59,812 nucleotides of DNA, taken from positions 1 through 59,812 of the forward strand of contig PXBH01000023.1 of the NCBI GenBank assembly GCA_003565555.1, in the 5' to 3' direction. The position numbers and the translations under genes were made by a program. Source of the DNA: Cryomorphaceae bacterium. Its GTDB lineage: Bacteria; Bacteroidota; Bacteroidia; Flavobacteriales_D; Cryomorphaceae. The notes below the pieces were generated by a model that saw only the letters and a list, made by a program, of their open reading frames with translations, was not told the origin of the DNA and did no database searches. Shown here in pieces: positions 1-59,812 of the stretch; position 1 is the first letter of the stretch, and each line of letters opens with the position of its first letter.

Positions 1-197
1 GTCATCCCGATATCGGGCAGGCCGAGGCTGTTGGCCATCACCGCGCCCGATACGTACACCCCGTCGAAGCCGGTCTGCTCGATGAGCATGGCCACCATGG
101 GATTGTAAGCGCCGGGAAATTGCAGCAGGCGGCCACTTTCCAGATTTTTGCGGAAAGCGGCGCGCTTCTCATGTGCGGGGGTGTCGTTGACGATCAT
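1..197 (-). CDS. prpB: methylisocitrate lyase, N-terminal fragment (cut by window start)
   Basis: Only the first 65 codons lie in the window. The reading frame begins at the ATG whose complement sits at 195-197, one base past the prpD stop, so the two genes are translationally coupled. The visible peptide has the PrpB/ICL-superfamily start: an LQFPGAYNPMVA stretch near residue 20, then GFDGVYVSG and a small-residue run MANSLGLPDIGM. In the family this enzyme splits 2-methylisocitrate into pyruvate and succinate, the last step of the methylcitrate cycle for propionyl-CoA. The catalytic loop lies outside the window, so activity cannot be judged. Its position directly after prpD strongly supports the call. 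Confidence 0.85.
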   Translation of the reverse strand, partial: MIVNDTPAHEKRAAFRKNLESGRLLQFPGAYNPMVAMLIEQTGFDGVYVSGAVMANSLGLPDIGM

Positions 198-198
198 A

Positions 199-1710
199 TC
201 AGAATATACCTTTGGTGTTGGGCGCATTGTCGCGCACATCGGCGAGGGGCATTTCTACGGTGAGCTCCATCACCTCGGCGGGTGTGAGGTCGGTGAGCCT
301 TTCGGCCAAATTGATAAACCGATCGCGCTCTTCTTTGCCGATGATGCCCTCGGTGAGCATGTCGAATTTGCCGATGTAGTTCGGTCGTTTGAAAGGTCGC
401 TCGCCCGCGGGGTGGGCGTTGGCGCGCTCGAGTTCATCGGCAATCTCGGTGCCGTCTTTCATGGTGATCACCACGCGGCCGCCGAAGGCTTTTTTGTTCG
501 GGTCGCGGTCGTGGTAGAGTTTTGTCCACTTCTCCTTCTCCACGGTCGATATTTTCTTCCACAGCTCCACCGTCTCGGGGCGCTGCGCGCGCGATGGCTC
601 GTAGCTCTTCACGTGGTGCCACGCGCCGTCTTCGAGGGCCACAGCAAAGATGTACATGATGCTGTGGTCGAGGGTTTCGCGGGTGGCGTGGGGGTCGAAC
701 TTCTGTGGGTCGTTTGATCCCGTTCCGATCACGTAATGCGTGTGGTGCGAAGTCTCGATGAGGATGCTTTCGATTTGCGAAAAGTCGCTCACCTTCTCGC
801 GCATGCGGGCCGCAAGGTCAATGAGGGCCTGAGATTGGTACTCGGCGCTATGCTCCTTGGTGTACGTCTCCAAAATAGCGCGCTTCTCCTCTCCTGCTTC
901 GGGCAGGGGTACGGTGTACTCGTGGTCGGGTCCGCTGAGCACCCAGGCGATCACACTGTCTTCACCTTCGTAAATGGGCGAAGGGCTCTTCTCTCCCCGC
1001 ATGGCGCGGTCTACGGCCTCGATGGCCAGCTTGGCGCCGTGGCCGGGCACGTAAGCTTTCCAGCTCGAGATTTCGCCTTTGCGGCTCTGTCGGGTGCTGA
1101 TCGAAACGTGGAGGGCCTGCTGAATGGCTTGGTAGGTGGTGTCGGTATCCAGTTCGAGGAGGGCACATACGCCGGCGGCTTGGGCCGGGCAGAGGTGGGC
1201 CACGTGGTCAATTTTGTGCTCGTGTAGGCAGATGCCCTTTACGAGGTTTACGTGCACTTCGTAAGCGGCCACGATACCGCGAAGCACATCGGCGCCGCTC
1301 TTGCCGAGCTGCTGTGCCACGGCGATCACCGCGGGAATGCTGTCGCCGGGGTGTGAGTAATCGGCGGCGAGGAAGGTGTCGTGGTAATCGAGCTCGCGCA
1401 CGGCGGCACAGTTGGCCCAGGCCGCCCATTCGGCGTGTACTTTAAAGTCGCGTGGCATTCCGAATACGTTGGCTCCGCGGTCGGTGCGCTTGTGCGCGAG
1501 GGCCTGAGAGCGGGCGTTGGTCACAGGGGTTCGGTTTACCGAGGCCACCGCCACCGACGCATTGTCGATGATGCGGTTGATCACCATATCGGTCACTTCG
1601 GGGCTCACCGGCACGTGATCCGTTGCGATTTTTGCCAGCTTCCAGGCAAATTGTTCTTCTTTGGGGAGGTTGGCTTTGGAGGGGTAAACTTTGACCGTGT
1701 GATTTTTCAT
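199..1710 (-). CDS. prpD: 2-methylcitrate dehydratase PrpD (MmgE/PrpD family)
   Basis: The 503-residue protein matches PrpD in length and pattern: an early helical domain containing [12 protein letters not shown], the signature [19 protein letters not shown] around residues 105-125, and later [18 protein letters not shown]. PrpD dehydrates 2-methylcitrate to 2-methyl-cis-aconitate in the cytosolic methylcitrate cycle, which disposes of propionyl-CoA from Val, Ile, Met, Thr or odd-chain fatty acids. Its stop codon is one base from the prpB ATG. A TAnnTTTG-type -7 box lies about 50 bases upstream of its ATG. A methylcitrate synthase gene is not visible here; the citrate synthase at 43334 is distant and looks like the TCA enzyme. 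The assignment is secure at family level. Confidence 0.93.
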
Positions 1711-1759
1711 GGAAAAGGCTATTGGGTTGAGGTTGAAATTCCTTTAAAATTAGGCGGTG

Positions 1760-1767
1760 CAAAGGTA
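1760..1767 (-). promoter_or_regulatory. candidate -7 promoter box for prpDB
   Basis: Read on the minus strand this is TACCTTTG, a match to the Bacteroidota -7 consensus TAnnTTTG, about 50 bases before the prpD ATG. No TTTG -33 element sits at the usual 19-base distance, so the call rests on the -7 box alone. Confidence 0.4.
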
Positions 1768-1859
1768 ATGATTTCGACCTTTTCCCTGTGCTGTACACGG
1801 AGAGGGGTATCGGCAAGGGCAGGATGACCTCGCGCGCTCCTACAGCAGATTTCTGCGCA

Positions 1860-1886
1860 ATAAAAAGGGAGACCCTCAGGCCTCCC
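1860..1886 (-). terminator. rho-independent terminator of the T9SS metalloprotease gene
   Basis: On the minus strand an 8-bp stem (one G-U pair) with a TGAG loop spans 1867-1886 and runs straight into TTTTTATT. It lies 26 bases past the stop codon of the metalloprotease at 1912. Confidence 0.7.
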
Positions 1887-1911
1887 GTCGAAAAAAATTC
1901 GGGCACGAACC

Positions 1912-4203
1912 TCAGCGGGCGATCACAAGCCTTCCGGAATACACGGGGCCGTCGCTTCCCGCGACCTGAATGAGGTACACAGCTTCGCTGAGGTCGGAGA
2001 AATCGAATCGGTAATTGCGGTCCCCGGCATCGGCCTGCACCCGCTCAGCGCGAACCAATTTTCCCGGAAGGTCAAAAAGGCGCACCGTGAGCAATTCATC
2101 TTTCGCACCTGAAATGTGAATGTTCACCTCCCCGGAGGGAGGGTTGGGAAAGGCTTCAACCGCGATCGGTGATTCCGCAAAAAGGCCTTCTGCGGGAGGC
2201 GGGGTTCCGGATGCATTGTTCCAGGCGAATTCGAAGAAAGGCGACCAGGGCCCGACGATGGTCGGATTGCGCCGACAGCCGCAGCGCACGCGCACACGGT
2301 AGCCTCCGTTGACCGGCAGTTGGCTCCCGGGAATGAAGAAAACGGACATATCATCGTTGATTTGTTCGGTCATGGTGAGGTTGCTCGAACCGACCCGTCC
2401 GCCCTGAATTTGACATCCCTTGGAACCTATGATGGGATCCCAGGCGAGGAGCACCCCGCCGGAAGAAACCCCGATGCTTACATTTTCAATCTGTGGGTAA
2501 GGCAATGCGCAGGGCACAGGCTGCGCCGCATCGCCCGTGCAAAACTCCGTACTTTCCTCAGAGGCAAACTCTCCCCCCGATGCCAATGTATTCCCGTCTT
2601 CATCAGCCAGCAGGTAGCTTCCGTTTCCGTAGGCGCAGCATATTCCGTCGCCGAAACTGTCAAAAACGGTGAAGGTGTAACACGCTTCAGGCAGGCAGAT
2701 GTCTTCCGTGACAAGTGTACCCGAGGAAAATCCCGAATAGGGCCCTCCCGATGCGAGCACGGCATCATTCTCATCGGTGATTTGCCAGGTGGTTTCGCTC
2801 GGATAATTGTCAAGGACAATACTCAGGGTAAGCGCTTCATCATCACAAACGACGCCCCCGAAAGACGCGCAAGACGTTCCGAGGCAAGAGCGGGAATTGA
2901 CATAATTGATCATTCTTGTACTCGGTTGTGTCCCGAAGCCTTGGTTGAAATTAATCCCGACGGAATTGAGGTGGCAATAACTCATCACGGTACCTCCTGC
3001 CGAGGGGATCGGCGCCGTGCCGCAACTCCCTTCCGGGAAACCGGCTTGAATACCGCATCCGTCTATGGGCGTGTTGTTTCCGTTCCATGCGCAGGCGTGG
3101 GTGTGGTTTGATGAGAGGTTGTGCCCCACCTCGTGCGCGCATACGTAAACGTCCCAGGAGTAGGTGGGTACGGCATTGTAATTGCCGAAAATACTGCTCA
3201 CGCTCACGCCGAAATTCGAAGAGCACACTGAGGAGAGATAGGCTACGCCTCCGCCGCCTACATTGGTAATCAGCGCGGTAAGATCAGCATCGGGAGAGGT
3301 ATTGCTCATTTGGTTCAAGCGATCGCCGATCGAACCCGAGTAAGGGCTGCTGCCGGTCCAGGCAAAAATTTCGGAAACGGTGATATCGATACCGTCGTTG
3401 TCAAAGAGGGTGGTGACTTCATTCCAGAGCCCGGCCGCGTAGTTGATTGCCGAGATTTCACCGCCGAGGCTTGAGGTGAGGTCGTCGTCGATTTCCACGC
3501 GGATACGCACGCATTTCAGGGTGCGATCGGCCGCCTCGAGTTGGGTCGAAGATGTCGGTTTTTCCTCCACATGCTCGTCGTACACCTCACAGGAGAAGCC
3601 TTCCGGCAAATCGAGTTCTTCACCGCGGTAGAGGATATGGGCACCGCCCGGGGCATCCTTGATTCTACCCAGCACATAGGCGTGCCCGCCGAAGTGAATT
3701 GTTCCGCGAATTTCCTCCTCGCTCACGGTGATTGCCGCGTAAGAGTCCGGGTATCCTTCCGCGACGCCGCGGTAGAATCCCACAGCTTCGAAAAAAGTTT
3801 CCGCGTCGAAGTGCCCGTCTTGGAGGCGGACATTCTCCGTAAAGGGCGATTTTTCGAAAAGTTTGAGCGCAATCTCGCCTCCTTTCGGATCGGGCAGAGA
3901 CAGCGCGAGCGTTTGCGGGCGGTCGTTTAGAAAGGCAGATCGGGCAGGCAGATCGGGAAACAATACAGTGCCGTCGAGAAGCGCTTCGGCGATACCGAAT
4001 TCAGCCAAGGCGGCGGAACCGCGTTCGGTGCGTTCATCAAAAAGACGGACCGTCTCAAAGGCTGCCCCCGCATCGGCGCGGACTTGAGCCTCTGCAAACA
4101 GATGCCCCGTATTTTGGGTATATCCCGCCGTTCCGAGTAGCAGGGCCAACAAAAAAGTCAAGGGAGCCGCACAGCGGCGCAAAGGAATAAAAAATTGAAT
4201 CAT
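1912..4203 (-). CDS. secreted reprolysin-like zinc metalloprotease with type A T9SS sorting domain
   Basis: This 763-residue protein starts with a hydrophobic signal peptide (about residues 1-30), then a prodomain of about 180 residues. The catalytic domain carries the extended zinc site HEVGHNLSSNHTH near residue 355, the HExGHxLGxxH form of M12-type (metzincin) proteases, followed by a Met-turn candidate GTVMSYC. After it come a Cys-containing module with FDSFGDGICCAYGNGSY, a fibronectin-like stretch, and a C-terminal region of about 80 residues with FPNPPSGEVNIHISG, FDLPGKLV and a YSGRLVIAR end. That tail is the T9SS type A signal, so the protein should cross the outer membrane and become surface-attached or released. 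Substrates are unknown; extracellular protein breakdown is the likely role. It has its own terminator and no operon partner. Confidence 0.88.
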   Translation of the reverse strand: MIQFFIPLRRCAAPLTFLLALLLGTAGYTQNTGHLFAEAQVRADAGAAFETVRLFDERTERGSAALAEFGIAEALLDGTVLFPDLPARSAFLNDRPQTLALSLPDPKGGEIALKLFEKSPFTENVRLQDGHFDAETFFEAVGFYRGVAEGYPDSYAAITVSEEEIRGTIHFGGHAYVLGRIKDAPGGAHILYRGEELDLPEGFSCEVYDEHVEEKPTSSTQLEAADRTLKCVRIRVEIDDDLTSSLGGEISAINYAAGLWNEVTTLFDNDGIDITVSEIFAWTGSSPYSGSIGDRLNQMSNTSPDADLTALITNVGGGGVAYLSSVCSSNFGVSVSSIFGNYNAVPTYSWDVYVCAHEVGHNLSSNHTHACAWNGNNTPIDGCGIQAGFPEGSCGTAPIPSAGGTVMSYCHLNSVGINFNQGFGTQPSTRMINYVNSRSCLGTSCASFGGVVCDDEALTLSIVLDNYPSETTWQITDENDAVLASGGPYSGFSSGTLVTEDICLPEACYTFTVFDSFGDGICCAYGNGSYLLADEDGNTLASGGEFASEESTEFCTGDAAQPVPCALPYPQIENVSIGVSSGGVLLAWDPIIGSKGCQIQGGRVGSSNLTMTEQINDDMSVFFIPGSQLPVNGGYRVRVRCGCRRNPTIVGPWSPFFEFAWNNASGTPPPAEGLFAESPIAVEAFPNPPSGEVNIHISGAKDELLTVRLFDLPGKLVRAERVQADAGDRNYRFDFSDLSEAVYLIQVAGSDGPVYSGRLVIAR

Positions 4204-4530
4204 GGGCAGGAACAGCGATTTTCTCCGATCTGAAATGGGCTTCCCGCGTGAACGGACGATAAATTTCCCGCCCGCGGTCGCGCTGCTAAACTAAACCATA
4301 TTCTCCGGTTTTGCAATCGGCAGGCGGTCACGGCACAAGGGTATGCAGCGCTTTCGCGCTAAACTCGGGCCTTGCTCGTTCGGGATTCGGCACCCGTCGA
4401 CCGATTTTCACCGCATATCGAAAACAAGAAGCGGAGGAAATTATACGCTCGGCCGCACAAAAGCCCGAAGATACTTCGGGAGCTGCGCCGATTTTCTTAT
4501 TTTTAGAAGAAGAAACTGATCAATCCCGCC
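4204..4530. other. 327-base intergenic region between divergent genes, no convincing gene
   Basis: It separates the metalloprotease (leftward) from the TerB-like gene (rightward) and should hold both promoters. Two short hairpins are visible: AGCGC-TTTC-GCGCT at 4347-4360 and CCCGAAG-ATA-CTTCGGG at 4464-4480. An open frame across 4311-4580 has no recognisable protein features and overlaps the TerB-like start, so I do not call it. No clean promoter consensus was found. Confidence 0.4.
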
Positions 4531-5013
4531 ATGATAAAAATCAAAGACGCATTCGAATCGCTTACAGAACAAGAATTTAACAACCTTCTCGACGCGCCGG
4601 TATGGACTGCTTTGCTGGCGGCCTACAGCACCGACGGAAGGGTGACCGATTCGGAAAGGGAAGGGGCCTTTAAGCTGGCGGGACTCCGCACTTACACTGC
4701 ACCGAAATCCATTCGCCCTCTATACGTGAAGGTAAGCGAACGCTTTCCGCGCCGCTTTAAAGTGCTGGATGAACGGCTCCCCGATCGCACGGAAGACAAG
4801 ATCATCTACATTCGGGCCCAAGTCAAAGCAGCCCACCGCCTGCTCCGAAAGCTCGATGAAGACGTGGCAGCCCTCCTGGAGGAAAGTTTTGCCTCCTTTT
4901 ACCGTCACGTCTTCAACGCCGACAAAAGTTTCTTCCACATCTTCGCCGTGCCGGTGATATCGGGCTATATGGAAAAAAAATACAGCGGCAAGAAGGTTCC
5001 CGCAGAGGCTTAA
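4531..5013 (+). CDS. TerB-like helical hypothetical protein
   Basis: The product has 160 residues, is charged, has no signal peptide or membrane segment, and begins at a clear ATG (MIKIKDAFESL). Around residues 28-46 it has AAYSTDGRVTDSERE, resembling the first acidic helix-loop of TerB/DjlA-N folds (A-x-A-D-G-x-h-x-x-x-E-x-x), which in some relatives binds metal. The rest reads as an all-helical cytosolic protein. TerB-like proteins are linked to tellurite or stress phenotypes, but the function here is unknown. It is convergent with the NYN-domain gene, 33 bases away. The TerB link rests on one motif and is tentative. Confidence 0.55.
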   Translation: MIKIKDAFESLTEQEFNNLLDAPVWTALLAAYSTDGRVTDSEREGAFKLAGLRTYTAPKSIRPLYVKVSERFPRRFKVLDERLPDRTEDKIIYIRAQVKAAHRLLRKLDEDVAALLEESFASFYRHVFNADKSFFHIFAVPVISGYMEKKYSGKKVPAEA

Positions 5014-5046
5014 CGCCGCCGAAAAACATGCCACGTCACGCTCTGA

Positions 5047-5970
5047 TCAGGCGATCAGCTCCACGTTGATGGCCACGTCTTCCCCGTCTTCGTTTTGGGC
5101 GATCTCAAATTGCACTTTGTCACCCGACGAGAGGTCGTTGAAGTCTACTCCGTTCAGGTTTTGGTAGTGAAAGAACAGGTTATTGGGCGGAAATTTGATA
5201 AAGCCGTAGCCGGTCTTCATGGAGAGAATTTCACTCACGTGGATGCCCTCTTCGTCTTCTTTTGAAACGGCGAAGGTTCGGTTGTCTTGACTGACTTTGG
5301 GCGACTTCGGGACAAAAAGATTGTTGATGATGTACTTGTCCTTGTCCACCCGGTTGTCGATGAGTTCGTGCATGGCGATGGGGAAAGTCACGGCGTTGAG
5401 CAGGTCTTGTGAAGTCCTCGTCACTCTGTTGTTGCCGTAATCATCGGTAAATTCGAAATCCCAAGAAAGGAGCATCACACTGCTTCCCAAAGTATTCAAC
5501 TTGCGGCTGAGCTGCACGTAATCACCGTCGGAGGCGATGAGCACCACCACGTCAAATCTTTTGTGAAAAGTCTGCTCGTAGGCTTCCAGTGCCAGCCATA
5601 CGTCGATGCCTTTTTCGTAGCGCACCCCCGAAGCCGAGGAGCGCACGGGCAGGTAATGCGTAGTGACTCCCTCATGCATGAGGATATCGTCAAAAACCCG
5701 GTCAAAGTAGAGCTGATTGCCCCGCTGACTGGCTTCACCGGCCGCCAACCTGCCCCTGAAGTAGTGGGCATCAACTATTTGAGAATGTCGGTAACTGGTG
5801 GATTCCCCTTCCGTTTCAGCCACTTTGTACCGGATGAAATCGTGGAGACCTGCAATGCTGATTCTGGTTTTTCGCTCGTGTACGTAATTGTAATAATTGC
5901 TGACGTGGAGAAAATAATTTCCGTCGTAGAATACGCCGATACGGCGCAGTCTGGTATTGTTGTTATCCAT
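5047..5970 (-). CDS. NYN-domain (LabA/DUF88-type) RNase-like protein with C-terminal cold-shock domain
   Basis: I place the start at the ATG at 5970 (MDNNNTRLRRIGVFYDGNYF), giving 307 residues; an ATG two codons upstream (5976) is equally possible, and a longer frame to 6054 lacks conserved character. The N-terminal 200 residues form a PIN/NYN fold with its acidic residues visible: FYDGNYF, KGIDVWLALEAY and IASDGDYVQL. The last 70 residues resemble an OB-fold cold-shock domain: GYGFIKFPPNNLFFHYQNL followed by DLSSGDKVQFEI. Together this suggests a cytosolic endoribonuclease with its own RNA-binding module; targets are unknown. A TAnnTTTG box lies about 80 bases upstream. Confidence 0.8.
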   Translation of the reverse strand: MDNNNTRLRRIGVFYDGNYFLHVSNYYNYVHERKTRISIAGLHDFIRYKVAETEGESTSYRHSQIVDAHYFRGRLAAGEASQRGNQLYFDRVFDDILMHEGVTTHYLPVRSSASGVRYEKGIDVWLALEAYEQTFHKRFDVVVLIASDGDYVQLSRKLNTLGSSVMLLSWDFEFTDDYGNNRVTRTSQDLLNAVTFPIAMHELIDNRVDKDKYIINNLFVPKSPKVSQDNRTFAVSKEDEEGIHVSEILSMKTGYGFIKFPPNNLFFHYQNLNGVDFNDLSSGDKVQFEIAQNEDGEDVAINVELIA

Positions 5971-6051
5971 AACCATAGATATTTGAAATATGTGAATAAT
6001 ATGAAAGAACGAAGTGCGCTCGGAGGCTATTCTCGCCGCCTTTGCGCAATG

Positions 6052-6059
6052 CAAAGCTA
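6052..6059 (-). promoter_or_regulatory. candidate -7 promoter box for the NYN/cold-shock gene
   Basis: The minus strand reads TAGCTTTG, matching TAnnTTTG. It would give a 5' leader of about 75 bases before the ATG at 5970. No -33 TTTG is seen at normal spacing. Confidence 0.35.
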
Positions 6060-6190
6060 AATAATTGTTTAGCTATGCTTCGACGGATCGGGATTTAAAA
6101 TGCAAGGCTGCGAGATTAAATTCTCAAATTCAGAATTTTAAAATTCGCTCGGAGATTTTCCCGAATGCGGCGGGCTTTCAAAAAACAAAA

Positions 6191-6221
6191 TTTGAATTTT
6201 CGGTACTTAAGATTACTTTTG
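6191..6221 (+). promoter_or_regulatory. Bacteroidota-type promoter of the tRNA-Pro gene
   Basis: TTTG at 6191-6194 and TACTTTTG at 6214-6221 are separated by 19 bases, an exact match to the -33 TTTG / -7 TAnnTTTG architecture of the primary sigma factor in this phylum. The predicted start of transcription is near 6227, about 46 bases before the mature tRNA. The surrounding DNA is AT-rich, unlike the neighbouring genes. Confidence 0.75.
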
Positions 6222-6273
6222 TCGCCCGTTGCACGCGACTGAATTTTCTCTCGCTGTGCGGCAAAACACCGAT

Positions 6274-6349
6274 CGGGGTGTAGCTCAGGTGGTAGAGTGC
6301 ACGTCTGGGGGGCGTGAGGTCGCAGGTTCAAGTCCTGTCACCCCGACCA
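6274..6349 (+). tRNA. tRNA-Pro (anticodon GGG), CCA encoded
   Basis: A complete cloverleaf folds by eye: acceptor CGGGGTG / CACCCCG with discriminator A and encoded CCA; D arm GCTC / GAGT; anticodon stem CACGT / GCGTG with loop CTGGGGG, giving anticodon GGG at positions 34-36; T arm GCAGG / CCTGT with loop TTCAAGT. Total length is 76 bases. It reads CCC and CCU proline codons. It is a single-gene transcription unit, with the promoter at 6191-6221 and a terminator 11 bases after the CCA. Confidence 0.96.
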
Positions 6350-6356
6350 AAAAAGA

Positions 6357-6387
6357 AAGAGGCCGTCTGTAACAGACGGCCTTTTTT
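6357..6387. terminator. rho-independent terminator, probably bidirectional
   Basis: A perfect 9-bp stem GGCCGTCTG-TAA-CAGACGGCC at 6361-6381 is followed by six T on the plus strand, ending the tRNA-Pro transcript. The plus strand before the stem is A-rich, so the minus strand also carries a T-rich tail and the same hairpin can end the CAP/glutaredoxin gene coming from the right. Confidence 0.88.
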
Positions 6388-6439
6388 GCTTTTTAGTCAG
6401 CGGCCGCTCCATTTGCGAACATTCCGCATCAGATGCTCA

Positions 6440-7831
6440 TTATAAAGTTCGAACAGCATTGTAAAGAACCGCCGCCGAACCGAATCCTGCGTACATGTTA
6501 TTACCGACCATTACATAGGGCAAAGTTCTCCTGTTACCTATCAGCCTGTCGGCACCCGAGGCAGCCGTATGCATTTTTTCTCTGTTCGGTTCACGTTCTC
6601 CCCCGCCTTCGTAAGTCATGTAGTCGTGTGCAATGTCGAGTTCTTCAAGTTCCCGGTGTAAGCGACGGGTTTTACCGCAGTTTTCGCGTCCGTACACTGT
6701 GATCTCCGAGCCCGCTAATCCGGAAATAATTTCGTCCTTCATACTTTCGGGAGTAATAATAGAAAACATAAATACCCAGTAGGCCTCAGCATTTTCGGTA
6801 CCGGCATCTGAATCCCCCTTCACCGCAGCGGCAACAGCCGCAACAGTGATGCTGTTGGCAGTAATTCGACGGCAGGCGGGAGGATCAGACAACCACTCCG
6901 AGAGGGCATCCTCAAAATCAAAAGAAGACTTTTCATAGATATAGTGTGCCATGCGCAAACCGTCTTCGCTCACCCATGTCCGCTTAAGCTTCCGATCATC
7001 ACCACGACCCACTTCCTCACCGTTCTCAGCCAATATTTTAGCCCTGTTTCGCGCAACTTCCTCGAGCGCATCATTCCAATTAAGTTCATATCGGGCCGGG
7101 CCTTGGCTTCCCGCTTCCCCGTCACAACCCTGACCTTTCCTGCGCACCTCATTCAGTATGTCAAGTACGCCCCCCTTATCGAGCTCGAGGCATGTCAGAT
7201 CATCCTTATTGTTTTCAGGGACTGACGCTATGGCACGGGGTGTTTTTTGATCGATCTCACGGGTGGCCTTTCCGAGTTTCATGGTCCAATAGGGCGCCGC
7301 GGTACCGTGGCTGTTTTCGACTTCTTCTCCCGTGCGCACTGCAAGGCCCACATGGGTGGTCTGCGGCTGCATCATATTTGCGCAATGGCCGGGACTGTCC
7401 ATCCAAGACAGAATCACTTCTATATCGGAGGTTTGACCTCTGGCAATATTTTCGCGAATATCTGTAAAGCTGTCTGTAATATCCGCAACCCGACTGAAAG
7501 GACTTTTATTGTCAGGACTTCTGTGCGCAAAATAACCGTTGACAATCATATCCCTCACATGAAGATCGGCAGCTTTCGCAAGATCTTCTGACCAAACCAA
7601 GGCATCCGCCGGGGGGTAATAGGTCTCGCCGCAGTTACAGCCTTCACTGCGTATTTCGTTGATCATATGAATGACCTCTTCGATGTCTTGCAGCACTTCC
7701 TGAGCCCTTGCGACAAAGGGAATCGAGAAAAAAAGTAAGAGTGCGGTTATTGAAAAATTTGAAACCCTGAACTTCACCGAATCTCCGAAACAGTCGGCAA
7801 AGGAGACTCTGTATGTGAAAAAACTTCGCAT
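6440..7831 (-). CDS. exported protein with two CAP (SCP/PR1) domains and a C-terminal glutaredoxin-like domain
   Basis: The start is taken at the ATG at 7831 (MRSFFTYRVSF, 463 residues); a GTG at 7777 would leave a cleaner signal peptide ending FVARAQ. The open frame upstream to 8140 has no protein-like character. Domain order: signal/hydrophobic segment (about 27-44), CAP domain 1 (about 45-190; DMIVNGYFAHRSPD, then MDSPGHCANMM), a diverged CAP-like domain 2 (about 205-365; WNDALEEVARNRAKILAENGEE, lacking the His motifs), then a glutaredoxin-like fold (about 375-463; ITVYGRENCGKT, later TLPYVMVGNN with the cis-Pro). The CGKT site keeps only the first Cys of a CxxC. CAP domains are often lipid- or peptide-binding, and the function here is unknown. 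It is divergent from the TonB receptor gene. Confidence 0.8.
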   Translation of the reverse strand: MRSFFTYRVSFADCFGDSVKFRVSNFSITALLLFFSIPFVARAQEVLQDIEEVIHMINEIRSEGCNCGETYYPPADALVWSEDLAKAADLHVRDMIVNGYFAHRSPDNKSPFSRVADITDSFTDIRENIARGQTSDIEVILSWMDSPGHCANMMQPQTTHVGLAVRTGEEVENSHGTAAPYWTMKLGKATREIDQKTPRAIASVPENNKDDLTCLELDKGGVLDILNEVRRKGQGCDGEAGSQGPARYELNWNDALEEVARNRAKILAENGEEVGRGDDRKLKRTWVSEDGLRMAHYIYEKSSFDFEDALSEWLSDPPACRRITANSITVAAVAAAVKGDSDAGTENAEAYWVFMFSIITPESMKDEIISGLAGSEITVYGRENCGKTRRLHRELEELDIAHDYMTYEGGGEREPNREKMHTAASGADRLIGNRRTLPYVMVGNNMYAGFGSAAVLYNAVRTL

Positions 7832-8062
7832 GATGAACGATGTATTTTTGATTCCGAAAACGGGAATATAACGAATGTATAAGAAATGATCGCGTCGACC
7901 TTCACAGCAGTACGCCGCAACCCGCTTAATTTCTGTGTGAAGGAACAAACATCCAAGTAAACGGGACAGATTCAACGGAGCAACCGTTATTCGTCCGCTT
8001 TCACGAAATTTGCGGCCGCGTTTGTCAACAAGCACTATGTAATGTTGTTGGCATGGTGAAAA

Positions 8063-10471
8063 ATGAAAATCCCGCAGGTTCTTATTCTCAAGTTCGTCAT
8101 TATTTCGGCGCTGTGTGCTCCCCTCAGTGTACAGGGACAAGGCGTGGTGAAAGGCATTGTGACATCCGCCGGTTCGGGTGAGACCCTGCCCGGAGCAACG
8201 GTCACCGCAGATCCTTCCGGAAAGGGTACCGTAACCGATGCAGACGGCCGCTATGCCCTCGAACTGCCTCCGGGAAAATATGTACTCACGTACCGATATG
8301 TGGGCTTCGGCGAAAACGAGCGGGAGCTGCGCATCGAGGCGGGCACCTCGCGCACCGAAAATGTGGCCTTAGCGGTCGCCACCCTCCGTGAAGTACAGAT
8401 CGACGCTGCGCGACAGGCCCACCTGAAGGGCACCCAAATGGGCACCACTGACCTCGACATGGAGCTGATCGAGACGCTGCCGGCATTTATGGGCGAGGTA
8501 GACCTTCTGAAAACCCTGCAGCTCCTCCCGGGTGTGCAGGCAGCCGGCGAAGGCAATGCGGGATTTTACGTACGCGGGGGCGGACCGGACCAGAACCTCA
8601 TCCTCTTCGACGGTGCACCGGTGTACAATGCGGCACATCTCCTGGGCTTCTTCTCGGTGTTCAACAGCGATGCCGTGGATGATGTGACCCTTTACAAGGG
8701 CGGAATGCCCGCAAACTACGGAGAGCGGCTGGCATCTGTGATCGATGTGCGTCAGCGCAGCGGGGACAAAAACGATTTTCACGGCCGCGGGGGCGTAGGA
8801 CTGATCTCGAGCCGCGCCACCTTGGAAGGCCCCATCAAGCAGGGCAAGTCGTCTTTTATTTTTTCCGGAAGGAGGACCTACATCGACGTCCTCACGCGGC
8901 CTTTCATCAACGAAGACGCTGCCTTCAGCGGAACCAAATACTTCTTTTACGACCTCAACGGCCGCCTCGATTTCAACCTCGGCGAAGGAAGCGATCTGTA
9001 CATCAGCGGATACGCAGGCGATGACGCCTTCGGCTTCAACAGCAATCAAACCGAATTTTCCACCGATGTGGATTGGGGCAACCGAATCCTCACCGCGGGC
9101 TGGCGCAAACGCGTCGGTGACAAGGCACTTTTCAACCTCTCCGGCACATACACCAATTACCGCTTCGGATTCACCGGCGGGCAGGACGAATTTGAGCTGC
9201 GTGTGCGAAGCGATATCCGCGATTACCGCCTGCAGCCCGATATCACTTTTTACCTCGGCGGCCACCGCATCAATGCCGGGGTGCTCTATGTGTACCACGA
9301 CGTAAGTCCTAACAACAGCAGTGCCGTACAGGGCGAAACCGTCTTTGACCTCGGCGAGCAGCAGCAATTCTTCAGCCATGAAGGCGCCGCCTGGATTGCA
9401 GATGAATTTGACCTCACCGACCGCCTGCGCATTGAAGCGGGCCTGCGCATTTCCGGTTTTGCCCACGTGGGGCCGTTTAACCGGTTTGTCAGAGGAGAGT
9501 TTCGCACCAATTCCGACACCCTCAGCTTCGGTCGCGGTGAGCGGGTGGCGGAGTATTTCGGGTGGGAGCCGCGGTTTCAGTTTCGGTACACCCTCAATGA
9601 GCGGTCTTCGATCAAGGGCTCTTTCACGCAAAATTACCAGTACATCCACCTGGCCAACCTCTCCCCCCTCGCCCTGCCAACGGATGTATGGCTGCCGAGC
9701 ACAGACGTCACCGCGCCACAGCTCGGGAGGCAATATGCCCTCGGGTACTTCCGCAACCTATTCGACAATGCGGTGGAAGTTTCTGCAGAAGTCTTCTACA
9801 AAGACATGAGGAACCTTGTAGAGTACAAAGAAAACACCCAACCGCAAGACGGCGTGGGCAACAACGAAGACAATTTTCTCACCTTCGGTCGCGGTTATGC
9901 GCAGGGCATCGAGCTCTTTTTACGAAAAGTAAAAGGAAAAACCACGGGATGGATCGGCTACACGCTCAGCAAATCGGAGCGGCAATTCGACGCGCTGAAT
10001 AACGGGATGTGGTTTCCCGCCCCTTTCGATACCCGGCACGATCTGGCGGTCACTGCCGCCCATGCTTGGAGCGAAAAATGGACCTTTTCGGCAAATTTCG
10101 TCTACGGCACCGGCCGTCCGATCACCCTGCCGGAAAGCGGATACTTCATCGAAAATCGGCTTACCCTGCAGTACGGAGCGCGCAACAGCTTTCGCATGGC
10201 CGACTACCACCGGCTGGATCTTGCGGCCACCTACCACGTAAACCCCGTGCGTACGGTAACCGATCCCGTGACGGGCGAGCTGAGAGAAAAAGAAAAACGG
10301 GTACAATCCAAATGGGTTTTCAGCATTTATAATGTGTACAGCCGCCTGAACCCCTATTTCTACTATTTCGAGAACGAAGGGCGAATTGAAGAAAATACGT
10401 TTAACATCACCGCGAGGCAGGTGTCGCTCTTCCCGATCTTGCCTTCGGTGACCTGGAATTTTTCATTTTGA
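8063..10471 (+). CDS. TonB-dependent outer-membrane receptor with N-terminal carboxypeptidase-like regulatory domain
   Basis: The 802-residue product has a signal peptide ending near residue 26 (SVQGQ), a carboxypeptidase-D-regulatory-like beta sandwich (about 28-110; GSGETLPGATV, DADGRYALELPPG), a plug domain (about 130-240; LLKTLQLLPGVQAAGEGNAGFYVRGGGPDQNLILFDGAPVYN shortened here to its key RGG and DGAPVYN marks), and a long beta-barrel ending in aromatic VTWNFSF. This is the Bacteroidota TonB receptor class paired with DUF4249 lipoproteins. The cargo is unknown. The next gene's ATG shares the last base of this stop codon, so the receptor and lipoprotein are coupled. The start is the ATG at 8063. 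Confidence 0.92.
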   Translation: MKIPQVLILKFVIISALCAPLSVQGQGVVKGIVTSAGSGETLPGATVTADPSGKGTVTDADGRYALELPPGKYVLTYRYVGFGENERELRIEAGTSRTENVALAVATLREVQIDAARQAHLKGTQMGTTDLDMELIETLPAFMGEVDLLKTLQLLPGVQAAGEGNAGFYVRGGGPDQNLILFDGAPVYNAAHLLGFFSVFNSDAVDDVTLYKGGMPANYGERLASVIDVRQRSGDKNDFHGRGGVGLISSRATLEGPIKQGKSSFIFSGRRTYIDVLTRPFINEDAAFSGTKYFFYDLNGRLDFNLGEGSDLYISGYAGDDAFGFNSNQTEFSTDVDWGNRILTAGWRKRVGDKALFNLSGTYTNYRFGFTGGQDEFELRVRSDIRDYRLQPDITFYLGGHRINAGVLYVYHDVSPNNSSAVQGETVFDLGEQQQFFSHEGAAWIADEFDLTDRLRIEAGLRISGFAHVGPFNRFVRGEFRTNSDTLSFGRGERVAEYFGWEPRFQFRYTLNERSSIKGSFTQNYQYIHLANLSPLALPTDVWLPSTDVTAPQLGRQYALGYFRNLFDNAVEVSAEVFYKDMRNLVEYKENTQPQDGVGNNEDNFLTFGRGYAQGIELFLRKVKGKTTGWIGYTLSKSERQFDALNNGMWFPAPFDTRHDLAVTAAHAWSEKWTFSANFVYGTGRPITLPESGYFIENRLTLQYGARNSFRMADYHRLDLAATYHVNPVRTVTDPVTGELREKEKRVQSKWVFSIYNVYSRLNPYFYYFENEGRIEENTFNITARQVSLFPILPSVTWNFSF

Positions 10472-11421
10472 TGACTTTGAATACAAAAACGCACCTGCTT
10501 CTGTTCTCGGTATTTGTGCTTGCGGCCTGCGAGAAGGTCATAGATCTGGATGTACCCGTACCGGAGCCCCGCTTGGTGATCGAAGGCCGGGTAGAAAACG
10601 GACAGCCGCCGGTGGTCTTTGTCACCACCACCCGCGGATTTTTTGAACCGACCGATCTCAACGCCTTCGCAGAAACCTTCGTGGACGACGCCGAAGTATC
10701 TGTGAACGGCATTGCCCTGCAGCGCATATGCTCGGATGAGATTCCCCCTGCCTTGGCACCGCTTTTCGAAGAAGCCACGGGCATCTCGGCGGAGGCGACC
10801 GCCGGACTGTCCATTTGCGGATACGTGGGTACCGACCCGGCCCTGATCGGCGAGGAGAATACCACCTACCGCCTCGAAGTCAATGCCCGCGGCCAAACCC
10901 TCACCTCTGCTGCCCACCTTCCCGGCGTTTTGGCTCCCGACTCCGTATGGTTCAGGCTCTGGGCCAACAGCCCCCGCCTCGGCTATGCATTTATGAAGCT
11001 CACGGACCCCGACACCACAGGCAATGCGTACCGCGTTTTCACCCGGCGCATCGGACCGAACGAGAACAACAACGACACGGATCCTACATTCTATCCGCCC
11101 CCGGGCTCTGCATTTGCAGATGATTTTTTCAACGGTGAGACCATCGAGGTATTCTTCGTTCGCGGACAGCCGCCCAACTCGAGCCGTCCCGGCGACACGG
11201 GTGAAACCGCCCGATTTTTCGAAATCGGCGACCGCTTCGTCTTCAAGTTTTGCAGCACTTCCTATCCGGTATACGATTTCTTTCGCACCTATGAAGCCCA
11301 GCAAGGCTCTGCAGGAAGCCCTTTTGCGGCACCGAACAACCTGAATACAAATATTGAAGGCGGGCTCGGGGTATGGGCGGCTTATGCATGTACCTTCGAC
11401 ACGCTCACTGCGACACCCTGA
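10471..11421 (+). CDS. DUF4249 family lipoprotein, partner of the TonB receptor
   Basis: The ATG at 10471 overlaps the receptor stop by one base (TGATG); a TTG three bases earlier is less likely. The product has 316 residues. The N-terminus is a lipoprotein signal with lipobox VLAAC near residue 20, followed by EKVIDLDVPVPEPRLVIEGRVENG, typical of DUF4249, and a beta-rich body. DUF4249 proteins are almost always encoded next to a CarboxypepD_reg TonB receptor, and are presumed surface or periplasmic partners in uptake or sensing of an unidentified substrate. No catalytic motif is visible. Confidence 0.85.
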   Translation: MTLNTKTHLLLFSVFVLAACEKVIDLDVPVPEPRLVIEGRVENGQPPVVFVTTTRGFFEPTDLNAFAETFVDDAEVSVNGIALQRICSDEIPPALAPLFEEATGISAEATAGLSICGYVGTDPALIGEENTTYRLEVNARGQTLTSAAHLPGVLAPDSVWFRLWANSPRLGYAFMKLTDPDTTGNAYRVFTRRIGPNENNNDTDPTFYPPPGSAFADDFFNGETIEVFFVRGQPPNSSRPGDTGETARFFEIGDRFVFKFCSTSYPVYDFFRTYEAQQGSAGSPFAAPNNLNTNIEGGLGVWAAYACTFDTLTATP

Positions 11422-11517
11422 CGGGAAATCCGGCAGGCGCGGCAAGCTGTTCAATTCCCTCACAGCCTTCATAAAAAACGGTGATTAAAGTCTCGGCCGG
11501 GAAGCCGTCCCTGTTCT

Positions 11518-11525
11518 TATCTTTG
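11518..11525 (+). promoter_or_regulatory. candidate -7 promoter box for trxB
   Basis: TATCTTTG matches TAnnTTTG and lies 23 bases before the trxB ATG, giving a leader of about 18 bases. No -33 TTTG is present at the expected distance. Confidence 0.45.
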
Positions 11526-11548
11526 CACCCGAAAAAATAACCACCGGT

Positions 11549-12493
11549 ATGACTGAAGAAATCGAACATGTAAAATGCCTGATCATCGGCTCTGGTCCTG
11601 CGGGCTATACCGCAGCTATTTACGCGGCCCGCGCCGACATGAAACCCGTGATGTACCAAGGTCTGCAACCCGGGGGGCAGCTCACCATCACGACGGATGT
11701 GGAAAACTACCCCGGATACCCCGACGGGATCAAGGGACCGGAAATGATGATCGATTTTCAGAAACAGGCTGAGCGGTTCGGCACAGATGTGCGGTTCGGC
11801 ATGGCCACGGAAGTCGACTTCAGCGGAGATAAGCACCTGGTGACCATCGACGGAAAGAAAAAACTCACCGCAGACGCAGTAATTATTTCTACCGGAGCTT
11901 CCGCAAAATGGTTGGGTATCGAGAGTGAGAAAAGACTTAACGGATTCGGGGTAAGTGCTTGCGCCGTATGCGACGGTTTCTTCTACAAAGGGCAGGAAGT
12001 GGCCATTGTCGGCGCCGGCGACACGGCAGCAGAAGAGGCCACCTACCTTTCAAAGCTGTGCAAAAAAGTGACCATGCTGGTGCGGAGGGATGAAATGCGC
12101 GCATCGAAAGCCATGCAGCACCGCGTGATGAATGCCCCGAATATCGAAATCATGTGGAATACGGAAACAGTAGAAATATTGGGAGAAAATGCGGTAGAAG
12201 GTGTTCGGGTAAAAAACACCCAAACGGGTGAAGAATCTGAATTTCCGATCACAGGCTTCTTCGTTGCCATCGGCCACAAGCCGAACACGGACATTTTCAA
12301 AGGGCAGCTCGACATGGATGACGTAGGCTATTTGAAGATTAAGCCGGGAAGCACGAAAACCAATATTGAAGGCGTATTTGCGTCGGGCGATGCAGCGGAT
12401 AAAATATACCGCCAGGCGGTAACCGCCGCGGGCACCGGTTGCATGGCCGCGTTGGATGCAGAGCGCTACCTCACTGACAAGGGGCTCCACTGA
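11549..12493 (+). CDS. trxB: thioredoxin-disulfide reductase
   Basis: The 314-residue length is standard for low-molecular-weight bacterial thioredoxin reductases. The FAD-binding GSGPAGYTAAIYAAR motif is at the N-terminus, the redox-active CAVC lies near residue 138 followed by DGFFY, the NADPH-binding GAGDTAAEEA follows, and the closing FAD motif GVFASGDAADK is near the end. The enzyme moves electrons from NADPH to thioredoxin in the cytosol. It has its own -7 box and is separated from the next (convergent) gene by a hairpin. No thioredoxin gene adjoins it; the thioredoxin-like gene at 42670 is exported and probably not its direct substrate. Confidence 0.96.
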   Translation: MTEEIEHVKCLIIGSGPAGYTAAIYAARADMKPVMYQGLQPGGQLTITTDVENYPGYPDGIKGPEMMIDFQKQAERFGTDVRFGMATEVDFSGDKHLVTIDGKKKLTADAVIISTGASAKWLGIESEKRLNGFGVSACAVCDGFFYKGQEVAIVGAGDTAAEEATYLSKLCKKVTMLVRRDEMRASKAMQHRVMNAPNIEIMWNTETVEILGENAVEGVRVKNTQTGEESEFPITGFFVAIGHKPNTDIFKGQLDMDDVGYLKIKPGSTKTNIEGVFASGDAADKIYRQAVTAAGTGCMAALDAERYLTDKGLH

Positions 12494-12519
12494 CACTGCT
12501 CCCGTACGAATAAAATGCA

Positions 12520-12549
12520 GAAGGCCTCCCCATAGCAAGGGAGGCCTTC
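12520..12549. terminator. strong hairpin between convergent trxB and the sigma/protease fusion
   Basis: An 11-bp perfect stem GAAGGCCTCCC / GGGAGGCCTTC closes an 8-base loop. The plus-strand side lacks a T run; on the minus strand the hairpin is followed by TGCATTTTATT. It probably ends the leftward gene and may also act on trxB. Confidence 0.6.
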
Positions 12550-12624
12550 ACGCTCATAGCCGGTCCGTGAGGACGGTATTTTTCTGTACAATGATTATAC
12601 GCAATGTTCGGGCCGGAGTTTCAC

Positions 12625-14187
12625 TCAGCCTTCGAATTTAACTTTGTACACAAAGGGGCGAATTTTTTGGATTTGGGTCGTTTTGTCCGCATAGAAAAGC
12701 CTGTTTCGCACGGGCAGCTTTAAGTCACTGATTGAGGCATCATTCAGGCCTTCAATCCATGCGGTAATTTTTTCGGCGGGAGTGAATTGATAAAAACCGC
12801 TTTCATCCTCAGCTTCGGTGAGGAGCATACCCGCGATCTGTCCGTGATTGCCGATCACGGGTGCACCGAAAGTGGCCGCTGATAATTTCACCCTGAAGTT
12901 GCCCTCACCTGCCGCATTCACACTGCCGTCGGAATAGGCCAGAAAATCAGCGGGAAAACCCAGTGAGAAAACAGCCTCACCGATTTCCGCTCCTCCGGTT
13001 GCAAACCTGTACGGAACGGTCGGGTCGATACCGTCTGTGTCCTCAATTTTCAATAGTGCAAGGTCGGCATCAGGGTCCGCCTTGACGACCCGAGCGCGAT
13101 AAGCGATGTCGCCGTCTTCGGTTTCCAACAGCACCGCAGTGCGGTCGCCCAGAGGTTTGGCGGCAGTCAAGGCATAGCCCGGTGCGGGAGCGAAAGCAGA
13201 TATGCGCATAGGCACGACCTTTTCGGCAGCCGCTGCTGCGGCAGCGAGGCTGTCAGCTACAAAAGCTTCGCGCTCGGCTTCTTGCCGGGCCTGCAATTCA
13301 TGGTGCTTGTGCACCGCCTCGGAAACGTTGAATGCCGTGAGCGCGGATATGGCCCCGGCAGCTATGAGTGCGAGTCCTGCGATTCCTGCTGTTTTCATCA
13401 GTATCTTTTTTGTGGTATTCGGTCCGTCCGCACTTTCCGTTAATACGTCATCGGTGGCCGTGAGCTTGTCCTCCATCTCTTTAAATGCCTCGATGCGCTC
13501 GGCACGTACCACGTGGTTGCGCACCATGGCAGCTACTCTGGACACCATCGTAAGGCAGACTTTCTCTTCTTCGGCTACAGCAGAAGTCTCCTCCATTCCG
13601 TCGAGCACGTAACGCACAAAACGGGCAAAAACCTCATCTGAAAGTTCGAATTCTTTGCCTTCTGTAAATTTGATCAACTTGCGGAAGCACTGCACGAGTT
13701 TTGCGAAAGCACGGTCTTCATCCGTCAGACCCAATCGAGGCGCCACATCAGAGATACTGCACTTTCGGCCCACGCATTCCAAAACGAGCGTGCGGCCGGG
13801 CTCTCCGATTTCCGCAAGCTTTTCTGCAGTCTTGGCGCTGCGCTTATTGATGAAGTCAATTTCGTGAAAAGCGTCTTCCATCTCAAAATATTCGCGGCGA
13901 TGCTTGACATAATCAAGGTCAACGCGGCGCTTTTCCAATTTATGCAGCCAGAGCTTTCGCGAAAAAGAATAGATTACCGCCTCTGCGCGCTCAGACACAG
14001 CCATACCCCTGAGCTCAATGAGCTGCATGTAGTAGGTGAAGGCCCTGACATAGGTATCGCGCGCCTCCGACATGGAGCCTTTGTTTTCCAAAACGAATTG
14101 AAAAGTGCTTTTGTACAAGGCTTTGAATTGCCCCTCCACTTTCGTCAAATCGTCATGCTCAAAACTGTAAAGTCTTTCGGGTTTCAT
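12625..14187 (-). CDS. sigma-70-like region / membrane helix / inactive trypsin-like domain fusion protein
   Basis: The start is placed at the ATG at 14187 (MKPERLYSF, 520 residues). Residues about 20-85 resemble sigma region 2 of Bacteroidota ECF factors (NKGSMSEARDTYVRAF, then IYSFSRKLWLHKLEKRR). Residues about 118-168 resemble region 4 (EIGEPGRTLVLECVGRK, then ISDVAPRLGL). A helical stretch (FARFVRYVLDGMEE) recalls anti-sigma N-termini. One membrane helix follows (about 265-290) and then a trypsin/HtrA-like domain (about 335-490). There the His motif reads LTAAKPL (Lys for His), the Asp motif DADLALLKI is kept, and the GNSGGP site reads ATFGAP (Phe for Ser), so protease activity should be absent. 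I infer a membrane-tethered sigma-like regulator with a periplasmic sensor domain. It faces an S41 protease gene across a shared promoter region. Confidence 0.7.
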   Translation of the reverse strand: MKPERLYSFEHDDLTKVEGQFKALYKSTFQFVLENKGSMSEARDTYVRAFTYYMQLIELRGMAVSERAEAVIYSFSRKLWLHKLEKRRVDLDYVKHRREYFEMEDAFHEIDFINKRSAKTAEKLAEIGEPGRTLVLECVGRKCSISDVAPRLGLTDEDRAFAKLVQCFRKLIKFTEGKEFELSDEVFARFVRYVLDGMEETSAVAEEEKVCLTMVSRVAAMVRNHVVRAERIEAFKEMEDKLTATDDVLTESADGPNTTKKILMKTAGIAGLALIAAGAISALTAFNVSEAVHKHHELQARQEAEREAFVADSLAAAAAAAEKVVPMRISAFAPAPGYALTAAKPLGDRTAVLLETEDGDIAYRARVVKADPDADLALLKIEDTDGIDPTVPYRFATGGAEIGEAVFSLGFPADFLAYSDGSVNAAGEGNFRVKLSAATFGAPVIGNHGQIAGMLLTEAEDESGFYQFTPAEKITAWIEGLNDASISDLKLPVRNRLFYADKTTQIQKIRPFVYKVKFEG

Positions 14188-14446
14188 AGATTGCAGGCGA
14201 ACCTTGTTGCGTTTTCGCAGGAAAGCGGCTTGTGACCTTCCTCCCATCTGTGGTCCGGTTCACCGCCTTATACGTTCATTTATGTGCATTGTTTCAATAT
14301 CGCATCTCGGCCCGGATTTTGCTGAAGAGATTTAAACAATTTATGCTGCCGTGCGTAAAGATGACGCTTAACCTATATTAACGCAGCTACGCTAAAAGCA
14401 AACCGCCGGAAATGGCTAATTTTAGAATTCCTTGTTATCCTACCAC

Positions 14447-16051
14447 ATGAAATCTCTCCTCTTAACATTTGCGCTCCTCTGGAGTGCCTCCGTCTCTTTT
14501 GCACAAAATCCGCTGCTCGAAGCTGACTTCAGGCAGTCAGCGGAAAAATTTACCGCATTGCTTTATCACCTCGATCAGAGCTATGTGGACAGCGTAGATA
14601 CCGAAGAACTGGTGGAAAGTGCCATTGTAAAAGTTCTGGCCGAACTCGATCCGCACAGTGTTTACATCCCCGCCAAAGATGTTCTTAAGGCCAATGAAGG
14701 GCTGGAGGGCAACTTTGAGGGCATCGGCATACAATTCAATATATTGCGCGATACCATCACCGTCGTTTCACCCATTTCGGGCGGGCCGAGCGAAAAGCTC
14801 GGGATCATGGCCGGCGATAAAATTGTGTCGATCGAAGGGGAGAACGTAGCGGGTATCGGCATCACCAACAATGATGTGGCTGAAAAACTTCGCGGAGACA
14901 AGGGAACCAAGGTGAATATCGCCGTTCAGCGCCGAGGAGCAAGAGAACCCCTGGATTTCGAAATCACACGCGACAAGATTCCCATCTTCAGCCTTGATGC
15001 CGCTTACATGGCTTCTGATAAGGTGGGCTACATCAAGCTCAACCGTTTTGCCAAAACCACCATGCGTGAATTTCACGAAGCCGTAGCGAAATTGAAAAAA
15101 GAGGGAATGGAAGACCTGATCCTCGACCTTCAAGGCAACGGCGGCGGCCTGCTCGAAACCAGTATTAAGCTTGCCGATCAATTTTTGAAAAACAAAGAGC
15201 TCATTGTCTACACGGAAGGCCGCAACTATCCGCGGCGCGAAGCCAATGCGGGAGACACCGGAGATTTTCTCGAAGGCAGACTGGTCGTATTGATTGATGA
15301 CGGATCTGCTAGCGCCTCAGAAATTGTGGCGGGTGCGGTGCAAGACTGGGACCGCGGACTGGTCATCGGCCGGCGCAGTTTCGGAAAGGGCCTCGTGCAG
15401 CGCCCCGTGCAACTTCCCGACGGCTCTGTGGTGCGTCTGACTACCCAGAAATACTTCACGCCCAGCGGCCGATGCATTCAAAAACCCTACGATGAAGGCG
15501 TGCAAGCATATTACAGAGAAAAATTTGAGCGCTACGAAAAAGGAGAGCTTTGGTCTTTGGACAGCTTGTACATGCCCGATTCGCTGAAGTATTTCACCGA
15601 CAAGAAACGGGTCGTTTACGGAGGCGGCGGGATTATACCGGACATTTTCGTACCGGTGGATACTTCCTACAATGCCAAGCTGAACTCCGACCTCATCCGC
15701 CGCGGTGTGATGAACAGTTTCGCCATCACCTATGCCAACGCCAACCGAAAAAAACTGCTCCGCGCCTATCCGAACGTGAAAAGCTACAAGGCGGAATTCG
15801 ACATCGAACCCGTAATCGAAGAACTCAAAATATATGCCGCCAATGAGGAAGTAGAATGGGATGATGAGGGATATGAGAAAGCCAAAGTCATGATCGACGG
15901 AAGACTCAAAGCACTTATTGCAAGAAGCTTGTGGGACTACTCCGCATACTTCGAAGTATTCAATCCCTACTGGAAAACCTACCGAACCGCACTTGAGGTC
16001 TTGGAAAAAGACACCTACAGTACGTACAACCTTGCCAAAACAGAATTTTAA
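14447..16051 (+). CDS. C-terminal processing peptidase, S41 family (Ctp/Prc-like)
   Basis: The ATG at 14447 (MKSLLLTFALLW) gives 534 residues with a signal peptide ending near ASVSFAQ. Next come an N-terminal helical domain, a PDZ domain (about 85-165; GIGIQFNILRDTITVV, SGGPSEKLGIMAGD), and the S41 catalytic core with ILDLQGNGGGLLETS, the nucleophile in DDGSASASEIVAGA, and the Lys in RRSFGKGLVQRP. Ctp enzymes cleave C-terminal tails of envelope proteins in the periplasm; the substrate is unknown. It is transcribed away from the sigma/pseudo-protease gene, 259 bases apart. The TTG-started extension at 14432 is less likely because it would disturb the signal peptide. Confidence 0.92.
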   Translation: MKSLLLTFALLWSASVSFAQNPLLEADFRQSAEKFTALLYHLDQSYVDSVDTEELVESAIVKVLAELDPHSVYIPAKDVLKANEGLEGNFEGIGIQFNILRDTITVVSPISGGPSEKLGIMAGDKIVSIEGENVAGIGITNNDVAEKLRGDKGTKVNIAVQRRGAREPLDFEITRDKIPIFSLDAAYMASDKVGYIKLNRFAKTTMREFHEAVAKLKKEGMEDLILDLQGNGGGLLETSIKLADQFLKNKELIVYTEGRNYPRREANAGDTGDFLEGRLVVLIDDGSASASEIVAGAVQDWDRGLVIGRRSFGKGLVQRPVQLPDGSVVRLTTQKYFTPSGRCIQKPYDEGVQAYYREKFERYEKGELWSLDSLYMPDSLKYFTDKKRVVYGGGGIIPDIFVPVDTSYNAKLNSDLIRRGVMNSFAITYANANRKKLLRAYPNVKSYKAEFDIEPVIEELKIYAANEEVEWDDEGYEKAKVMIDGRLKALIARSLWDYSAYFEVFNPYWKTYRTALEVLEKDTYSTYNLAKTEF

Positions 16052-16088
16052 CGAAATGTTAAACCTCAGCAGCCCCTGATGAATTGCT

Positions 16089-16096
16089 TAACTTTG
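16089..16096 (+). promoter_or_regulatory. candidate -7 promoter box for the DUF1573 gene
   Basis: TAACTTTG matches TAnnTTTG, 39 bases before the ATG at 16136 and 37 bases after the end of the S41 gene, suggesting that the DUF1573 gene can be transcribed on its own. Confidence 0.42.
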
Positions 16097-16135
16097 GGCG
16101 CCTGAGAAGCAGCGAACACAAACAACAAAAGTACC

Positions 16136-16711
16136 ATGAACGAAAAATTGAAAATCGGATTGCTCGGTGTAATTGCAGTTGCACTGGTAGCCAATGCTTA
16201 TCTCCTGTCTACTGACCGCGGAACGTACAAAGATCCTTCTGAGTCGAGAGCGACCTTTGAGAGAACGGGCGGAAGTGCTTCCAATGCCGTTTCCGATGAA
16301 GCTTCGGCGAGACAGCGCGCCATGGATAAGGCCAATTCGGTGGATCCGCTGAAAACAAAAGACGTATCCAAAGCGGCGAATGTGCCCGCGACGACCATCG
16401 CCTTTGAAGAAAGCAACCACGATTTCGGCGAGATTATGCAGGACAGTGAGCACAAGAAAATCTTCACCTTTACCAATGCCGGCGAAGAACCGCTTATCAT
16501 TGAAAAGGCCAAAGGCTCCTGCGGATGCACCGTGCCCAAATACCCAAAAGAGCCCATTCCTCCCGGAGGAACAGGTGAAATCGAGGTAGTGTACAAACCG
16601 GGTAAGCAGAAAAATAAGCAGACCAAAAACGTTACCATCACAGCCAATACGACGCCCCCGAACACAGTGCTGACCATTTCAGCCAATGTTCGCGAAGGCC
16701 TCGCAGGCTGA
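16136..16711 (+). CDS. membrane-anchored DUF1573 protein
   Basis: The 191-residue protein begins with a hydrophobic segment (IGLLGVIAVALVANAYLL) that is a signal anchor rather than a clean signal peptide. A low-complexity linker follows, and then a DUF1573 (ASH/MSP-like) domain from about residue 90: HDFGEI, FTFTNAGEEPLIIEKAKGSCGCTVPKYP, and a closing VTITANTTPP. The SCGCT motif is the family hallmark. DUF1573 proteins in this phylum are exported and of unknown function, possibly protein-binding beta-sandwiches. The gene ends 15 bases before a strong bidirectional terminator. Confidence 0.85.
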   Translation: MNEKLKIGLLGVIAVALVANAYLLSTDRGTYKDPSESRATFERTGGSASNAVSDEASARQRAMDKANSVDPLKTKDVSKAANVPATTIAFEESNHDFGEIMQDSEHKKIFTFTNAGEEPLIIEKAKGSCGCTVPKYPKEPIPPGGTGEIEVVYKPGKQKNKQTKNVTITANTTPPNTVLTISANVREGLAG

Positions 16712-16726
16712 GTTCAGTTCTTAAAA

Positions 16727-16758
16727 AGCCCCGCAAACAGAGTTTGCGGGGCTTTTTT
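16727..16758. terminator. bidirectional rho-independent terminator
   Basis: A 12-bp perfect stem AGCCCCGCAAAC-AGA-GTTTGCGGGGCT is flanked by A-rich DNA on the left and a T run on the right, so it can end the DUF1573 transcript (plus) and the pterin dehydratase operon (minus). Confidence 0.92.
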
Positions 16759-16784
16759 ACGCGCGAAATTTCGCCGAAAACGGC

Positions 16785-16804
16785 ATTGCCCATTGCCAAT
16801 TGCC
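16785..16804. repeat. ATTGCCN heptad repeat, cluster 1 (three units)
   Basis: Three ATTGCC hexamers occur at exact 7-base spacing (16785, 16792, 16799) and are preceded by GGC. The same arrangement recurs 79 bases downstream (cluster 2). Confidence 0.8.
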
Positions 16805-16863
16805 TTTTTAACACGCCCTACACGTCCCGCCTCCTCCGCAAAAGCTCCGGAATTCGGGCAGGC

Positions 16864-16883
16864 ATTGCCGATTGCCTATTGCC
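16864..16883. repeat. ATTGCCN heptad repeat, cluster 2 (three units), overlapping the end of the pterin dehydratase gene
   Basis: Three ATTGCC hexamers occur at 16864, 16871 and 16878, again at 7-base spacing and again preceded by GGC. The last unit encodes the final Asn-Trp-Gln-stop of the leftward gene, so the repeat has been built into the coding sequence or arose from it. Confidence 0.8.
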
Positions 16884-17118
16884 AATTCACGGCATCAATC
16901 GCCTCGGCAAGTTTTCGGTCTTTTTCGGTGACGGCGCCGCCCGCATCATGGGTGTTGAGGGTCACCTCCACCGTATTGTACACATTGCGCCAGTCGGGGT
17001 GGTGCTGCGCCTTTTCCGCCTCGAACGCCACGCGCGTCATAAAGGTGAAGGCATCTTTGAAATCCTTGAATTTGAAGGTCTTTTTCAACCCTTCAGCGGT
17101 TTCTTTCCATTCGCTCAT
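16876..17118 (-). CDS. phhB: 4a-hydroxytetrahydrobiopterin dehydratase (pterin-4-alpha-carbinolamine dehydratase)
   Basis: Eighty residues is close to the usual length for this small cytosolic enzyme. The catalytic motif HHPDWRNVYN is at residues 39-48, followed by the conserved VEVTLNTHDAGGAVTEKD. It regenerates the pterin cofactor after phenylalanine hydroxylation, or takes part in molybdopterin-like pterin chemistry when no hydroxylase is present. The last codons (NWQ, TAG) coincide with an ATTGCCN heptad cluster. It lies 15 bases downstream of the S46 peptidase and is probably cotranscribed with it. No phenylalanine hydroxylase is visible in the window, so its pathway here is inferred. 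Confidence 0.9.
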   Translation of the reverse strand: MSEWKETAEGLKKTFKFKDFKDAFTFMTRVAFEAEKAQHHPDWRNVYNTVEVTLNTHDAGGAVTEKDRKLAEAIDAVNWQ

Positions 17119-17133
17119 ATCGCTCTGCTTTTA

Positions 17134-19341
17134 TCAGTTTTCAATCGGTGCCGGCTCCCTGTCTTTCAGGTACACCAACTCCATTTCATCAATCAGGTGC
17201 CCGGCTCCCGCAAATTTATCAATAATGAAAAGCACGTACTTGATGTCGACCATGATGTTGCGGCATATCTCCCCATTGAACATGATGTCGCTCATGGTGC
17301 TTTCCCAGGTTCTGTCAAAGTTCAGCCCTACAAGGTGGCCGCGTGCGTCGAGGGCCGGGCTGCCGGAATTTCCTCCCGTCGTGTGGTTTGACCCGAGGAA
17401 GCATACCCGCATCTCCCCTTCCGTGGCGTAAGGACCGTAGTCGCGTTCGCGCTGAAGTTCCAGTAATTTCTCCGGCACATCGAAGTCGCGGTGATCGGGG
17501 ATATACTTTTCGGCAATTCCGGCCAGCGTGGTGTAGGGCATGTACTTCATCCCGTCTCTCGGCCGCGAACCCTCCATGCTCCCGAAGGTGATGCGCAGGG
17601 TGCTGTTGGCATCCGGCCAGTAGTTCACTTCCGGAAAAAGGGTCATGCGGGCCGCCACATATTCGCGCATCAGCGCATCTTTTCGATCGTTGAAATAGGC
17701 ATACCCCGGCGCCACTGCGCTTCGGTAGTTCTGCATGAGCCCCGCACCGGCCAGATATGCGGGATCTTTCAAAACGGTTTTAGCCATTTTCTTGTTCGGC
17801 TTGTCGAGGAGCTTCATGAGTGCTTCCTTATCGGCAAAAACGGTTTGACCGAAGAAAGCATCCGCCGCCCGCTTGCCGTCCTCTCCGTATTTTGAGGCAT
17901 ATTCTCGGAGTACCTGCGGCACCAACATTTCGGGACAGCCCTCTGTAAACACCGCAAACTGCGCCGCCATGATCTGGCGGTCTGTAATGCGGTCGTAATT
18001 TTTAAAATGCTTTTCCGCGGCGGTTTTGAGCTTTTCAACCTTCTCGGAAAGGAGACCGGCATCGTCGAGGCTGTCGCGAAACTCCGCAACCTGAGCGAAC
18101 TGCTCCGCAAAACGAAGGATTTCGGGTCCGTAGAAGTAAAACTCAATCAGATAATCGCGGGCGAGGACATACGGAGAAAACTCCGCGTAGAGTTCGCCGA
18201 GACGGGCGGGAATCTCCGGATCGATATCGGGGTTGTCGGCGGCCGCCTCTCTGAATTTTTCTTCGAATTCGGTTTTTTGTCCCAAGACATCATAGCGCTG
18301 TAGGCCCATGGTTTGCCCGATCCATTTTTTGTGCGCATTGGCAATTCTCGACTGCTTGGCCGCGTATTTGATCCGCAGTTCATCACTCGAACCCATGGCG
18401 CGGTCAATGACTCCGAGGCTTGCCTCCCGCATCGCTTTTCGCGCGGGGTTGGCCTGTTCCAGGACGTAGGCTACGGCATCGCTCGTGAGGTACTGCTCGG
18501 TGACCCCGGGAAATCCGAACACCATGGTGTAATCGCCCGGATCGAGGCCGTCCATATTGATGGGCAGGCTGTGCTTGGGGGTGTAGGGCACATTGGCCGG
18601 GCTGTAATCCGCAGGCTTGTTGTCGGCATCGGCGTAAATACGGAAGAGGGCAAAATCGCCGGTGTGCCGCGGCCATTCCCAGTTGTCCGTATCACCGCCA
18701 AACTTCCCGATGGCCGAGGGCGGTGCCCCCACCAGACGCACATCGCGAAAGATTTCTTTCACGACCATGTAATACGAATTTCCGTAGAAGAAAGGATTGA
18801 TCTCCGCCTCGTAACCGTTGTCTCGGGTGGCTGCTTCGATCAGCGTAGAGGCCATGGCGCGCAGCGCAGCTTGACGCTCTGCACCTTCGAGTTCTCCCGC
18901 GGCCTCCTTCATGGCATCGGTCACGTCCTCGATCCGCACCACAAAACTTGCCGTAAGGCCCTCATTGGGGAATTCATCCGTCATTTCCTGCGCCCAAAAG
19001 CCCTCCTTCAGGTAGTCGTTTTCCACACTTGAGTGCGATTGAATTTGGCTGTACCCGCAATGGTGATTAGTGAGGATGAGCCCCTTTCGGGAAATCACCT
19101 CTGCCGTGCAGCCGCCGCCGAAGTGGACAATGGCGTCTTTCAGGCTGCTTTGGTTAATGCTGTAAATGTCTTCTGCCGAAAGTTCGAGTCCCGCCGCCTG
19201 CATATCTCCGATCACGAGTTTCTGCAGCGTGCTCGGAATCCACATGCCCTCGTGGGCAGCGGCGGGACGAGGGCTTGCGAAGAAAACAATCAGGGTGAGC
19301 AGGGCTGTCGGGGCAAAGTGTGAAGTGAAATTCCGATTCAT
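17134..19341 (-). CDS. S46 family dipeptidyl peptidase, DPP11-like by specificity residue
   Basis: The 735-residue protein has a signal peptide ending at PRPAAA and the S46 N-terminus HEGMWIPSTLQKL. The chymotrypsin-fold triad is intact: His in LILTNHHCGYS (residues 93-94), Asp in GGDTDNWEWPRHTGDF, and Ser in TTGGNSGSPAL. The residue 18 positions after the catalytic Ser is Arg (in NFDRTWE). In characterised S46 enzymes Arg here marks DPP11 (cleavage after Asp or Glu), while Gly marks DPP7. It should release N-terminal dipeptides from peptides in the periplasm. It sits between a J-domain membrane protein gene and phhB on the same strand. The acidic specificity is an inference from one residue. 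Confidence 0.92.
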   Translation of the reverse strand: MNRNFTSHFAPTALLTLIVFFASPRPAAAHEGMWIPSTLQKLVIGDMQAAGLELSAEDIYSINQSSLKDAIVHFGGGCTAEVISRKGLILTNHHCGYSQIQSHSSVENDYLKEGFWAQEMTDEFPNEGLTASFVVRIEDVTDAMKEAAGELEGAERQAALRAMASTLIEAATRDNGYEAEINPFFYGNSYYMVVKEIFRDVRLVGAPPSAIGKFGGDTDNWEWPRHTGDFALFRIYADADNKPADYSPANVPYTPKHSLPINMDGLDPGDYTMVFGFPGVTEQYLTSDAVAYVLEQANPARKAMREASLGVIDRAMGSSDELRIKYAAKQSRIANAHKKWIGQTMGLQRYDVLGQKTEFEEKFREAAADNPDIDPEIPARLGELYAEFSPYVLARDYLIEFYFYGPEILRFAEQFAQVAEFRDSLDDAGLLSEKVEKLKTAAEKHFKNYDRITDRQIMAAQFAVFTEGCPEMLVPQVLREYASKYGEDGKRAADAFFGQTVFADKEALMKLLDKPNKKMAKTVLKDPAYLAGAGLMQNYRSAVAPGYAYFNDRKDALMREYVAARMTLFPEVNYWPDANSTLRITFGSMEGSRPRDGMKYMPYTTLAGIAEKYIPDHRDFDVPEKLLELQRERDYGPYATEGEMRVCFLGSNHTTGGNSGSPALDARGHLVGLNFDRTWESTMSDIMFNGEICRNIMVDIKYVLFIIDKFAGAGHLIDEMELVYLKDREPAPIEN

Positions 19342-19366
19342 GGATGGTTTGAGTGAGGTTAAAAAA

Positions 19367-19906
19367 TCAATTGAAGCGCTGCTTAAAAAACCAAACGCCG
19401 TAGAGGAAACAAACGCCGATAAAGATAGGCACTGCGTGGAAATCCGGTTCCTCTCCCTTCGGCAGCAATCGGGTCATCTCCTCGAAGTAGCTGACTATCG
19501 GGGCGAAAATCATGATAAGTCCGGCGCCCATGGCTACGTAATCGAAGAGGTTGTTCACCACCATGGCCGTGCGGTAAATCGGTGATTTTGCAAATTTGGC
19601 AAAGGGCATTTCGGCATGGCGGGCCGCGCGGTAGCGCGCCTCACGGGCCAGGTCATGCTTCCTCTGCTCGGTTTTTTTCCCCTTGTACCGCCGAATGGCG
19701 TCGCGGATGTACATCTCACGCTTGAGCAGAATTTCGTAGGCCTCATTGACCTCGATAAACTGTGTTTTGGTGGCCGGATTCCCGCTGCGGTCGGGGTGAT
19801 ATACTTTGGCCAGGCTACGATAGGCCGATTTAATCTCCGCATCGGAAGCTCCGGGGGCCACGCCCAGCTTTGCGTAATACTGATCAAAAAATTTGAGTCT
19901 GCTCAT
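19367..19906 (-). CDS. J-domain (DnaJ-like) protein with C-terminal membrane segments
   Basis: I use the ATG at 19906 ([16 protein letters not shown], 179 residues); the frame extends ten codons further upstream without conserved sequence. The J domain covers about residues 6-70, with the diagnostic HPD in [11 protein letters not shown] basic helical linker follows, then hydrophobic stretches ([19 protein letters not shown] and [16 protein letters not shown]) that should anchor it in the inner membrane with the J domain in the cytosol. It likely recruits DnaK to the membrane; its client is unknown. The gap to the DPP11-like gene is 25 bases, so the two are probably in one operon. Confidence 0.85.
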
Positions 19907-20098
19907 CCGCAATTTCGTTTCGGCTTCCCGACGCAAGGGGCTAATTTAAACGATCCCCGCCGAAATATCCCCTTCATTAACATCTCAAAACAAGGGTATG
20001 CGGTGATTCCCGACAGGCCGGTACCGCCGCCGCTGTGCCGCAGTGCTGCTGTCTCCGGGCGGAGTGTCGTCAGGTTTTTCGTACTTTTCACATCGCAA

Positions 20099-23000
20099 AT
20101 GTCCATGCGCACGCTACGCTTCACCATAATCAGCCTCTTGCTGCTCTTGCTCTCTGTTTCGGTACACGCGCAGATGCGTTTTACGGAAAACGGGAAGCAA
20201 TGGCCCGCGCATGTGCTCTTCAGAACAGACATCCCGGGGGGAAAGTTGTACCTCGAAAAGAACCGACTTACCGTAGACTTGTACGATACGGAAACCACGG
20301 CGCGCGTATTCTCCGCGCACAGCGGTGAAAAAGAAAGGCTCGAGATTCCGGAGTTTTTGCAGTGCCACGCTTACCGCATCAATTTCTCGGGAGCCTCAAA
20401 TGCGGCGGAAACGGCGGGCCAAAACGCCTTTGCCGGAAGGTACAACTACTTCATCGGAAACGACCCCGACAAATGGTCGACCGACCTGAAGGCTTACGCA
20501 TCTGTGCGCTACACGAACCTCTACCCGGGAATCGATCTAAAGGTCTACGAAAACGGCCGGGCCAAATACGACTTCATTGTGGCGCCCGGTGCCGACCCCG
20601 CGCAGATCGCATTGGAGTACGAGGGGGTAAAACCGAAAAAAGACGGCGACGGAAACCTCGTACTGAAAACGGCCGCGGGCGAAGTGAAAGAATCCCGGCC
20701 CTTCGCCTATCAAATCACAGACGGCAGCGTAGTTACCGTATCCTGTGAATACGATGTGCGGCGCAACACTGTCCGCTTTGCCCTCGGTGACTACGACACC
20801 TCGCGCGAGCTGATCATCGATCCGGAACTCATCTTCAGCACCTACAGCGGCTCCACGGCGGATAATTTCGGGTACACTGCTACCTACGATGCCCAAGGTC
20901 ATCTCTACGCGGGGAGCTCCGTATTCGGCACTGGCTACCCCGTCACGTCGGGCGCCTACCAAGCTGCCTGGGCGGGCGGTACGGGCGCGGGTGCACTGGC
21001 GGGAACAGACATCGCCCTGACAAAATTTTCCCTCGACGGCACTTCGTTGATATACAGCACCTATCTCGGCGGAAGCGGCGATGAGCTTCCGCACAGCCTT
21101 ATCACCGACGATCAGAACAACCTCTATATGCTGGGCACGAGCGGCTCGGATAATTATCCCGTGCTTCCCGGGGCATACCAACCGGGATTTGCCGGCGGTC
21201 AAAGTACCACCCTCGGGGGTGTAGGTGTGGCCTACACACAGGGGTGCGACATCACGGTCACGGGGCTCAATCCCTCGGGCAACGGACTGATCGGCTCTAC
21301 CTATGTGGGCGGAACGGAAAACGACGGCATCAATACCGCCTCCGGGCTGCGCTACAATTACGCCGACGAGGTACGCGGCGAAATTGAGCTCGATGCAGCC
21401 GGCAACGTGATGGTGGGCAGCAGTACGCGCAGCGCAGACTTTCCCACCTCGGCGGGGGCCTTTCAAACCGAGAAGCAGAATACCCAAGACGGGGTGGTAT
21501 TTCGGATGAATCCGCAGCTCACCGAGCTGCTTGCCTCCACCTTCTACGGAGGCAACGGCGGAGATGCCATCTACTCCATCGACATCAGTCCGCACGGTGT
21601 CACCGCCGGCGGAGGTACCCGCTCTTCTGACCTTGCACAGGCGGGAAGCCCTTATCAGCCCGGCTTCGGCGGGGGCGCGGCCGACGGCTTTCTGGCGGTC
21701 TTCAGCGAGGACCTCTCCACACTCGAAGCGGCGACCTACTTCGGTTCCGGGGCTTATGATCAAATCTATTTTACCGAAAGGGATGCACAGGGCAGGGTGC
21801 ACTGCTTCGGCCAAACCGAGGCTGCGGACGACACCTTCATCATCAACGCCGACTACGCCGTGCCGAACAGCGGCATGCTCCTGGCCAAGTTTGAACCCGA
21901 TTTGGAAAACATTATTTGGAGCACGGTATTCGGCGACGGAAATAACGTGCCCAATATCTCGCCGGGCGCCTTCTCGGTCGACATTTGCAACCGCATTTAC
22001 CTTTCGGGATGGGGCGGAAATGTGAACAATCAAGGCTCCACCCAAGGCCTGCCCGTGACCCCTGACGCGCTTCAGTCCTCCACAAACGGCAGCGACTTTT
22101 ACTTCCTCGTGATTGACGGAGACGCCTCCGAACTCACCTTCGCGACTTTCTTCGGCGGAGGTACGAGCAATGAGCACGTAGACGGCGGAACCAGCCGATT
22201 CGACCGCTCGGGAAAAATCTATCAGGCCGTATGCGCCGGGTGCGGGAGCAATGACGATTTTCCCATCCATCCCGAGAATGCCTGGAGCCCGACCAACAAC
22301 AGCTTCAATTGCAACCTCGGGGTGACCAAAATCGATTTCAACCTCCCGCTGGTCATCGCTGATTTTGAGACGGAATCCGTTTGCCTGCCCGAGCCCGTGA
22401 GCTTTGTAAACAATTCCGTCACGGGGTCCGAGCAGTCCGTCTTTATCTGGGATTTCGGTGACGGAAACACCTCCAACCTGCCGGCACCGGAACACCTGTA
22501 CGATGCCCCCGGCACTTATACCGTATCTCTCACCGTGTGGGACGGAGCCGCCTGCAATGTGGCAGATACCCTCACCCTGACCGTCGACGTATTTGAAGGG
22601 GTCGACATCACCATCGCCGACGAAGTTTTCTCCTGTACGGAAAATACCTTCGAACTTACCGCCGAGGGCTTTGCGGAGACCTATACATGGGCCGCCGATC
22701 CGGACTTCGAGAATGTGCTGGCGCAAGGGCCCGAAGCGAATACCTATACCGCCGATGCGGATGAACCCACCGTAATCTACCTCCTCGCCGAATCGGGAAT
22801 TTGCAGCGCGGAGGCAGAGGTGGCGGTGTTTCCGCCGCCCGCAGCTTCCTTCACTCCGAGCGACACCCTGATATGCGCCTCGGCGGAAATTACGGCAACA
22901 CTCAGCTCACTTACTTCCGATGCGTTTTCAGACTTCGTGTGGGAGCCGGAGGCCCTCCTTGCGGAAGGTCAGGGCACCCCTGTCGCCGTATTCGAATCTG

Positions 23001-24115
23001 ACACCGGCTTCGTCATCAGCGTCACGGCCCTCTCGCAATTCGGCTGCGAAGTCACCGCCTCTGCTGCGGTCGAGGTATTTCCCGTCGCCCTGGAAGCCCC
23101 GGCCGACACCCTCCTCTGCAACGATGAGCCCCTGAACCTCACCGCCAACTCTTTCGGCACCGCAACATCCTTTGAGTGGGCTGCCGATCCGGATTTTTCG
23201 GAAATTCTCAACACCCCCGGCGACAGCTCGACGGCAGTCGTTCCCTCCGGGTTCCAACACTTCTACATTCGCATCACCAACGGCCCCTGCACCTTGACCG
23301 ACAGCACCGCCGTAAGCTTCTTCAACGCGGGCACCACCGTGAGTGAAGACCGCCTGATTTGCGCGGGCGATACCACCCTGCTCACCGTGCTCAATGATTT
23401 TCCCGGAACGGAACTGACCCACTTTTGGGAACCTGAGGAGTTCATCATTTCCGGTCAGGGCACCAATACCGCATCGGTATTCGCCGATGAGGCGGTGACC
23501 TTCACAGTGGTGAGTACCGCCCTCGACGGGGCCTGCGTGATCGAAAATTCGGTAACCGTATTTACCTCCCCGCTGGGTGAACTCAGCTTTACCGCCGCGG
23601 CAGATCCCCCCGTGATTACCCCCGGAGGCAGCAGCACCCTGACCGTTGCGCCGGTCGATGAGGCATACGATTATTTCTGGTCGCCCGAATCGAGCCTGAG
23701 CAGCCCTGTGGGAAGTTCGGTGACCGCCTTTCCGAGTACCACGACCGAATACGCGCTTACGGTAGCCGACAGCGACTCAGCGGGAACCTGCGTCAAAAAT
23801 GAATTCGTGATCGTGACGGTGGTGGATGCGGTGTGCGGGGAGCCGAATATATTTGTCCCCAATGCCTTCACCCCGAACGGCGACGGAGAAAATGATGTGC
23901 TTTATGTGCGCGGGCTGAATATCGTCAACCTCAAATTTGCCGTCTACGACCGCTGGGGTGAGCTCGTCTTCGAGACGGATGATCAGGACCGCGGTTGGGA
24001 CGGCACCTACAAAGGCCGGGAGGCCGGTCCGGCGGTATTCGTGTACCACTTAGAAGCCGATTGCGGCGACGGGCAATCTTATTTCACGAAAGGCAACGTA
24101 ACCCTGATTCGATGA
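20099..24115 (+). CDS. large SBBP/PKD/Ig-like surface protein with T9SS type B (gliding motility-associated) C-terminal domain
   Basis: The start is set at the ATG at 20099 (an ATG two codons on, at 20105, is equally good); the open frame upstream is antisense to the J-domain gene. The 1338-residue product has a signal peptide (LLLLLLSVSVHAQ), an N-terminal beta domain (about 26-230) ending ELIIDPELIFSTYSGS, beta-propeller-type SBBP repeats (about 240-740; ALTKFSLDGTSLIYSTYLGG and variants), a PKD domain (about 764-830; FIWDFGDGNTS), then five diverged Ig-like modules (about 840-1244; WAADPDF occurs twice). The type B tail is at 1246-1338 (IFVPNAFTPNGDGENDVLYV, YDRWGELVF). It is predicted to be exported by T9SS and held at the cell surface. 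Its stop overlaps the start of the PorP/SprF gene. Confidence 0.9.
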   Translation: MSMRTLRFTIISLLLLLLSVSVHAQMRFTENGKQWPAHVLFRTDIPGGKLYLEKNRLTVDLYDTETTARVFSAHSGEKERLEIPEFLQCHAYRINFSGASNAAETAGQNAFAGRYNYFIGNDPDKWSTDLKAYASVRYTNLYPGIDLKVYENGRAKYDFIVAPGADPAQIALEYEGVKPKKDGDGNLVLKTAAGEVKESRPFAYQITDGSVVTVSCEYDVRRNTVRFALGDYDTSRELIIDPELIFSTYSGSTADNFGYTATYDAQGHLYAGSSVFGTGYPVTSGAYQAAWAGGTGAGALAGTDIALTKFSLDGTSLIYSTYLGGSGDELPHSLITDDQNNLYMLGTSGSDNYPVLPGAYQPGFAGGQSTTLGGVGVAYTQGCDITVTGLNPSGNGLIGSTYVGGTENDGINTASGLRYNYADEVRGEIELDAAGNVMVGSSTRSADFPTSAGAFQTEKQNTQDGVVFRMNPQLTELLASTFYGGNGGDAIYSIDISPHGVTAGGGTRSSDLAQAGSPYQPGFGGGAADGFLAVFSEDLSTLEAATYFGSGAYDQIYFTERDAQGRVHCFGQTEAADDTFIINADYAVPNSGMLLAKFEPDLENIIWSTVFGDGNNVPNISPGAFSVDICNRIYLSGWGGNVNNQGSTQGLPVTPDALQSSTNGSDFYFLVIDGDASELTFATFFGGGTSNEHVDGGTSRFDRSGKIYQAVCAGCGSNDDFPIHPENAWSPTNNSFNCNLGVTKIDFNLPLVIADFETESVCLPEPVSFVNNSVTGSEQSVFIWDFGDGNTSNLPAPEHLYDAPGTYTVSLTVWDGAACNVADTLTLTVDVFEGVDITIADEVFSCTENTFELTAEGFAETYTWAADPDFENVLAQGPEANTYTADADEPTVIYLLAESGICSAEAEVAVFPPPAASFTPSDTLICASAEITATLSSLTSDAFSDFVWEPEALLAEGQGTPVAVFESDTGFVISVTALSQFGCEVTASAAVEVFPVALEAPADTLLCNDEPLNLTANSFGTATSFEWAADPDFSEILNTPGDSSTAVVPSGFQHFYIRITNGPCTLTDSTAVSFFNAGTTVSEDRLICAGDTTLLTVLNDFPGTELTHFWEPEEFIISGQGTNTASVFADEAVTFTVVSTALDGACVIENSVTVFTSPLGELSFTAAADPPVITPGGSSTLTVAPVDEAYDYFWSPESSLSSPVGSSVTAFPSTTTEYALTVADSDSAGTCVKNEFVIVTVVDAVCGEPNIFVPNAFTPNGDGENDVLYVRGLNIVNLKFAVYDRWGELVFETDDQDRGWDGTYKGREAGPAVFVYHLEADCGDGQSYFTKGNVTLIR

Positions 24116-25125
24116 AGAAGGCCCTGCTCATCTCGGTTTTTGCGGTTGCAGCGGCCCTGAGCCTGCAAGCCCAGGACATCCACTTCTCTCAGTTCTTCTT
24201 TGCCCCCGCATGGCTCAACCCGGCCGAAACGGGCCACTTCGATGCGCAGTACCGCGCCACCGCCAATCAACGCACCCAGTGGCGCGAAGTGGCACAGCCC
24301 TACACCACCTTTGCCCTCGCCGCCGACGGCAGGCCCGATTTCCTTCCGGAAAATTTCTCTGTCGGAGCGGCCATCATGAACGACCGCGCGGGAGATGCCC
24401 GGTTCAATACCTTCACCCTCCTCCTCGGCGGAGCCTATCGGTACGCTTTCAAAAATGACGACCGCCACAGCCTTCGGGGAGGGGTTCAAATGGGGCTCTC
24501 CCAAGTGAGCCTCGACCCCGAAGCCCTGCGTTTCGACAACCAATTCGACGGAGCCGCCTTCGACCCCAACCGACCCACGGGCGAAAACTTTGCACGAAAC
24601 AGCCGTGTGCACGCCAATGTAAACCTCGGACTTGCCTACACCTTCGATTATGCCCGCGGAAAATCCCTGACCGGAGGCTGGGCCGGCCACAACCTCACCC
24701 GCCCCGACCGCAGCTTTTTCAACGACACCGGAGTAAATCTTCCCGCGCGCCACACCTTCTACCTGCGCGGCGCGTGGAACCTCCGTCCCGACATCGATCT
24801 GCTGCCCGCGCTGAGCTATATGCGTCAGGGCACCTTCAGTGAAGTACTGGCCGGGGGTGCTGTACGCTACACGCTGCTCAACGAGCGCAGCATGTACCGT
24901 GCGGTGTTTGCAGGGTGGTTCGGGCGCTTCGGCGACAGCGGCATCGGGCTGGCCGGCATGGAGATCGACGACTGGCGGGTGGGCGTGAGCTACGACGTGA
25001 ACCTCAGCAACCTGCAGGTTGCCAGCCGAAATCGCGGCGGATTTGAGTTTTCAGTGCAGTACCTTTTCAACCGAACGCCGCAAAACTCGGGATTTATGCA
25101 CCGCTATTGCCCGCGCTATATATGA
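24112..25125 (+). CDS. PorP/SprF family type IX secretion-associated outer-membrane protein
   Basis: The start codon overlaps the stop of the large type B cargo (ATGA). The 337-residue protein has a signal peptide ending LSLQAQ and the family opening DIHFSQFFFAPAWLNPAETG, followed by an alternating beta-barrel pattern (GAYRYAFKNDDRHSLRGGVQMGLS) and many aromatic-girdle strands. In Flavobacterium gliding, SprF is specifically needed to deliver the type B cargo SprB encoded next to it. By analogy this porin should serve the 1338-residue protein upstream. Its own stop overlaps the OmpA-like gene start, completing a coupled triad. Confidence 0.9.
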   Translation: MKKALLISVFAVAAALSLQAQDIHFSQFFFAPAWLNPAETGHFDAQYRATANQRTQWREVAQPYTTFALAADGRPDFLPENFSVGAAIMNDRAGDARFNTFTLLLGGAYRYAFKNDDRHSLRGGVQMGLSQVSLDPEALRFDNQFDGAAFDPNRPTGENFARNSRVHANVNLGLAYTFDYARGKSLTGGWAGHNLTRPDRSFFNDTGVNLPARHTFYLRGAWNLRPDIDLLPALSYMRQGTFSEVLAGGAVRYTLLNERSMYRAVFAGWFGRFGDSGIGLAGMEIDDWRVGVSYDVNLSNLQVASRNRGGFEFSVQYLFNRTPQNSGFMHRYCPRYI

Positions 25126-27374
25126 GCCGAAAATCCGCAATACGCAGCCACCTCCCGCTTTGGGCCCTGCTCGTCTTCACGCTCGCCTTGGCGGGAAAAA
25201 CAGCCGAAGCCCAGCGCACGCAAGACTGGCTCAAGCTCGCCGAAGAGGCCTTTGCCGACAACGACCCCTACGGAGCCCTTCGCTACATGGAAATCGTGAT
25301 GGAGGCCGACAGCAACCGCGCAGCCCACAATTATCTCTACGCCGAGGCCCTGCGGCTCAACAATCAGTACGCGAAAGCCGCTTACTACTACCGCAAAATA
25401 TACCGCCGCGATCAGGACCGGTTTTTTCCCGAAGGGGGATACCACCTCGCCGAAATGCTGAAGCAGAGCGGTGACTATGCGGAGTCCAAAAAAATATGGA
25501 GGCGGCTGCGCGACGCCAAAGCGGACAACCCGGAGAGCTACAAGTACCGCAAGGCCGTGCAGGAGATGCGCTCATGCGACCTGGCAGAGGTGTGGGCGCG
25601 AGGTGCGGACGGGTTTGAGCTGAAACCTTTTCCGGAAGGGATCAATACGGAGGCAAGCGAATTTGCCGGTGCGGTCACACCTTCGGGAAGCTTAATATTC
25701 ACCGCACTCCGGGGTGAAACCGATGCATCGGGAAGGGTCGCGGCTCCGGAAAAATACCGGGTGCGCCTCTATGCGGCCGAAGACCCCGAAGCGGGTTATG
25801 CACAGCCGATCGTGCTGATGTCGGAGGAGGGAGGAGAAGCCAATTTTGCCGTGAGCGATGACAGCACCTACACCGCCTTTACCCTTTCGGAAAACGGAAG
25901 GCCTGCCGTGTACATCTCCGGCGGAAACTTCGGGAGCGGATTTACGAAGGTGCTCCCGCCCGAAGACGCGCCGCAGAGCTACTGTTCGCAACCCGCCTTC
26001 GGCACGGCGGACGGAAAGGAAGTGCTCTTCTTCACCTCAGATATGGAAGGCGGGGAAGGCCTTCTCGACATCCTGTACTTTGCACTCGACGACCCGGACC
26101 GCACCCCGATCAATCCGGGACCTCCCCTGAACAGCCCGGGCAATGAGATCACCCCTTTTTACCGAAAGGACAAAGATCAGCTCTACTTCGCATCAGACTG
26201 GCACCACGGATTCGGGGGCTACGACCTCTTCACTTCCGAGGAGGTGAAGGGAAAGTGGTCCGTGCCCCAAAACATGAAGAAACCCTGGAACAGTCCCGCC
26301 GACGACCTCTACTACAGGTTCGGGCGTAAAGCCGGATACGGCACGGTGACCTCCACGCGGGCAGGCGCGATAAAACGCGAAAATGAAGGGTGCTGCAATG
26401 ACCTCCTCCGCTTTGACGAGGCCGACTTCGAATACGAAGACACCCTCTACATCAGCAGCACCGAGGAGCTGAACAAATACCTGCCCGTGACCCTCTACTT
26501 TCACAACGACGAGCCCGATCCGCGCACCCGGAGAGATACCACCGAAAGGACCTACTTCGCCACCTACTACGATTACCTCGACATGCTGCCCGAGTACCGC
26601 AGCCGCTACCGCGAAGGCCTGGCCCCGGAGGCGGGTGTGGAGGCCGAGGAGGCCATGGACGTATTCTTTCTGGAAAAGGTGGACAAAGGCGTCAATGACC
26701 TCGCCTTCTTCACCCCGCTGCTCTTGCGCGAACTCCGCGAAGGGCGGGAGATCGTACTGACGGTAAAGGGTTTTGCGAGTCCGCTGGCGGAGACGGATTA
26801 CAACGTGCTGCTCACTTCGCGCCGCATCGTATCGCTGGAAAACTACCTGCGCGGCTATGAGAACGGGGCTTTCCTCCCCTACCTGGACGGGAGCGCGGAA
26901 GACGGCGGGAGGCTGAGCGTGGTGCGCATCCCTTTCGGGGAATATTCTGCGGAGACTCTCGTCACAGACAACCCCAACGAAGCCGATGCCGTGTGGAGCA
27001 TCGGGGCGGCTTCGGAGCGCAAAATCGAGATCTCCTCCGTGCAGCGCATGCAAGCGGACAGCACGGTGGCGTCAGTGGAATTCGAGCGGGAGATCATCGA
27101 CTTTGCCGGGCTGAAGCGGGGAACGGAGAAAGATTTCAGCTTTGTGTACCGGGTGAATCCGGGAGCTGCGCTCACCGTTGATTCGGTGGTTTGTGACCGG
27201 ACCTTCATCGTGCCCGACGAAGTCGAACCCCGCACCGAACCGGGCGCCTACAGCGTGATCAGCGGAGTATTCAGAACGGTCGGGCTCCGAGGCAAAGTGC
27301 GAAAAACCCTCACCGTGTACGGCAACTTTCCCGGCGGGAAGCGCGAACTGAATATTGTGGCGGAGGTGGAGTAG
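25122..27374 (+). CDS. TPR / PD40 propeller / OmpA-like envelope protein of the T9SS triad
   Basis: The start is the ATG at 25122, overlapping the PorP/SprF stop; the product has 750 residues with a signal peptide ending KTAEAQ. Domain order: TPR-like helices (about 15-150; YGALRYMEIVMEADSN, YAKAAYYYRKIYRRD), WD40-like PD40 propeller blades (about 165-430; EFAGAVTPSGSLIFTALRG, DLLRFDE), a linker, an OmpA/MotB-like region (about 540-630; VKGFASPLAETDYNVLLTSRRI) and a C-terminal ASH/DUF1573-like sandwich (about 650-750; REIIDFAGLKRGTEKDFSF). Relatives such as PorE link the T9SS to peptidoglycan. The OmpA part is diverged; whether it still binds peptidoglycan is uncertain. Confidence 0.8.
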   Translation: MSRKSAIRSHLPLWALLVFTLALAGKTAEAQRTQDWLKLAEEAFADNDPYGALRYMEIVMEADSNRAAHNYLYAEALRLNNQYAKAAYYYRKIYRRDQDRFFPEGGYHLAEMLKQSGDYAESKKIWRRLRDAKADNPESYKYRKAVQEMRSCDLAEVWARGADGFELKPFPEGINTEASEFAGAVTPSGSLIFTALRGETDASGRVAAPEKYRVRLYAAEDPEAGYAQPIVLMSEEGGEANFAVSDDSTYTAFTLSENGRPAVYISGGNFGSGFTKVLPPEDAPQSYCSQPAFGTADGKEVLFFTSDMEGGEGLLDILYFALDDPDRTPINPGPPLNSPGNEITPFYRKDKDQLYFASDWHHGFGGYDLFTSEEVKGKWSVPQNMKKPWNSPADDLYYRFGRKAGYGTVTSTRAGAIKRENEGCCNDLLRFDEADFEYEDTLYISSTEELNKYLPVTLYFHNDEPDPRTRRDTTERTYFATYYDYLDMLPEYRSRYREGLAPEAGVEAEEAMDVFFLEKVDKGVNDLAFFTPLLLRELREGREIVLTVKGFASPLAETDYNVLLTSRRIVSLENYLRGYENGAFLPYLDGSAEDGGRLSVVRIPFGEYSAETLVTDNPNEADAVWSIGAASERKIEISSVQRMQADSTVASVEFEREIIDFAGLKRGTEKDFSFVYRVNPGAALTVDSVVCDRTFIVPDEVEPRTEPGAYSVISGVFRTVGLRGKVRKTLTVYGNFPGGKRELNIVAEVE

Positions 27375-27389
27375 AACCCCGCGAATCCA

Positions 27390-27397
27390 TACCTTTG
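27390..27397 (+). promoter_or_regulatory. candidate -7 promoter box for the M23 gene
   Basis: TACCTTTG matches TAnnTTTG, 15 bases after the OmpA-like stop codon and 60 bases before the M23 ATG, suggesting that a new transcript starts here. Confidence 0.4.
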
Positions 27398-27457
27398 GCG
27401 GAAAGGCGGAATACCCGCCGCCACCCACGTTAAAACCCTGTCCGCGCTTTGAAAGCC

Positions 27458-28138
27458 ATGCAATACAGCATACTCGGAGAAGACTTTGCCCCCGTCATTC
27501 AGCTGCCCTTTGCACGGAAATTCAACCGGGGCGAGCTGGTGCCCATCGACCTGAGCACGGCAAACGGGGAGCTGCCGCGCGCCGAAGCCATGGACCTGAA
27601 CCGACTTACCGACTACGTAGACAGCCACATCAAAAAGCACGGTGCAGCGGGCGCATGGGGCGGATACGGCGAGAAGCGCGACATCTACCGGCGCAGCGGC
27701 GTTTTTGCAGAAAGTGAGACGTTCAGGAATATCCACCTCGGCATCGACTTCTGGCTGCCGGCGGGTACCGAAGTAGCCGCGCCCCTCACGGGTCAGATAC
27801 ACAGTTTTGCAGACAACGACAGCAGCGGAGACTACGGACCCACCATCATCCTCAAGCACCGCGCAGGCAACCTCACCTTCTACAGCCTGTACGGTCACCT
27901 GAACAGGGCTGCACTCACGGGGCTGAAGAAGGGACAATACCTGCACCGCGGGGAGGTTTTTGCCGAATTGGGGCAGCCCGAAGAAAACAAAGACTGGCCG
28001 CCCCACCTCCACTTTCAGCTGATGCTCAAAACGGAAGGCATGCGCGGCGACTACCCCGGGGTGTGCTTCGAAAGTGAGCGGGAAAAGTACCTCGCCAATT
28101 GTCCCGACCCCGTTCGGTTTCTGGGATGGGAAATTTGA
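27458..28138 (+). CDS. M23-family (LytM-type) metallopeptidase without a visible export signal
   Basis: The ATG at 27458 (MQYSILGEDFAPVIQLPF) gives 226 residues; a TTG three codons upstream adds nothing recognisable. The zinc-binding HLGIDFWLPAGTEVAAPLTG and the closing HLHFQLML, plus YGHLN, are all present, so the LytM fold and metal site look complete. M23 enzymes cut peptidoglycan cross-bridges, but this one has no signal peptide or membrane helix, so a cytosolic place or non-classical export must be assumed. Similar domains occur fused to aminotransferases or in sugar-amine metabolism. The substrate is unknown. Confidence 0.82.
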   Translation: MQYSILGEDFAPVIQLPFARKFNRGELVPIDLSTANGELPRAEAMDLNRLTDYVDSHIKKHGAAGAWGGYGEKRDIYRRSGVFAESETFRNIHLGIDFWLPAGTEVAAPLTGQIHSFADNDSSGDYGPTIILKHRAGNLTFYSLYGHLNRAALTGLKKGQYLHRGEVFAELGQPEENKDWPPHLHFQLMLKTEGMRGDYPGVCFESEREKYLANCPDPVRFLGWEI

Positions 28139-28231
28139 CCGCCGGCAGGAATTAAAGTCTGCATCAGGTCAAACTTTTTTTGTTCAAAATCCGAAAATTC
28201 GGTTTATTCGAATGTATTTAAGACATCTGAA

Positions 28232-28561
28232 ATGCTTAAAAATGTCCTCAATCTCAGCTATGAATACCGAAACCGAGAAGAAATCATCCTCAGGGACTTT
28301 CTTGCTTTGGAGCGCACACGCCTCGCCAATGAGCGCACCCTCTTGGCGTACCTGAGGACCTCGCTTTACATGGTGCTGGGCGGGATTGCTTTTCTCCAAC
28401 TGAAAGATTTTGCGAGCATCCGTTGGCTGGGCTATGTGACCATCGGCCTCGCGGGAGTATTTATCGTGACGGGGATCGTGCGGTTTTACCATCTGCGGCG
28501 CAGCATGCGTGAATATTACGAAGAAAACAGGCTCATCGGCGGGTCTGAAAATTCAAACTGA
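28232..28561 (+). CDS. DUF202 (YidH-type) small membrane protein
   Basis: The 109-residue protein has the DUF202 signature FLALERTRLANERTLLAYLRTSL at about residues 23-45, running into the first of two membrane helices; the second is YVTIGLAGVFIVTGIVRFY. Members are small inner-membrane proteins of unknown function; related domains occur in eukaryotic VTC complexes. It ends 10 bases before the SLC13 gene and is probably cotranscribed. The start ATG at 28232 is preceded by a long AT-rich stretch with the small inverted repeat CCGAA-AA-TTCGG at 28191-28202. Confidence 0.85.
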   Translation: MLKNVLNLSYEYRNREEIILRDFLALERTRLANERTLLAYLRTSLYMVLGGIAFLQLKDFASIRWLGYVTIGLAGVFIVTGIVRFYHLRRSMREYYEENRLIGGSENSN

Positions 28562-28571
28562 CCCACCCTGC

Positions 28572-30353
28572 ATGGAATCGGAATTCGGCGCAATTACGGT
28601 TTTTGCCATCCTCCTGCTCACTTTGGCAGCCTTCATTTGGGGCAAATACCGCCATGATGTGGTGGCTTTGGCTGCCCTGACGGCCCTGGTGATTTCGGGC
28701 AGTGTACCCCCGTATGAAGCCTTCGAAGGGTTTGCGCATCCGGCTGTCATTACGGTAGCTGCGGTTCTGGTAGTCAGCGCCTAGCTGAAGCACTCGGGCT
28801 TGATCGACGCCATCGGCAAATTACTCTCCGCAGTGGGGAAAAACCTGATGCTTCAGGTCACAGCGCTCTGTGTGATGGTTTGCATCGCTGCGGCCTTTAT
28901 GAACAATATCGGTGCGCTGGCCGTGCTGATGCCCGTGGCGGTGCAAATGGCGCGAAAGGGCGGGTACCCCCCTTCACTTCTTCTGATGCCCTTGGCGTTC
29001 AGCTCTCTGCCGGGAGGCATGATTTCGCTGATCGGAACACCCCCGAACATCATCATTTCGTCTTTTCGGGAGGATGCCGCGGGCAGAACTTTCGCCATGT
29101 TTGATTTCGCGCCTACAGGCATCGGCCTTTCTTTGGTCGGACTTCTTTTCATCTGCACCGTGGGATGGCGACTTTTGCCCAAGCGCAAAGGCACCGGCAA
29201 GGATAACCTGAGTTTTGAAACGGAAGCCTAGATCACCGAAGCGGAAGTCACGGAAAATTCAAATCTGAAGGGCCTTGCGGTGGGAAATCTCGACGAAGAA
29301 ACCGAAGCCGACTTCAGCCTGACCGGTCTGATCAGAAGCAAGCGACTTATTCACGCCCCCAATGCATGGACCAAGCTTAAAGCGGGAGATATACTCCTGA
29401 TACGCGCCGAAACGGAAGAGTTGAAAAAATTTGTAGAAAACACCGGAGTCCGACTGACGGTAAACGCCGAGCTCTCAAAAGAAGCGGAGGGGTCCGATGA
29501 AGTGCTCGCCGTTGAGGTGGTGGTCTCGGCCGATTCGAATATACAGGATCGCTCAGCTGCCGACTTGCACTTGCGCGACCGCTACGGCGTAAACCTTCTC
29601 GCAGTGGCGAGAAACGATGACCAACTCAAAAAACGGATTGACCGGATCAAGTTCAAAGCCGGGGATGTACTGCTGCTTCAGGGATACGCTTCCAATATTG
29701 AAGAAACCATCGCCGACTTGGGCTGCCTGCCGCTTGCCGACCGCGGATTTTCGATCGGAAAGCCCAAAAAGATTTCTTTGGGGCTCGGCCTTTTCGCAGC
29801 GGCTGTGGCGGCGGTAGTGACAGACTTGCTTCGGGTAGAAATCGCCTTCACCACGGCCGCCTTGGCCATGGTGGTCACCAATGTACTTCCCTTGCGGAAA
29901 ATCTATTCGAGCATCGACCGGCCCGTGATCGTGCTGCTCGGGGCACTCCTGCCTGCGGGTAAGGCATTGGAGCGCAGCGGCGGGGCGGACTTGATCGCCG
30001 AGCATCTGCTGAATGCGGGGCAATCCTTTCCCGTGTGGGCCACGATAGGCGCCCTGATGCTGACCACAACAGCCCTCTCAAATGTGATCAACAACGCCGC
30101 AACAGCAGTGCTCATGGCTCCGGTAGCCCTGAGCATGGCCTCGGGGACGGGTGCCTCTCCCGATCCCTTTCTGATTACGGTGGCCATCGGGGCATCAGCG
30201 ACCTTCCTCACCCCAATCGGTCATCAGTCCAATACACTGGTAATGGGCCCCGGCGGTTACGCATTTAAAGATTATCTCCGCTTGGGCATACCGATGACCT
30301 TGTTGATTACCGCAGCTTCAGTGCCGCTGATCTTGCACTTTTGGCCCGTGTAA
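28572..30353 (+). pseudogene. SLC13-family (TrkA-C containing) anion transporter interrupted by two in-frame TAG codons
   Basis: From the ATG at 28572 (MESEFGAITVFAILLLT) one frame runs 594 codons to the stop at 30351-30353 and encodes a complete SLC13/DASS carrier: N-terminal helices, PLAFSSLPGGMISLIGTPPN, two TrkA-C domains (about 225-390), then C-terminal helices with TTTALSNVINNAATAVLMAP. The frame is broken only by TAG at 28782-28784 (codon 71) and TAG at 29229-29231 (codon 220). There is no frameshift, and sequence between and after the stops looks fully conserved. The second TAG falls just before ITEAEVTENSNLKG, where relatives often have Tyr. TAG ends at least six other genes here, so it is not recoded genome-wide. 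The options are recent pseudogene, sequencing or assembly error, or amber read-through. If made, it would import sulfate or a dicarboxylate. Confidence 0.8.
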
Positions 30354-30600
30354 AGAACTGCTACACTTTGCAGAAAGCCTTACTGCCGACAAAAATCCGA
30401 TCGCCGGCTCCCTCTTTTTTCTTCGATCGGTGCCGCATCGAAGGTTGACATCGTTCTGCAACCTTCCCTTGCATTCAATGTCCGAAACGCGGTGTATGCA
30501 GGTTCCCGATTTGCCGGCAGATGCGCAGGGTACTGAAAAACGAAGACGGCGGGTAAGATACTTTTCCCGACGAAGAAGGAGTCCTGATGGAAAAGGGCGC

Positions 30601-31242
30601 TCAATCCGGAATAAAAACCTTGTAAATACAAAGGTAGTGGCATACCGCCCCGCCGAATACAAATACATGCCAGACGGCGTGGTGAAAGGGAATGCGCCTA
30701 ACGAGGTAAAAGACCACTCCGATGCTGTAGCATGCGCCTCCCGCAGCCAGCCACCACACCTGCGTATCCGGGAGGGCCTCGCGAAAAGACGCGGGCGAAA
30801 AAACCACGAGCCAGCCCATGGCGAGGTATATACCGGTGGAAACGACGCGAAAACGACCGGTAAAAAATATCTTGAACACCGTACCGACCGCTGCAAAGCC
30901 CCATACCGTCCAAAGCATGAGCCGCGCATCGTCCGGTGCGGCATAGGTGAGCAAGAGCGGGGTGTAGGTACCTGCAATCATGTAATAGATACTGATGTGG
31001 TCCCAAATCTTCATCAACTTTTTGCGTCTGAGGTCTTTCACATGGTGGTAGAGCACCGAAAACCCGAAGACCATCAAAAATCCCACGCCGTATACGGCTG
31101 CCCCGATCACATCAGCCGCGGCCGTGCCCTCAGCATTCACGACCGTCCTGATGAGCAGCGGCAGGGAGACAAGACCGAAGATGAAACCGAGGAGGTGGCT
31201 CGCCACATTGGCGCGTTCGTGGGCGGTACTGTAGGATGACAC
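30601..31242 (-). CDS. hemolysin III / PAQR-like integral membrane protein
   Basis: The 213-residue protein has seven hydrophobic helices in the YqfA/hemolysin III pattern: HERANVASHLLGFIFG at the start, FGFSVLYHHVKD, WDHISIYYMIAGTYTPLLL, and a closing RIPFHHAVWHVFVFGG. The conserved His and Asp residues of this possibly zinc-dependent hydrolase fold are present. The reading frame has no usable ATG and the start is GTG at 31242. A TAnnTTTG box ends only 5 bases upstream, so the message may be leaderless. The cellular role is unknown; the 'hemolysin' name is historical. It is convergent with the SLC13 gene across about 250 bases that hold nothing recognisable. Confidence 0.85.
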   Translation of the reverse strand: MSSYSTAHERANVASHLLGFIFGLVSLPLLIRTVVNAEGTAAADVIGAAVYGVGFLMVFGFSVLYHHVKDLRRKKLMKIWDHISIYYMIAGTYTPLLLTYAAPDDARLMLWTVWGFAAVGTVFKIFFTGRFRVVSTGIYLAMGWLVVFSPASFREALPDTQVWWLAAGGACYSIGVVFYLVRRIPFHHAVWHVFVFGGAVCHYLCIYKVFIPD

Positions 31243-31246
31243 GCGA

Positions 31247-31254
31247 CAAAAATA
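31247..31254 (-). promoter_or_regulatory. candidate -7 promoter box immediately before the hemolysin III start
   Basis: The minus strand reads TATTTTTG (TAnnTTTG), with a TTTG 22 bases further upstream (31277-31280). Transcription would begin at or beside the GTG start codon. Confidence 0.4.
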
Positions 31255-31293
31255 GTTCCCGAAGGCGATTTACCGGCAAATCTTCGCTCGGAA

Positions 31294-32346
31294 TCAGACG
31301 GTCTTCACGGATTTATTGTCCACATCGGATGCCGCGTGAAAGAATGCGTTCTGCTCCGCGAAATCGGTGAGGATGCGCTCGGCAATGCACTCGGTACGAT
31401 CCGGGTAGTGCACCTGTACCGTGTGTCGCGACTGCAGCCACTGCGCAATTTCACCGCGGTATTCGGGCTTTAGAGATTTCACGGAATTCACCCCGAAGGC
31501 GGCCAGCGAGTAGGCATTGCAAGCCTGTTCGAATTGTTTTTTCATCGGCATCACAAGCAGTTTCTTGCCGAGGAAGAGCGCCTCGGTGGTGATTCCGAAG
31601 CCGGCAGAGCAAAAAACGCCCTTGCAGGTGGCCAGGCAGTCGAGAAATGTGCCGTCATTGACGGGAATAAGCTCCACATTGCCGCAAAAGCGCCGCTTGC
31701 CGCCGTGCTTGGAAAACACCACCCAGCGGTGTCGCGGAAAAGCATTCAGCGCTTTCACGATTTTCTCATCGGAGTAAAACGGAAGATATACCAAGTAATG
31801 TGACCCTTCTTCCGGCTTGAGCTTGCGCACTTCCTCACGCACCGGCGGGGTGGTGATGAATCGGTTCAGATCGGTGTAATGAAACCCGTAGGCCACATCT
31901 ACGGGAGCATAATGTTTGAAAACGGCCTTTGTCACATGGCCGGGCTGCACATCCTCCGGCTTGGGTATTTTAGAATCGAGGAGCACACATTGGTTGCTCA
32001 AACCGATACAAGGCACTCCCGCACGCTTTGCGGCACGGGCAGATACGGGTTCGAAGTCATTCACCACCATATCATACTCCGACATGTCGAGGCTGTCGGC
32101 CTCCCGAAAAAAACGGAGTATATCTCCGTGGTACCAGGTGGAAAAGAGGTCGATGCCGCCCTGCTTCCCGAATTTGAATCCGAGGCCGTTAAACCGATAG
32201 CGAATGCGGTGCCCGGGGTCGATCTCACTGTGCATTCCGGACACGAGCAGGTCCACGCGGACAAATTTTTCAAAAGCGGGGACAAAAGCCTTGGCGCGTG
32301 AGAGATGCCCGTTTCCCGTGCCCTGAACTGCGTATAAAATTTTCAT
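31294..32346 (-). CDS. glycosyltransferase (MurG/UDP-glycosyltransferase-like fold, family not assigned)
   Basis: The 350-residue protein opens with MKILYAVQGTGNGHLSRAKAF, the glycine-rich N-terminal loop of GT-B enzymes of the MJ1255-like group, and has the donor-site segment GVFCSAGFGITTEALFLGKKLLVMPM at about 235-265, with GxxT-E-A as in MurG/UGT relatives. No membrane segment is present, so it acts at the cytosolic face. Its ATG overlaps the stop of the LpxH-like gene, so it is coupled to that gene and probably acts on a lipid- or envelope-linked sugar. Donor and acceptor cannot be told from sequence. Confidence 0.8.
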   Translation of the reverse strand: MKILYAVQGTGNGHLSRAKAFVPAFEKFVRVDLLVSGMHSEIDPGHRIRYRFNGLGFKFGKQGGIDLFSTWYHGDILRFFREADSLDMSEYDMVVNDFEPVSARAAKRAGVPCIGLSNQCVLLDSKIPKPEDVQPGHVTKAVFKHYAPVDVAYGFHYTDLNRFITTPPVREEVRKLKPEEGSHYLVYLPFYSDEKIVKALNAFPRHRWVVFSKHGGKRRFCGNVELIPVNDGTFLDCLATCKGVFCSAGFGITTEALFLGKKLLVMPMKKQFEQACNAYSLAAFGVNSVKSLKPEYRGEIAQWLQSRHTVQVHYPDRTECIAERILTDFAEQNAFFHAASDVDNKSVKTV

Positions 32347-33185
32347 AGTGTAAAGGTTTTAAATTCGGACAGAAGTCGCTCCATGCTTACCTCTGCCTGC
32401 CCTTCTTCGGGCCAATCGATCGCATCGGGGTCGCGCTGCGCAGAATCGTGGCGGTAGAGGCTCCACTCGCCGTCGACGTATTCGAGGGCGGTGAGGTTTT
32501 CCAACCAATCGCCGGAATTCATGTACACCACCGTGCCCTTCTCGCCGCGAATTTCCTTGATCACAGGTTGGTGTATATGCCCGCAAGCCACATATTTGTA
32601 GCCCTTGGCACTCGCCAGATCGGCGGTGAGCTGCTCGAAATTTCCGATGAAACTCACAGCGCTTTTCACACTGTTTTTGATGCGTTTGGAAAGGGAAATT
32701 CTGCCGCGTCCCGCCTTTTCGGAAATGTGGTTGACCGCCCGATTGAGCAAAATAAGCAGGTCGTACCCCTTCCCGCCCAGTTTGGCGAGCCACTTGGAGT
32801 GCTGCATCGTGACATCGAAAACGTCTCCGTGAAAAAACCAGGCGTGCCCGTCGCGCATTTTGAGGGTCAGTTTGTTCACAATAACGAGACTGCCGAGCTC
32901 AAAGCCGGCAAATTTTCGGAGCATTTCGTCATGGTTGCCCGTAATGTAGGTCACGCGCACCCCTTTGCCCATCAGGCCTACGATGTGTTTGATCACCATC
33001 ATGTGGCTCTTCGGCCAATAGCGCTTGCTGAACTGCCATACGTCGATGATGTCACCGTTGAGGATGAGGTGATCGGTTTCGATGCTCTTGAGATAGCTGA
33101 GCAGGGCCTCGGCGTGGCAACCGTAGGTACCGAGGTGCACATCTGAAATGACTACTGCATCTGTTTTTCGCTTCGGCGGTTTCAT
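32343..33185 (-). CDS. UDP-2,3-diacylglucosamine diphosphatase-like metallophosphoesterase (LpxH family)
   Basis: The 280-residue protein has the calcineurin-type metal motifs in order: VISDVHLGTYG (residues 12-22), LILNGDIIDVWQF, YITGNHDEML, WFFHGDVFD and VACGHIHQPVI. The spacing and the WPKSH and KSAVSFIGNFEQ segments fit the Bacteroidota enzymes annotated as UDP-2,3-diacylglucosamine hydrolases, which make lipid X for lipid A. It lacks a signal peptide. The downstream glycosyltransferase start overlaps its stop codon. A different phosphoesterase substrate cannot be excluded, since only the motifs support lipid A. Confidence 0.8.
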   Translation of the reverse strand: MKPPKRKTDAVVISDVHLGTYGCHAEALLSYLKSIETDHLILNGDIIDVWQFSKRYWPKSHMMVIKHIVGLMGKGVRVTYITGNHDEMLRKFAGFELGSLVIVNKLTLKMRDGHAWFFHGDVFDVTMQHSKWLAKLGGKGYDLLILLNRAVNHISEKAGRGRISLSKRIKNSVKSAVSFIGNFEQLTADLASAKGYKYVACGHIHQPVIKEIRGEKGTVVYMNSGDWLENLTALEYVDGEWSLYRHDSAQRDPDAIDWPEEGQAEVSMERLLSEFKTFTL

Positions 33186-33328
33186 CGCATCGGGAGTTTT
33201 ATCGGTGGTAAAATGCGGTCGGAGAGAAGCGGGGCGGGAGATTCGGGACCCGAAATGTTTACCTTTACGGGTAGGATTCCGGGTGTGCGTCCGGGGCAGT
33301 CGGATGATGAACCAAAGTCCATTTTTTT

Positions 33329-33343
33329 GGTTTGATACAAACC
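33329..33343. promoter_or_regulatory. palindrome GGTTTG-ATA-CAAACC upstream of the carotenoid unit
   Basis: Perfect 6-bp arms around ATA lie 96 bases before the crtD ATG, in a region with further AACC and GGTT half-sites (33310, 33360, 33379). It could be an operator for the carotenoid genes, but no regulator gene is next to it. Confidence 0.3.
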
Positions 33344-33438
33344 TCGCCTACCGAAATGAACCTTGGGTTAGCACAGGTTTACGAATGCGTTAAATGCCTT
33401 GAAAGATTTGAACCGAAACGAAAAATTACCCCTCCGGC

Positions 33439-34899
33439 ATGGCTGAGATCGGCATTGTAGGCGCGGGTGTGGCAGGGATGTCAGCAGCTGCAAGGCTTCG
33501 CGCGGCGGGACACGGCGTGACGGTATTTGAGGCGAATGCCTACTTCGGCGGCAAGCTTACCGCTTTCGCTCAGGACGGGTACCGATTTGACGCGGGGCCT
33601 TCCCTCTTCACCGTGCCGCATCTTTTGGACGAATTGTTCACAGATGCGGGTAAAAATCCGCGTGATTATTTTTCGTGCGAGAAAATAGATCCCGGCTGTC
33701 ACTACTTCTGGGAAGACGGAACACAGTTTGCCGCACCCTCGGATCCCGATAAATTTGCCGAAAAGGCGGAGGAAGTCTTCGGGGCGGATCCGCAAAAAAT
33801 CAAACGGTACTTCGACAAGTCTTTCGAGCTCTACGACATCACGGAAGACGTATTTCTGAAAAGCTCGCTCCACAAGCTCTCCACCTACCTGAAGGCCTCG
33901 ACCTTAAAGTCGATGCTGCAGCTCTACAAGGCAAGACTTTTCAGCACGATGCACGAGGTAAACGCTGCGGGATCACACCACCCGAAACTCACGCAGCTCT
34001 TTGACCGGTACGCCACCTACAACGGATCCGATCCGTACAGCGCGCCGGGAACGCTTACGGTGATTCCCACGCTCGAGTACCGCTGGGGCACCCATTTGCC
34101 GAAAGGCGGAATGCACACCATCGCCGTAAGTCTGCACAAGCTATGCACGGACCTCGGAGTGAAATTCAGCTTTGAGACGCCCGTGCGGGAAATTGTCACG
34201 GAAGGCGGTCGGGCCACAGGGATCAAAACGGAAGCCGATACTTTCGCTTTCGACCGTGTGGTGAGCAATATGGATGTGGTCCCTACCTACAGGCGGCTGC
34301 TGCGGGGGGAGAAACCTCCGGGAAATCTGGAACGGCAAGAGCGCTCCTCCTCGGCCCTGATTTTTTATTGGGGCATTCGGGAAAAATTTCCCGAATTGGG
34401 GCTGCACAACATCCTGTGGAGCGAAAATTATCGCGAAGAGTTTCGCTGCCTCTTCGAGCGAAAAACCCTGTACGATGACCCGACGGTGTACATCAACATC
34501 ACATCCAAACACGTGGCGGAAGATGCCCCGGAGGGCTGCGAAAACTGGTTTGTCATGGTAAACGCTCCGCACATGGCCGGGCAAGACCGCGAAGCAATGC
34601 AGCGCAAGGCGCGCAGGGCCGTTTTGGACAAAATAGGCCGTATCTCGGGCCGCGACATCGCCCCGCTGATCGAGACCGAGCGTGTACTGGACCCCACGGG
34701 CATTGAAGAACAGACCTCAAGCCATCTCGGGTCACTTTACGGAACCAGCTCTAACAGCAAGTTGAGCGCTTTCCTCCGCCATCCTAATTTTTCCGGAAGG
34801 ATAAAAAATCTGTATTTCTGCGGAGGAAGTGTACACCCGGGAGGTGGCATTCCCTTATGTTTGCTCTCCGGAAAAATAGTCAGCGACCTCATCTCATGA
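33439..34899 (+). CDS. crtD: carotenoid desaturase, CrtD/CrtI family (probable 1-hydroxycarotenoid 3,4-desaturase)
   Basis: The 486-residue protein begins with the FAD dinucleotide-binding motif GIVGAGVAGMSAAARLRAAGH and EANAYFGGKL, and ends with YFCGGSVHPGGGIPLCLLSGK, the CrtI-family signature. The internal stretch YATYNGSDPYSAPGTL, followed by PTLEYRWGTHLPKGGM, is the pattern I associate with CrtD rather than phytoene desaturase CrtI. The adjoining cruF gene supports that: hydroxylation at C1' and then 3,4-desaturation build saproxanthin- or myxol-type monocyclic carotenoids. It acts at the inner membrane. The start at 33439 follows a 253-base region shared with the divergent LpxH-like gene. 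Its stop overlaps the cruF start. Confidence 0.85.
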   Translation: MAEIGIVGAGVAGMSAAARLRAAGHGVTVFEANAYFGGKLTAFAQDGYRFDAGPSLFTVPHLLDELFTDAGKNPRDYFSCEKIDPGCHYFWEDGTQFAAPSDPDKFAEKAEEVFGADPQKIKRYFDKSFELYDITEDVFLKSSLHKLSTYLKASTLKSMLQLYKARLFSTMHEVNAAGSHHPKLTQLFDRYATYNGSDPYSAPGTLTVIPTLEYRWGTHLPKGGMHTIAVSLHKLCTDLGVKFSFETPVREIVTEGGRATGIKTEADTFAFDRVVSNMDVVPTYRRLLRGEKPPGNLERQERSSSALIFYWGIREKFPELGLHNILWSENYREEFRCLFERKTLYDDPTVYINITSKHVAEDAPEGCENWFVMVNAPHMAGQDREAMQRKARRAVLDKIGRISGRDIAPLIETERVLDPTGIEEQTSSHLGSLYGTSSNSKLSAFLRHPNFSGRIKNLYFCGGSVHPGGGIPLCLLSGKIVSDLIS

Positions 34900-35552
34900 C
34901 CAGAAGAGACCGTCTCGAACAATTTAAGTCTAAGAAAGCGGGCATTACCGTGGTGATCCTCCTCCATGTGGTGGGAGCGGCGGGGTTTATCAGTCCCTTA
35001 TCGGACTGGTTTGTGTACCTCACGCCGATGAACTTACTGATTGCTGCGGGGATGCTCTGGATCGATACCGATAAGGACGGCACAGCGGCGTGGCCCGTGG
35101 CGCTCGCCGTGATGGCCGGCGGATACTTCCTTGAAGTGATCGGTATAAAGACGGGTGCCGTATTCGGCACTTACGCTTACGGCGATGTGCTGGGATGGAA
35201 GGTATTGGAAGTGCCGCCGCTGATCGGGGTAAACTGGCTCATCGTGATATGGGGGGCTTTTTCACTCAGCCTCACCATCGGGGTGACCAAGTATTACCGC
35301 TGGCTGACCACGGCGGTATTTGCCGTAGGTCTGGACTTGATCATAGAGCCCGTGGCGGTGCATTACGGCATGTGGACATGGTTCGGCAGCAAGCCCCCGC
35401 TTCAGAACTATATCGCGTGGTTTGCCGCGGCGGCGGTGCTGGGCGGTATATTTGAGCGCTACCCTCTGGTGAAAAAACCCCGACTCGGGGTGGCGGTGTT
35501 TCTGTGCCAAATTCTTTTCTTTGGCATTGTCCTCCGGGCCATGAACCAATGA
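34896..35552 (+). CDS. cruF: carotenoid 1'-hydratase-like membrane protein (CruF family)
   Basis: The ATG at 34896 overlaps the crtD stop (ATGA). The 218-residue product has six or seven hydrophobic helices and the CruF/DUF422 landmarks FGTYAYGDVLGWKVLEVPPLIGVNW (GTY-Y, P-x-x-x-x-NW) and LIIEPVAVHYGMWTW. CruF adds water to the psi end of gamma-carotene-type substrates at C1'. It partners functionally with crtD upstream. The next gene, an AI-2E family transporter, is coupled in the same way (ATGA at 35549). No cyclase or CrtB is in the window, so the rest of the pathway lies elsewhere. Confidence 0.85.
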   Translation: MTRRDRLEQFKSKKAGITVVILLHVVGAAGFISPLSDWFVYLTPMNLLIAAGMLWIDTDKDGTAAWPVALAVMAGGYFLEVIGIKTGAVFGTYAYGDVLGWKVLEVPPLIGVNWLIVIWGAFSLSLTIGVTKYYRWLTTAVFAVGLDLIIEPVAVHYGMWTWFGSKPPLQNYIAWFAAAAVLGGIFERYPLVKKPRLGVAVFLCQILFFGIVLRAMNQ

Positions 35553-36649
35553 CACTCTACGAAAAAGTTTTTAAGGTACTCGCACTGCTCGGCCTCACTG
35601 CACTTGTGCTGTGGGTGCTCTGGGAGGGGCGTACCATACTGCTTTACTTTTTGGTGGCCTCGGTGATTGCACTGATCGGCAGGCCCCTGTTTCATTTGCT
35701 TGAAAAAATTCAGATCCGCGGAAAGCAACTGCCCCGCTCACTGACGGCCATGATTGCCCTGCTCATTTTGGCCGGGGCGGTATTTGGTACCATCGGCATT
35801 TTTTTCCCGTTGCTTATGCGCGAAGCGCAAGTGCTTTACGGGATCAACTTTGCTGACGTGAAAGACTCTCTCAGTCCCGCCATCAGCAATGCCAACCGCT
35901 TTTTGGAAAACCTGGGCTTCAATGAATTCGCCGGAATGAACGAAGGCGCTTTTCTCGGGTATGTATTCGGCAGTATCGATTTTCGCAGCCTTCCTTCCGT
36001 GATCAACAATGTGCTGGGCGTATTCGGAAATGCACTTATCGCGGTCTTTTCCGTGGCCTTTATGACCTATTTCCTGCTGCGGGATGAGGGCATTCTTCCG
36101 CGGATTGTATTGGCCGTCACCCCGAGTTCGCACGAAAAAAGTGCAAAACACATCATTGACCGTACCCGGCGCACCCTGACGCGTTATTTCACAGGGCTGG
36201 TGCTGCAGGTTACGGCCATCACACTCTGTGTGTGGCTGGGGCTGAGCCTGATCGGGGTCAAAAATGCCCTGCTGATCGGGTTTTTCACGGGGTTGGCCAA
36301 CCTCATCCCCTATCTCGGTCCGTGGATCGGCGCTACTTTCGGGGTGATTATTATGGTTTCGAACAATATGGGAATGGGTTTCTACGAAGTCATCGTGCCG
36401 AAATTTTATGCTTTGCTCGCGGTATTTGCTGTCACACAGCTTATTGACAACTACGTATTTCAGCCCGTCATTTTCTCGACAAGCATTTACGCCCATCCGC
36501 TGGAAATATTCATCGTCATCCTTTTGGCCGGCTCCCTGGGCGGAATCCTCGCAATGGTTGCAGCCATTCCCACCTATGCTTTTATTCGAATCGTGCTGAT
36601 TGAGCTGAACCGGGAGTTTGGAGTACTTGAAGCGATTAAGAAGAGGTAA
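35549..36649 (+). CDS. AI-2E family transporter (PerM/YdiK-like permease)
   Basis: The ATG at 35549 (MTLYEKVFKVLALLGL) overlaps the cruF stop. The 366-residue protein has paired N-terminal helices (LLGLTALVLWVLWEGRTILLYFLVAS begins the first pair), a periplasmic or cytosolic middle domain, and the family signature FFTGLANLIPYLGPWIGATFGV near residue 250, then three or four more helices. Members export varied compounds (AI-2, sodium/protons, possibly others); the substrate here is unknown. Coupling to crtD-cruF is notable but may just reflect operon packing. A strong terminator follows 51 bases after the stop. Confidence 0.88.
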   Translation: MTLYEKVFKVLALLGLTALVLWVLWEGRTILLYFLVASVIALIGRPLFHLLEKIQIRGKQLPRSLTAMIALLILAGAVFGTIGIFFPLLMREAQVLYGINFADVKDSLSPAISNANRFLENLGFNEFAGMNEGAFLGYVFGSIDFRSLPSVINNVLGVFGNALIAVFSVAFMTYFLLRDEGILPRIVLAVTPSSHEKSAKHIIDRTRRTLTRYFTGLVLQVTAITLCVWLGLSLIGVKNALLIGFFTGLANLIPYLGPWIGATFGVIIMVSNNMGMGFYEVIVPKFYALLAVFAVTQLIDNYVFQPVIFSTSIYAHPLEIFIVILLAGSLGGILAMVAAIPTYAFIRIVLIELNREFGVLEAIKKR

Positions 36650-37137
36650 CACCGTGTGCACGAATCGAGAAGGATCCTTTGAAAAATAGTCATAAACCTA
36701 AAAACCCTGCGCGTTCGCAGGGTTTTTAGGGCTATGAAACAGAAAAACTATACCGGGATATCCGTTGACCGGGATAGAGTGAGACGATGAAAGAGTGGTC
36801 AACGTTTAGACATCCTCAGCAAAGCAAATGTAAACGATTTGTTTTAAAAATTCACAATTTTCGGTGTTTTTTTTGTCCTTGATACACCAATCCCCCGCAA
36901 AAGAGGCTGCTGAAAGTGCTTCGGTATTTCTCGGCTGCAGTCTCCGTTCTGCAAAATTATCATCGGGAAGCCGCTCCGAGGAGCGCGGGATCGTTTTCCG
37001 GTTTGCCTCGGCCTGCGCCTTTTCCCGCGGAAAGGAAAGCCCGAAATTATCGGGGCGATATCGAGATTTGGTGAGCTGAAATGTGCTAAATTCCTATATT
37101 CACCGCTCATTTACAGAAAAATTCGATTCTCACCTCG
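36650..37137. other. 488-base intergenic region: terminator, a direct repeat, otherwise empty
   Basis: After the terminator at 36700-36727 there is a 9-base direct repeat, ACCGGGATA, at 36752 and 36768 (16-base period), then AT-rich DNA. A TTTG at 37068 and a TATATTCA at 37095 could be a weak promoter for the DPPIV gene (spacing 23, imperfect -7). An open frame on the minus strand at 36844-37110 shows no protein-like features. Confidence 0.45.
36700..36727. terminator. rho-independent terminator of the crtD-cruF-permease operon
   Basis: The sequence AAAAACCCTGCG-CGTT-CGCAGGGTTTTT forms a 7-bp GC stem extended by A/T pairs, with T and A runs on the two sides; it works in the plus direction and could work in the minus direction. 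Confidence 0.88.
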
Positions 37138-39366
37138 ATGATCAGATCGGTTGCACTCATCTTCCTAACCGCTTTTTATTTTCAGGCTCAGGCACAAGAC
37201 GCCGAAATCACCTTGGAAAAAATTTGGAAAACGGGGGAGTTTTCCGCCCGCTCCGTCTCCGGAATTCGGAGCATGAAAGACGGCAAACATTTTACGAAAA
37301 TCGACCGCGATTCGAACGGGCGGCAATACATCGTCAAGTACGCCTATGATTCCGGTGAGGCTACGGACACGCTGTTTCGTCCCTCTGATGTAAAGGCCGA
37401 CAGCTTGGAGAATTTCAGCTTTACTTCATACAGCTTCAACGAAGATGAGTCTCGGATGCTGCTGGCCGTGAATTCGGAGCCGATCTACCGCCGATCTTCG
37501 AAAGCGAATTATTTTGCCTTCGACAGAAATTCGGGGAGTTTGCTCCCGGTAACCGACTTCAGCCTCGGAAAGCAATCGCTCGCCGCCTTCTCCCCCGCCG
37601 GCAACGTTGTGGCCTTCGTTCGAGAGAACAATATTTTCATGGCCGACTTGGACGCAAAAACAGAAAAAGCTGTGACGGATGACGGGGTCATGAACGAAAT
37701 CATTAACGGAGCCGTCGACTGGGTGTACGAAGAAGAATTCGGTTTTCACCGCGGTTTCTACTGGTCGCCGAAAGGCACCAAGATCGCTTTTTATCGGTTT
37801 GACGAGCGCGAGGTGAAGGAATTTTCAATGGCCATATACGGCGGGCTCTATCCGCAAGCGTACACCTTCAAATATCCGAAAGCGGGCGAGCGCAACAGTG
37901 AAGTGCGCATTCTGGTCTATGACCTCGCTTCGGAAAAATCCCGCGATGTGCGCATCGAGCCCGATCCGGAGCAATACATCCCGCGGATCAAATGGACGCA
38001 AAGCGACGATGCGCTCTGTGTGATGCGGATGAACCGGCACCAGAACCGGCTGGAATTTCTTCTGGCGGATACCCGCGCCAAATCTGCCGATATTCCCGCA
38101 AAGGTGATCTACGACGAAAGCTCAAAAACGTATATTGAAGTCAACGACAACCTGATATTCACAGAGGACGGAAAGCACTTCATTTGGAACAGCGAGCGCG
38201 ACGGTTACAACCATATCTACGCTTACAATTTAGACGGAAAGGAGGTAGGGCGCATCACCAAGGGCCCGTGGGAGGTGATCGAATTCTACGGGGTTGATGA
38301 GCCGAGCCAAACGGTGTATTTCTCGGCGGCGATCAACAGTCCGATTGAAAAAGCCGTCTATGCCGTGCGTTACGGAAACCTCCTTAAAACGGGGAAATCC
38401 GGAAAATTGGAGCCCGTTCAACTCACGGGGAACAGCGGCACCAATGATGCCGTGTTCAGCGCAGATTACACCTACTTTATCAATTTTGAATCGCACGCCG
38501 ACACGCCTCCGCGCGTCACGGTATGCTTCAACTCGGGAGAAGAAATACGCACGGCCGAGGACAATGCCGAACTGCGCGAGCGCCTCGGAAAATACGGCCT
38601 TTCGGAAAAAACATTCGGCACCTTCACTGCGGAAGGCGGCCACAGCCTGAACTACTGGATGATCAAGCCGAAGGATTTTGATGCTTCCAAAGCGTATCCG
38701 CTGATGTTCATGATCTACGGCGGCCCCGGCAGCAATACCGTGAGCAAAAGCTGGGGCTACAGCAACTATATGTGGCACCAAATGCTCGCGCAGCAAGGCT
38801 ATATAGTGGTATCCGTAGATCCGCGGGGTACCATGCGCCGCGGGAGGGAGTTCAAACACAGCACCTACCTTCAGCTCGGGAAACTCGAAACGGAGGATTT
38901 CATTTCAGCGGCAAAACACTTCAGATCAGAGCCCTACATCGACGCTGAGCGCGTCGGGATGATGGGCTGGAGCTATGGTGGCTACATGACCTCCCTCTGC
39001 ATGACCAAAGGCGCGGAATATTTCAAGCTCGGAATTGCCGTGGCCCCCGTCACCAATTGGCGGTACTATGACACCATTTACACGGAGCGTTTTATGCGCA
39101 CCCCGCAGGAAAACCCCGACGGGTACGACGACAACTCCCCGATTCATCACGCAGACAAGCTCGAAGGCCATTACCTCCTCGTACACGGGGCGGCCGACGA
39201 CAATGTGCACTACCAAAATACCATGGAAATGATCACGGCGCTGACGGATGCCGACAAGCAATTTGAGCTGATGATCTACCCGAACAAGAACCACGGAATA
39301 TACGGGGGCAATACCCGCCACCACCTGTTCACAAAAATGACCGATTTTATCAAAACCAACCTGTAG
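37138..39366 (+). CDS. dipeptidyl peptidase IV-like S9 family serine peptidase
   Basis: The 742-residue protein has a signal peptide (LIFLTAFYFQAQAQ), an N-terminal eight-bladed propeller that includes the DPPIV hallmark DWVYEEEFGFHRGFYWSP (the two Glu bind the substrate N-terminus), and a C-terminal alpha/beta hydrolase domain. The nucleophile is in GWSYGGYMTS (about residue 611), the Asp in HGAADDNVHYQN and the His in YPNKNHGIYGG. It removes X-Pro or X-Ala dipeptides in the periplasm. Only three bases separate its stop from the first POT transporter, so cleavage and uptake are encoded together. Confidence 0.94.
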   Translation: MIRSVALIFLTAFYFQAQAQDAEITLEKIWKTGEFSARSVSGIRSMKDGKHFTKIDRDSNGRQYIVKYAYDSGEATDTLFRPSDVKADSLENFSFTSYSFNEDESRMLLAVNSEPIYRRSSKANYFAFDRNSGSLLPVTDFSLGKQSLAAFSPAGNVVAFVRENNIFMADLDAKTEKAVTDDGVMNEIINGAVDWVYEEEFGFHRGFYWSPKGTKIAFYRFDEREVKEFSMAIYGGLYPQAYTFKYPKAGERNSEVRILVYDLASEKSRDVRIEPDPEQYIPRIKWTQSDDALCVMRMNRHQNRLEFLLADTRAKSADIPAKVIYDESSKTYIEVNDNLIFTEDGKHFIWNSERDGYNHIYAYNLDGKEVGRITKGPWEVIEFYGVDEPSQTVYFSAAINSPIEKAVYAVRYGNLLKTGKSGKLEPVQLTGNSGTNDAVFSADYTYFINFESHADTPPRVTVCFNSGEEIRTAEDNAELRERLGKYGLSEKTFGTFTAEGGHSLNYWMIKPKDFDASKAYPLMFMIYGGPGSNTVSKSWGYSNYMWHQMLAQQGYIVVSVDPRGTMRRGREFKHSTYLQLGKLETEDFISAAKHFRSEPYIDAERVGMMGWSYGGYMTSLCMTKGAEYFKLGIAVAPVTNWRYYDTIYTERFMRTPQENPDGYDDNSPIHHADKLEGHYLLVHGAADDNVHYQNTMEMITALTDADKQFELMIYPNKNHGIYGGNTRHHLFTKMTDFIKTNL

Positions 39367-39369
39367 GAA

Positions 39370-40782
39370 ATGAATCAAAAGCTCAATGCCGAAGACCGCA
39401 AAATCATGAGCGAGGAGTTCTTGGGTCACCCGAAAGGGCTGTACGTCTTGTTTTTCACCGAACTTTGGGAGCGCTTCAGTTACTACGGAATGCGGGCCAT
39501 TTTGGTGCTCTACCTTGTAGCGAGCACTGACGGGGACAATCCGGGCTTCGGGTGGACGGGCGGTGAAGCGCTTCAGCTCTACGGCTGGTACACCATGCTG
39601 GTCTATGTGGCCTCCATACCCGGCGGGTACATCGCGGACAAACTATGGGGGCAGAAACGCACGGTGCTCATCGGGGGCTTGCTTCTCTGCGCGGGACACG
39701 GAGTGCTGGCCATCGATGCGCCCTGGGCATTCTTTGCGGGTCTGGCCCTGATCGTGGTGGGTGTAGGCGGACTGAAGCCCAATATTTCTACCATGGTAGG
39801 CGGACTATACCCTCCCGGCGACGACCGAAGAGACAAAGGGTTCACCATCTTTTATATCGGGATCAACGTGGGCGCCTTTATTTCCGCGCTTGCGGTAGGC
39901 TACGTGGGCGAAGTGTACGGATGGCACTACGGCTTCGGGATGGCCGGGATCGGGATGCTGCTCGGTCAAATCGTATTTATGTGGGGAACCAAGTACCTGA
40001 AGGGGGTCGGTGAATCTGCGGGGCAAGCATCAGATGAAGACAAGGAAATCCTGAAGCGCGACCTCACGCCTGTGGAGCGCGACCGAATGAAGGTAATGAT
40101 CCTCAGCTTTCTTTTGATCATCGTTTTTTGGGGATCTTTTGAACAGGCCGGGGGCTTGATGAACCTCTATGCCGAAGACAAAACCGACCGGATGCTGATG
40201 GGTTTTTTGGTGCCTGCATCGTGGTTCCAATCGGTCAATGCTTTTTTTATCATCACCCTGGGAACGGCCGTCGCGGGCTTCTGGTACCGGCGCAAGCAAA
40301 AAGGGAAAGAATCGTCATCCCTGTTTAAGATGGCCGTGGGTGTCATCATCATGGGTTGGGGTTTTCTTTTCATGACGGGAGCCTCCCTGCAGCACGATGC
40401 CACGGGCTCTTCTGCCATGTACTGGCTGGTATTGGCTTATCTTTTCCATACGGTCGGGGAGCTTTGTGCCTCGCCGGTGGCGCTTTCGTTTATCACAAAA
40501 CTGGCTCCGCTCAAGTATGCTTCGCTCATGATGGGCATCTACTTTGCCGCCACGGGAATCGGCAACAAAGTAGCGGGCTTGCTCGGGGAATGGGCGCAAT
40601 CTGCGGGTGAATTGGAAATTTTTACGGGAATTGCCTTGTTTTGTACCCTGATCGGGGGCATCGTGATCGCCATGCTCAAACCCCTGAAGCGCTTAACCCA
40701 CGGCGCGGAGGACAAGCCCGATGAAATCATTCCGGAACAGGAGAAATTTGCATTGGCAGACGACGCCCTTGCGGAAGAATAG
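39370..40782 (+). CDS. proton-dependent oligopeptide transporter, POT/PTR2 family (copy 1)
   Basis: The 470-residue protein has about twelve helices and the POT signature in helix 1: FFTELWERFSYYGMRAILVLYL (E-x-x-E-R-F proton-coupling motif), then GGYIADKLWG (PTR2 loop) and FYIGINVGAFIS. It imports di- and tripeptides with protons across the inner membrane. It lies 3 bases after the DPPIV gene and 56 bases before a second POT gene. The start is the ATG at 39370. It ends with an acidic, charged cytosolic tail. Confidence 0.93.
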   Translation: MNQKLNAEDRKIMSEEFLGHPKGLYVLFFTELWERFSYYGMRAILVLYLVASTDGDNPGFGWTGGEALQLYGWYTMLVYVASIPGGYIADKLWGQKRTVLIGGLLLCAGHGVLAIDAPWAFFAGLALIVVGVGGLKPNISTMVGGLYPPGDDRRDKGFTIFYIGINVGAFISALAVGYVGEVYGWHYGFGMAGIGMLLGQIVFMWGTKYLKGVGESAGQASDEDKEILKRDLTPVERDRMKVMILSFLLIIVFWGSFEQAGGLMNLYAEDKTDRMLMGFLVPASWFQSVNAFFIITLGTAVAGFWYRRKQKGKESSSLFKMAVGVIIMGWGFLFMTGASLQHDATGSSAMYWLVLAYLFHTVGELCASPVALSFITKLAPLKYASLMMGIYFAATGIGNKVAGLLGEWAQSAGELEIFTGIALFCTLIGGIVIAMLKPLKRLTHGAEDKPDEIIPEQEKFALADDALAEE

Positions 40783-40838
40783 CATTTTGAATCAGTGGCT
40801 TCCGCAAGCCGCTCCCTAACCGATTAAACCGAAACACC

Positions 40839-42500
40839 ATGGGTATCGCATTTTGGATTATGGTCATCGCCTGGGCATTCGTACTCGTCTGGGTGCCCTT
40901 CATTATCTATTCCAACAGGAAGCTTCATCCGAAGGCACTTTTCGTGCTGTTTTTCGCTGAAATGTGGGAACGCTTCAGCTACTACGGAATGCGCGCGCTG
41001 CTCACCCTCTATATGGTGAAAGAGCTCTTCTCGCACTTGGGGCAAAACGCTGCTGATAAGGAGGCTTTAGGCATCTACGGATCCTACACGGCCATGGTCT
41101 ACCTCTTCCCCGTTGTGGGAGGTATACTTGCCGACAAGATCTTGGGCTTTCGCAAGGCGATTATGTTCGGCGGTATACTGATGATGGCCGGCCACTTTGC
41201 GCTGGCCCTTGAAGGCATGGTTTTCAGCGGCAATATGCAGTTGTTTTTCATATCATTGGCCTTTATCATTATCGGAAACGGATTTTTCAAACCCAACATT
41301 TCGAGTTTCCTCGGAAAGTTTTACGGACTGAACGACAGCAGGAAAGACGGAGCGTTCACCATTTTCTATATGGGTGTAAACATCGGGGCCCTCCTCTCCA
41401 TCGTGACCTGCAGCTACGTGGCTGAAGAGATCGGCTGGCACTACGGCTTCGGGCTGGCGGGCATCGGCATGCTCGCGGGAATCATCGTATTTTGGTATTT
41501 CGGGCCGGGCTCTTTCGGTAAAAAAGGCATCAACCCCAGTTCGCACGACATCACCGAAGAGGTGGATGAAGAAGCCGATGTGGCCCTCCTCGCCGCCACA
41601 AAAGAAGAGCGCAAAGCCGCTCTCGACGCCCAAGCGGAAAAATTCAAAGTGTACACCTCACCGAAACTCAAACGCAACCAATGGCTGACCATCATCGCGA
41701 CCGTCCTCTTCATTCCGATCTGTGCGCAATTTCTGAACCTCAGTGAGGTGGTCACCGCTATACTTTTGTTGCTCAGCGTGGGTATTCTCGCAGTCTTGCT
41801 TGTCATGTCAATGAAGCAGGACGACACCCCCGGAAAGCAGCGGCTCTGGGTGGTGATGGTTTTGTTCGTTTTTCACGCGGTATTCTGGGCGCTTTTTGAG
41901 CAGGCCGGGGGCTCCATCACCCTTTTTACCGAAAGGAATGTAAACCGTGCGGGAATCCCCGCTCCCACTTTTCAGTTCTTCAACAGCCTCTTTATCATCT
42001 TACTCGCACCCGCTTTTTCTTGGATGTGGATCAAACTGCGTCAGGGCGGCCGCGAGCCCTCCACCCCCATGAAGTTTGTGCTCGGCTTGTTTTTCTTGGC
42101 CCTCGGCTTCGGAATCATCGTACTCGGCGCAGAATATTTTGCCGTAGAGGGCATGGTATCCATGGCCTTCCTGATTGCCATGTACTTTTTTCACACCACG
42201 GGCGAACTCTGTTTGTCACCGGTCGGTTTGTCAATGATCACCAAGCTCTCACCTGCAAAGGCCGTGGGCTTTGTGATGGGCGCCTGGTTTTTATCCATTT
42301 CACTGGCCAATAAAATGGCGGGGCTCATCGGGGAGCTCACGGCGAGCGATGACATAGGCGAAACGGCACCTCCCGTGGTCACCTTGGAAGTCTATTCAAA
42401 CACCTATCTGATTTGGGGCGTAGCGGTAGTACTCGGTGCCGCAGCTATACTGTTCGCATTGGTACCCGTACTTCGCAAGTGGATGCACGGCATTCATTGA
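40839..42500 (+). CDS. proton-dependent oligopeptide transporter, POT/PTR2 family (copy 2)
   Basis: The 553-residue protein has an additional N-terminal helix (IAFWIMVIAWAFVLVWVPFIIY) before the POT core, which starts FFAEMWERFSYYGMRALLTLYMV, then GGILADKILG and FYMGVNIGALLS. A charged cytosolic loop (ITEEVDEEADVALLAATKEE) splits the two halves, giving it more length than copy 1. The two copies are clearly related but diverged, so they probably have different peptide preferences rather than being a recent duplication. The context with DPPIV is as for copy 1. The start is the ATG at 40839. Confidence 0.92.
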   Translation: MGIAFWIMVIAWAFVLVWVPFIIYSNRKLHPKALFVLFFAEMWERFSYYGMRALLTLYMVKELFSHLGQNAADKEALGIYGSYTAMVYLFPVVGGILADKILGFRKAIMFGGILMMAGHFALALEGMVFSGNMQLFFISLAFIIIGNGFFKPNISSFLGKFYGLNDSRKDGAFTIFYMGVNIGALLSIVTCSYVAEEIGWHYGFGLAGIGMLAGIIVFWYFGPGSFGKKGINPSSHDITEEVDEEADVALLAATKEERKAALDAQAEKFKVYTSPKLKRNQWLTIIATVLFIPICAQFLNLSEVVTAILLLLSVGILAVLLVMSMKQDDTPGKQRLWVVMVLFVFHAVFWALFEQAGGSITLFTERNVNRAGIPAPTFQFFNSLFIILLAPAFSWMWIKLRQGGREPSTPMKFVLGLFFLALGFGIIVLGAEYFAVEGMVSMAFLIAMYFFHTTGELCLSPVGLSMITKLSPAKAVGFVMGAWFLSISLANKMAGLIGELTASDDIGETAPPVVTLEVYSNTYLIWGVAVVLGAAAILFALVPVLRKWMHGIH

Positions 42501-42633
42501 TCGGTGCGCGTCACCGCACCGGAATTGCCGGCGCTCCTCAGGCGAGTTCTACTGAAATCTCTTGCAACTGTCGGACGCTCAAGCGCCGCACCTGAAGAGA
42601 TCCGTACGGCCGGCAAGGCATCGATAAAGGCAC

Positions 42634-42641
42634 TATATTTG
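42634..42641 (+). promoter_or_regulatory. candidate -7 promoter box for the thioredoxin-like gene
   Basis: TATATTTG (TAnnTTTG) lies 28 bases before the ATG at 42670, giving a leader of about 22 bases. No -33 TTTG is seen. Confidence 0.45.
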
Positions 42642-42669
42642 TGCTCGGAGTGAAAAAAATATTCTCGAC

Positions 42670-43203
42670 ATGAAAAAATTGATCCTTGCAGTCCTCATCC
42701 TCGGTACCGTGCAGATTGCTGCTGCGCAAGAAGAAATAAACTGGGTGGATATGAACGAAGTGGAGGCCCTGATGGAAAAAGAGCCGCGAAAAGTCTTGGT
42801 AGATGTCTACACCTCGTGGTGCGGCCCCTGCAAAATGATGAACAATACCACCTTCAGTGACCCGCAGGTGGTAAAGTATATCAATGAACACTACTATGCG
42901 ATAAAATTTAACGCGGAAGGTCCCGACCCGATCACCTTTAAGGGCCAAGAATACCGCAACGACAATTATGACCCTTCACGTGCAAGGGGGCGCAACAGTA
43001 CACACGACCTTACCAAAGCCATCGCCCCGGTAAACGGCCGCATCGCATACCCGACCATCGTTTACCTGAATGAGGAATTTCAAATCCTCTCTCCTGTGCA
43101 GGGCTTTCAGAAACCCGAGCAGATTATGCCCATTCTCAGCTTCTTCGGAGAAGATGCCTACCAAGAAATGGAATGGCAGGAATACATCGAGCAAAACAGG
43201 TAA
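42670..43203 (+). CDS. exported thioredoxin-fold protein
   Basis: The 177-residue protein has a signal peptide ending IAAAQ, then a thioredoxin domain with VDVYTSWCGPCKMMNNTTF (active-site WCGPC, about residues 56-60) and the cis-Pro motif IAYPTIVYLNEEF. It resembles periplasmic thiol-disulfide proteins of the DUF255/thioredoxin_7 type. It may reduce or isomerise disulfides of exported proteins such as the Cys-containing peptidases encoded nearby; that link is inference. It is a single gene with its own -7 box. An insert (about residues 85-115, GPDPITFKGQEYRNDNYDPS) precedes the cis-Pro segment. Confidence 0.88.
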   Translation: MKKLILAVLILGTVQIAAAQEEINWVDMNEVEALMEKEPRKVLVDVYTSWCGPCKMMNNTTFSDPQVVKYINEHYYAIKFNAEGPDPITFKGQEYRNDNYDPSRARGRNSTHDLTKAIAPVNGRIAYPTIVYLNEEFQILSPVQGFQKPEQIMPILSFFGEDAYQEMEWQEYIEQNR

Positions 43204-43288
43204 TTCGGGAGCCCGAACGTTTTAGAAATTTTGGCAAATACCGCTGAAATCCCGCCGGCTAAAACTCGGTAAAAAACGTTTATATTCA

Positions 43289-43296
43289 TACATTTG
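43289..43296 (+). promoter_or_regulatory. candidate -7 promoter box for citrate synthase
   Basis: TACATTTG (TAnnTTTG) lies 37 bases before the gltA ATG, giving a leader of about 31 bases. The region is AT-rich; no exact TTTG -33 is present. Confidence 0.45.
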
Positions 43297-43333
43297 CGAT
43301 CGATTTCCAGAACTACATTACCCGAAGAAAAAA

Positions 43334-44620
43334 ATGAGTGATACCGCCAAAATAACCGTAAAAGGAGAGACTTACGAGCTTCCCCTGATCACAGGAACAG
43401 AAAACGAAACCGCCATCGACATATCCGCTCTCCGTGCGAAAACCGGGCTGATTACCTTGGATACGGGATTCAAAAATACGGGGTCTACGAAGTCGGCCAT
43501 CACCTTTCTGAACGGTGAAAAGGGTATTTTGCGGTACCGCGGCTATCCCATCGAGCAATTGGCACAGAAAGCTGACTTCCTTGAAGTAGCTTACCTCCTC
43601 ATCCACGGAGAGCTCCCCTCTGCGGAGCAAATGGATAACTTCTCGGGAAGCATCACCAAACACACGCTCATCCACGAAGATATGAAGCGCTTTTACGAAG
43701 CGTTTCCCCCGAATGCACACCCCATGGGGACCCTTTCGTCGATGCTTTCTTCATTGAGTACGTTCTATCCGGAATCGCAAAACCCCGATCGCACAGAGAA
43801 AGATGTGGAGCTCACCATCCACAGGCTGATCGCCAAAATCACCACCTTGGCGGCGCTCTCTTTCAAATCGGGAAAAGGCCATCCTTACATTTATCCTGAC
43901 AACAGCCTCAACTATGTAGAGAATTTTCTCTACATGATGTTTGCCGTGCCCAGCGAAGACTACGAGCTGGATCCCGTGGTGACCGACGCACTGAACAAAT
44001 TGCTCATTCTCCATGCAGACCACGAGCAAAACTGCTCTACGAGTACGGTAAGAATCGTAGGGTCTTCAAAGGCCAATCTTTACTCTTCCATTGCAGCAGG
44101 TGTCTCTGCACTCTGGGGGCCGCTGCACGGCGGCGCCAATCAGGCTGTCATTGAAATGCTCGAACGCATGATCCGCGAGGGCGGTGATATGCAGAAATGG
44201 ATTGATAAGGCAAAAGACAAAAACGACCCGTTCCGCCTCATGGGCTTCGGGCACCGGGTGTACAAAAACTTCGATCCCCGCGCCACCATCATCAAGAAAT
44301 CTTGCGACGATGTGCTGGAAAAACTCGGTGTGGACGATCCCGCACTCGACATGGCCAAAGAACTGGAAGCGATTGCCCTCAAGGACGACTATTTCGTAGA
44401 GCGGGGTCTTTACCCGAACGTTGACTTCTACAGCGGAATTATTTACCGCGCCATCGGCATCCCGACGGAAATGTTCACCGTTCTTTTCGCCATCGGTCGC
44501 CTGCCGGGCTGGATTGCCCAGTGGAAAGAAATGGTGGCCAATAAGGAACCCATCGGAAGACCGCGTCAGGTTTACGTAGGTGCGCAGGCCCGAGATTATG
44601 TAGACTTCGATAAGCGTTAA
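43334..44620 (+). CDS. gltA: citrate synthase
   Basis: The 428-residue length and the N-terminal beta extension (AKITVKGETYELPLI) are those of the hexameric Gram-negative type rather than short methylcitrate synthases. Catalytic segments are visible: His in WGPLHGGANQAVIEML, His and Arg in MGFGHRVYKNFDPRA, and Asp in NVDFYSGIIYRAIGIP. It condenses acetyl-CoA and oxaloacetate in the cytosol and is probably NADH-regulated like other type II enzymes. It is a single transcription unit: a -7 box upstream and a strong terminator 21 bases after the stop. Confidence 0.97.
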   Translation: MSDTAKITVKGETYELPLITGTENETAIDISALRAKTGLITLDTGFKNTGSTKSAITFLNGEKGILRYRGYPIEQLAQKADFLEVAYLLIHGELPSAEQMDNFSGSITKHTLIHEDMKRFYEAFPPNAHPMGTLSSMLSSLSTFYPESQNPDRTEKDVELTIHRLIAKITTLAALSFKSGKGHPYIYPDNSLNYVENFLYMMFAVPSEDYELDPVVTDALNKLLILHADHEQNCSTSTVRIVGSSKANLYSSIAAGVSALWGPLHGGANQAVIEMLERMIREGGDMQKWIDKAKDKNDPFRLMGFGHRVYKNFDPRATIIKKSCDDVLEKLGVDDPALDMAKELEAIALKDDYFVERGLYPNVDFYSGIIYRAIGIPTEMFTVLFAIGRLPGWIAQWKEMVANKEPIGRPRQVYVGAQARDYVDFDKR

Positions 44621-44641
44621 AATTTCACCTGAACACACAGC

Positions 44642-44669
44642 AGCCGCTCCTGATGAGCGGCTTTTTTTT
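44642..44669 (+). terminator. rho-independent terminator of gltA
   Basis: An 8-bp stem AGCCGCTC-CTGAT-GAGCGGCT is followed by seven T. Confidence 0.92.
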
Positions 44670-44688
44670 GGTCTGTTTTTGCGTTTTA

Positions 44689-44719
44689 TTGCTCAATCAA
44701 CGCGGCAAGTGTATATTTG
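44689..44719 (+). promoter_or_regulatory. promoter of the universal stress protein gene
   Basis: TTG at 44689-44691 and TATATTTG at 44712-44719 are 20 bases apart, close to the -33/-7 arrangement of this phylum. The ATG follows 35 bases after the -7 box. Confidence 0.65.
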
Positions 44720-44754
44720 AACGAAACCTCAGCCTATCGGCCATACCCGTTTTC

Positions 44755-45579
44755 ATGAAAAAAATACTGGTCCCCACTGACTTCTCTGACGGCGCGTACA
44801 ATGCGCTTATCCACGCCCTCCGACATGCCTCTGCTACAGGAGCTTCAGTCACCGTGGTGCATGCTTACCTCATGCCGCCCACAGGAACGGCGGTGATGGT
44901 AGACATCACCGACCTGCTGCGCAAGAACGCGGAAGAAAACCTCGATGATTTGCGCGAACGCACCGCCGAACTGCAATTTGCAAAGGGGGTAGACGTGACC
45001 TACAAAGCCAAGCACGGCACGGTCACCGACGTGCTTCACCGCATGACGGAAAAAAAAGCATATGATCTTGTGGTGATGGGCACCCAGGGGGCGAGCGGTA
45101 TCACCGAGAAATTTCTCGGGAGCAATGCCGCTTCGGCGGCGCGAAATGTGAAGTGCCCTTTGCTGACCGTACCCGCTGAAAAGCCTTATAAACCGATTGA
45201 AAAAATCGTGATCGCCACAGATCTTCGCGACCTCAAAAACCCGGAAGTCTTCGGAATCGTGGAATCACTCGCTGAAAAACACGAAGCTGTCATCAGGTTT
45301 CTTCACGTGCGCAAAACGGATGAACCCTTTGACCACGCCAAAAGCGAACAGTTCAAAAAGCAGGTATCGGAAAATTTCAAGCACAAAGCGCCTGTATTCA
45401 CTTTCATTTTTGAGAATGACATCGAGGACGGACTCTCCGATGCCCTTGAGAAAGACGGCGCCGACTTGCTTACCGTGATCCACCGCGAGCGAGGCTTCTT
45501 CCAAAGCCTGTTCCACAGTTCGGTTAGCCAAACTTTGGTAAACGAGGCGGCCATGCCCGTACTCGTGCTTCACGACTGA
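44755..45579 (+). CDS. tandem-domain universal stress protein
   Basis: I use the ATG at 44755 (MKKILVPTDFSDGAYNALIHAL), preceded by a good promoter, rather than the longer frame from 44653, which would start inside the gltA terminator. The 274 residues form two Usp domains: the first (1-140) ends in the ATP-binding GTQGASGITEKFLGSNAAS; the second (145-274) is diverged, with IVIATDLRDLKNPEV and a C-terminal HSSVSQTLVNEAAMPVLVLH. It is a cytosolic stress-responsive nucleotide-binding protein whose client is unknown. It is convergent with the M1 peptidase gene. Confidence 0.9.
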   Translation: MKKILVPTDFSDGAYNALIHALRHASATGASVTVVHAYLMPPTGTAVMVDITDLLRKNAEENLDDLRERTAELQFAKGVDVTYKAKHGTVTDVLHRMTEKKAYDLVVMGTQGASGITEKFLGSNAASAARNVKCPLLTVPAEKPYKPIEKIVIATDLRDLKNPEVFGIVESLAEKHEAVIRFLHVRKTDEPFDHAKSEQFKKQVSENFKHKAPVFTFIFENDIEDGLSDALEKDGADLLTVIHRERGFFQSLFHSSVSQTLVNEAAMPVLVLHD

Positions 45580-45614
45580 GACCCGAAGCTCACACGGAGG
45601 CTTTGCGGAGACCT

Positions 45615-47492
45615 TCAGCCTTCCAAAACCTCATCCACGCTTGAGGCGGTCACGGAATGATAATTATCGCGGGCCTCGCGATAGACTTCCCGTGCCCAAG
45701 CTTTATGGCTTTCATTTTCGGACAGGGCCTCGTAAAGCGGTTTGATAAACTTCCTGCGGCCTACGCGGGTGAGGAATTTTTCAAGGGCTCCGAAGGCGGG
45801 TCGGTAGTCGTTGCGCACCGCAATCATGTACCAGGCAAAAGCGATTTCGGAGTTGCCGCGGCCTGTGAGTCCGTGCGCTCGGTCGATTGCGGCGAGTGCA
45901 TCCGCATCCGTACTTTCCGGGAGGCCGCGCAAGAAGTGCAGCCATTCATGGGTAGACCATTCCCCGACCGGCAGCGCCTGAGCAAGAATTTCACCCCCTT
46001 CCCACGCTTCGCGAAAAGCGTCAATCTTGTCAAAAGCATCAGACTCCGGAACGGGATGCGTCTCCGGAAGACCGGGGCGGTAAATCCATTCTTCCACATC
46101 GGGACGCGGGTCTGTAAAAGCAAAAAGCCTTTCATCGAGGTATTCGATAAAGCGCTCCGTGGTCATGGTCTGAAAAGCGTGCGTACTGAAATATTCGGCC
46201 AGAAAAGTATCGAAGTTTTCTCTCCCGAAGAGCTCCTCAAGCCAACGTAAAAACAAGTAACCCTTTTCGTAGGCGATGTCCGTCATTCCCGCATCGGGAT
46301 CTCGGCCGTCGAGGTCGAGTTTGAGCCGGGTGTCAGGACTCTCCGGCCCGAGGTAGGCGAGGGTTTCTTTCAGGTCCGTATAGCCGAGTACATTGAGCAT
46401 TTCCGCATAATCTCGGCCGTACAGGGCCTCCATGATGCGCTTTTCAAAATATACGGTGAAGCCCTCATTGAGCCAAAAATCATCCCAAGTGGCATTCGTA
46501 ACCAGATTTCCGCTCCAGCTGTGCGCCAATTCGTGGGCGATAAGGCCCGTCAACGACCGATCGCCCGCAATAATGGTAGGCGTGACGAATGTCAGCCTCG
46601 GATTTTCCATACCGCCGAAGGGAAAAGCGGGCGGTAAGACCAGAATATCATACCGACCCCAGACATACGGACCGTAGAGGGCTTCGGCCGTTTCCAGCAT
46701 TTTTTCGGTATCGGCAAATTCGTAAGCCGCAGCATCGAGCAGGCCCGGCTCGGCATATACCCCCGTGCGCTCACCCAAGGGTGCAAAGGAAAAATCGCCC
46801 GCTGCAAGGGCCATCAGGTAGGGAGGTACGGGCTGCAGCATCTCAAAGCGGTACACACCGTCGGAAGTTTTCTCCGTCGGGTTGGAAGCACTCATCAGCG
46901 CCATCATCCCTTCCGGCACATGAATTTCGGCTTCATAAGTGATACGGATGGCCGGGCTGTCTTGAATCGGAATCCAGGAACGGGTGAGTATGGCCTGCCC
47001 TTGGGTAAACAGGAAGGGCGACTTTTTGTCGTGGGTCTGTTCGGGGGTGTTCCACATCAGGGCGGCGGCATCGGGCGCAGTGGTGTACCACACCTCAGCA
47101 AGTTCCGCATCAGACACACCCACGATGCGCAGGGCATCTCCCCGTTCATTTCCTTCCGCAATGTCGAAGGCTGAGGGCATACGCTCACCCTCCCCGTTTG
47201 TGGTGAAAACGCTGTCAACAACCAAACCGCGCACGTCGAGAACCAGGGTGTCGCCTCCGTTTTGCTCAAGGGTGTAAGCGGCAGAACCGCTCAGAACATT
47301 TCGATCGAAATCTGCCCGGAGGTTCAGCATGAGGTGACGCACCGCCACCTCACTCGGTACGGACAGGCTGTGCGCATCGCGCGGATATTCGATCCGAGTT
47401 TCGGGCTGTGCATCCGTGATGGCAGGTTCGGGGGCACAGGCCGTCCACAGCGCGGCTGCCGGCAGGTAAAAAAAGGGGAGAAATTTTTTCAT
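45615..47492 (-). CDS. leukotriene A4 hydrolase-like M1 aminopeptidase lipoprotein
   Basis: The start is the ATG at 47492, giving 625 residues beginning with a lipoprotein signal (lipobox LWTAC). It has the M1 exopeptidase motif GGMENPRLTF, the zinc site HELAHSWSGN with its downstream ligand in WLNEGFTVYFE, and a C-terminal helical domain like that of LTA4 hydrolase (DEVLEG end). It should be an aminopeptidase on the periplasmic side, anchored to a membrane. It follows the second M1-type gene by 7 bases on the same strand. An open frame extends 16 codons upstream, but that start would spoil the lipobox position. Confidence 0.92.
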   Translation of the reverse strand: MKKFLPFFYLPAAALWTACAPEPAITDAQPETRIEYPRDAHSLSVPSEVAVRHLMLNLRADFDRNVLSGSAAYTLEQNGGDTLVLDVRGLVVDSVFTTNGEGERMPSAFDIAEGNERGDALRIVGVSDAELAEVWYTTAPDAAALMWNTPEQTHDKKSPFLFTQGQAILTRSWIPIQDSPAIRITYEAEIHVPEGMMALMSASNPTEKTSDGVYRFEMLQPVPPYLMALAAGDFSFAPLGERTGVYAEPGLLDAAAYEFADTEKMLETAEALYGPYVWGRYDILVLPPAFPFGGMENPRLTFVTPTIIAGDRSLTGLIAHELAHSWSGNLVTNATWDDFWLNEGFTVYFEKRIMEALYGRDYAEMLNVLGYTDLKETLAYLGPESPDTRLKLDLDGRDPDAGMTDIAYEKGYLFLRWLEELFGRENFDTFLAEYFSTHAFQTMTTERFIEYLDERLFAFTDPRPDVEEWIYRPGLPETHPVPESDAFDKIDAFREAWEGGEILAQALPVGEWSTHEWLHFLRGLPESTDADALAAIDRAHGLTGRGNSEIAFAWYMIAVRNDYRPAFGALEKFLTRVGRRKFIKPLYEALSENESHKAWAREVYREARDNYHSVTASSVDEVLEG

Positions 47493-47499
47493 AGTTCCG

Positions 47500-49344
47500 C
47501 TATCGGGGTTCGGCTTCTGTCGGGCCGGGTTCATACACATTATTGCTGCGGTCTACATCCGCCAGCCTGAGAGATTCATCTATTTCCACTTTGGCTACAT
47601 CCTCGAAGGGCACATCCAAGGTAAATCCGTACACGGGGTGGGTCCACGGCCAGGCTTCGGCTGTCATAAAGGGGACCTCATCCTCGGCCTCCTTGGCATT
47701 GCGCATGATGCGCAAGGGGATGTTCACCCGCATTTTACTGCCGTCTTTCATGGTCAGGTCGAGATCCACGGGCATGGGGAAATTTCCGACCCTGCGAAGC
47801 ACGATCCGCGTACCGCCGCCCGCAGGGGCCACCTCTTCCACGGCGTAGTCGATGGTCTCGGTGGTGTTCATCATATAGTTGAGGTACCAATCGAGGTGGG
47901 TCCCGCTCTCACGCTCCATCACACGGATGAAATCCACAGGATCGGGATGCTTAAAGCGCCAGGTATCGTAGTAGGTCTTCAGACCGCGCATGAGTACCTC
48001 ATCACCCAGCACATAACCCAGCTGAGCCACGAATACAGCCCCCTTGCTGTAAGAGGCCGCACCGTAAGCGTAATTGGTGTTGTAATGGTCGGCGTGTTTT
48101 GACATGGGCTCTTCTGCTCCGCTCAGCGCCAGTGATATGTACCCGTCATAATACCTTCCGCGGCGGGTATCCTCATCGGGATTGAAGAGATGGCTCATGA
48201 CTTTACTCCCGGCAAAGGTGGTGAACCCTTCGTCCATCCACGGGTAGAGCGCCTCGTTCGAGCCGAGCATAAGCTGGTACCAGGAGTGCAGGGCTTCGTG
48301 TACGGTGACACCTACCAGACTGCTGAACTTCCGCTGTCCTGTGATAAAAGTGAGCATGGGGTATTCCATACCCCCGTCGCCGCCCTGCACCACGGAGTAG
48401 GAAGGGTATGCATATTCACCGAAATTCTCCCCGGCATACCGAAATATTTTCTCGGTGTATTCGGGCAGCTGATCCCAGTTTCTGTGCAGGTCGGGGCTGT
48501 CTTTGAAGAAAAACCGCAAGAGCGGTCCGTCTTTCATTTGGCGGGTTACATGCGTATATTCCTTATCGGCCGCCCAGGCGAAGTCATGCACTTGATCGGC
48601 TTTGAAGCGCCACGTAAGCTTATCTCCGTCGGGGCGTTTGATTTTTTTGCCTTTCGGCAAATATCCTTTGCCCACCCTTCTTGCGTTGTCCAGAGTACCT
48701 GTGGCGGCTACCGTGTAAGCGGAGTCGAGGGTAATGCGCACATCAAAGCTGCCCCACACCCCGTGAAACTCTCGCCCGATGTAGGGATAGGCGTGCCAGC
48801 CGCGGCGGTCAAATTCACAAATCTTCGGGTACCACTGAGCCATGCTGTAGGCGATTCCCTCTTTGTTGTCGCGCCCGGCACGCCGCACGGTCACAGGCAC
48901 CTGTCCTTCAAATTCCATATCAAATTTGGCCCGCCGGCCCGGCTTAATCGGCTTGTTGAGGGTTACTTCCAGTATGGTTCCGTTCTCCGAATATTCGACA
49001 GGTCGGCCGTTCTGCTTCAGGGACACCACACCGAGATAGCCCTGCTCCTCCGGCAAAAGCTTGGAGATTCGGTCACCCACGCGCGGGTCCGGATCGGGAA
49101 TGTTTTGCGAACGCAAATCCATCATACTTCCCGGCTGAAAGGCATTAAAAAACAAGTGGTAATACACTTTATCGAGCGTTTCGGAAGAATTGTTCCTGTA
49201 CACCAAACGCTGCGTACCTCTGTACCGGTGGTTGGTGTCGTCGAGCTCTATATCCATCGTGTACCTGACTTCTTGCTGGGTGTACTGGGCACAAGCGAGA
49301 GCGGCTGCCGCGACGCAGGCCGCAGTAATAAAAAACTGCTTCAT
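47500..49344 (-). CDS. M1-family metallopeptidase (exported)
   Basis: The start at the ATG at 49344 gives 614 residues with a signal peptide ending AALACAQ. The N-terminal M1 beta saddle (YTMDIELDDTNHRYRGTQRL) is followed by QGGDGGMEYPMLTFITG and the zinc site VTVHEALHSWYQLMLGSNE with WMDEGFTTF supplying the third ligand. GGMEY replaces the usual GxMEN exopeptidase motif, so it may not be a classical aminopeptidase. It is located in the periplasm or on the outer membrane. It forms a two-gene operon with the lipoprotein M1 enzyme. Confidence 0.92.
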   Translation of the reverse strand: MKQFFITAACVAAAALACAQYTQQEVRYTMDIELDDTNHRYRGTQRLVYRNNSSETLDKVYYHLFFNAFQPGSMMDLRSQNIPDPDPRVGDRISKLLPEEQGYLGVVSLKQNGRPVEYSENGTILEVTLNKPIKPGRRAKFDMEFEGQVPVTVRRAGRDNKEGIAYSMAQWYPKICEFDRRGWHAYPYIGREFHGVWGSFDVRITLDSAYTVAATGTLDNARRVGKGYLPKGKKIKRPDGDKLTWRFKADQVHDFAWAADKEYTHVTRQMKDGPLLRFFFKDSPDLHRNWDQLPEYTEKIFRYAGENFGEYAYPSYSVVQGGDGGMEYPMLTFITGQRKFSSLVGVTVHEALHSWYQLMLGSNEALYPWMDEGFTTFAGSKVMSHLFNPDEDTRRGRYYDGYISLALSGAEEPMSKHADHYNTNYAYGAASYSKGAVFVAQLGYVLGDEVLMRGLKTYYDTWRFKHPDPVDFIRVMERESGTHLDWYLNYMMNTTETIDYAVEEVAPAGGGTRIVLRRVGNFPMPVDLDLTMKDGSKMRVNIPLRIMRNAKEAEDEVPFMTAEAWPWTHPVYGFTLDVPFEDVAKVEIDESLRLADVDRSNNVYEPGPTEAEPR

Positions 49345-49363
49345 GTGAAAAATTGCTGAACGG

Positions 49364-49371
49364 CAAATATA
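49364..49371 (-). promoter_or_regulatory. candidate -7 promoter box for the M1 peptidase operon
   Basis: The minus strand reads TATATTTG (TAnnTTTG), 19 bases before the ATG at 49344. No -33 TTTG is seen at standard spacing. Confidence 0.45.
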
Positions 49372-49507
49372 CGCCTTCACGCTCCGCTGCACAGATTTTT
49401 GCCGAAAGGCGTATCCGACTGCCGCGGTAAATTTTGTGAAAACGCGTCCGAAACGAAATTCCGAGAAGAAAAAAAATGTTGTACTTCACATCCTCAAACC
49501 AAATAGC

Positions 49508-50440
49508 ATGCGGCTGCAAAGAACCCATACCCTGAAAGAAATTGCCGAAATCGCCGGCTGTGAATTCGCCGGACCCGAGGACCATTCCGTCACGGGCATC
49601 AATGAAATTCACGTGACCGAACCGGGCGACATCGTATTTGTAGACCACCCGAAGTACTACGAAAAGGCGCTCAATTGTCCGGCCACCACAGTCCTGATCA
49701 ACAAGCGTATCGATCCGCCCGAAGGAAAAGGGCTGCTCTTTGCCGAGGACCCCTTTTCGGTATTCAACGCCTTGATCCGCCACTTCAGCCCTGAGCAAAC
49801 TTGGGAGCCTTCGGAGGCAAAAATTGACCCTACGGCTCGCATTGCGCCCGGCGTGGTCATCGGAAAAAACGTAAAGATCGGCGCGCGGTCCGTCATCCAC
49901 CCCAATGTGGTGATTTATGACAATACGGAAATAGGGTCGGATGTGGAAATCCATGCCAATACCGTGATCGGGGGCCATGCTTTCTACTACAAGAAGCGGC
50001 CGGAGGGATACGACAAGCTGGTAAGCTGCGGAAGGACCGTCATTGCCGATCGCGCCGAAATAGGCTGCGGGTGCACCATAGACAAAGGTGTAAGCGGAGC
50101 TACCGTAATCGGTGAGGGTACCAAACTCGACAACGCGGTGCACGTGGGCCACGACACGGTGATAGGCCGGGATTGCCTCTTGGCTGCGCAGGTAGGCGTA
50201 GCCGGCTGTGTACATATTGAGGACGGTGTGACCCTCTGGGGGCAAGTGGGCGTACGCAGCGATATCACCATCGGTGCGGGTGCCGTTGTGCTTGCGCAAA
50301 CAGGGGTCTCCAAGGGATTGGACGGGGGAAAAACGTATTTCGGCAGCCCTGTGGGGGAATCGAGAGAGAAACTCAAAGAATTGGCCAATACGCGAAAAAT
50401 TCCCTTTATCTTAGAGCAACTTAAAGCGCTAAAAAAATAA
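49508..50440 (+). CDS. lpxD: UDP-3-O-acylglucosamine N-acyltransferase-like protein
   Basis: I use the ATG at 49508 (MRLQRTHTLKEIAEIAGCEF, 310 residues). An N-terminal uridine-binding-type domain (about 1-95; GINEIHVTEPGDIVFVDHPKYY) precedes a left-handed beta-helix of hexapeptide repeats (IAPGVVIGKNVKIGARSVIHPNVVI), and the catalytic His is in NAVHVGHDTVIG. LpxD adds the N-linked acyl chain in lipid A synthesis. At 310 residues it is a little shorter than typical LpxD; Bacteroidota often have a second LpxD-like copy of this size, so this may be the paralogue rather than the essential enzyme. It ends 9 bases before the phosphatase gene. Confidence 0.85.
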   Translation: MRLQRTHTLKEIAEIAGCEFAGPEDHSVTGINEIHVTEPGDIVFVDHPKYYEKALNCPATTVLINKRIDPPEGKGLLFAEDPFSVFNALIRHFSPEQTWEPSEAKIDPTARIAPGVVIGKNVKIGARSVIHPNVVIYDNTEIGSDVEIHANTVIGGHAFYYKKRPEGYDKLVSCGRTVIADRAEIGCGCTIDKGVSGATVIGEGTKLDNAVHVGHDTVIGRDCLLAAQVGVAGCVHIEDGVTLWGQVGVRSDITIGAGAVVLAQTGVSKGLDGGKTYFGSPVGESREKLKELANTRKIPFILEQLKALKK

Positions 50441-50449
50441 GCCGAAACC

Positions 50450-51682
50450 ATGACCACCCGGCTACAGGAAAAACTAAAGCAGAGAGATTACAAACTTCAG
50501 GCGCTGCTGGAGATTACCAATGCCATCAACAACAATCTTCCCACCGAGCAACTTCTGGCCGAGTTCAGGGAAATTGTAGAAAACAGACTTCTGGTCAAGC
50601 GGGCAGTATTCTTCTCACGGATCGGAACCGAGTGGTTGTGTCCCATTCAATTCGGAACCGACCGCGACTACAGCTCCATCGATGTGGAAAACACATTTGC
50701 AGAGGTCAGAGACTTGAAATGGCTCACCAACAACAGCGAGGAAGAAATCTACGCGGACTTTGACCTTCTGCTGCCGGTGTTTCGGGAAAACCGGCCCCTC
50801 TCCTATATCATGATCGGCGATCCGGAGGAAGAATCTCTGCGCATGAGCCCGGTGATCAAGCACATGCAATTCATTCGCACCTTGGCCAACATCATCAGTG
50901 TAGCCATTGAGAACAGGTTTCTTTTCGACGAGAGCCTGAAGCAAGAGCGGGTAAAAACAGAGCTGGCCCTGGCCGCTGAAATGCAGGCCCTCATGGTAGG
51001 CAGCGGCACCAAAAATCCGAACGGCTTCGAAGTTGCCACCTTCTACATGCCGCACCAAGAGGTGGGCGGAGATTTTTGTGACTTTATCCCCTTCAGCAGC
51101 GACGAAGCCTTTATGTGCGTAGCCGATGTTTCCGGAAAGGGTGTGAGTGCCGCCTTTCTGATGGCCAATGTGCAAGCACACCTGCGCGCCCTGCTCGAGT
51201 ACACCGAGTGGACCTTGGAAGGTATCGCGACAGAGCTGAACAAAAAGGTGATGGAAACCGTGAAGGGAGAGCGCTTCGTGACCCTGTTCATGGCGTACTT
51301 TCACCGTCCTTCGCGCACGCTGCACTACATCAACGCGGGCCACAACCCACCCGTGATTTGGGACCGCGGCGAGGTGCACATTCTGGAAAGCGGAACGGTC
51401 GGAATCGGGATGCTCGATGATCTCCCCTTCATCGATAAGGGCGAGATCGAACTCTCACCGAACGCCGTACTGGTGTGCTATACCGACGGCGTGATTGAGA
51501 TCGAAAATGAATCCGAAGAAGAATACGGGCATGAGCGACTCGGCGAGCTCCTTTCGGAAAAATGCCCCAAGCTCCGCCATGTGCAAGACCTCACGGGTGA
51601 TATCATGAATGCGGTGGACAAACACCGCGGAGAGAATCCCTACTTCGACGATACGGCATTGCTCTGCTGCCGTTTCAAGTAG
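50450..51682 (+). CDS. PP2C/SpoIIE-type serine phosphatase with N-terminal GAF-like sensor
   Basis: The 410-residue protein has a coiled-coil and GAF-like region (about 1-170) followed by an RsbU/SpoIIE phosphatase domain: FYMPHQEVGGDFCDF (metal-binding Asp), ADVSGKGVSAAFLMANVQA, INAGHNPPVIW, YTDGVIEIENESEEEYG and a closing NPYFDDTALLCC. The metal ligands are intact. Such enzymes usually dephosphorylate an anti-sigma-factor antagonist; no STAS or HATPase partner is nearby. It immediately follows lpxD. The last 43 bases overlap the end of the convergent O-antigen ligase gene. Confidence 0.9.
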   Translation: MTTRLQEKLKQRDYKLQALLEITNAINNNLPTEQLLAEFREIVENRLLVKRAVFFSRIGTEWLCPIQFGTDRDYSSIDVENTFAEVRDLKWLTNNSEEEIYADFDLLLPVFRENRPLSYIMIGDPEEESLRMSPVIKHMQFIRTLANIISVAIENRFLFDESLKQERVKTELALAAEMQALMVGSGTKNPNGFEVATFYMPHQEVGGDFCDFIPFSSDEAFMCVADVSGKGVSAAFLMANVQAHLRALLEYTEWTLEGIATELNKKVMETVKGERFVTLFMAYFHRPSRTLHYINAGHNPPVIWDRGEVHILESGTVGIGMLDDLPFIDKGEIELSPNAVLVCYTDGVIEIENESEEEYGHERLGELLSEKCPKLRHVQDLTGDIMNAVDKHRGENPYFDDTALLCCRFK

Positions 51683-53124
51683 TCTTCCGGATTCGACAAG
51701 TACAGCTTTGCAGCCAAAATTGCGCTCATAAAACCCCATACGGGTACGGAGGCCTTGTCGGTATCCAGGAAATTATTGAGCGCCCCGTGGATGTAGTAGG
51801 TAATCAAACCCAAAACCATGCAGAGCACCATCCCTTTGAGGTAAGGAGCATGATCGAGTCTGTAGTACAGCCGAATACCGGTACTGATCGATAAAACCAC
51901 AATGGCCAGCATCGCCAAAGCTCCGATCAACCCCTGCTCGGATAGCGGCCCGAGGTACTCGCTGTGTGCATTCCCGCCGTCCGCCTGATTGGTGGAGATG
52001 ATGGTCTTCTCAGAACTCTTTTGGTACACGGCATATTCAAACATATAGGTGCCCGGTCCGAATCCGAATACGGGCCTTTCGGCAAACATGCGCAGCGCGG
52101 CATTCCACCGGTTCAGACGCTCGAGATTCGAAGCATCGCTGGAAATATTGGTGATGGACTGCACATGCTCCCGGAAGTCACCCGAGGAGTCTTGGCTGTT
52201 CTTGGAAAGGCGGTGGCTGATGGTATCTTCGAAAGCAAAATAGGTTCCGATCAGGGCGAGTCCGGCGAGGGCTACAAGCTTGAAATCAATTTTCAAACGT
52301 ATTAAAACCAGTATGGGAATCACCGCCGCCAAACTTACCCATGCAGCCCGGGTGTACGAGAGTACCAAAGCCACCGAAAACAAGACCAGCAGCGCCCCGA
52401 AAATCAGCTTTGCGCCGGAGAGAAGGCGCGCCCGCCAAAAATGGAATATCACCATGGGAAAAAGCATGGCAATGAGCGCCCCGTAAGAGGTATGGTCCTT
52501 AAAGAACGGCGTCATTACCCAGTGGGCGGGCTTTTCGGCAAAGGCATGCTGCGCGTGGCGACCGATCGTGTAAATCATGGCCACCGCCATCCCGAACATC
52601 AGCCCGTAAGCAAACAGCCGAAGAAAGCGCTCTTTGGTAAAAAAAACATTGATCATGAAGTACATTGTCACCACAAACCACAGCCGCGCAAGAAAAAATT
52701 TGAAAGAAACTACGGGAAGCTGTGAGGTGAGTGAGGTGATCAGCATCCACACCAAACTGAACAAAATTGCGACGGTAAGCGGGTGCCGCAAGAATCTTTT
52801 ATCGTTTTTCCCGCCTGTGGCGAGGCGGAGCAGGAAGAGCATCATCAGGGCCACCATCACCGGCTCCGTGGGCAGCGAAATTCCTATGCCGCCCAGGGAC
52901 GAAATATTCTCCACATTCACCGACAGCGGGGTAGCTGCCGCGAGGAAAATCAAGGCGTACTTCGGACGGTAGATCAACAGCCAAGCCATGAACAAGACGG
53001 CCGGCAAAAGCGAAAACACATAAAACTCCCTGTAAAGCGCATACCCGTTGGCAATGCTGAACAAAGCTGCCGCAGCAATCAGGGTGCGGGGCCTCCTCAC
53101 CTCATTGGCGAGATCGATATTCAT
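51640..53124 (-). CDS. O-antigen ligase / Wzy-type polymerase membrane protein
   Basis: The 494-residue protein has ten or more membrane helices and the O-antigen ligase family segment FGFGPGTYMFEYAVYQ followed by GGNAHSEYLGPLSEQGLIGALAML in the large periplasmic loop (H-S-x-x-L and GL-G landmarks). It either joins O-antigen to lipid A-core or polymerises repeat units; the fold does not say which. The start ATG at 53124 overlaps the stop of the Wzz-like gene. The C-terminal tail is basic (KRQQSNAVSSK). Its 3' end overlaps the convergent phosphatase gene by 43 bases. Confidence 0.85.
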   Translation of the reverse strand: MNIDLANEVRRPRTLIAAAALFSIANGYALYREFYVFSLLPAVLFMAWLLIYRPKYALIFLAAATPLSVNVENISSLGGIGISLPTEPVMVALMMLFLLRLATGGKNDKRFLRHPLTVAILFSLVWMLITSLTSQLPVVSFKFFLARLWFVVTMYFMINVFFTKERFLRLFAYGLMFGMAVAMIYTIGRHAQHAFAEKPAHWVMTPFFKDHTSYGALIAMLFPMVIFHFWRARLLSGAKLIFGALLVLFSVALVLSYTRAAWVSLAAVIPILVLIRLKIDFKLVALAGLALIGTYFAFEDTISHRLSKNSQDSSGDFREHVQSITNISSDASNLERLNRWNAALRMFAERPVFGFGPGTYMFEYAVYQKSSEKTIISTNQADGGNAHSEYLGPLSEQGLIGALAMLAIVVLSISTGIRLYYRLDHAPYLKGMVLCMVLGLITYYIHGALNNFLDTDKASVPVWGFMSAILAAKLYLSNPEDYLKRQQSNAVSSK

Positions 53125-54068
53125 GCCCGCTTATACGTTTGTCCGAGGGTCACAAGTACCAAAGTCAAAAGCAGGGCTGCGGCTACCGATATGACCACAA
53201 TCAGCCAGCGCACCGGCCAGGCTTTTTTATCCGCCGTTTCCGGTGCTACAATGACGTCGATATAGTTGATATCGCGCACGGCATACTCCCGCCAAAAAAG
53301 GTAGCGCTGTTCGATTTCCGAGCGGCGCTCGGCGGCCAATTCGCTCACATTTTGCAACATCATCACCGTGCTCCCGGAAGTTCGGGCTTTGTCCATCCAT
53401 TCACTCATCTCATCTTTGAAAGCTTTCGAGCCGCCCTTTGCGGCATCGATATAGCCGCGCACCAATTCGCGGGACTGGGCCTCGTAATCCAGCAATCCCT
53501 TTTCAAGGCTGATTTCTGACACCAAAGTCTCGATGCTGTCAATAACCGTGGCCTGGTAATCCATTTGGCTTTTGAAGGATCGAGCGAGGTTGCGCCCGCG
53601 CTCATTGGCCAGCAGGTTAAACTTCTTATTGACCTGAACGAGCATCTCATCGGCCATCGCACGGGCCAGCTCGGGATCTTCATCCTGCACCTCGAGCCGC
53701 ACGGATTCATAGAGGGTTTTGTTCACCACGAAACGGTCATTGAATTCCTCCAGGATATAATACCGTGAGGACGGCGCTCCGCGTTCAATTCCGTAGCGGC
53801 CGTAGAGGTCAAACTTCTCGATGAGGCTGTCGCGTACAGAGCTCGATTCGAAGACTTGAAGCAGCTGTTCCGTTTCAGATTCATCGCTGTAGGTCATGGT
53901 GTTTACGGGATACACCACCGCGGTAGATTTGAACTTCGGTGTCATGAACATCGGCATCGAAATCACCGCGCCCACCACCGCTCCGACCAGTCCTGCAAGG
54001 AGAAAAACTTTCAGGTTTGCGCGCAGCACATCGACCAGCGACTTAAAGGTGAACTCTTGAGGTTCCAT
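53121..54068 (-). CDS. Wzz-like polysaccharide chain-length determinant
   Basis: I take the ATG at 54068 (MEPQEFTFKSLVDVLRANL, 315 residues); a TTG one codon upstream is less likely. Two membrane helices bracket a periplasmic coiled-coil domain: VFLLAGLVGAVVGAVISMPMF (about 21-42) and VRWLIVVISVAAALLLTLVLV near the end, with PKFKSTAVVYP after the first, as in Wzz/PCP proteins. No tyrosine kinase domain is attached. It controls polymer length with the ligase/polymerase gene, to which it is coupled by a 4-base overlap. Confidence 0.87.
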   Translation of the reverse strand: MEPQEFTFKSLVDVLRANLKVFLLAGLVGAVVGAVISMPMFMTPKFKSTAVVYPVNTMTYSDESETEQLLQVFESSSVRDSLIEKFDLYGRYGIERGAPSSRYYILEEFNDRFVVNKTLYESVRLEVQDEDPELARAMADEMLVQVNKKFNLLANERGRNLARSFKSQMDYQATVIDSIETLVSEISLEKGLLDYEAQSRELVRGYIDAAKGGSKAFKDEMSEWMDKARTSGSTVMMLQNVSELAAERRSEIEQRYLFWREYAVRDINYIDVIVAPETADKKAWPVRWLIVVISVAAALLLTLVLVTLGQTYKRA

Positions 54069-54094
54069 CAATATAGTTTTGGATAAAAACGCGG

Positions 54095-54102
54095 CAAAGG
54101 TA
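54095..54102 (-). promoter_or_regulatory. candidate -7 promoter box for the wzz-ligase pair
   Basis: The minus strand reads TACCTTTG (TAnnTTTG), 27 bases before the Wzz ATG. It lies in the 60-base gap after the flippase gene. Confidence 0.42.
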
Positions 54103-54128
54103 GAAATATTCGATCGCGCCCCGGCCCC

Positions 54129-55568
54129 TCACTCCGTCTTTATAAAAGTTGCAATCTGCCGCACGCGCAGGGTTCCGGTGAGGATGAGCAGCACCGCTCC
54201 GCCACCCACGGCTGCGGCGAAGCGCAAGGCGGGGTCCTCCACCCAATCCCCAAGGCCGATGTTGAGCCCGGCAAAAAGCAATGCAAAGAGGACAAATTGG
54301 CCTGTCATTCTGTAGTTAAATCCGAAACGGAAATGCCTCACCACGAATGCGAGCTGCGCCGCTCCGGCAAAAATCTGGGTGACCATGGTGGTAAATGCCG
54401 CGCCCACGGCCCCGTATTTCGGGATGAGAAAAAAGTTGAGCAGGAGATTGACCGAAAGCCCGCCGAAAGAAATGTAATTCAGTGTCCTGAGGTTTCCGTT
54501 GGCCGTCATCAGGGTGCCGTAAATGTAAAACATGCACACGCCGATAAAACCGATCATCAAAGCGGAAAAGGCATGCACGGCATCATCTGTCACATCCACA
54601 TACCGCCAGCGCAGCAACCAACCGCTGTGCCAGATGAAAATAATGGCTGCGGCAACACCCGCACCGAGCAGGATGCGCGATGAAAGCTCCGTAACGGGCC
54701 TCACCTCCGTGCCCTCCTTGATCATGCGGGCAAACATGGGCAAAAGCAAAACCGCAAAGAGAAACGCGAACATACATGCCGCCTCATAAAACCGAAAACC
54801 CTGCGCATACACCCCCGCATGGTAGCTTCCCTGCTCAGTGAGTTTTTCGAGCATAATCCCGTCTACCCTGTTATACAGCGACCCCGAAAGGATCAAGAGG
54901 GCATAAGGCAGGCTTTTCTTGAAAATATGCAGGGAAAATACGTAATCGAAATTCCAGCGAAACCTACCCGCTTTTTTGCCGAGCATCAACACAGATGCAA
55001 TCAGCGTGAGCGCGTACGACAAAGTCTGAAGGTACACGAACCAGATGATCTCAAAATGTCCGCCCGTCACCTCCGTAAAAAGCAAGATACTGCAAAAGAC
55101 AATGAGCAGCCCGCGGTCGGCAACGGAAATGATACCGTCGCGCTCAAAAAGGTGAAGCGCGGTAAGGTTAGAGCGCGCGAAAAGGATGAGCGAGACGAGA
55201 ATTTGATTGAACACCAAAACGCCCAACATCCGAAAAGCACCGCTCTCATAGCCCAAAACCAGCCCGGACACCAAAGTGACGGAAGCGTAGATCAGCGCCA
55301 ACAGCGCCTTGGCGCTGAATAATTTAGGGAAGTGCTTACCGAGAAGTTTTTCGTTCCGGGCAATGTTTCTGTTGTTGAAATTATTGATCCCCAGATCGAT
55401 CAGGATATTGAAAATAAAACTCAGGTTGAGCAGTGCGAAATAAATTCCGTATTCCTCCTGTCCTACCCTGTTTTGCACTTCGGCGTCGATTCCGAGAATG
55501 TACAAGGGCTTCACCAATACATTCAGCATCAGCAACAGACCCAGGTTGGAGAGAAATTTTTTACGCAT
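54129..55568 (-). CDS. oligosaccharide flippase family protein (Wzx-like, MATE/MVF superfamily)
   Basis: The 479-residue protein has about fourteen hydrophobic helices, with the family-type N-terminus (LGLLLMLNVLVKPLYILGIDAEVQ, then GQEEYGIYFALLNLSFIF) and the later IPKYGAVGAAFTTMVTQIFAG. It should move lipid-linked repeat units across the inner membrane for the neighbouring ligase/polymerase and Wzz. It lies downstream of a GT4 glycosyltransferase gene on the same strand, 61 bases away. Substrate sugars cannot be inferred. Confidence 0.87.
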   Translation of the reverse strand: MRKKFLSNLGLLLMLNVLVKPLYILGIDAEVQNRVGQEEYGIYFALLNLSFIFNILIDLGINNFNNRNIARNEKLLGKHFPKLFSAKALLALIYASVTLVSGLVLGYESGAFRMLGVLVFNQILVSLILFARSNLTALHLFERDGIISVADRGLLIVFCSILLFTEVTGGHFEIIWFVYLQTLSYALTLIASVLMLGKKAGRFRWNFDYVFSLHIFKKSLPYALLILSGSLYNRVDGIMLEKLTEQGSYHAGVYAQGFRFYEAACMFAFLFAVLLLPMFARMIKEGTEVRPVTELSSRILLGAGVAAAIIFIWHSGWLLRWRYVDVTDDAVHAFSALMIGFIGVCMFYIYGTLMTANGNLRTLNYISFGGLSVNLLLNFFLIPKYGAVGAAFTTMVTQIFAGAAQLAFVVRHFRFGFNYRMTGQFVLFALLFAGLNIGLGDWVEDPALRFAAAVGGGAVLLILTGTLRVRQIATFIKTE

Positions 55569-55629
55569 GTCGGGCTCGCAGGATCGAGATCCCTGTCTCG
55601 GGAACGGTCACAAATGTGCAAAAAACCCG

Positions 55630-56760
55630 TCAGTTATCACCGAGGGTGCGCAGGAGGGATGATTTGAGTCGCGCCGCGGTTTTGTCCCAGGTAAACTCCC
55701 GTGCCCGCTCCTTCCCCTTTCGGGAAAGGGTATCCCTGAGATGAGCGTCACCGGCTACCCGCTCCATAGCCCCCGCGATGGCATCCGTATCGAAAGGATC
55801 CACGCAAAGGGCCGCATCACCCGCCACCTCCTGTGTGGCGGTGGCGGCAGCCGTAATCACGGGCACACCGCAGCGAAATGCCTCGACAATCGGGATGCCG
55901 AAACCCTCAAAATAAGACACGTAAACCGATGCCAGCGCCGAAGCCGTGACCTTACATAAGTCCTCAGGTTCAAGCCGTCCGGTAAAAAGGATGTCTTCGC
56001 GAAAAGGATTGGCTTCATAAGCCCCCCGGATTTCCGCCGTCCACCATTTCTTTTCCCCCACGATGAGCAGCACAGTCTCCTCACCCGTTTTTTCACGGAA
56101 GCGACCGTATGCCGTGAAGAGTCGCGCCAAATTCTTGCGCGGATGGAGCGAACCCACAAAGTAAAAGTAAGGCCGCCCGCCGGTGTATTGCTTACGGACC
56201 TCATCTGCGGCCGCGGAAGCAATCGGGACAAACATCTCATTGGCACCGTTATAAACCACATCAATACGTCCCGGATCAATGCCGTAAGAATCGACAATAT
56301 CCCCTTTTGAAAATTCAGAAACCGTGGCAATCCGCTTCGCCTTTGCGGCAAATCGGGGAAAAAATATGCGGTAATACTTGCGCACAAGAAAGGGCAGGTC
56401 CTCCGGAAAATGCTCAAAATTCAGGTCGTGCATCACTGCGAGCTGCGGCACCGAGGTGCGGAGCGAGAGGTATCCGTCGGGCGAGAGAAATACGTCGGGG
56501 CGGATCCGCTGCAAGGCCCGGGGTACGCTGTACTCGAACCAAGCGAGGAATAAAAAAGGATGCCTGGCCTGCGGACCGATCACCACCGGAGTCACATTTT
56601 TTCCGAAAAGGAAATCGGGATGCGGATCCCTGTCAAAGAGAAAATAAAACTGCGCCTCAGGCATGGCCTCGGTGAGGCGGCGCAATGTTTCATATGTAAA
56701 CCATCCGATGCCCTCGAGCTTATTTTTAATCAGTAAACGCGTATTGACGGCTATTTTCAA
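55630..56760 (-). CDS. GT4-family glycosyltransferase, TTG start
   Basis: The 376-residue protein begins MKIAVNTRLLIKNKLEGIGW, the standard GT4 opening, but the codon at that position is TTG (56758-56760) and no nearby ATG fits. Conserved GT-B parts are GSLHPRKNLARLFTAYGRF (donor-domain entry), FTGRLEPEDLC, and the EX7E-type donor site in VSYFEGFGIPIVEAFRCGVPVI. It is a cytosolic enzyme adding a sugar to a lipid carrier during O-antigen or capsule assembly. It is divergent from the FkbM gene, 68 bases apart. Confidence 0.88.
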   Translation of the reverse strand: MKIAVNTRLLIKNKLEGIGWFTYETLRRLTEAMPEAQFYFLFDRDPHPDFLFGKNVTPVVIGPQARHPFLFLAWFEYSVPRALQRIRPDVFLSPDGYLSLRTSVPQLAVMHDLNFEHFPEDLPFLVRKYYRIFFPRFAAKAKRIATVSEFSKGDIVDSYGIDPGRIDVVYNGANEMFVPIASAAADEVRKQYTGGRPYFYFVGSLHPRKNLARLFTAYGRFREKTGEETVLLIVGEKKWWTAEIRGAYEANPFREDILFTGRLEPEDLCKVTASALASVYVSYFEGFGIPIVEAFRCGVPVITAAATATQEVAGDAALCVDPFDTDAIAGAMERVAGDAHLRDTLSRKGKERAREFTWDKTAARLKSSLLRTLGDN

Positions 56761-56800
56761 GACAATAAGTGCGCAGGGGCGGCGGGGCGGGAATTAGTAA

Positions 56801-56808
56801 TAACTTTG
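56801..56808 (+). promoter_or_regulatory. candidate -7 promoter box for the FkbM gene
   Basis: TAACTTTG (TAnnTTTG) lies 20 bases before the ATG at 56829. No -33 TTTG at normal spacing. Confidence 0.42.
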
Positions 56809-56828
56809 CGCCAAATATCTGAAAATTT

Positions 56829-57572
56829 ATGAAGGCCCGTCTGAAAAAGGCATTGCAGAAACTCTTGGGTTTTGACCGTTACCTTTTCCTGTTTTCCGTG
56901 GCCGTGATCACTACCCTGCGCTCCAACAGGAAGGAGCGGGACTTTCTTCATTTTCTGAAAATGATCCCCGACGGCGGCCTTGTTTTGGACGTTGGGGCCA
57001 ATATCGGCATCATGTCCGTCTGGCTCGGAAGGCACCTCCCGAAATCGGACATCTTGGCCTACGAGCCCGTGCCCCAAAACATCAAAGCACTGAAGCGGGT
57101 ACTCAAATACTATAAAATTACCAATGTGACCGTTGCGGAGAAGGCGCTCGGCGATAAGAACGGCGAAGTGGAAATGGTCATGCCCGTGCTGGAAGATGTC
57201 AAGATGCAGGGGCTCAGCCACGTGGTACACCACAGCATTACCGAATTCAACGAAGGGAAAAAATTTACGGCTCCCGCCGAACGCTTGGACGACTGCGCCC
57301 TGCTCGCAGCCCAAACAAAACCGCTGCGGGCCCTGAAGCTCGACGTGGAAAACTTCGAATACTTCGTGCTGAAGGGCGGAGAAGAAACGATCAGACACCA
57401 CCGGCCGCTGATCTATACCGAACTTTGGGAAAACGAGAATCGAGCGCGTTGCTTTGACCTGCTCACCGAAATGGGGTACCGAATCAAGGTATTGCACCGC
57501 AATACATTGGAGGACTATCGACCTGAGGTGCACACCACCCAAAATTTCTTCTTCATCCCGCCCGAGGCTTGA
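56829..57572 (+). CDS. FkbM family methyltransferase
   Basis: The 247-residue protein has the SAM-binding motif I VLDVGANIGIMSVWLG (about residues 53-68), the acidic residue at the end of strand 2 (LAYEPVPQN), and the FkbM-family LKLDVENFEYFVLKGGEE with IYTELWE. It O-methylates a sugar or similar acceptor and is typical of polysaccharide loci, which fits the GT4, flippase and ligase genes next to it. The short N-terminal hydrophobic patch (FDRYLFLFSVAVITTL) is not a convincing membrane anchor. Confidence 0.88.
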   Translation: MKARLKKALQKLLGFDRYLFLFSVAVITTLRSNRKERDFLHFLKMIPDGGLVLDVGANIGIMSVWLGRHLPKSDILAYEPVPQNIKALKRVLKYYKITNVTVAEKALGDKNGEVEMVMPVLEDVKMQGLSHVVHHSITEFNEGKKFTAPAERLDDCALLAAQTKPLRALKLDVENFEYFVLKGGEETIRHHRPLIYTELWENENRARCFDLLTEMGYRIKVLHRNTLEDYRPEVHTTQNFFFIPPEA

Positions 57573-57662
57573 TCGCCCCTATGCGGCGCGCTGCAACAAA
57601 TCAGCCCTGCCCGGGGTTGTGAATTTCTCCCGTACCGTGAAAATTCCGACCTTTATCCCGCG

Positions 57663-57851
57663 ATGACCGACCTCGGAGAAGGATTCAGCAACAGGGCCAA
57701 ATACGAACCCGAAGATTTCTACCTCAGCGAGGAAGGATACATCGTGTTTACCGAAATTTACCTGCGCAAGCGCGGCTATTGTTGTCAAAACGGATGCCGC
57801 CATTGCCCTTACGGCTTCAACCGGAAAAAAGGGCGGTTCAACCGAAAATAA
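57663..57851 (+). CDS. small Cys-rich DUF5522-type protein
   Basis: The 62-residue protein ends with GYCCQNGCRHCPYGFNRKK, a compact CC-x3-C-x2-C cluster followed by CPYG that should bind a metal, preceded by EDFYLSEEGYIVFTEIYLRKR. This is the pattern of DUF5522 proteins, common in Bacteroidota and of unknown function. It ends 6 bases before the hutU start, so the two are likely cotranscribed; whether it works with histidine breakdown is unknown. Confidence 0.82.
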   Translation: MTDLGEGFSNRAKYEPEDFYLSEEGYIVFTEIYLRKRGYCCQNGCRHCPYGFNRKKGRFNRK

Positions 57852-57857
57852 TTTACC

Positions 57858-59812
57858 ATGCCATTGACCCAAACCTACTCACCTGCAGAATTTCAAGAAG
57901 CCCTGAAAACCGGGATACCCGACGCCTTGCCGGAGCCGCAGCCTTACGATCCCGAAGTGAACCATGCGCCCCCGCGAAAAGCCGTCCTCTCCCCCGCCGA
58001 AAAAAAACTGGCCTTGGCCAATGCCTTGCGGTACTTCCCGGCAAAGCACCATGAAGTACTGGCCCGTGAATTCAATGACGAACTGGAAAAGTACGGGAGG
58101 ATCTACATGTACCGACTCCGTCCGAGGTATGCCATGCACGCCAGGCCCATTGACCGCTATCCGGCCCGCAGCAAGCAGGCCGCAGCCATCATGTTGATGA
58201 TCCAGAACAACCTGGATCCCGCAGTGGCGCAGCATCCCCACGAGCTCATCACCTACGGCGGCAACGGGGCTGTATTCCAAAACTGGGCGCAGTATCTCCT
58301 GACCATGCAATACCTGTCGGAAATGACCGACAAGCAAACGCTTGTGATGTACAGCGGTCATCCCATGGGCCTTTTTCCCTCGCACAAAGAAGCTCCGCGA
58401 GTGGTGGTCACCAACGGGATGATGATCCCGAACTACTCGAAACCCGACGATTGGGAAAAATACAACGCCCTCGGCGTGACCCAGTTCGGCCAGATGACTG
58501 CGGGGTCCTATATGTACATCGGCCCGCAAGGGATCGTACACGGCACCACCATCACCGTCCTGAACGCGGGCAGAAAAATATCCCGAAGCGGAGAGGATCT
58601 CTCCGGAAAAGTATTTGTAACCAGCGGCCTGGGGGGCATGAGCGGAGCCCAGCCAAAAGCGGGCAATATCGCGGGCTGCATTACCGTATGTGCAGAAGTA
58701 AACCCCAAAGCCGCACACACCCGCCACAGTCAGGGCTGGGTGGATGAAATCATCGAATCACCCGAAGCCCTCTGCGCGCGGGGGAAAAAAGCCAAGGCCC
58801 TCAAGGAAGTCGTTTCTGTAGCCTACCTCGGCAATGTAGTGGACGTTTGGGAACACTTCCTCAAAGAAGACATCTACATCGACCTCGGTTCCGATCAAAC
58901 CTCCCTGCACAATCCGCACGCCGGAGGATACTATCCTGCGGGTATGGCCTTCGAAGAAGCCAACCGGATGATGGCGGAAGCGCCCGAAAAATTCAAAGCT
59001 GCCGTAGCTGAATCCTTGCGCAGACACGCCGCGGCGATCAATGCCCACACTGCGAAGGGCACCTACTTTTTCGATTACGGTAATGCTTTCCTTCTTGAAG
59101 CAAGCCGCGCAGGGGCAGATGTGAAGGCGCCCGACGGAATCGGATTCAAATACCCCTCCTACGTGCAAGACATTATGGGCCCCATGTGCTTCGATTACGG
59201 CTTCGGGCCCTTCAGGTGGGTATGCGCCGGGGGAAGCCACAGCGACCTGAGAAAAACCGACGAAATAGCCGCTCGGGTGCTGGAAAAACTGGCCGAGGAA
59301 GCGCCCGAAGAAATCAGGCAGCAAATGGCCGACAATATTAAGTGGATCAAAAGCGCCGACGAAAACCGTCTCGTGGTAGGCTCGCAAGCGAGAATCCTAT
59401 ACGCCGATGCGGAAGGGAGGATGAAAATAGCCAAAGCCTTCAATGAAGCCATCGCCTTGGGTGAAATCGGGCCGGTCATCTTAGGCCGGGACCACCACGA
59501 CGTATCCGGCACGGACAGCCCCTACAGAGAGACGAGCAATATCTACGACGGCTCTGCATTTACGGCCGATATGGCCGTGCAAAACTTCGTGGGCGATGCT
59601 TTCCGAGGCGCCACTTGGGTGAGCCTGCACAACGGCGGCGGCGTAGGCTGGGGCGAAGTGATCAACGGGGGCTTCGGAATGCTCCTCGACGGATCACCGC
59701 AATGCGAAAAACGCCTGTGGAGTATGCTCCATTGGGACGTAAACAACGGCATCGCTCGGCGCAGTTGGGCCCGAAACGAAGGGGCCGTATTTGCCGCCAA
59801 GCGGGCCATGGA
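57858..59812 (+). CDS. hutU: urocanate hydratase, nearly complete (cut by window end)
   Basis: The open frame from the ATG at 57858 runs 651 codons to the window edge without a stop. Urocanase landmarks are clear: the NAD-binding segments YGGNGAVFQNWAQYL and VTSGLGGMSGAQPKAGNIAG, YSGHPMGLFPSHKEAP, the MCFDYGFGPFRWVC region with the family's reactive Cys, and HNGGGVGWGEVINGGFGM near the end. The enzyme converts urocanate to imidazolone propionate in histidine degradation, in the cytosol. The family length is only slightly greater, so few residues are missing. Other hut genes are probably just beyond the window. Confidence 0.95.
   Translation, partial: MPLTQTYSPAEFQEALKTGIPDALPEPQPYDPEVNHAPPRKAVLSPAEKKLALANALRYFPAKHHEVLAREFNDELEKYGRIYMYRLRPRYAMHARPIDRYPARSKQAAAIMLMIQNNLDPAVAQHPHELITYGGNGAVFQNWAQYLLTMQYLSEMTDKQTLVMYSGHPMGLFPSHKEAPRVVVTNGMMIPNYSKPDDWEKYNALGVTQFGQMTAGSYMYIGPQGIVHGTTITVLNAGRKISRSGEDLSGKVFVTSGLGGMSGAQPKAGNIAGCITVCAEVNPKAAHTRHSQGWVDEIIESPEALCARGKKAKALKEVVSVAYLGNVVDVWEHFLKEDIYIDLGSDQTSLHNPHAGGYYPAGMAFEEANRMMAEAPEKFKAAVAESLRRHAAAINAHTAKGTYFFDYGNAFLLEASRAGADVKAPDGIGFKYPSYVQDIMGPMCFDYGFGPFRWVCAGGSHSDLRKTDEIAARVLEKLAEEAPEEIRQQMADNIKWIKSADENRLVVGSQARILYADAEGRMKIAKAFNEAIALGEIGPVILGRDHHDVSGTDSPYRETSNIYDGSAFTADMAVQNFVGDAFRGATWVSLHNGGGVGWGEVINGGFGMLLDGSPQCEKRLWSMLHWDVNNGIARRSWARNEGAVFAAKRAM

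Follow-up and report, generated by a model that had tools for sequence, protein, structure and literature searches.

We find that a 520-residue protein of a marine bacterium, encoded on the minus strand of the window (the whole stretch of DNA analysed, 59,812 nucleotides), is almost certainly a fusion of an ECF sigma-fold domain, an anti-sigma-like segment, a transmembrane helix and an S1C domain in one chain, which originated from a two-gene operon of Bacteroidia. It is a version, with a pseudo-protease and a degraded sigma, of already known single-chain sigma/anti-sigma proteins. Tentatively, and with somewhat less than an even chance of being right, we propose that an ECF sigma/anti-sigma-protease switch was fused, disarmed at both ends and taken into a type IX secretion/envelope ECF regulon as a one-chain sensor acting via sigma mimicry or RNA polymerase contact.

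Table 1. Positions of the fused gene, its parts and surroundings in the window, and of example two-gene operons at their own loci
Feature	Position	Strand	Remarks
Single-chain sigma/anti-sigma/TM/pseudo-S1C protein	12625..14187	-	520 aa + stop
Sigma region 2, residues 20-88	13924..14130	-	scaffold retained (W80, R77, YSFSR); core-contact Gln replaced by V47, promoter-wedge Asn by K78
Sigma2-sigma4 linker, residues 89-118	13834..13923	-	VDxxFVKHRREFFEMEDAFHEI, unusually conserved in f1
Sigma region 4, residues 119-176	13660..13833	-	recognition helix ~155-168; invariant NAKNQKYK residues and most positive charge gone
Anti-sigma-like helical segment, residues 184-245	13453..13638	-	collinear with the N-terminus of the split partner gene
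Single transmembrane helix, ~residues 265-287	13327..13395	-	from hydropathy; basic residues on the N-side; model of low confidence here
Pseudo-S1C (HtrA/DegS-type) domain, residues 329-487	12727..13203	-	His replaced by K344, Ser by F440; Asp375 retained; without PDZ
C-terminal tail RNxLxYxxxxxQIxKxxPFIxEV	12628..12726	-	conserved; also in split partners
Candidate promoter of the fused gene	14271..14296	-	same class as that of gldK
Direct repeat GTTAA-N5-GTTAA, divergent intergenic region	14368..14382	-	probable element of the S41 gene
S41 C-terminal processing peptidase with PDZ (CtpB/Prc kind)	14432..16051	+	divergent; candidate protease partner
Split-operon examples	L070 7980-9724; L072 7456-9116; L069 5205-6923		intact catalytic residues

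Architecture of the fused protein

The reading frame runs from the ATG at 14187 to the last codon at 12628, with its stop at 12625-12627. An in-frame ATG further upstream (14247) gives an alternative of 540 residues; in the alignment, homologues begin at the 14187 position. A sequence-only reading had proposed sigma-like and anti-sigma-like segments, a single membrane helix and a dead S1C fold in this one chain, and alignments, a Trypsin_2 match, hydropathy and structure models together bear this out (Table 1). AlphaFold2, run with a 39-row alignment, predicts two confident parts, an all-helical cytoplasmic one (residues 10-240, mostly pLDDT >90) and a beta-rich S1C part (residues 329-520), with a poorly predicted membrane segment between them. 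From gene order and topology we infer that the helical segment at residues 184-245 is the anti-sigma; no anti-sigma Pfam family was found for it, and its NCBIfam match is weak (E 0.02). The details of the topology of the fused chain are likewise predicted ones. Neither domain searches nor the structure model revealed a response-regulator receiver domain in the fused protein.

The N-terminal part has the ECF sigma fold by descent, since the window protein matches stand-alone ECF sigmas of relatives (E 4e-16 and 2e-15) that are themselves TIGR02937 (sigma70-ECF) at 1e-19 to 1e-21. The comparison with sigma-70 profiles that had been suggested as a check thus failed when made directly, as the window protein alone gives no sigma-domain match in Pfam or NCBIfam, and succeeded by way of the relatives; we do not take the missing direct match as a refutation because homology is reached through them. 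Profile-profile comparison of the sigma part with the split sigmas described below gives 99.6% over 161-168 columns (E 8.5e-25 at 168 columns), also with sequences of the window's family (f1) only. TIGR02937 is matched directly by three of the ten fused members, and an f2 fused protein, which has more sigma character than those of f1, matches TIGR02952 at 6e-6. A PDB profile search with f1 sequences only returned no match.

Modelled separately, residues 1-250 pack as one unit (pTM 0.79). Foldseek returned no match for this cytoplasmic model at E<0.001. In the VIA ranking nearly all of its top matches are sigma factors, at modest Z (up to 7.7); the best is BldN (Z 7.7 over 131 residues), and others are sigmaH, sigmaK, sigmaL and AlgU. 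Sigma4 alone compares with known structures at an r.m.s.d. of 2.2 over 64 residues (VIA). The first-ranked match is the anti-sigma-bound BldN-RsbN arrangement (8.4 Å), whereas RNA polymerase-bound sigmas superpose poorly, mostly at 16-22 Å. We regard the VIA fold match as supporting, not decisive, and the model may show a closed, occluded form.

At the other end of the chain, Trypsin_2 over residues 336-454 (E 4.7e-9) is the sole Pfam match of the window protein; among PDB sequences, DegS and further HtrA proteins match residues ~335-457. The predicted domain has the two-barrel trypsin-like fold and compares with Deg/HtrA chains at VIA Z of ~17-19. Alignment with catalytically intact relatives places K344, D375 and F440 at the triad positions, so the replacement of His by Lys and of Ser by Phe, with the Asp kept, had been read correctly, and there is no His-Asp-Ser triad. 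Of the split partners, 14/14 still have the catalytic His, which 10/10 fused proteins lack. The Ser is absent in eight fused proteins as far as their sequence reaches (that of G001 ends before the site) and retained in two (G003 and G008). His, Asp and Ser are also intact in further class-level split members beyond the 14.

Two-gene relatives and the origin of the fusion

A first homologue search, with the window protein as query, covered 100 relatives. One-chain homologues were present in all seven other genomes of f1, which contains the named isolate Cryomorpha ignava (Cryomorphaceae, Flavobacteriales), and thus in 8/8 genomes with the window, as well as in 2/2 genomes of a second family, f2. 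Outside these families the query gave two separate, adjoining matches: a 181-191-residue ECF sigma, followed almost at once by a 370-396-residue protein that is Trypsin_2 at ~1e-22. The concatenated pair aligns with the fused protein from end to end, C-terminal tail included, and profile-profile comparison of the S1C part gives 99.8%. Wider searches took in 399 order-level and 395 class-level genomes, ~800 in all. Among these the fusion is confined to f1 (8/8) and f2 (2/2), and the split version with adjacent genes, which had been predicted for related genomes, occurs across Bacteroidia, in at least ~60 of the 395 genomes of the class; 68 of them, the window's own included, have a strong match to the split system or to part of it. 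Such a system amounts to an anti-sigma that has its own DegS-like protease as part of the chain. In one survey of Bacteroidota, only 6% of ECFs had a recognised class I anti-sigma gene as neighbour (PMC7406223).

The split operon (L070, L072 and L069 in Table 1) has the same parts in the same order, tail included, and represents the direct ancestor type. It differs from the fused gene in consisting of two genes, in its intact His, Asp and Ser, in an invariant recognition helix and in a promoter of its own, GGGTGACCTT..GGATA. In G011 both split genes lie in the same frame, with one stop and one further codon between them. G455 (f61), an additional candidate for a fusion by frame length, proved to be two ORFs. 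The ten fused sequences group as a single clade in the tree of sigma domains (support 99/99); the S1C tree, with weak support (61/20) and long branches, does not contradict it. A single fusion event before f1 and f2 separated is therefore the simplest reading. The series from two genes through the one-stop gap of G011 to one chain marks a route from a trans-acting anti-sigma to a single membrane protein, with the protease inactivated within the fused lineage.

The frame is open at full length in six f1 and two f2 genomes, including an 839-kb contig and the isolate genome; the G002 copy is interrupted by the contig end and the G001 copy is frameshifted near its end. G001 is a MAG of the same genus in which the adjoining S41 gene is broken too (L002/L060), suggesting assembly errors. 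The fused gene is not a product of chance, because it occurs in 8/8 f1 genomes with pN far below pS. In f1 genomes there is, in addition, a stand-alone sister sigma, after which a large protein is encoded (L086 5258-8272, L087 5204-7089); the large protein of L086 has a TonB_C domain, and it and the sister sigma may form another sigma/anti-sigma pair with a different sensor.

Shifted constraint, promoters and neighbouring genes

The fused sigmas have lost residues that the split sigmas keep. The core-contact Gln of region 2.2, invariant in the 14 split sigmas, is V, I or A in f1 and H in f2, and the Asn of region 2.3 that wedges the -10 element, kept in 13/14 split sigmas, is K, C or I in f1 and V in f2; both are thus lost in 10/10 fused proteins. 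In Mycobacterium tuberculosis sigmaH the corresponding N88 wedges the -10 element open, N88A impairs transcription, and alanine substitutions in most sigma4 DNA contacts lower it (PMC6411747). The NAKNQKYK recognition helix for the -35 element is near-invariant in split sigmas of many families, with an identity of 0.88 and a net charge of +5 to +7, compared with 0.42 and 0 to +2 in the f1 fused proteins; those of f2 retain part of it. A small number of further ECF sigmas encoded in the same genome lack either the Gln or the Asn, and two stand-alone sister sigmas lack both with the recognition helix kept.

Constraint has moved elsewhere in the chain. As a rule the linker between sigma2 and sigma4 is where ECF sigmas are least conserved (PMC6411747), but in f1 it is the most conserved part (identity 0.60-0.63 vs 0.22 in split sigmas), and regions 2.3-2.4 of sigma2 are also among the most conserved. 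Conservation in f1 is at its low end in the S1C domain (0.29 compared with 0.48 in split proteins) and in the tail. Since dS is saturated in most pairs, we used pN/pS instead of dN/dS: sigma2 has a pN of 0.07-0.12 and a pS of 0.6-0.8, and the S1C part of f1 has a pN of ~0.37. Judged from these substitution patterns, the cytoplasmic module is under strong selection, and because of this the gene is no pseudogene.

Upstream of the split operons we found GGGT[GT]ACCTT-N-GGATA (or GGTATA/GCGTATA in place of GGATA), commonly with a second copy facing the opposite way. By all appearances this is an autoregulatory ECF promoter, and none of the f1 fused genes has it. In L072, for example, GGGTGACCTTTT-N-GGATATA lies at ~7390-7456, often as a facing pair in such operons, and the divergent gene of L072 codes for a VWA/YfbK-domain protein. 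The f1 fused genes share TGAAAC-N16/17-CGTA instead, and 0/200 shuffles reach the observed sharing. The relaxed form G[AT]AAC-N16/17-CGT[AT], with a chance rate of 0.006 per upstream region, is found in the 150 nt before the start of all f1 fused genes (8/8) and of none of the split sigma operons (0/14); gldK has it in the same interval in 20/23 genomes of the order (L181-L205). We take gldK, named here from its sequence, to encode a core lipoprotein of type IX secretion.

The gldK promoter class is present also where the fusion is absent (e.g. G025, G013, G009 and G020), and because of this another sigma presumably reads it there; for the same reason we dropped TGAAAC-N16-CGTA as the fused sigma's own autoregulatory promoter as the default. 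Genome-wide, exact motif matches are not above the control count, so the case for regulon membership is made by gldK and a small number of orthologue pairs; several matches precede genes for envelope or secreted proteins that are orthologues in different genomes. At the f2 operon starts G[AT]AAC-N16/17-CGT[AT] was not found. There the fused gene comes third; both genes before it encode proteins that carry type IX secretion tails (L067 9595-14282, L068 3396-7966), and the first of these proteins has a trypsin-like domain. An ECF promoter class common to gldK and the fused sensor in Bacteroidota is a testable one. In Porphyromonas gingivalis, genes of type IX secretion are a target of the ECF sigma SigP, although rSigP did not bind the porK region (PMC4800418); SigP may resemble the reader of the gldK promoter by analogy only.

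The S41 peptidase gene and then a DUF1573 gene are divergent from the fused gene in 8/8 f1 genomes; in f2 the same S41 gene points away from what appears to be an operon containing the fused gene, the two lying a few genes apart. The S41-DUF1573 pair is common in the order and lies far from the sigma operon in those split genomes in which it was placed (e.g. G099, G038). RseP/M50 is present in the window's genome. The S41 neighbour and RseP are noteworthy because Prc (S41) and RseP are the proteases that process IutY, itself a single-chain sigma/anti-sigma protein (PMC8999054, PMC5411451). The GTTAA-N5-GTTAA repeat lies upstream of the S41 gene in 8/8 f1 genomes and one f2 genome, and its presence before S41 in f2 speaks against an operator of the fused gene; its spacing resembles OmpR/PhoB-type response-regulator boxes. 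Several peptidase genes cluster in this region, among them a 735-residue ORF (window 17134-19341, minus strand) that reads like an S46-type peptidase.

Possible function and relation to known systems

The account we favour, at not far short of an even chance, is a membrane-anchored sensor in an envelope/type IX secretion regulon. The periplasmic pseudo-S1C domain would bind an envelope or exported-protein ligand, and the sigma-shaped cytoplasmic module would act by protein contact without starting transcription from promoters of its own, its output being contact with RNA polymerase or sigma mimicry on another ECF sigma/anti-sigma pair. The protein would regulate the envelope/type IX secretion regulon of which it is itself a member, and its module could be set free, as in IutY, through cuts made by the divergently encoded S41 peptidase and by RseP. 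If the module is indeed a pseudo-sigma, sigma mimicry of the PhyR type would have a membrane-tethered counterpart in this protein. Several points tell against this account: the conservation of sigma2 regions 2.3-2.4 and of the linker could mean that an RNA polymerase or -10 function is kept, other ECF sigmas have also lost the Gln or Asn, genome-wide matches of the promoter motif do not exceed the control count, and the f2 proteins have more sigma character and no motif at their operon starts.

The sequence-only reading had offered a membrane-tethered transcription factor freed by regulated proteolysis. We have demoted this role to a rival because the DNA-reading features are lost and the promoter type lies upstream of gldK in genomes devoid of the fusion. 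It would make the protein an active, IutY-like ECF sigma that senses ligand through the pseudo-S1C domain, is cut by S41 and RseP and then initiates transcription, with a -35 specificity shifted from GGGTGACC to TGAAAC. We consider it doubtful, if a serious contender: the IutY precedent with Prc and RseP (PMC8999054, PMC5411451), an S41 gene that adjoins the fused gene in 8/8 f1 genomes, is near it in f2 and lies away from the split operon where both were placed, the RseP/M50 of the genome, the strong purifying selection on sigma2 and linker and the CGTATA -10 element of the split G011 promoter, which resembles that of the fused genes, all argue for it, but the recognition helix of f1 varies and carries almost no charge, both the wedge Asn and the core Gln have gone, and another sigma presumably reads the TGAAAC/CGTA type.

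The sigma-shaped domain could instead be no more than a plug for its own anti-sigma segment, in an envelope protein that serves as a structural part or binds a ligand and does not act on transcription. The packed cytoplasmic model and its resemblance to anti-sigma-bound BldN-RsbN, with RNA polymerase-bound sigmas superposing poorly, are consistent with this, but we think it unlikely: the periplasmic part is the least conserved and sigma2 and linker are the most conserved, which argues for a cytoplasmic job. That the gene is a decaying pseudogene fusion or an assembly artefact is very improbable even though two functional sites look dead and the G001 copy is frameshifted (in a MAG whose S41 gene is broken as well), given the low pN of sigma2 relative to pS and the full-length frames of f1 and f2, isolate included, with one more f1 copy split only by a contig end.

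The sequence-only reading knew of no described system with this layout, but single-chain sigma/anti-sigma proteins freed by proteolysis had already been described in IutY (ECF243) of Pseudomonas putida and predicted for ECF48/52/53 (PMC8999054, PMC5411451). Like the fused protein, IutY runs from an N-terminal ECF sigma through an anti-sigma-like segment (a role assigned by prediction in our protein) and one transmembrane helix to a periplasmic sensor, and both have an S41 link, by processing in IutY and by gene neighbourhood here. Its periplasmic part, however, is a cell-surface-signalling anti-sigma domain and not a pseudo-S1C domain, and the degraded DNA-contact residues and the origin from a Bacteroidia two-gene operon set our protein apart. 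For a pseudo-protease sensor and a degraded sigma in one chain, we found no description in a literature search that covered few subscription papers and did not include the main ECF re-classification, in which the two-gene system may already have an ECF group number.

The DegS-RseA-sigmaE pathway, too, links an S1C fold with an ECF sigma and a membrane anti-sigma; in Escherichia coli these are three proteins and DegS is active with a PDZ domain, whereas here they form one inactive chain devoid of PDZ. PhyR is the precedent for sigma-factor mimicry, in Alphaproteobacteria (PMC4814048). Its sigma-like domain works by protein contact instead of promoter binding, as the module of our protein may, but PhyR is soluble and a response regulator: it has a receiver domain and lacks both a transmembrane helix and a protease fold. 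RsgI9 of Clostridium thermocellum is likewise a membrane anti-sigma with an S1C-like ectodomain as sensor; it belongs to a SigI/RsgI system, with a chain separate from any sigma, and is reported to bind polysaccharide and to self-cleave (PMC12203970).
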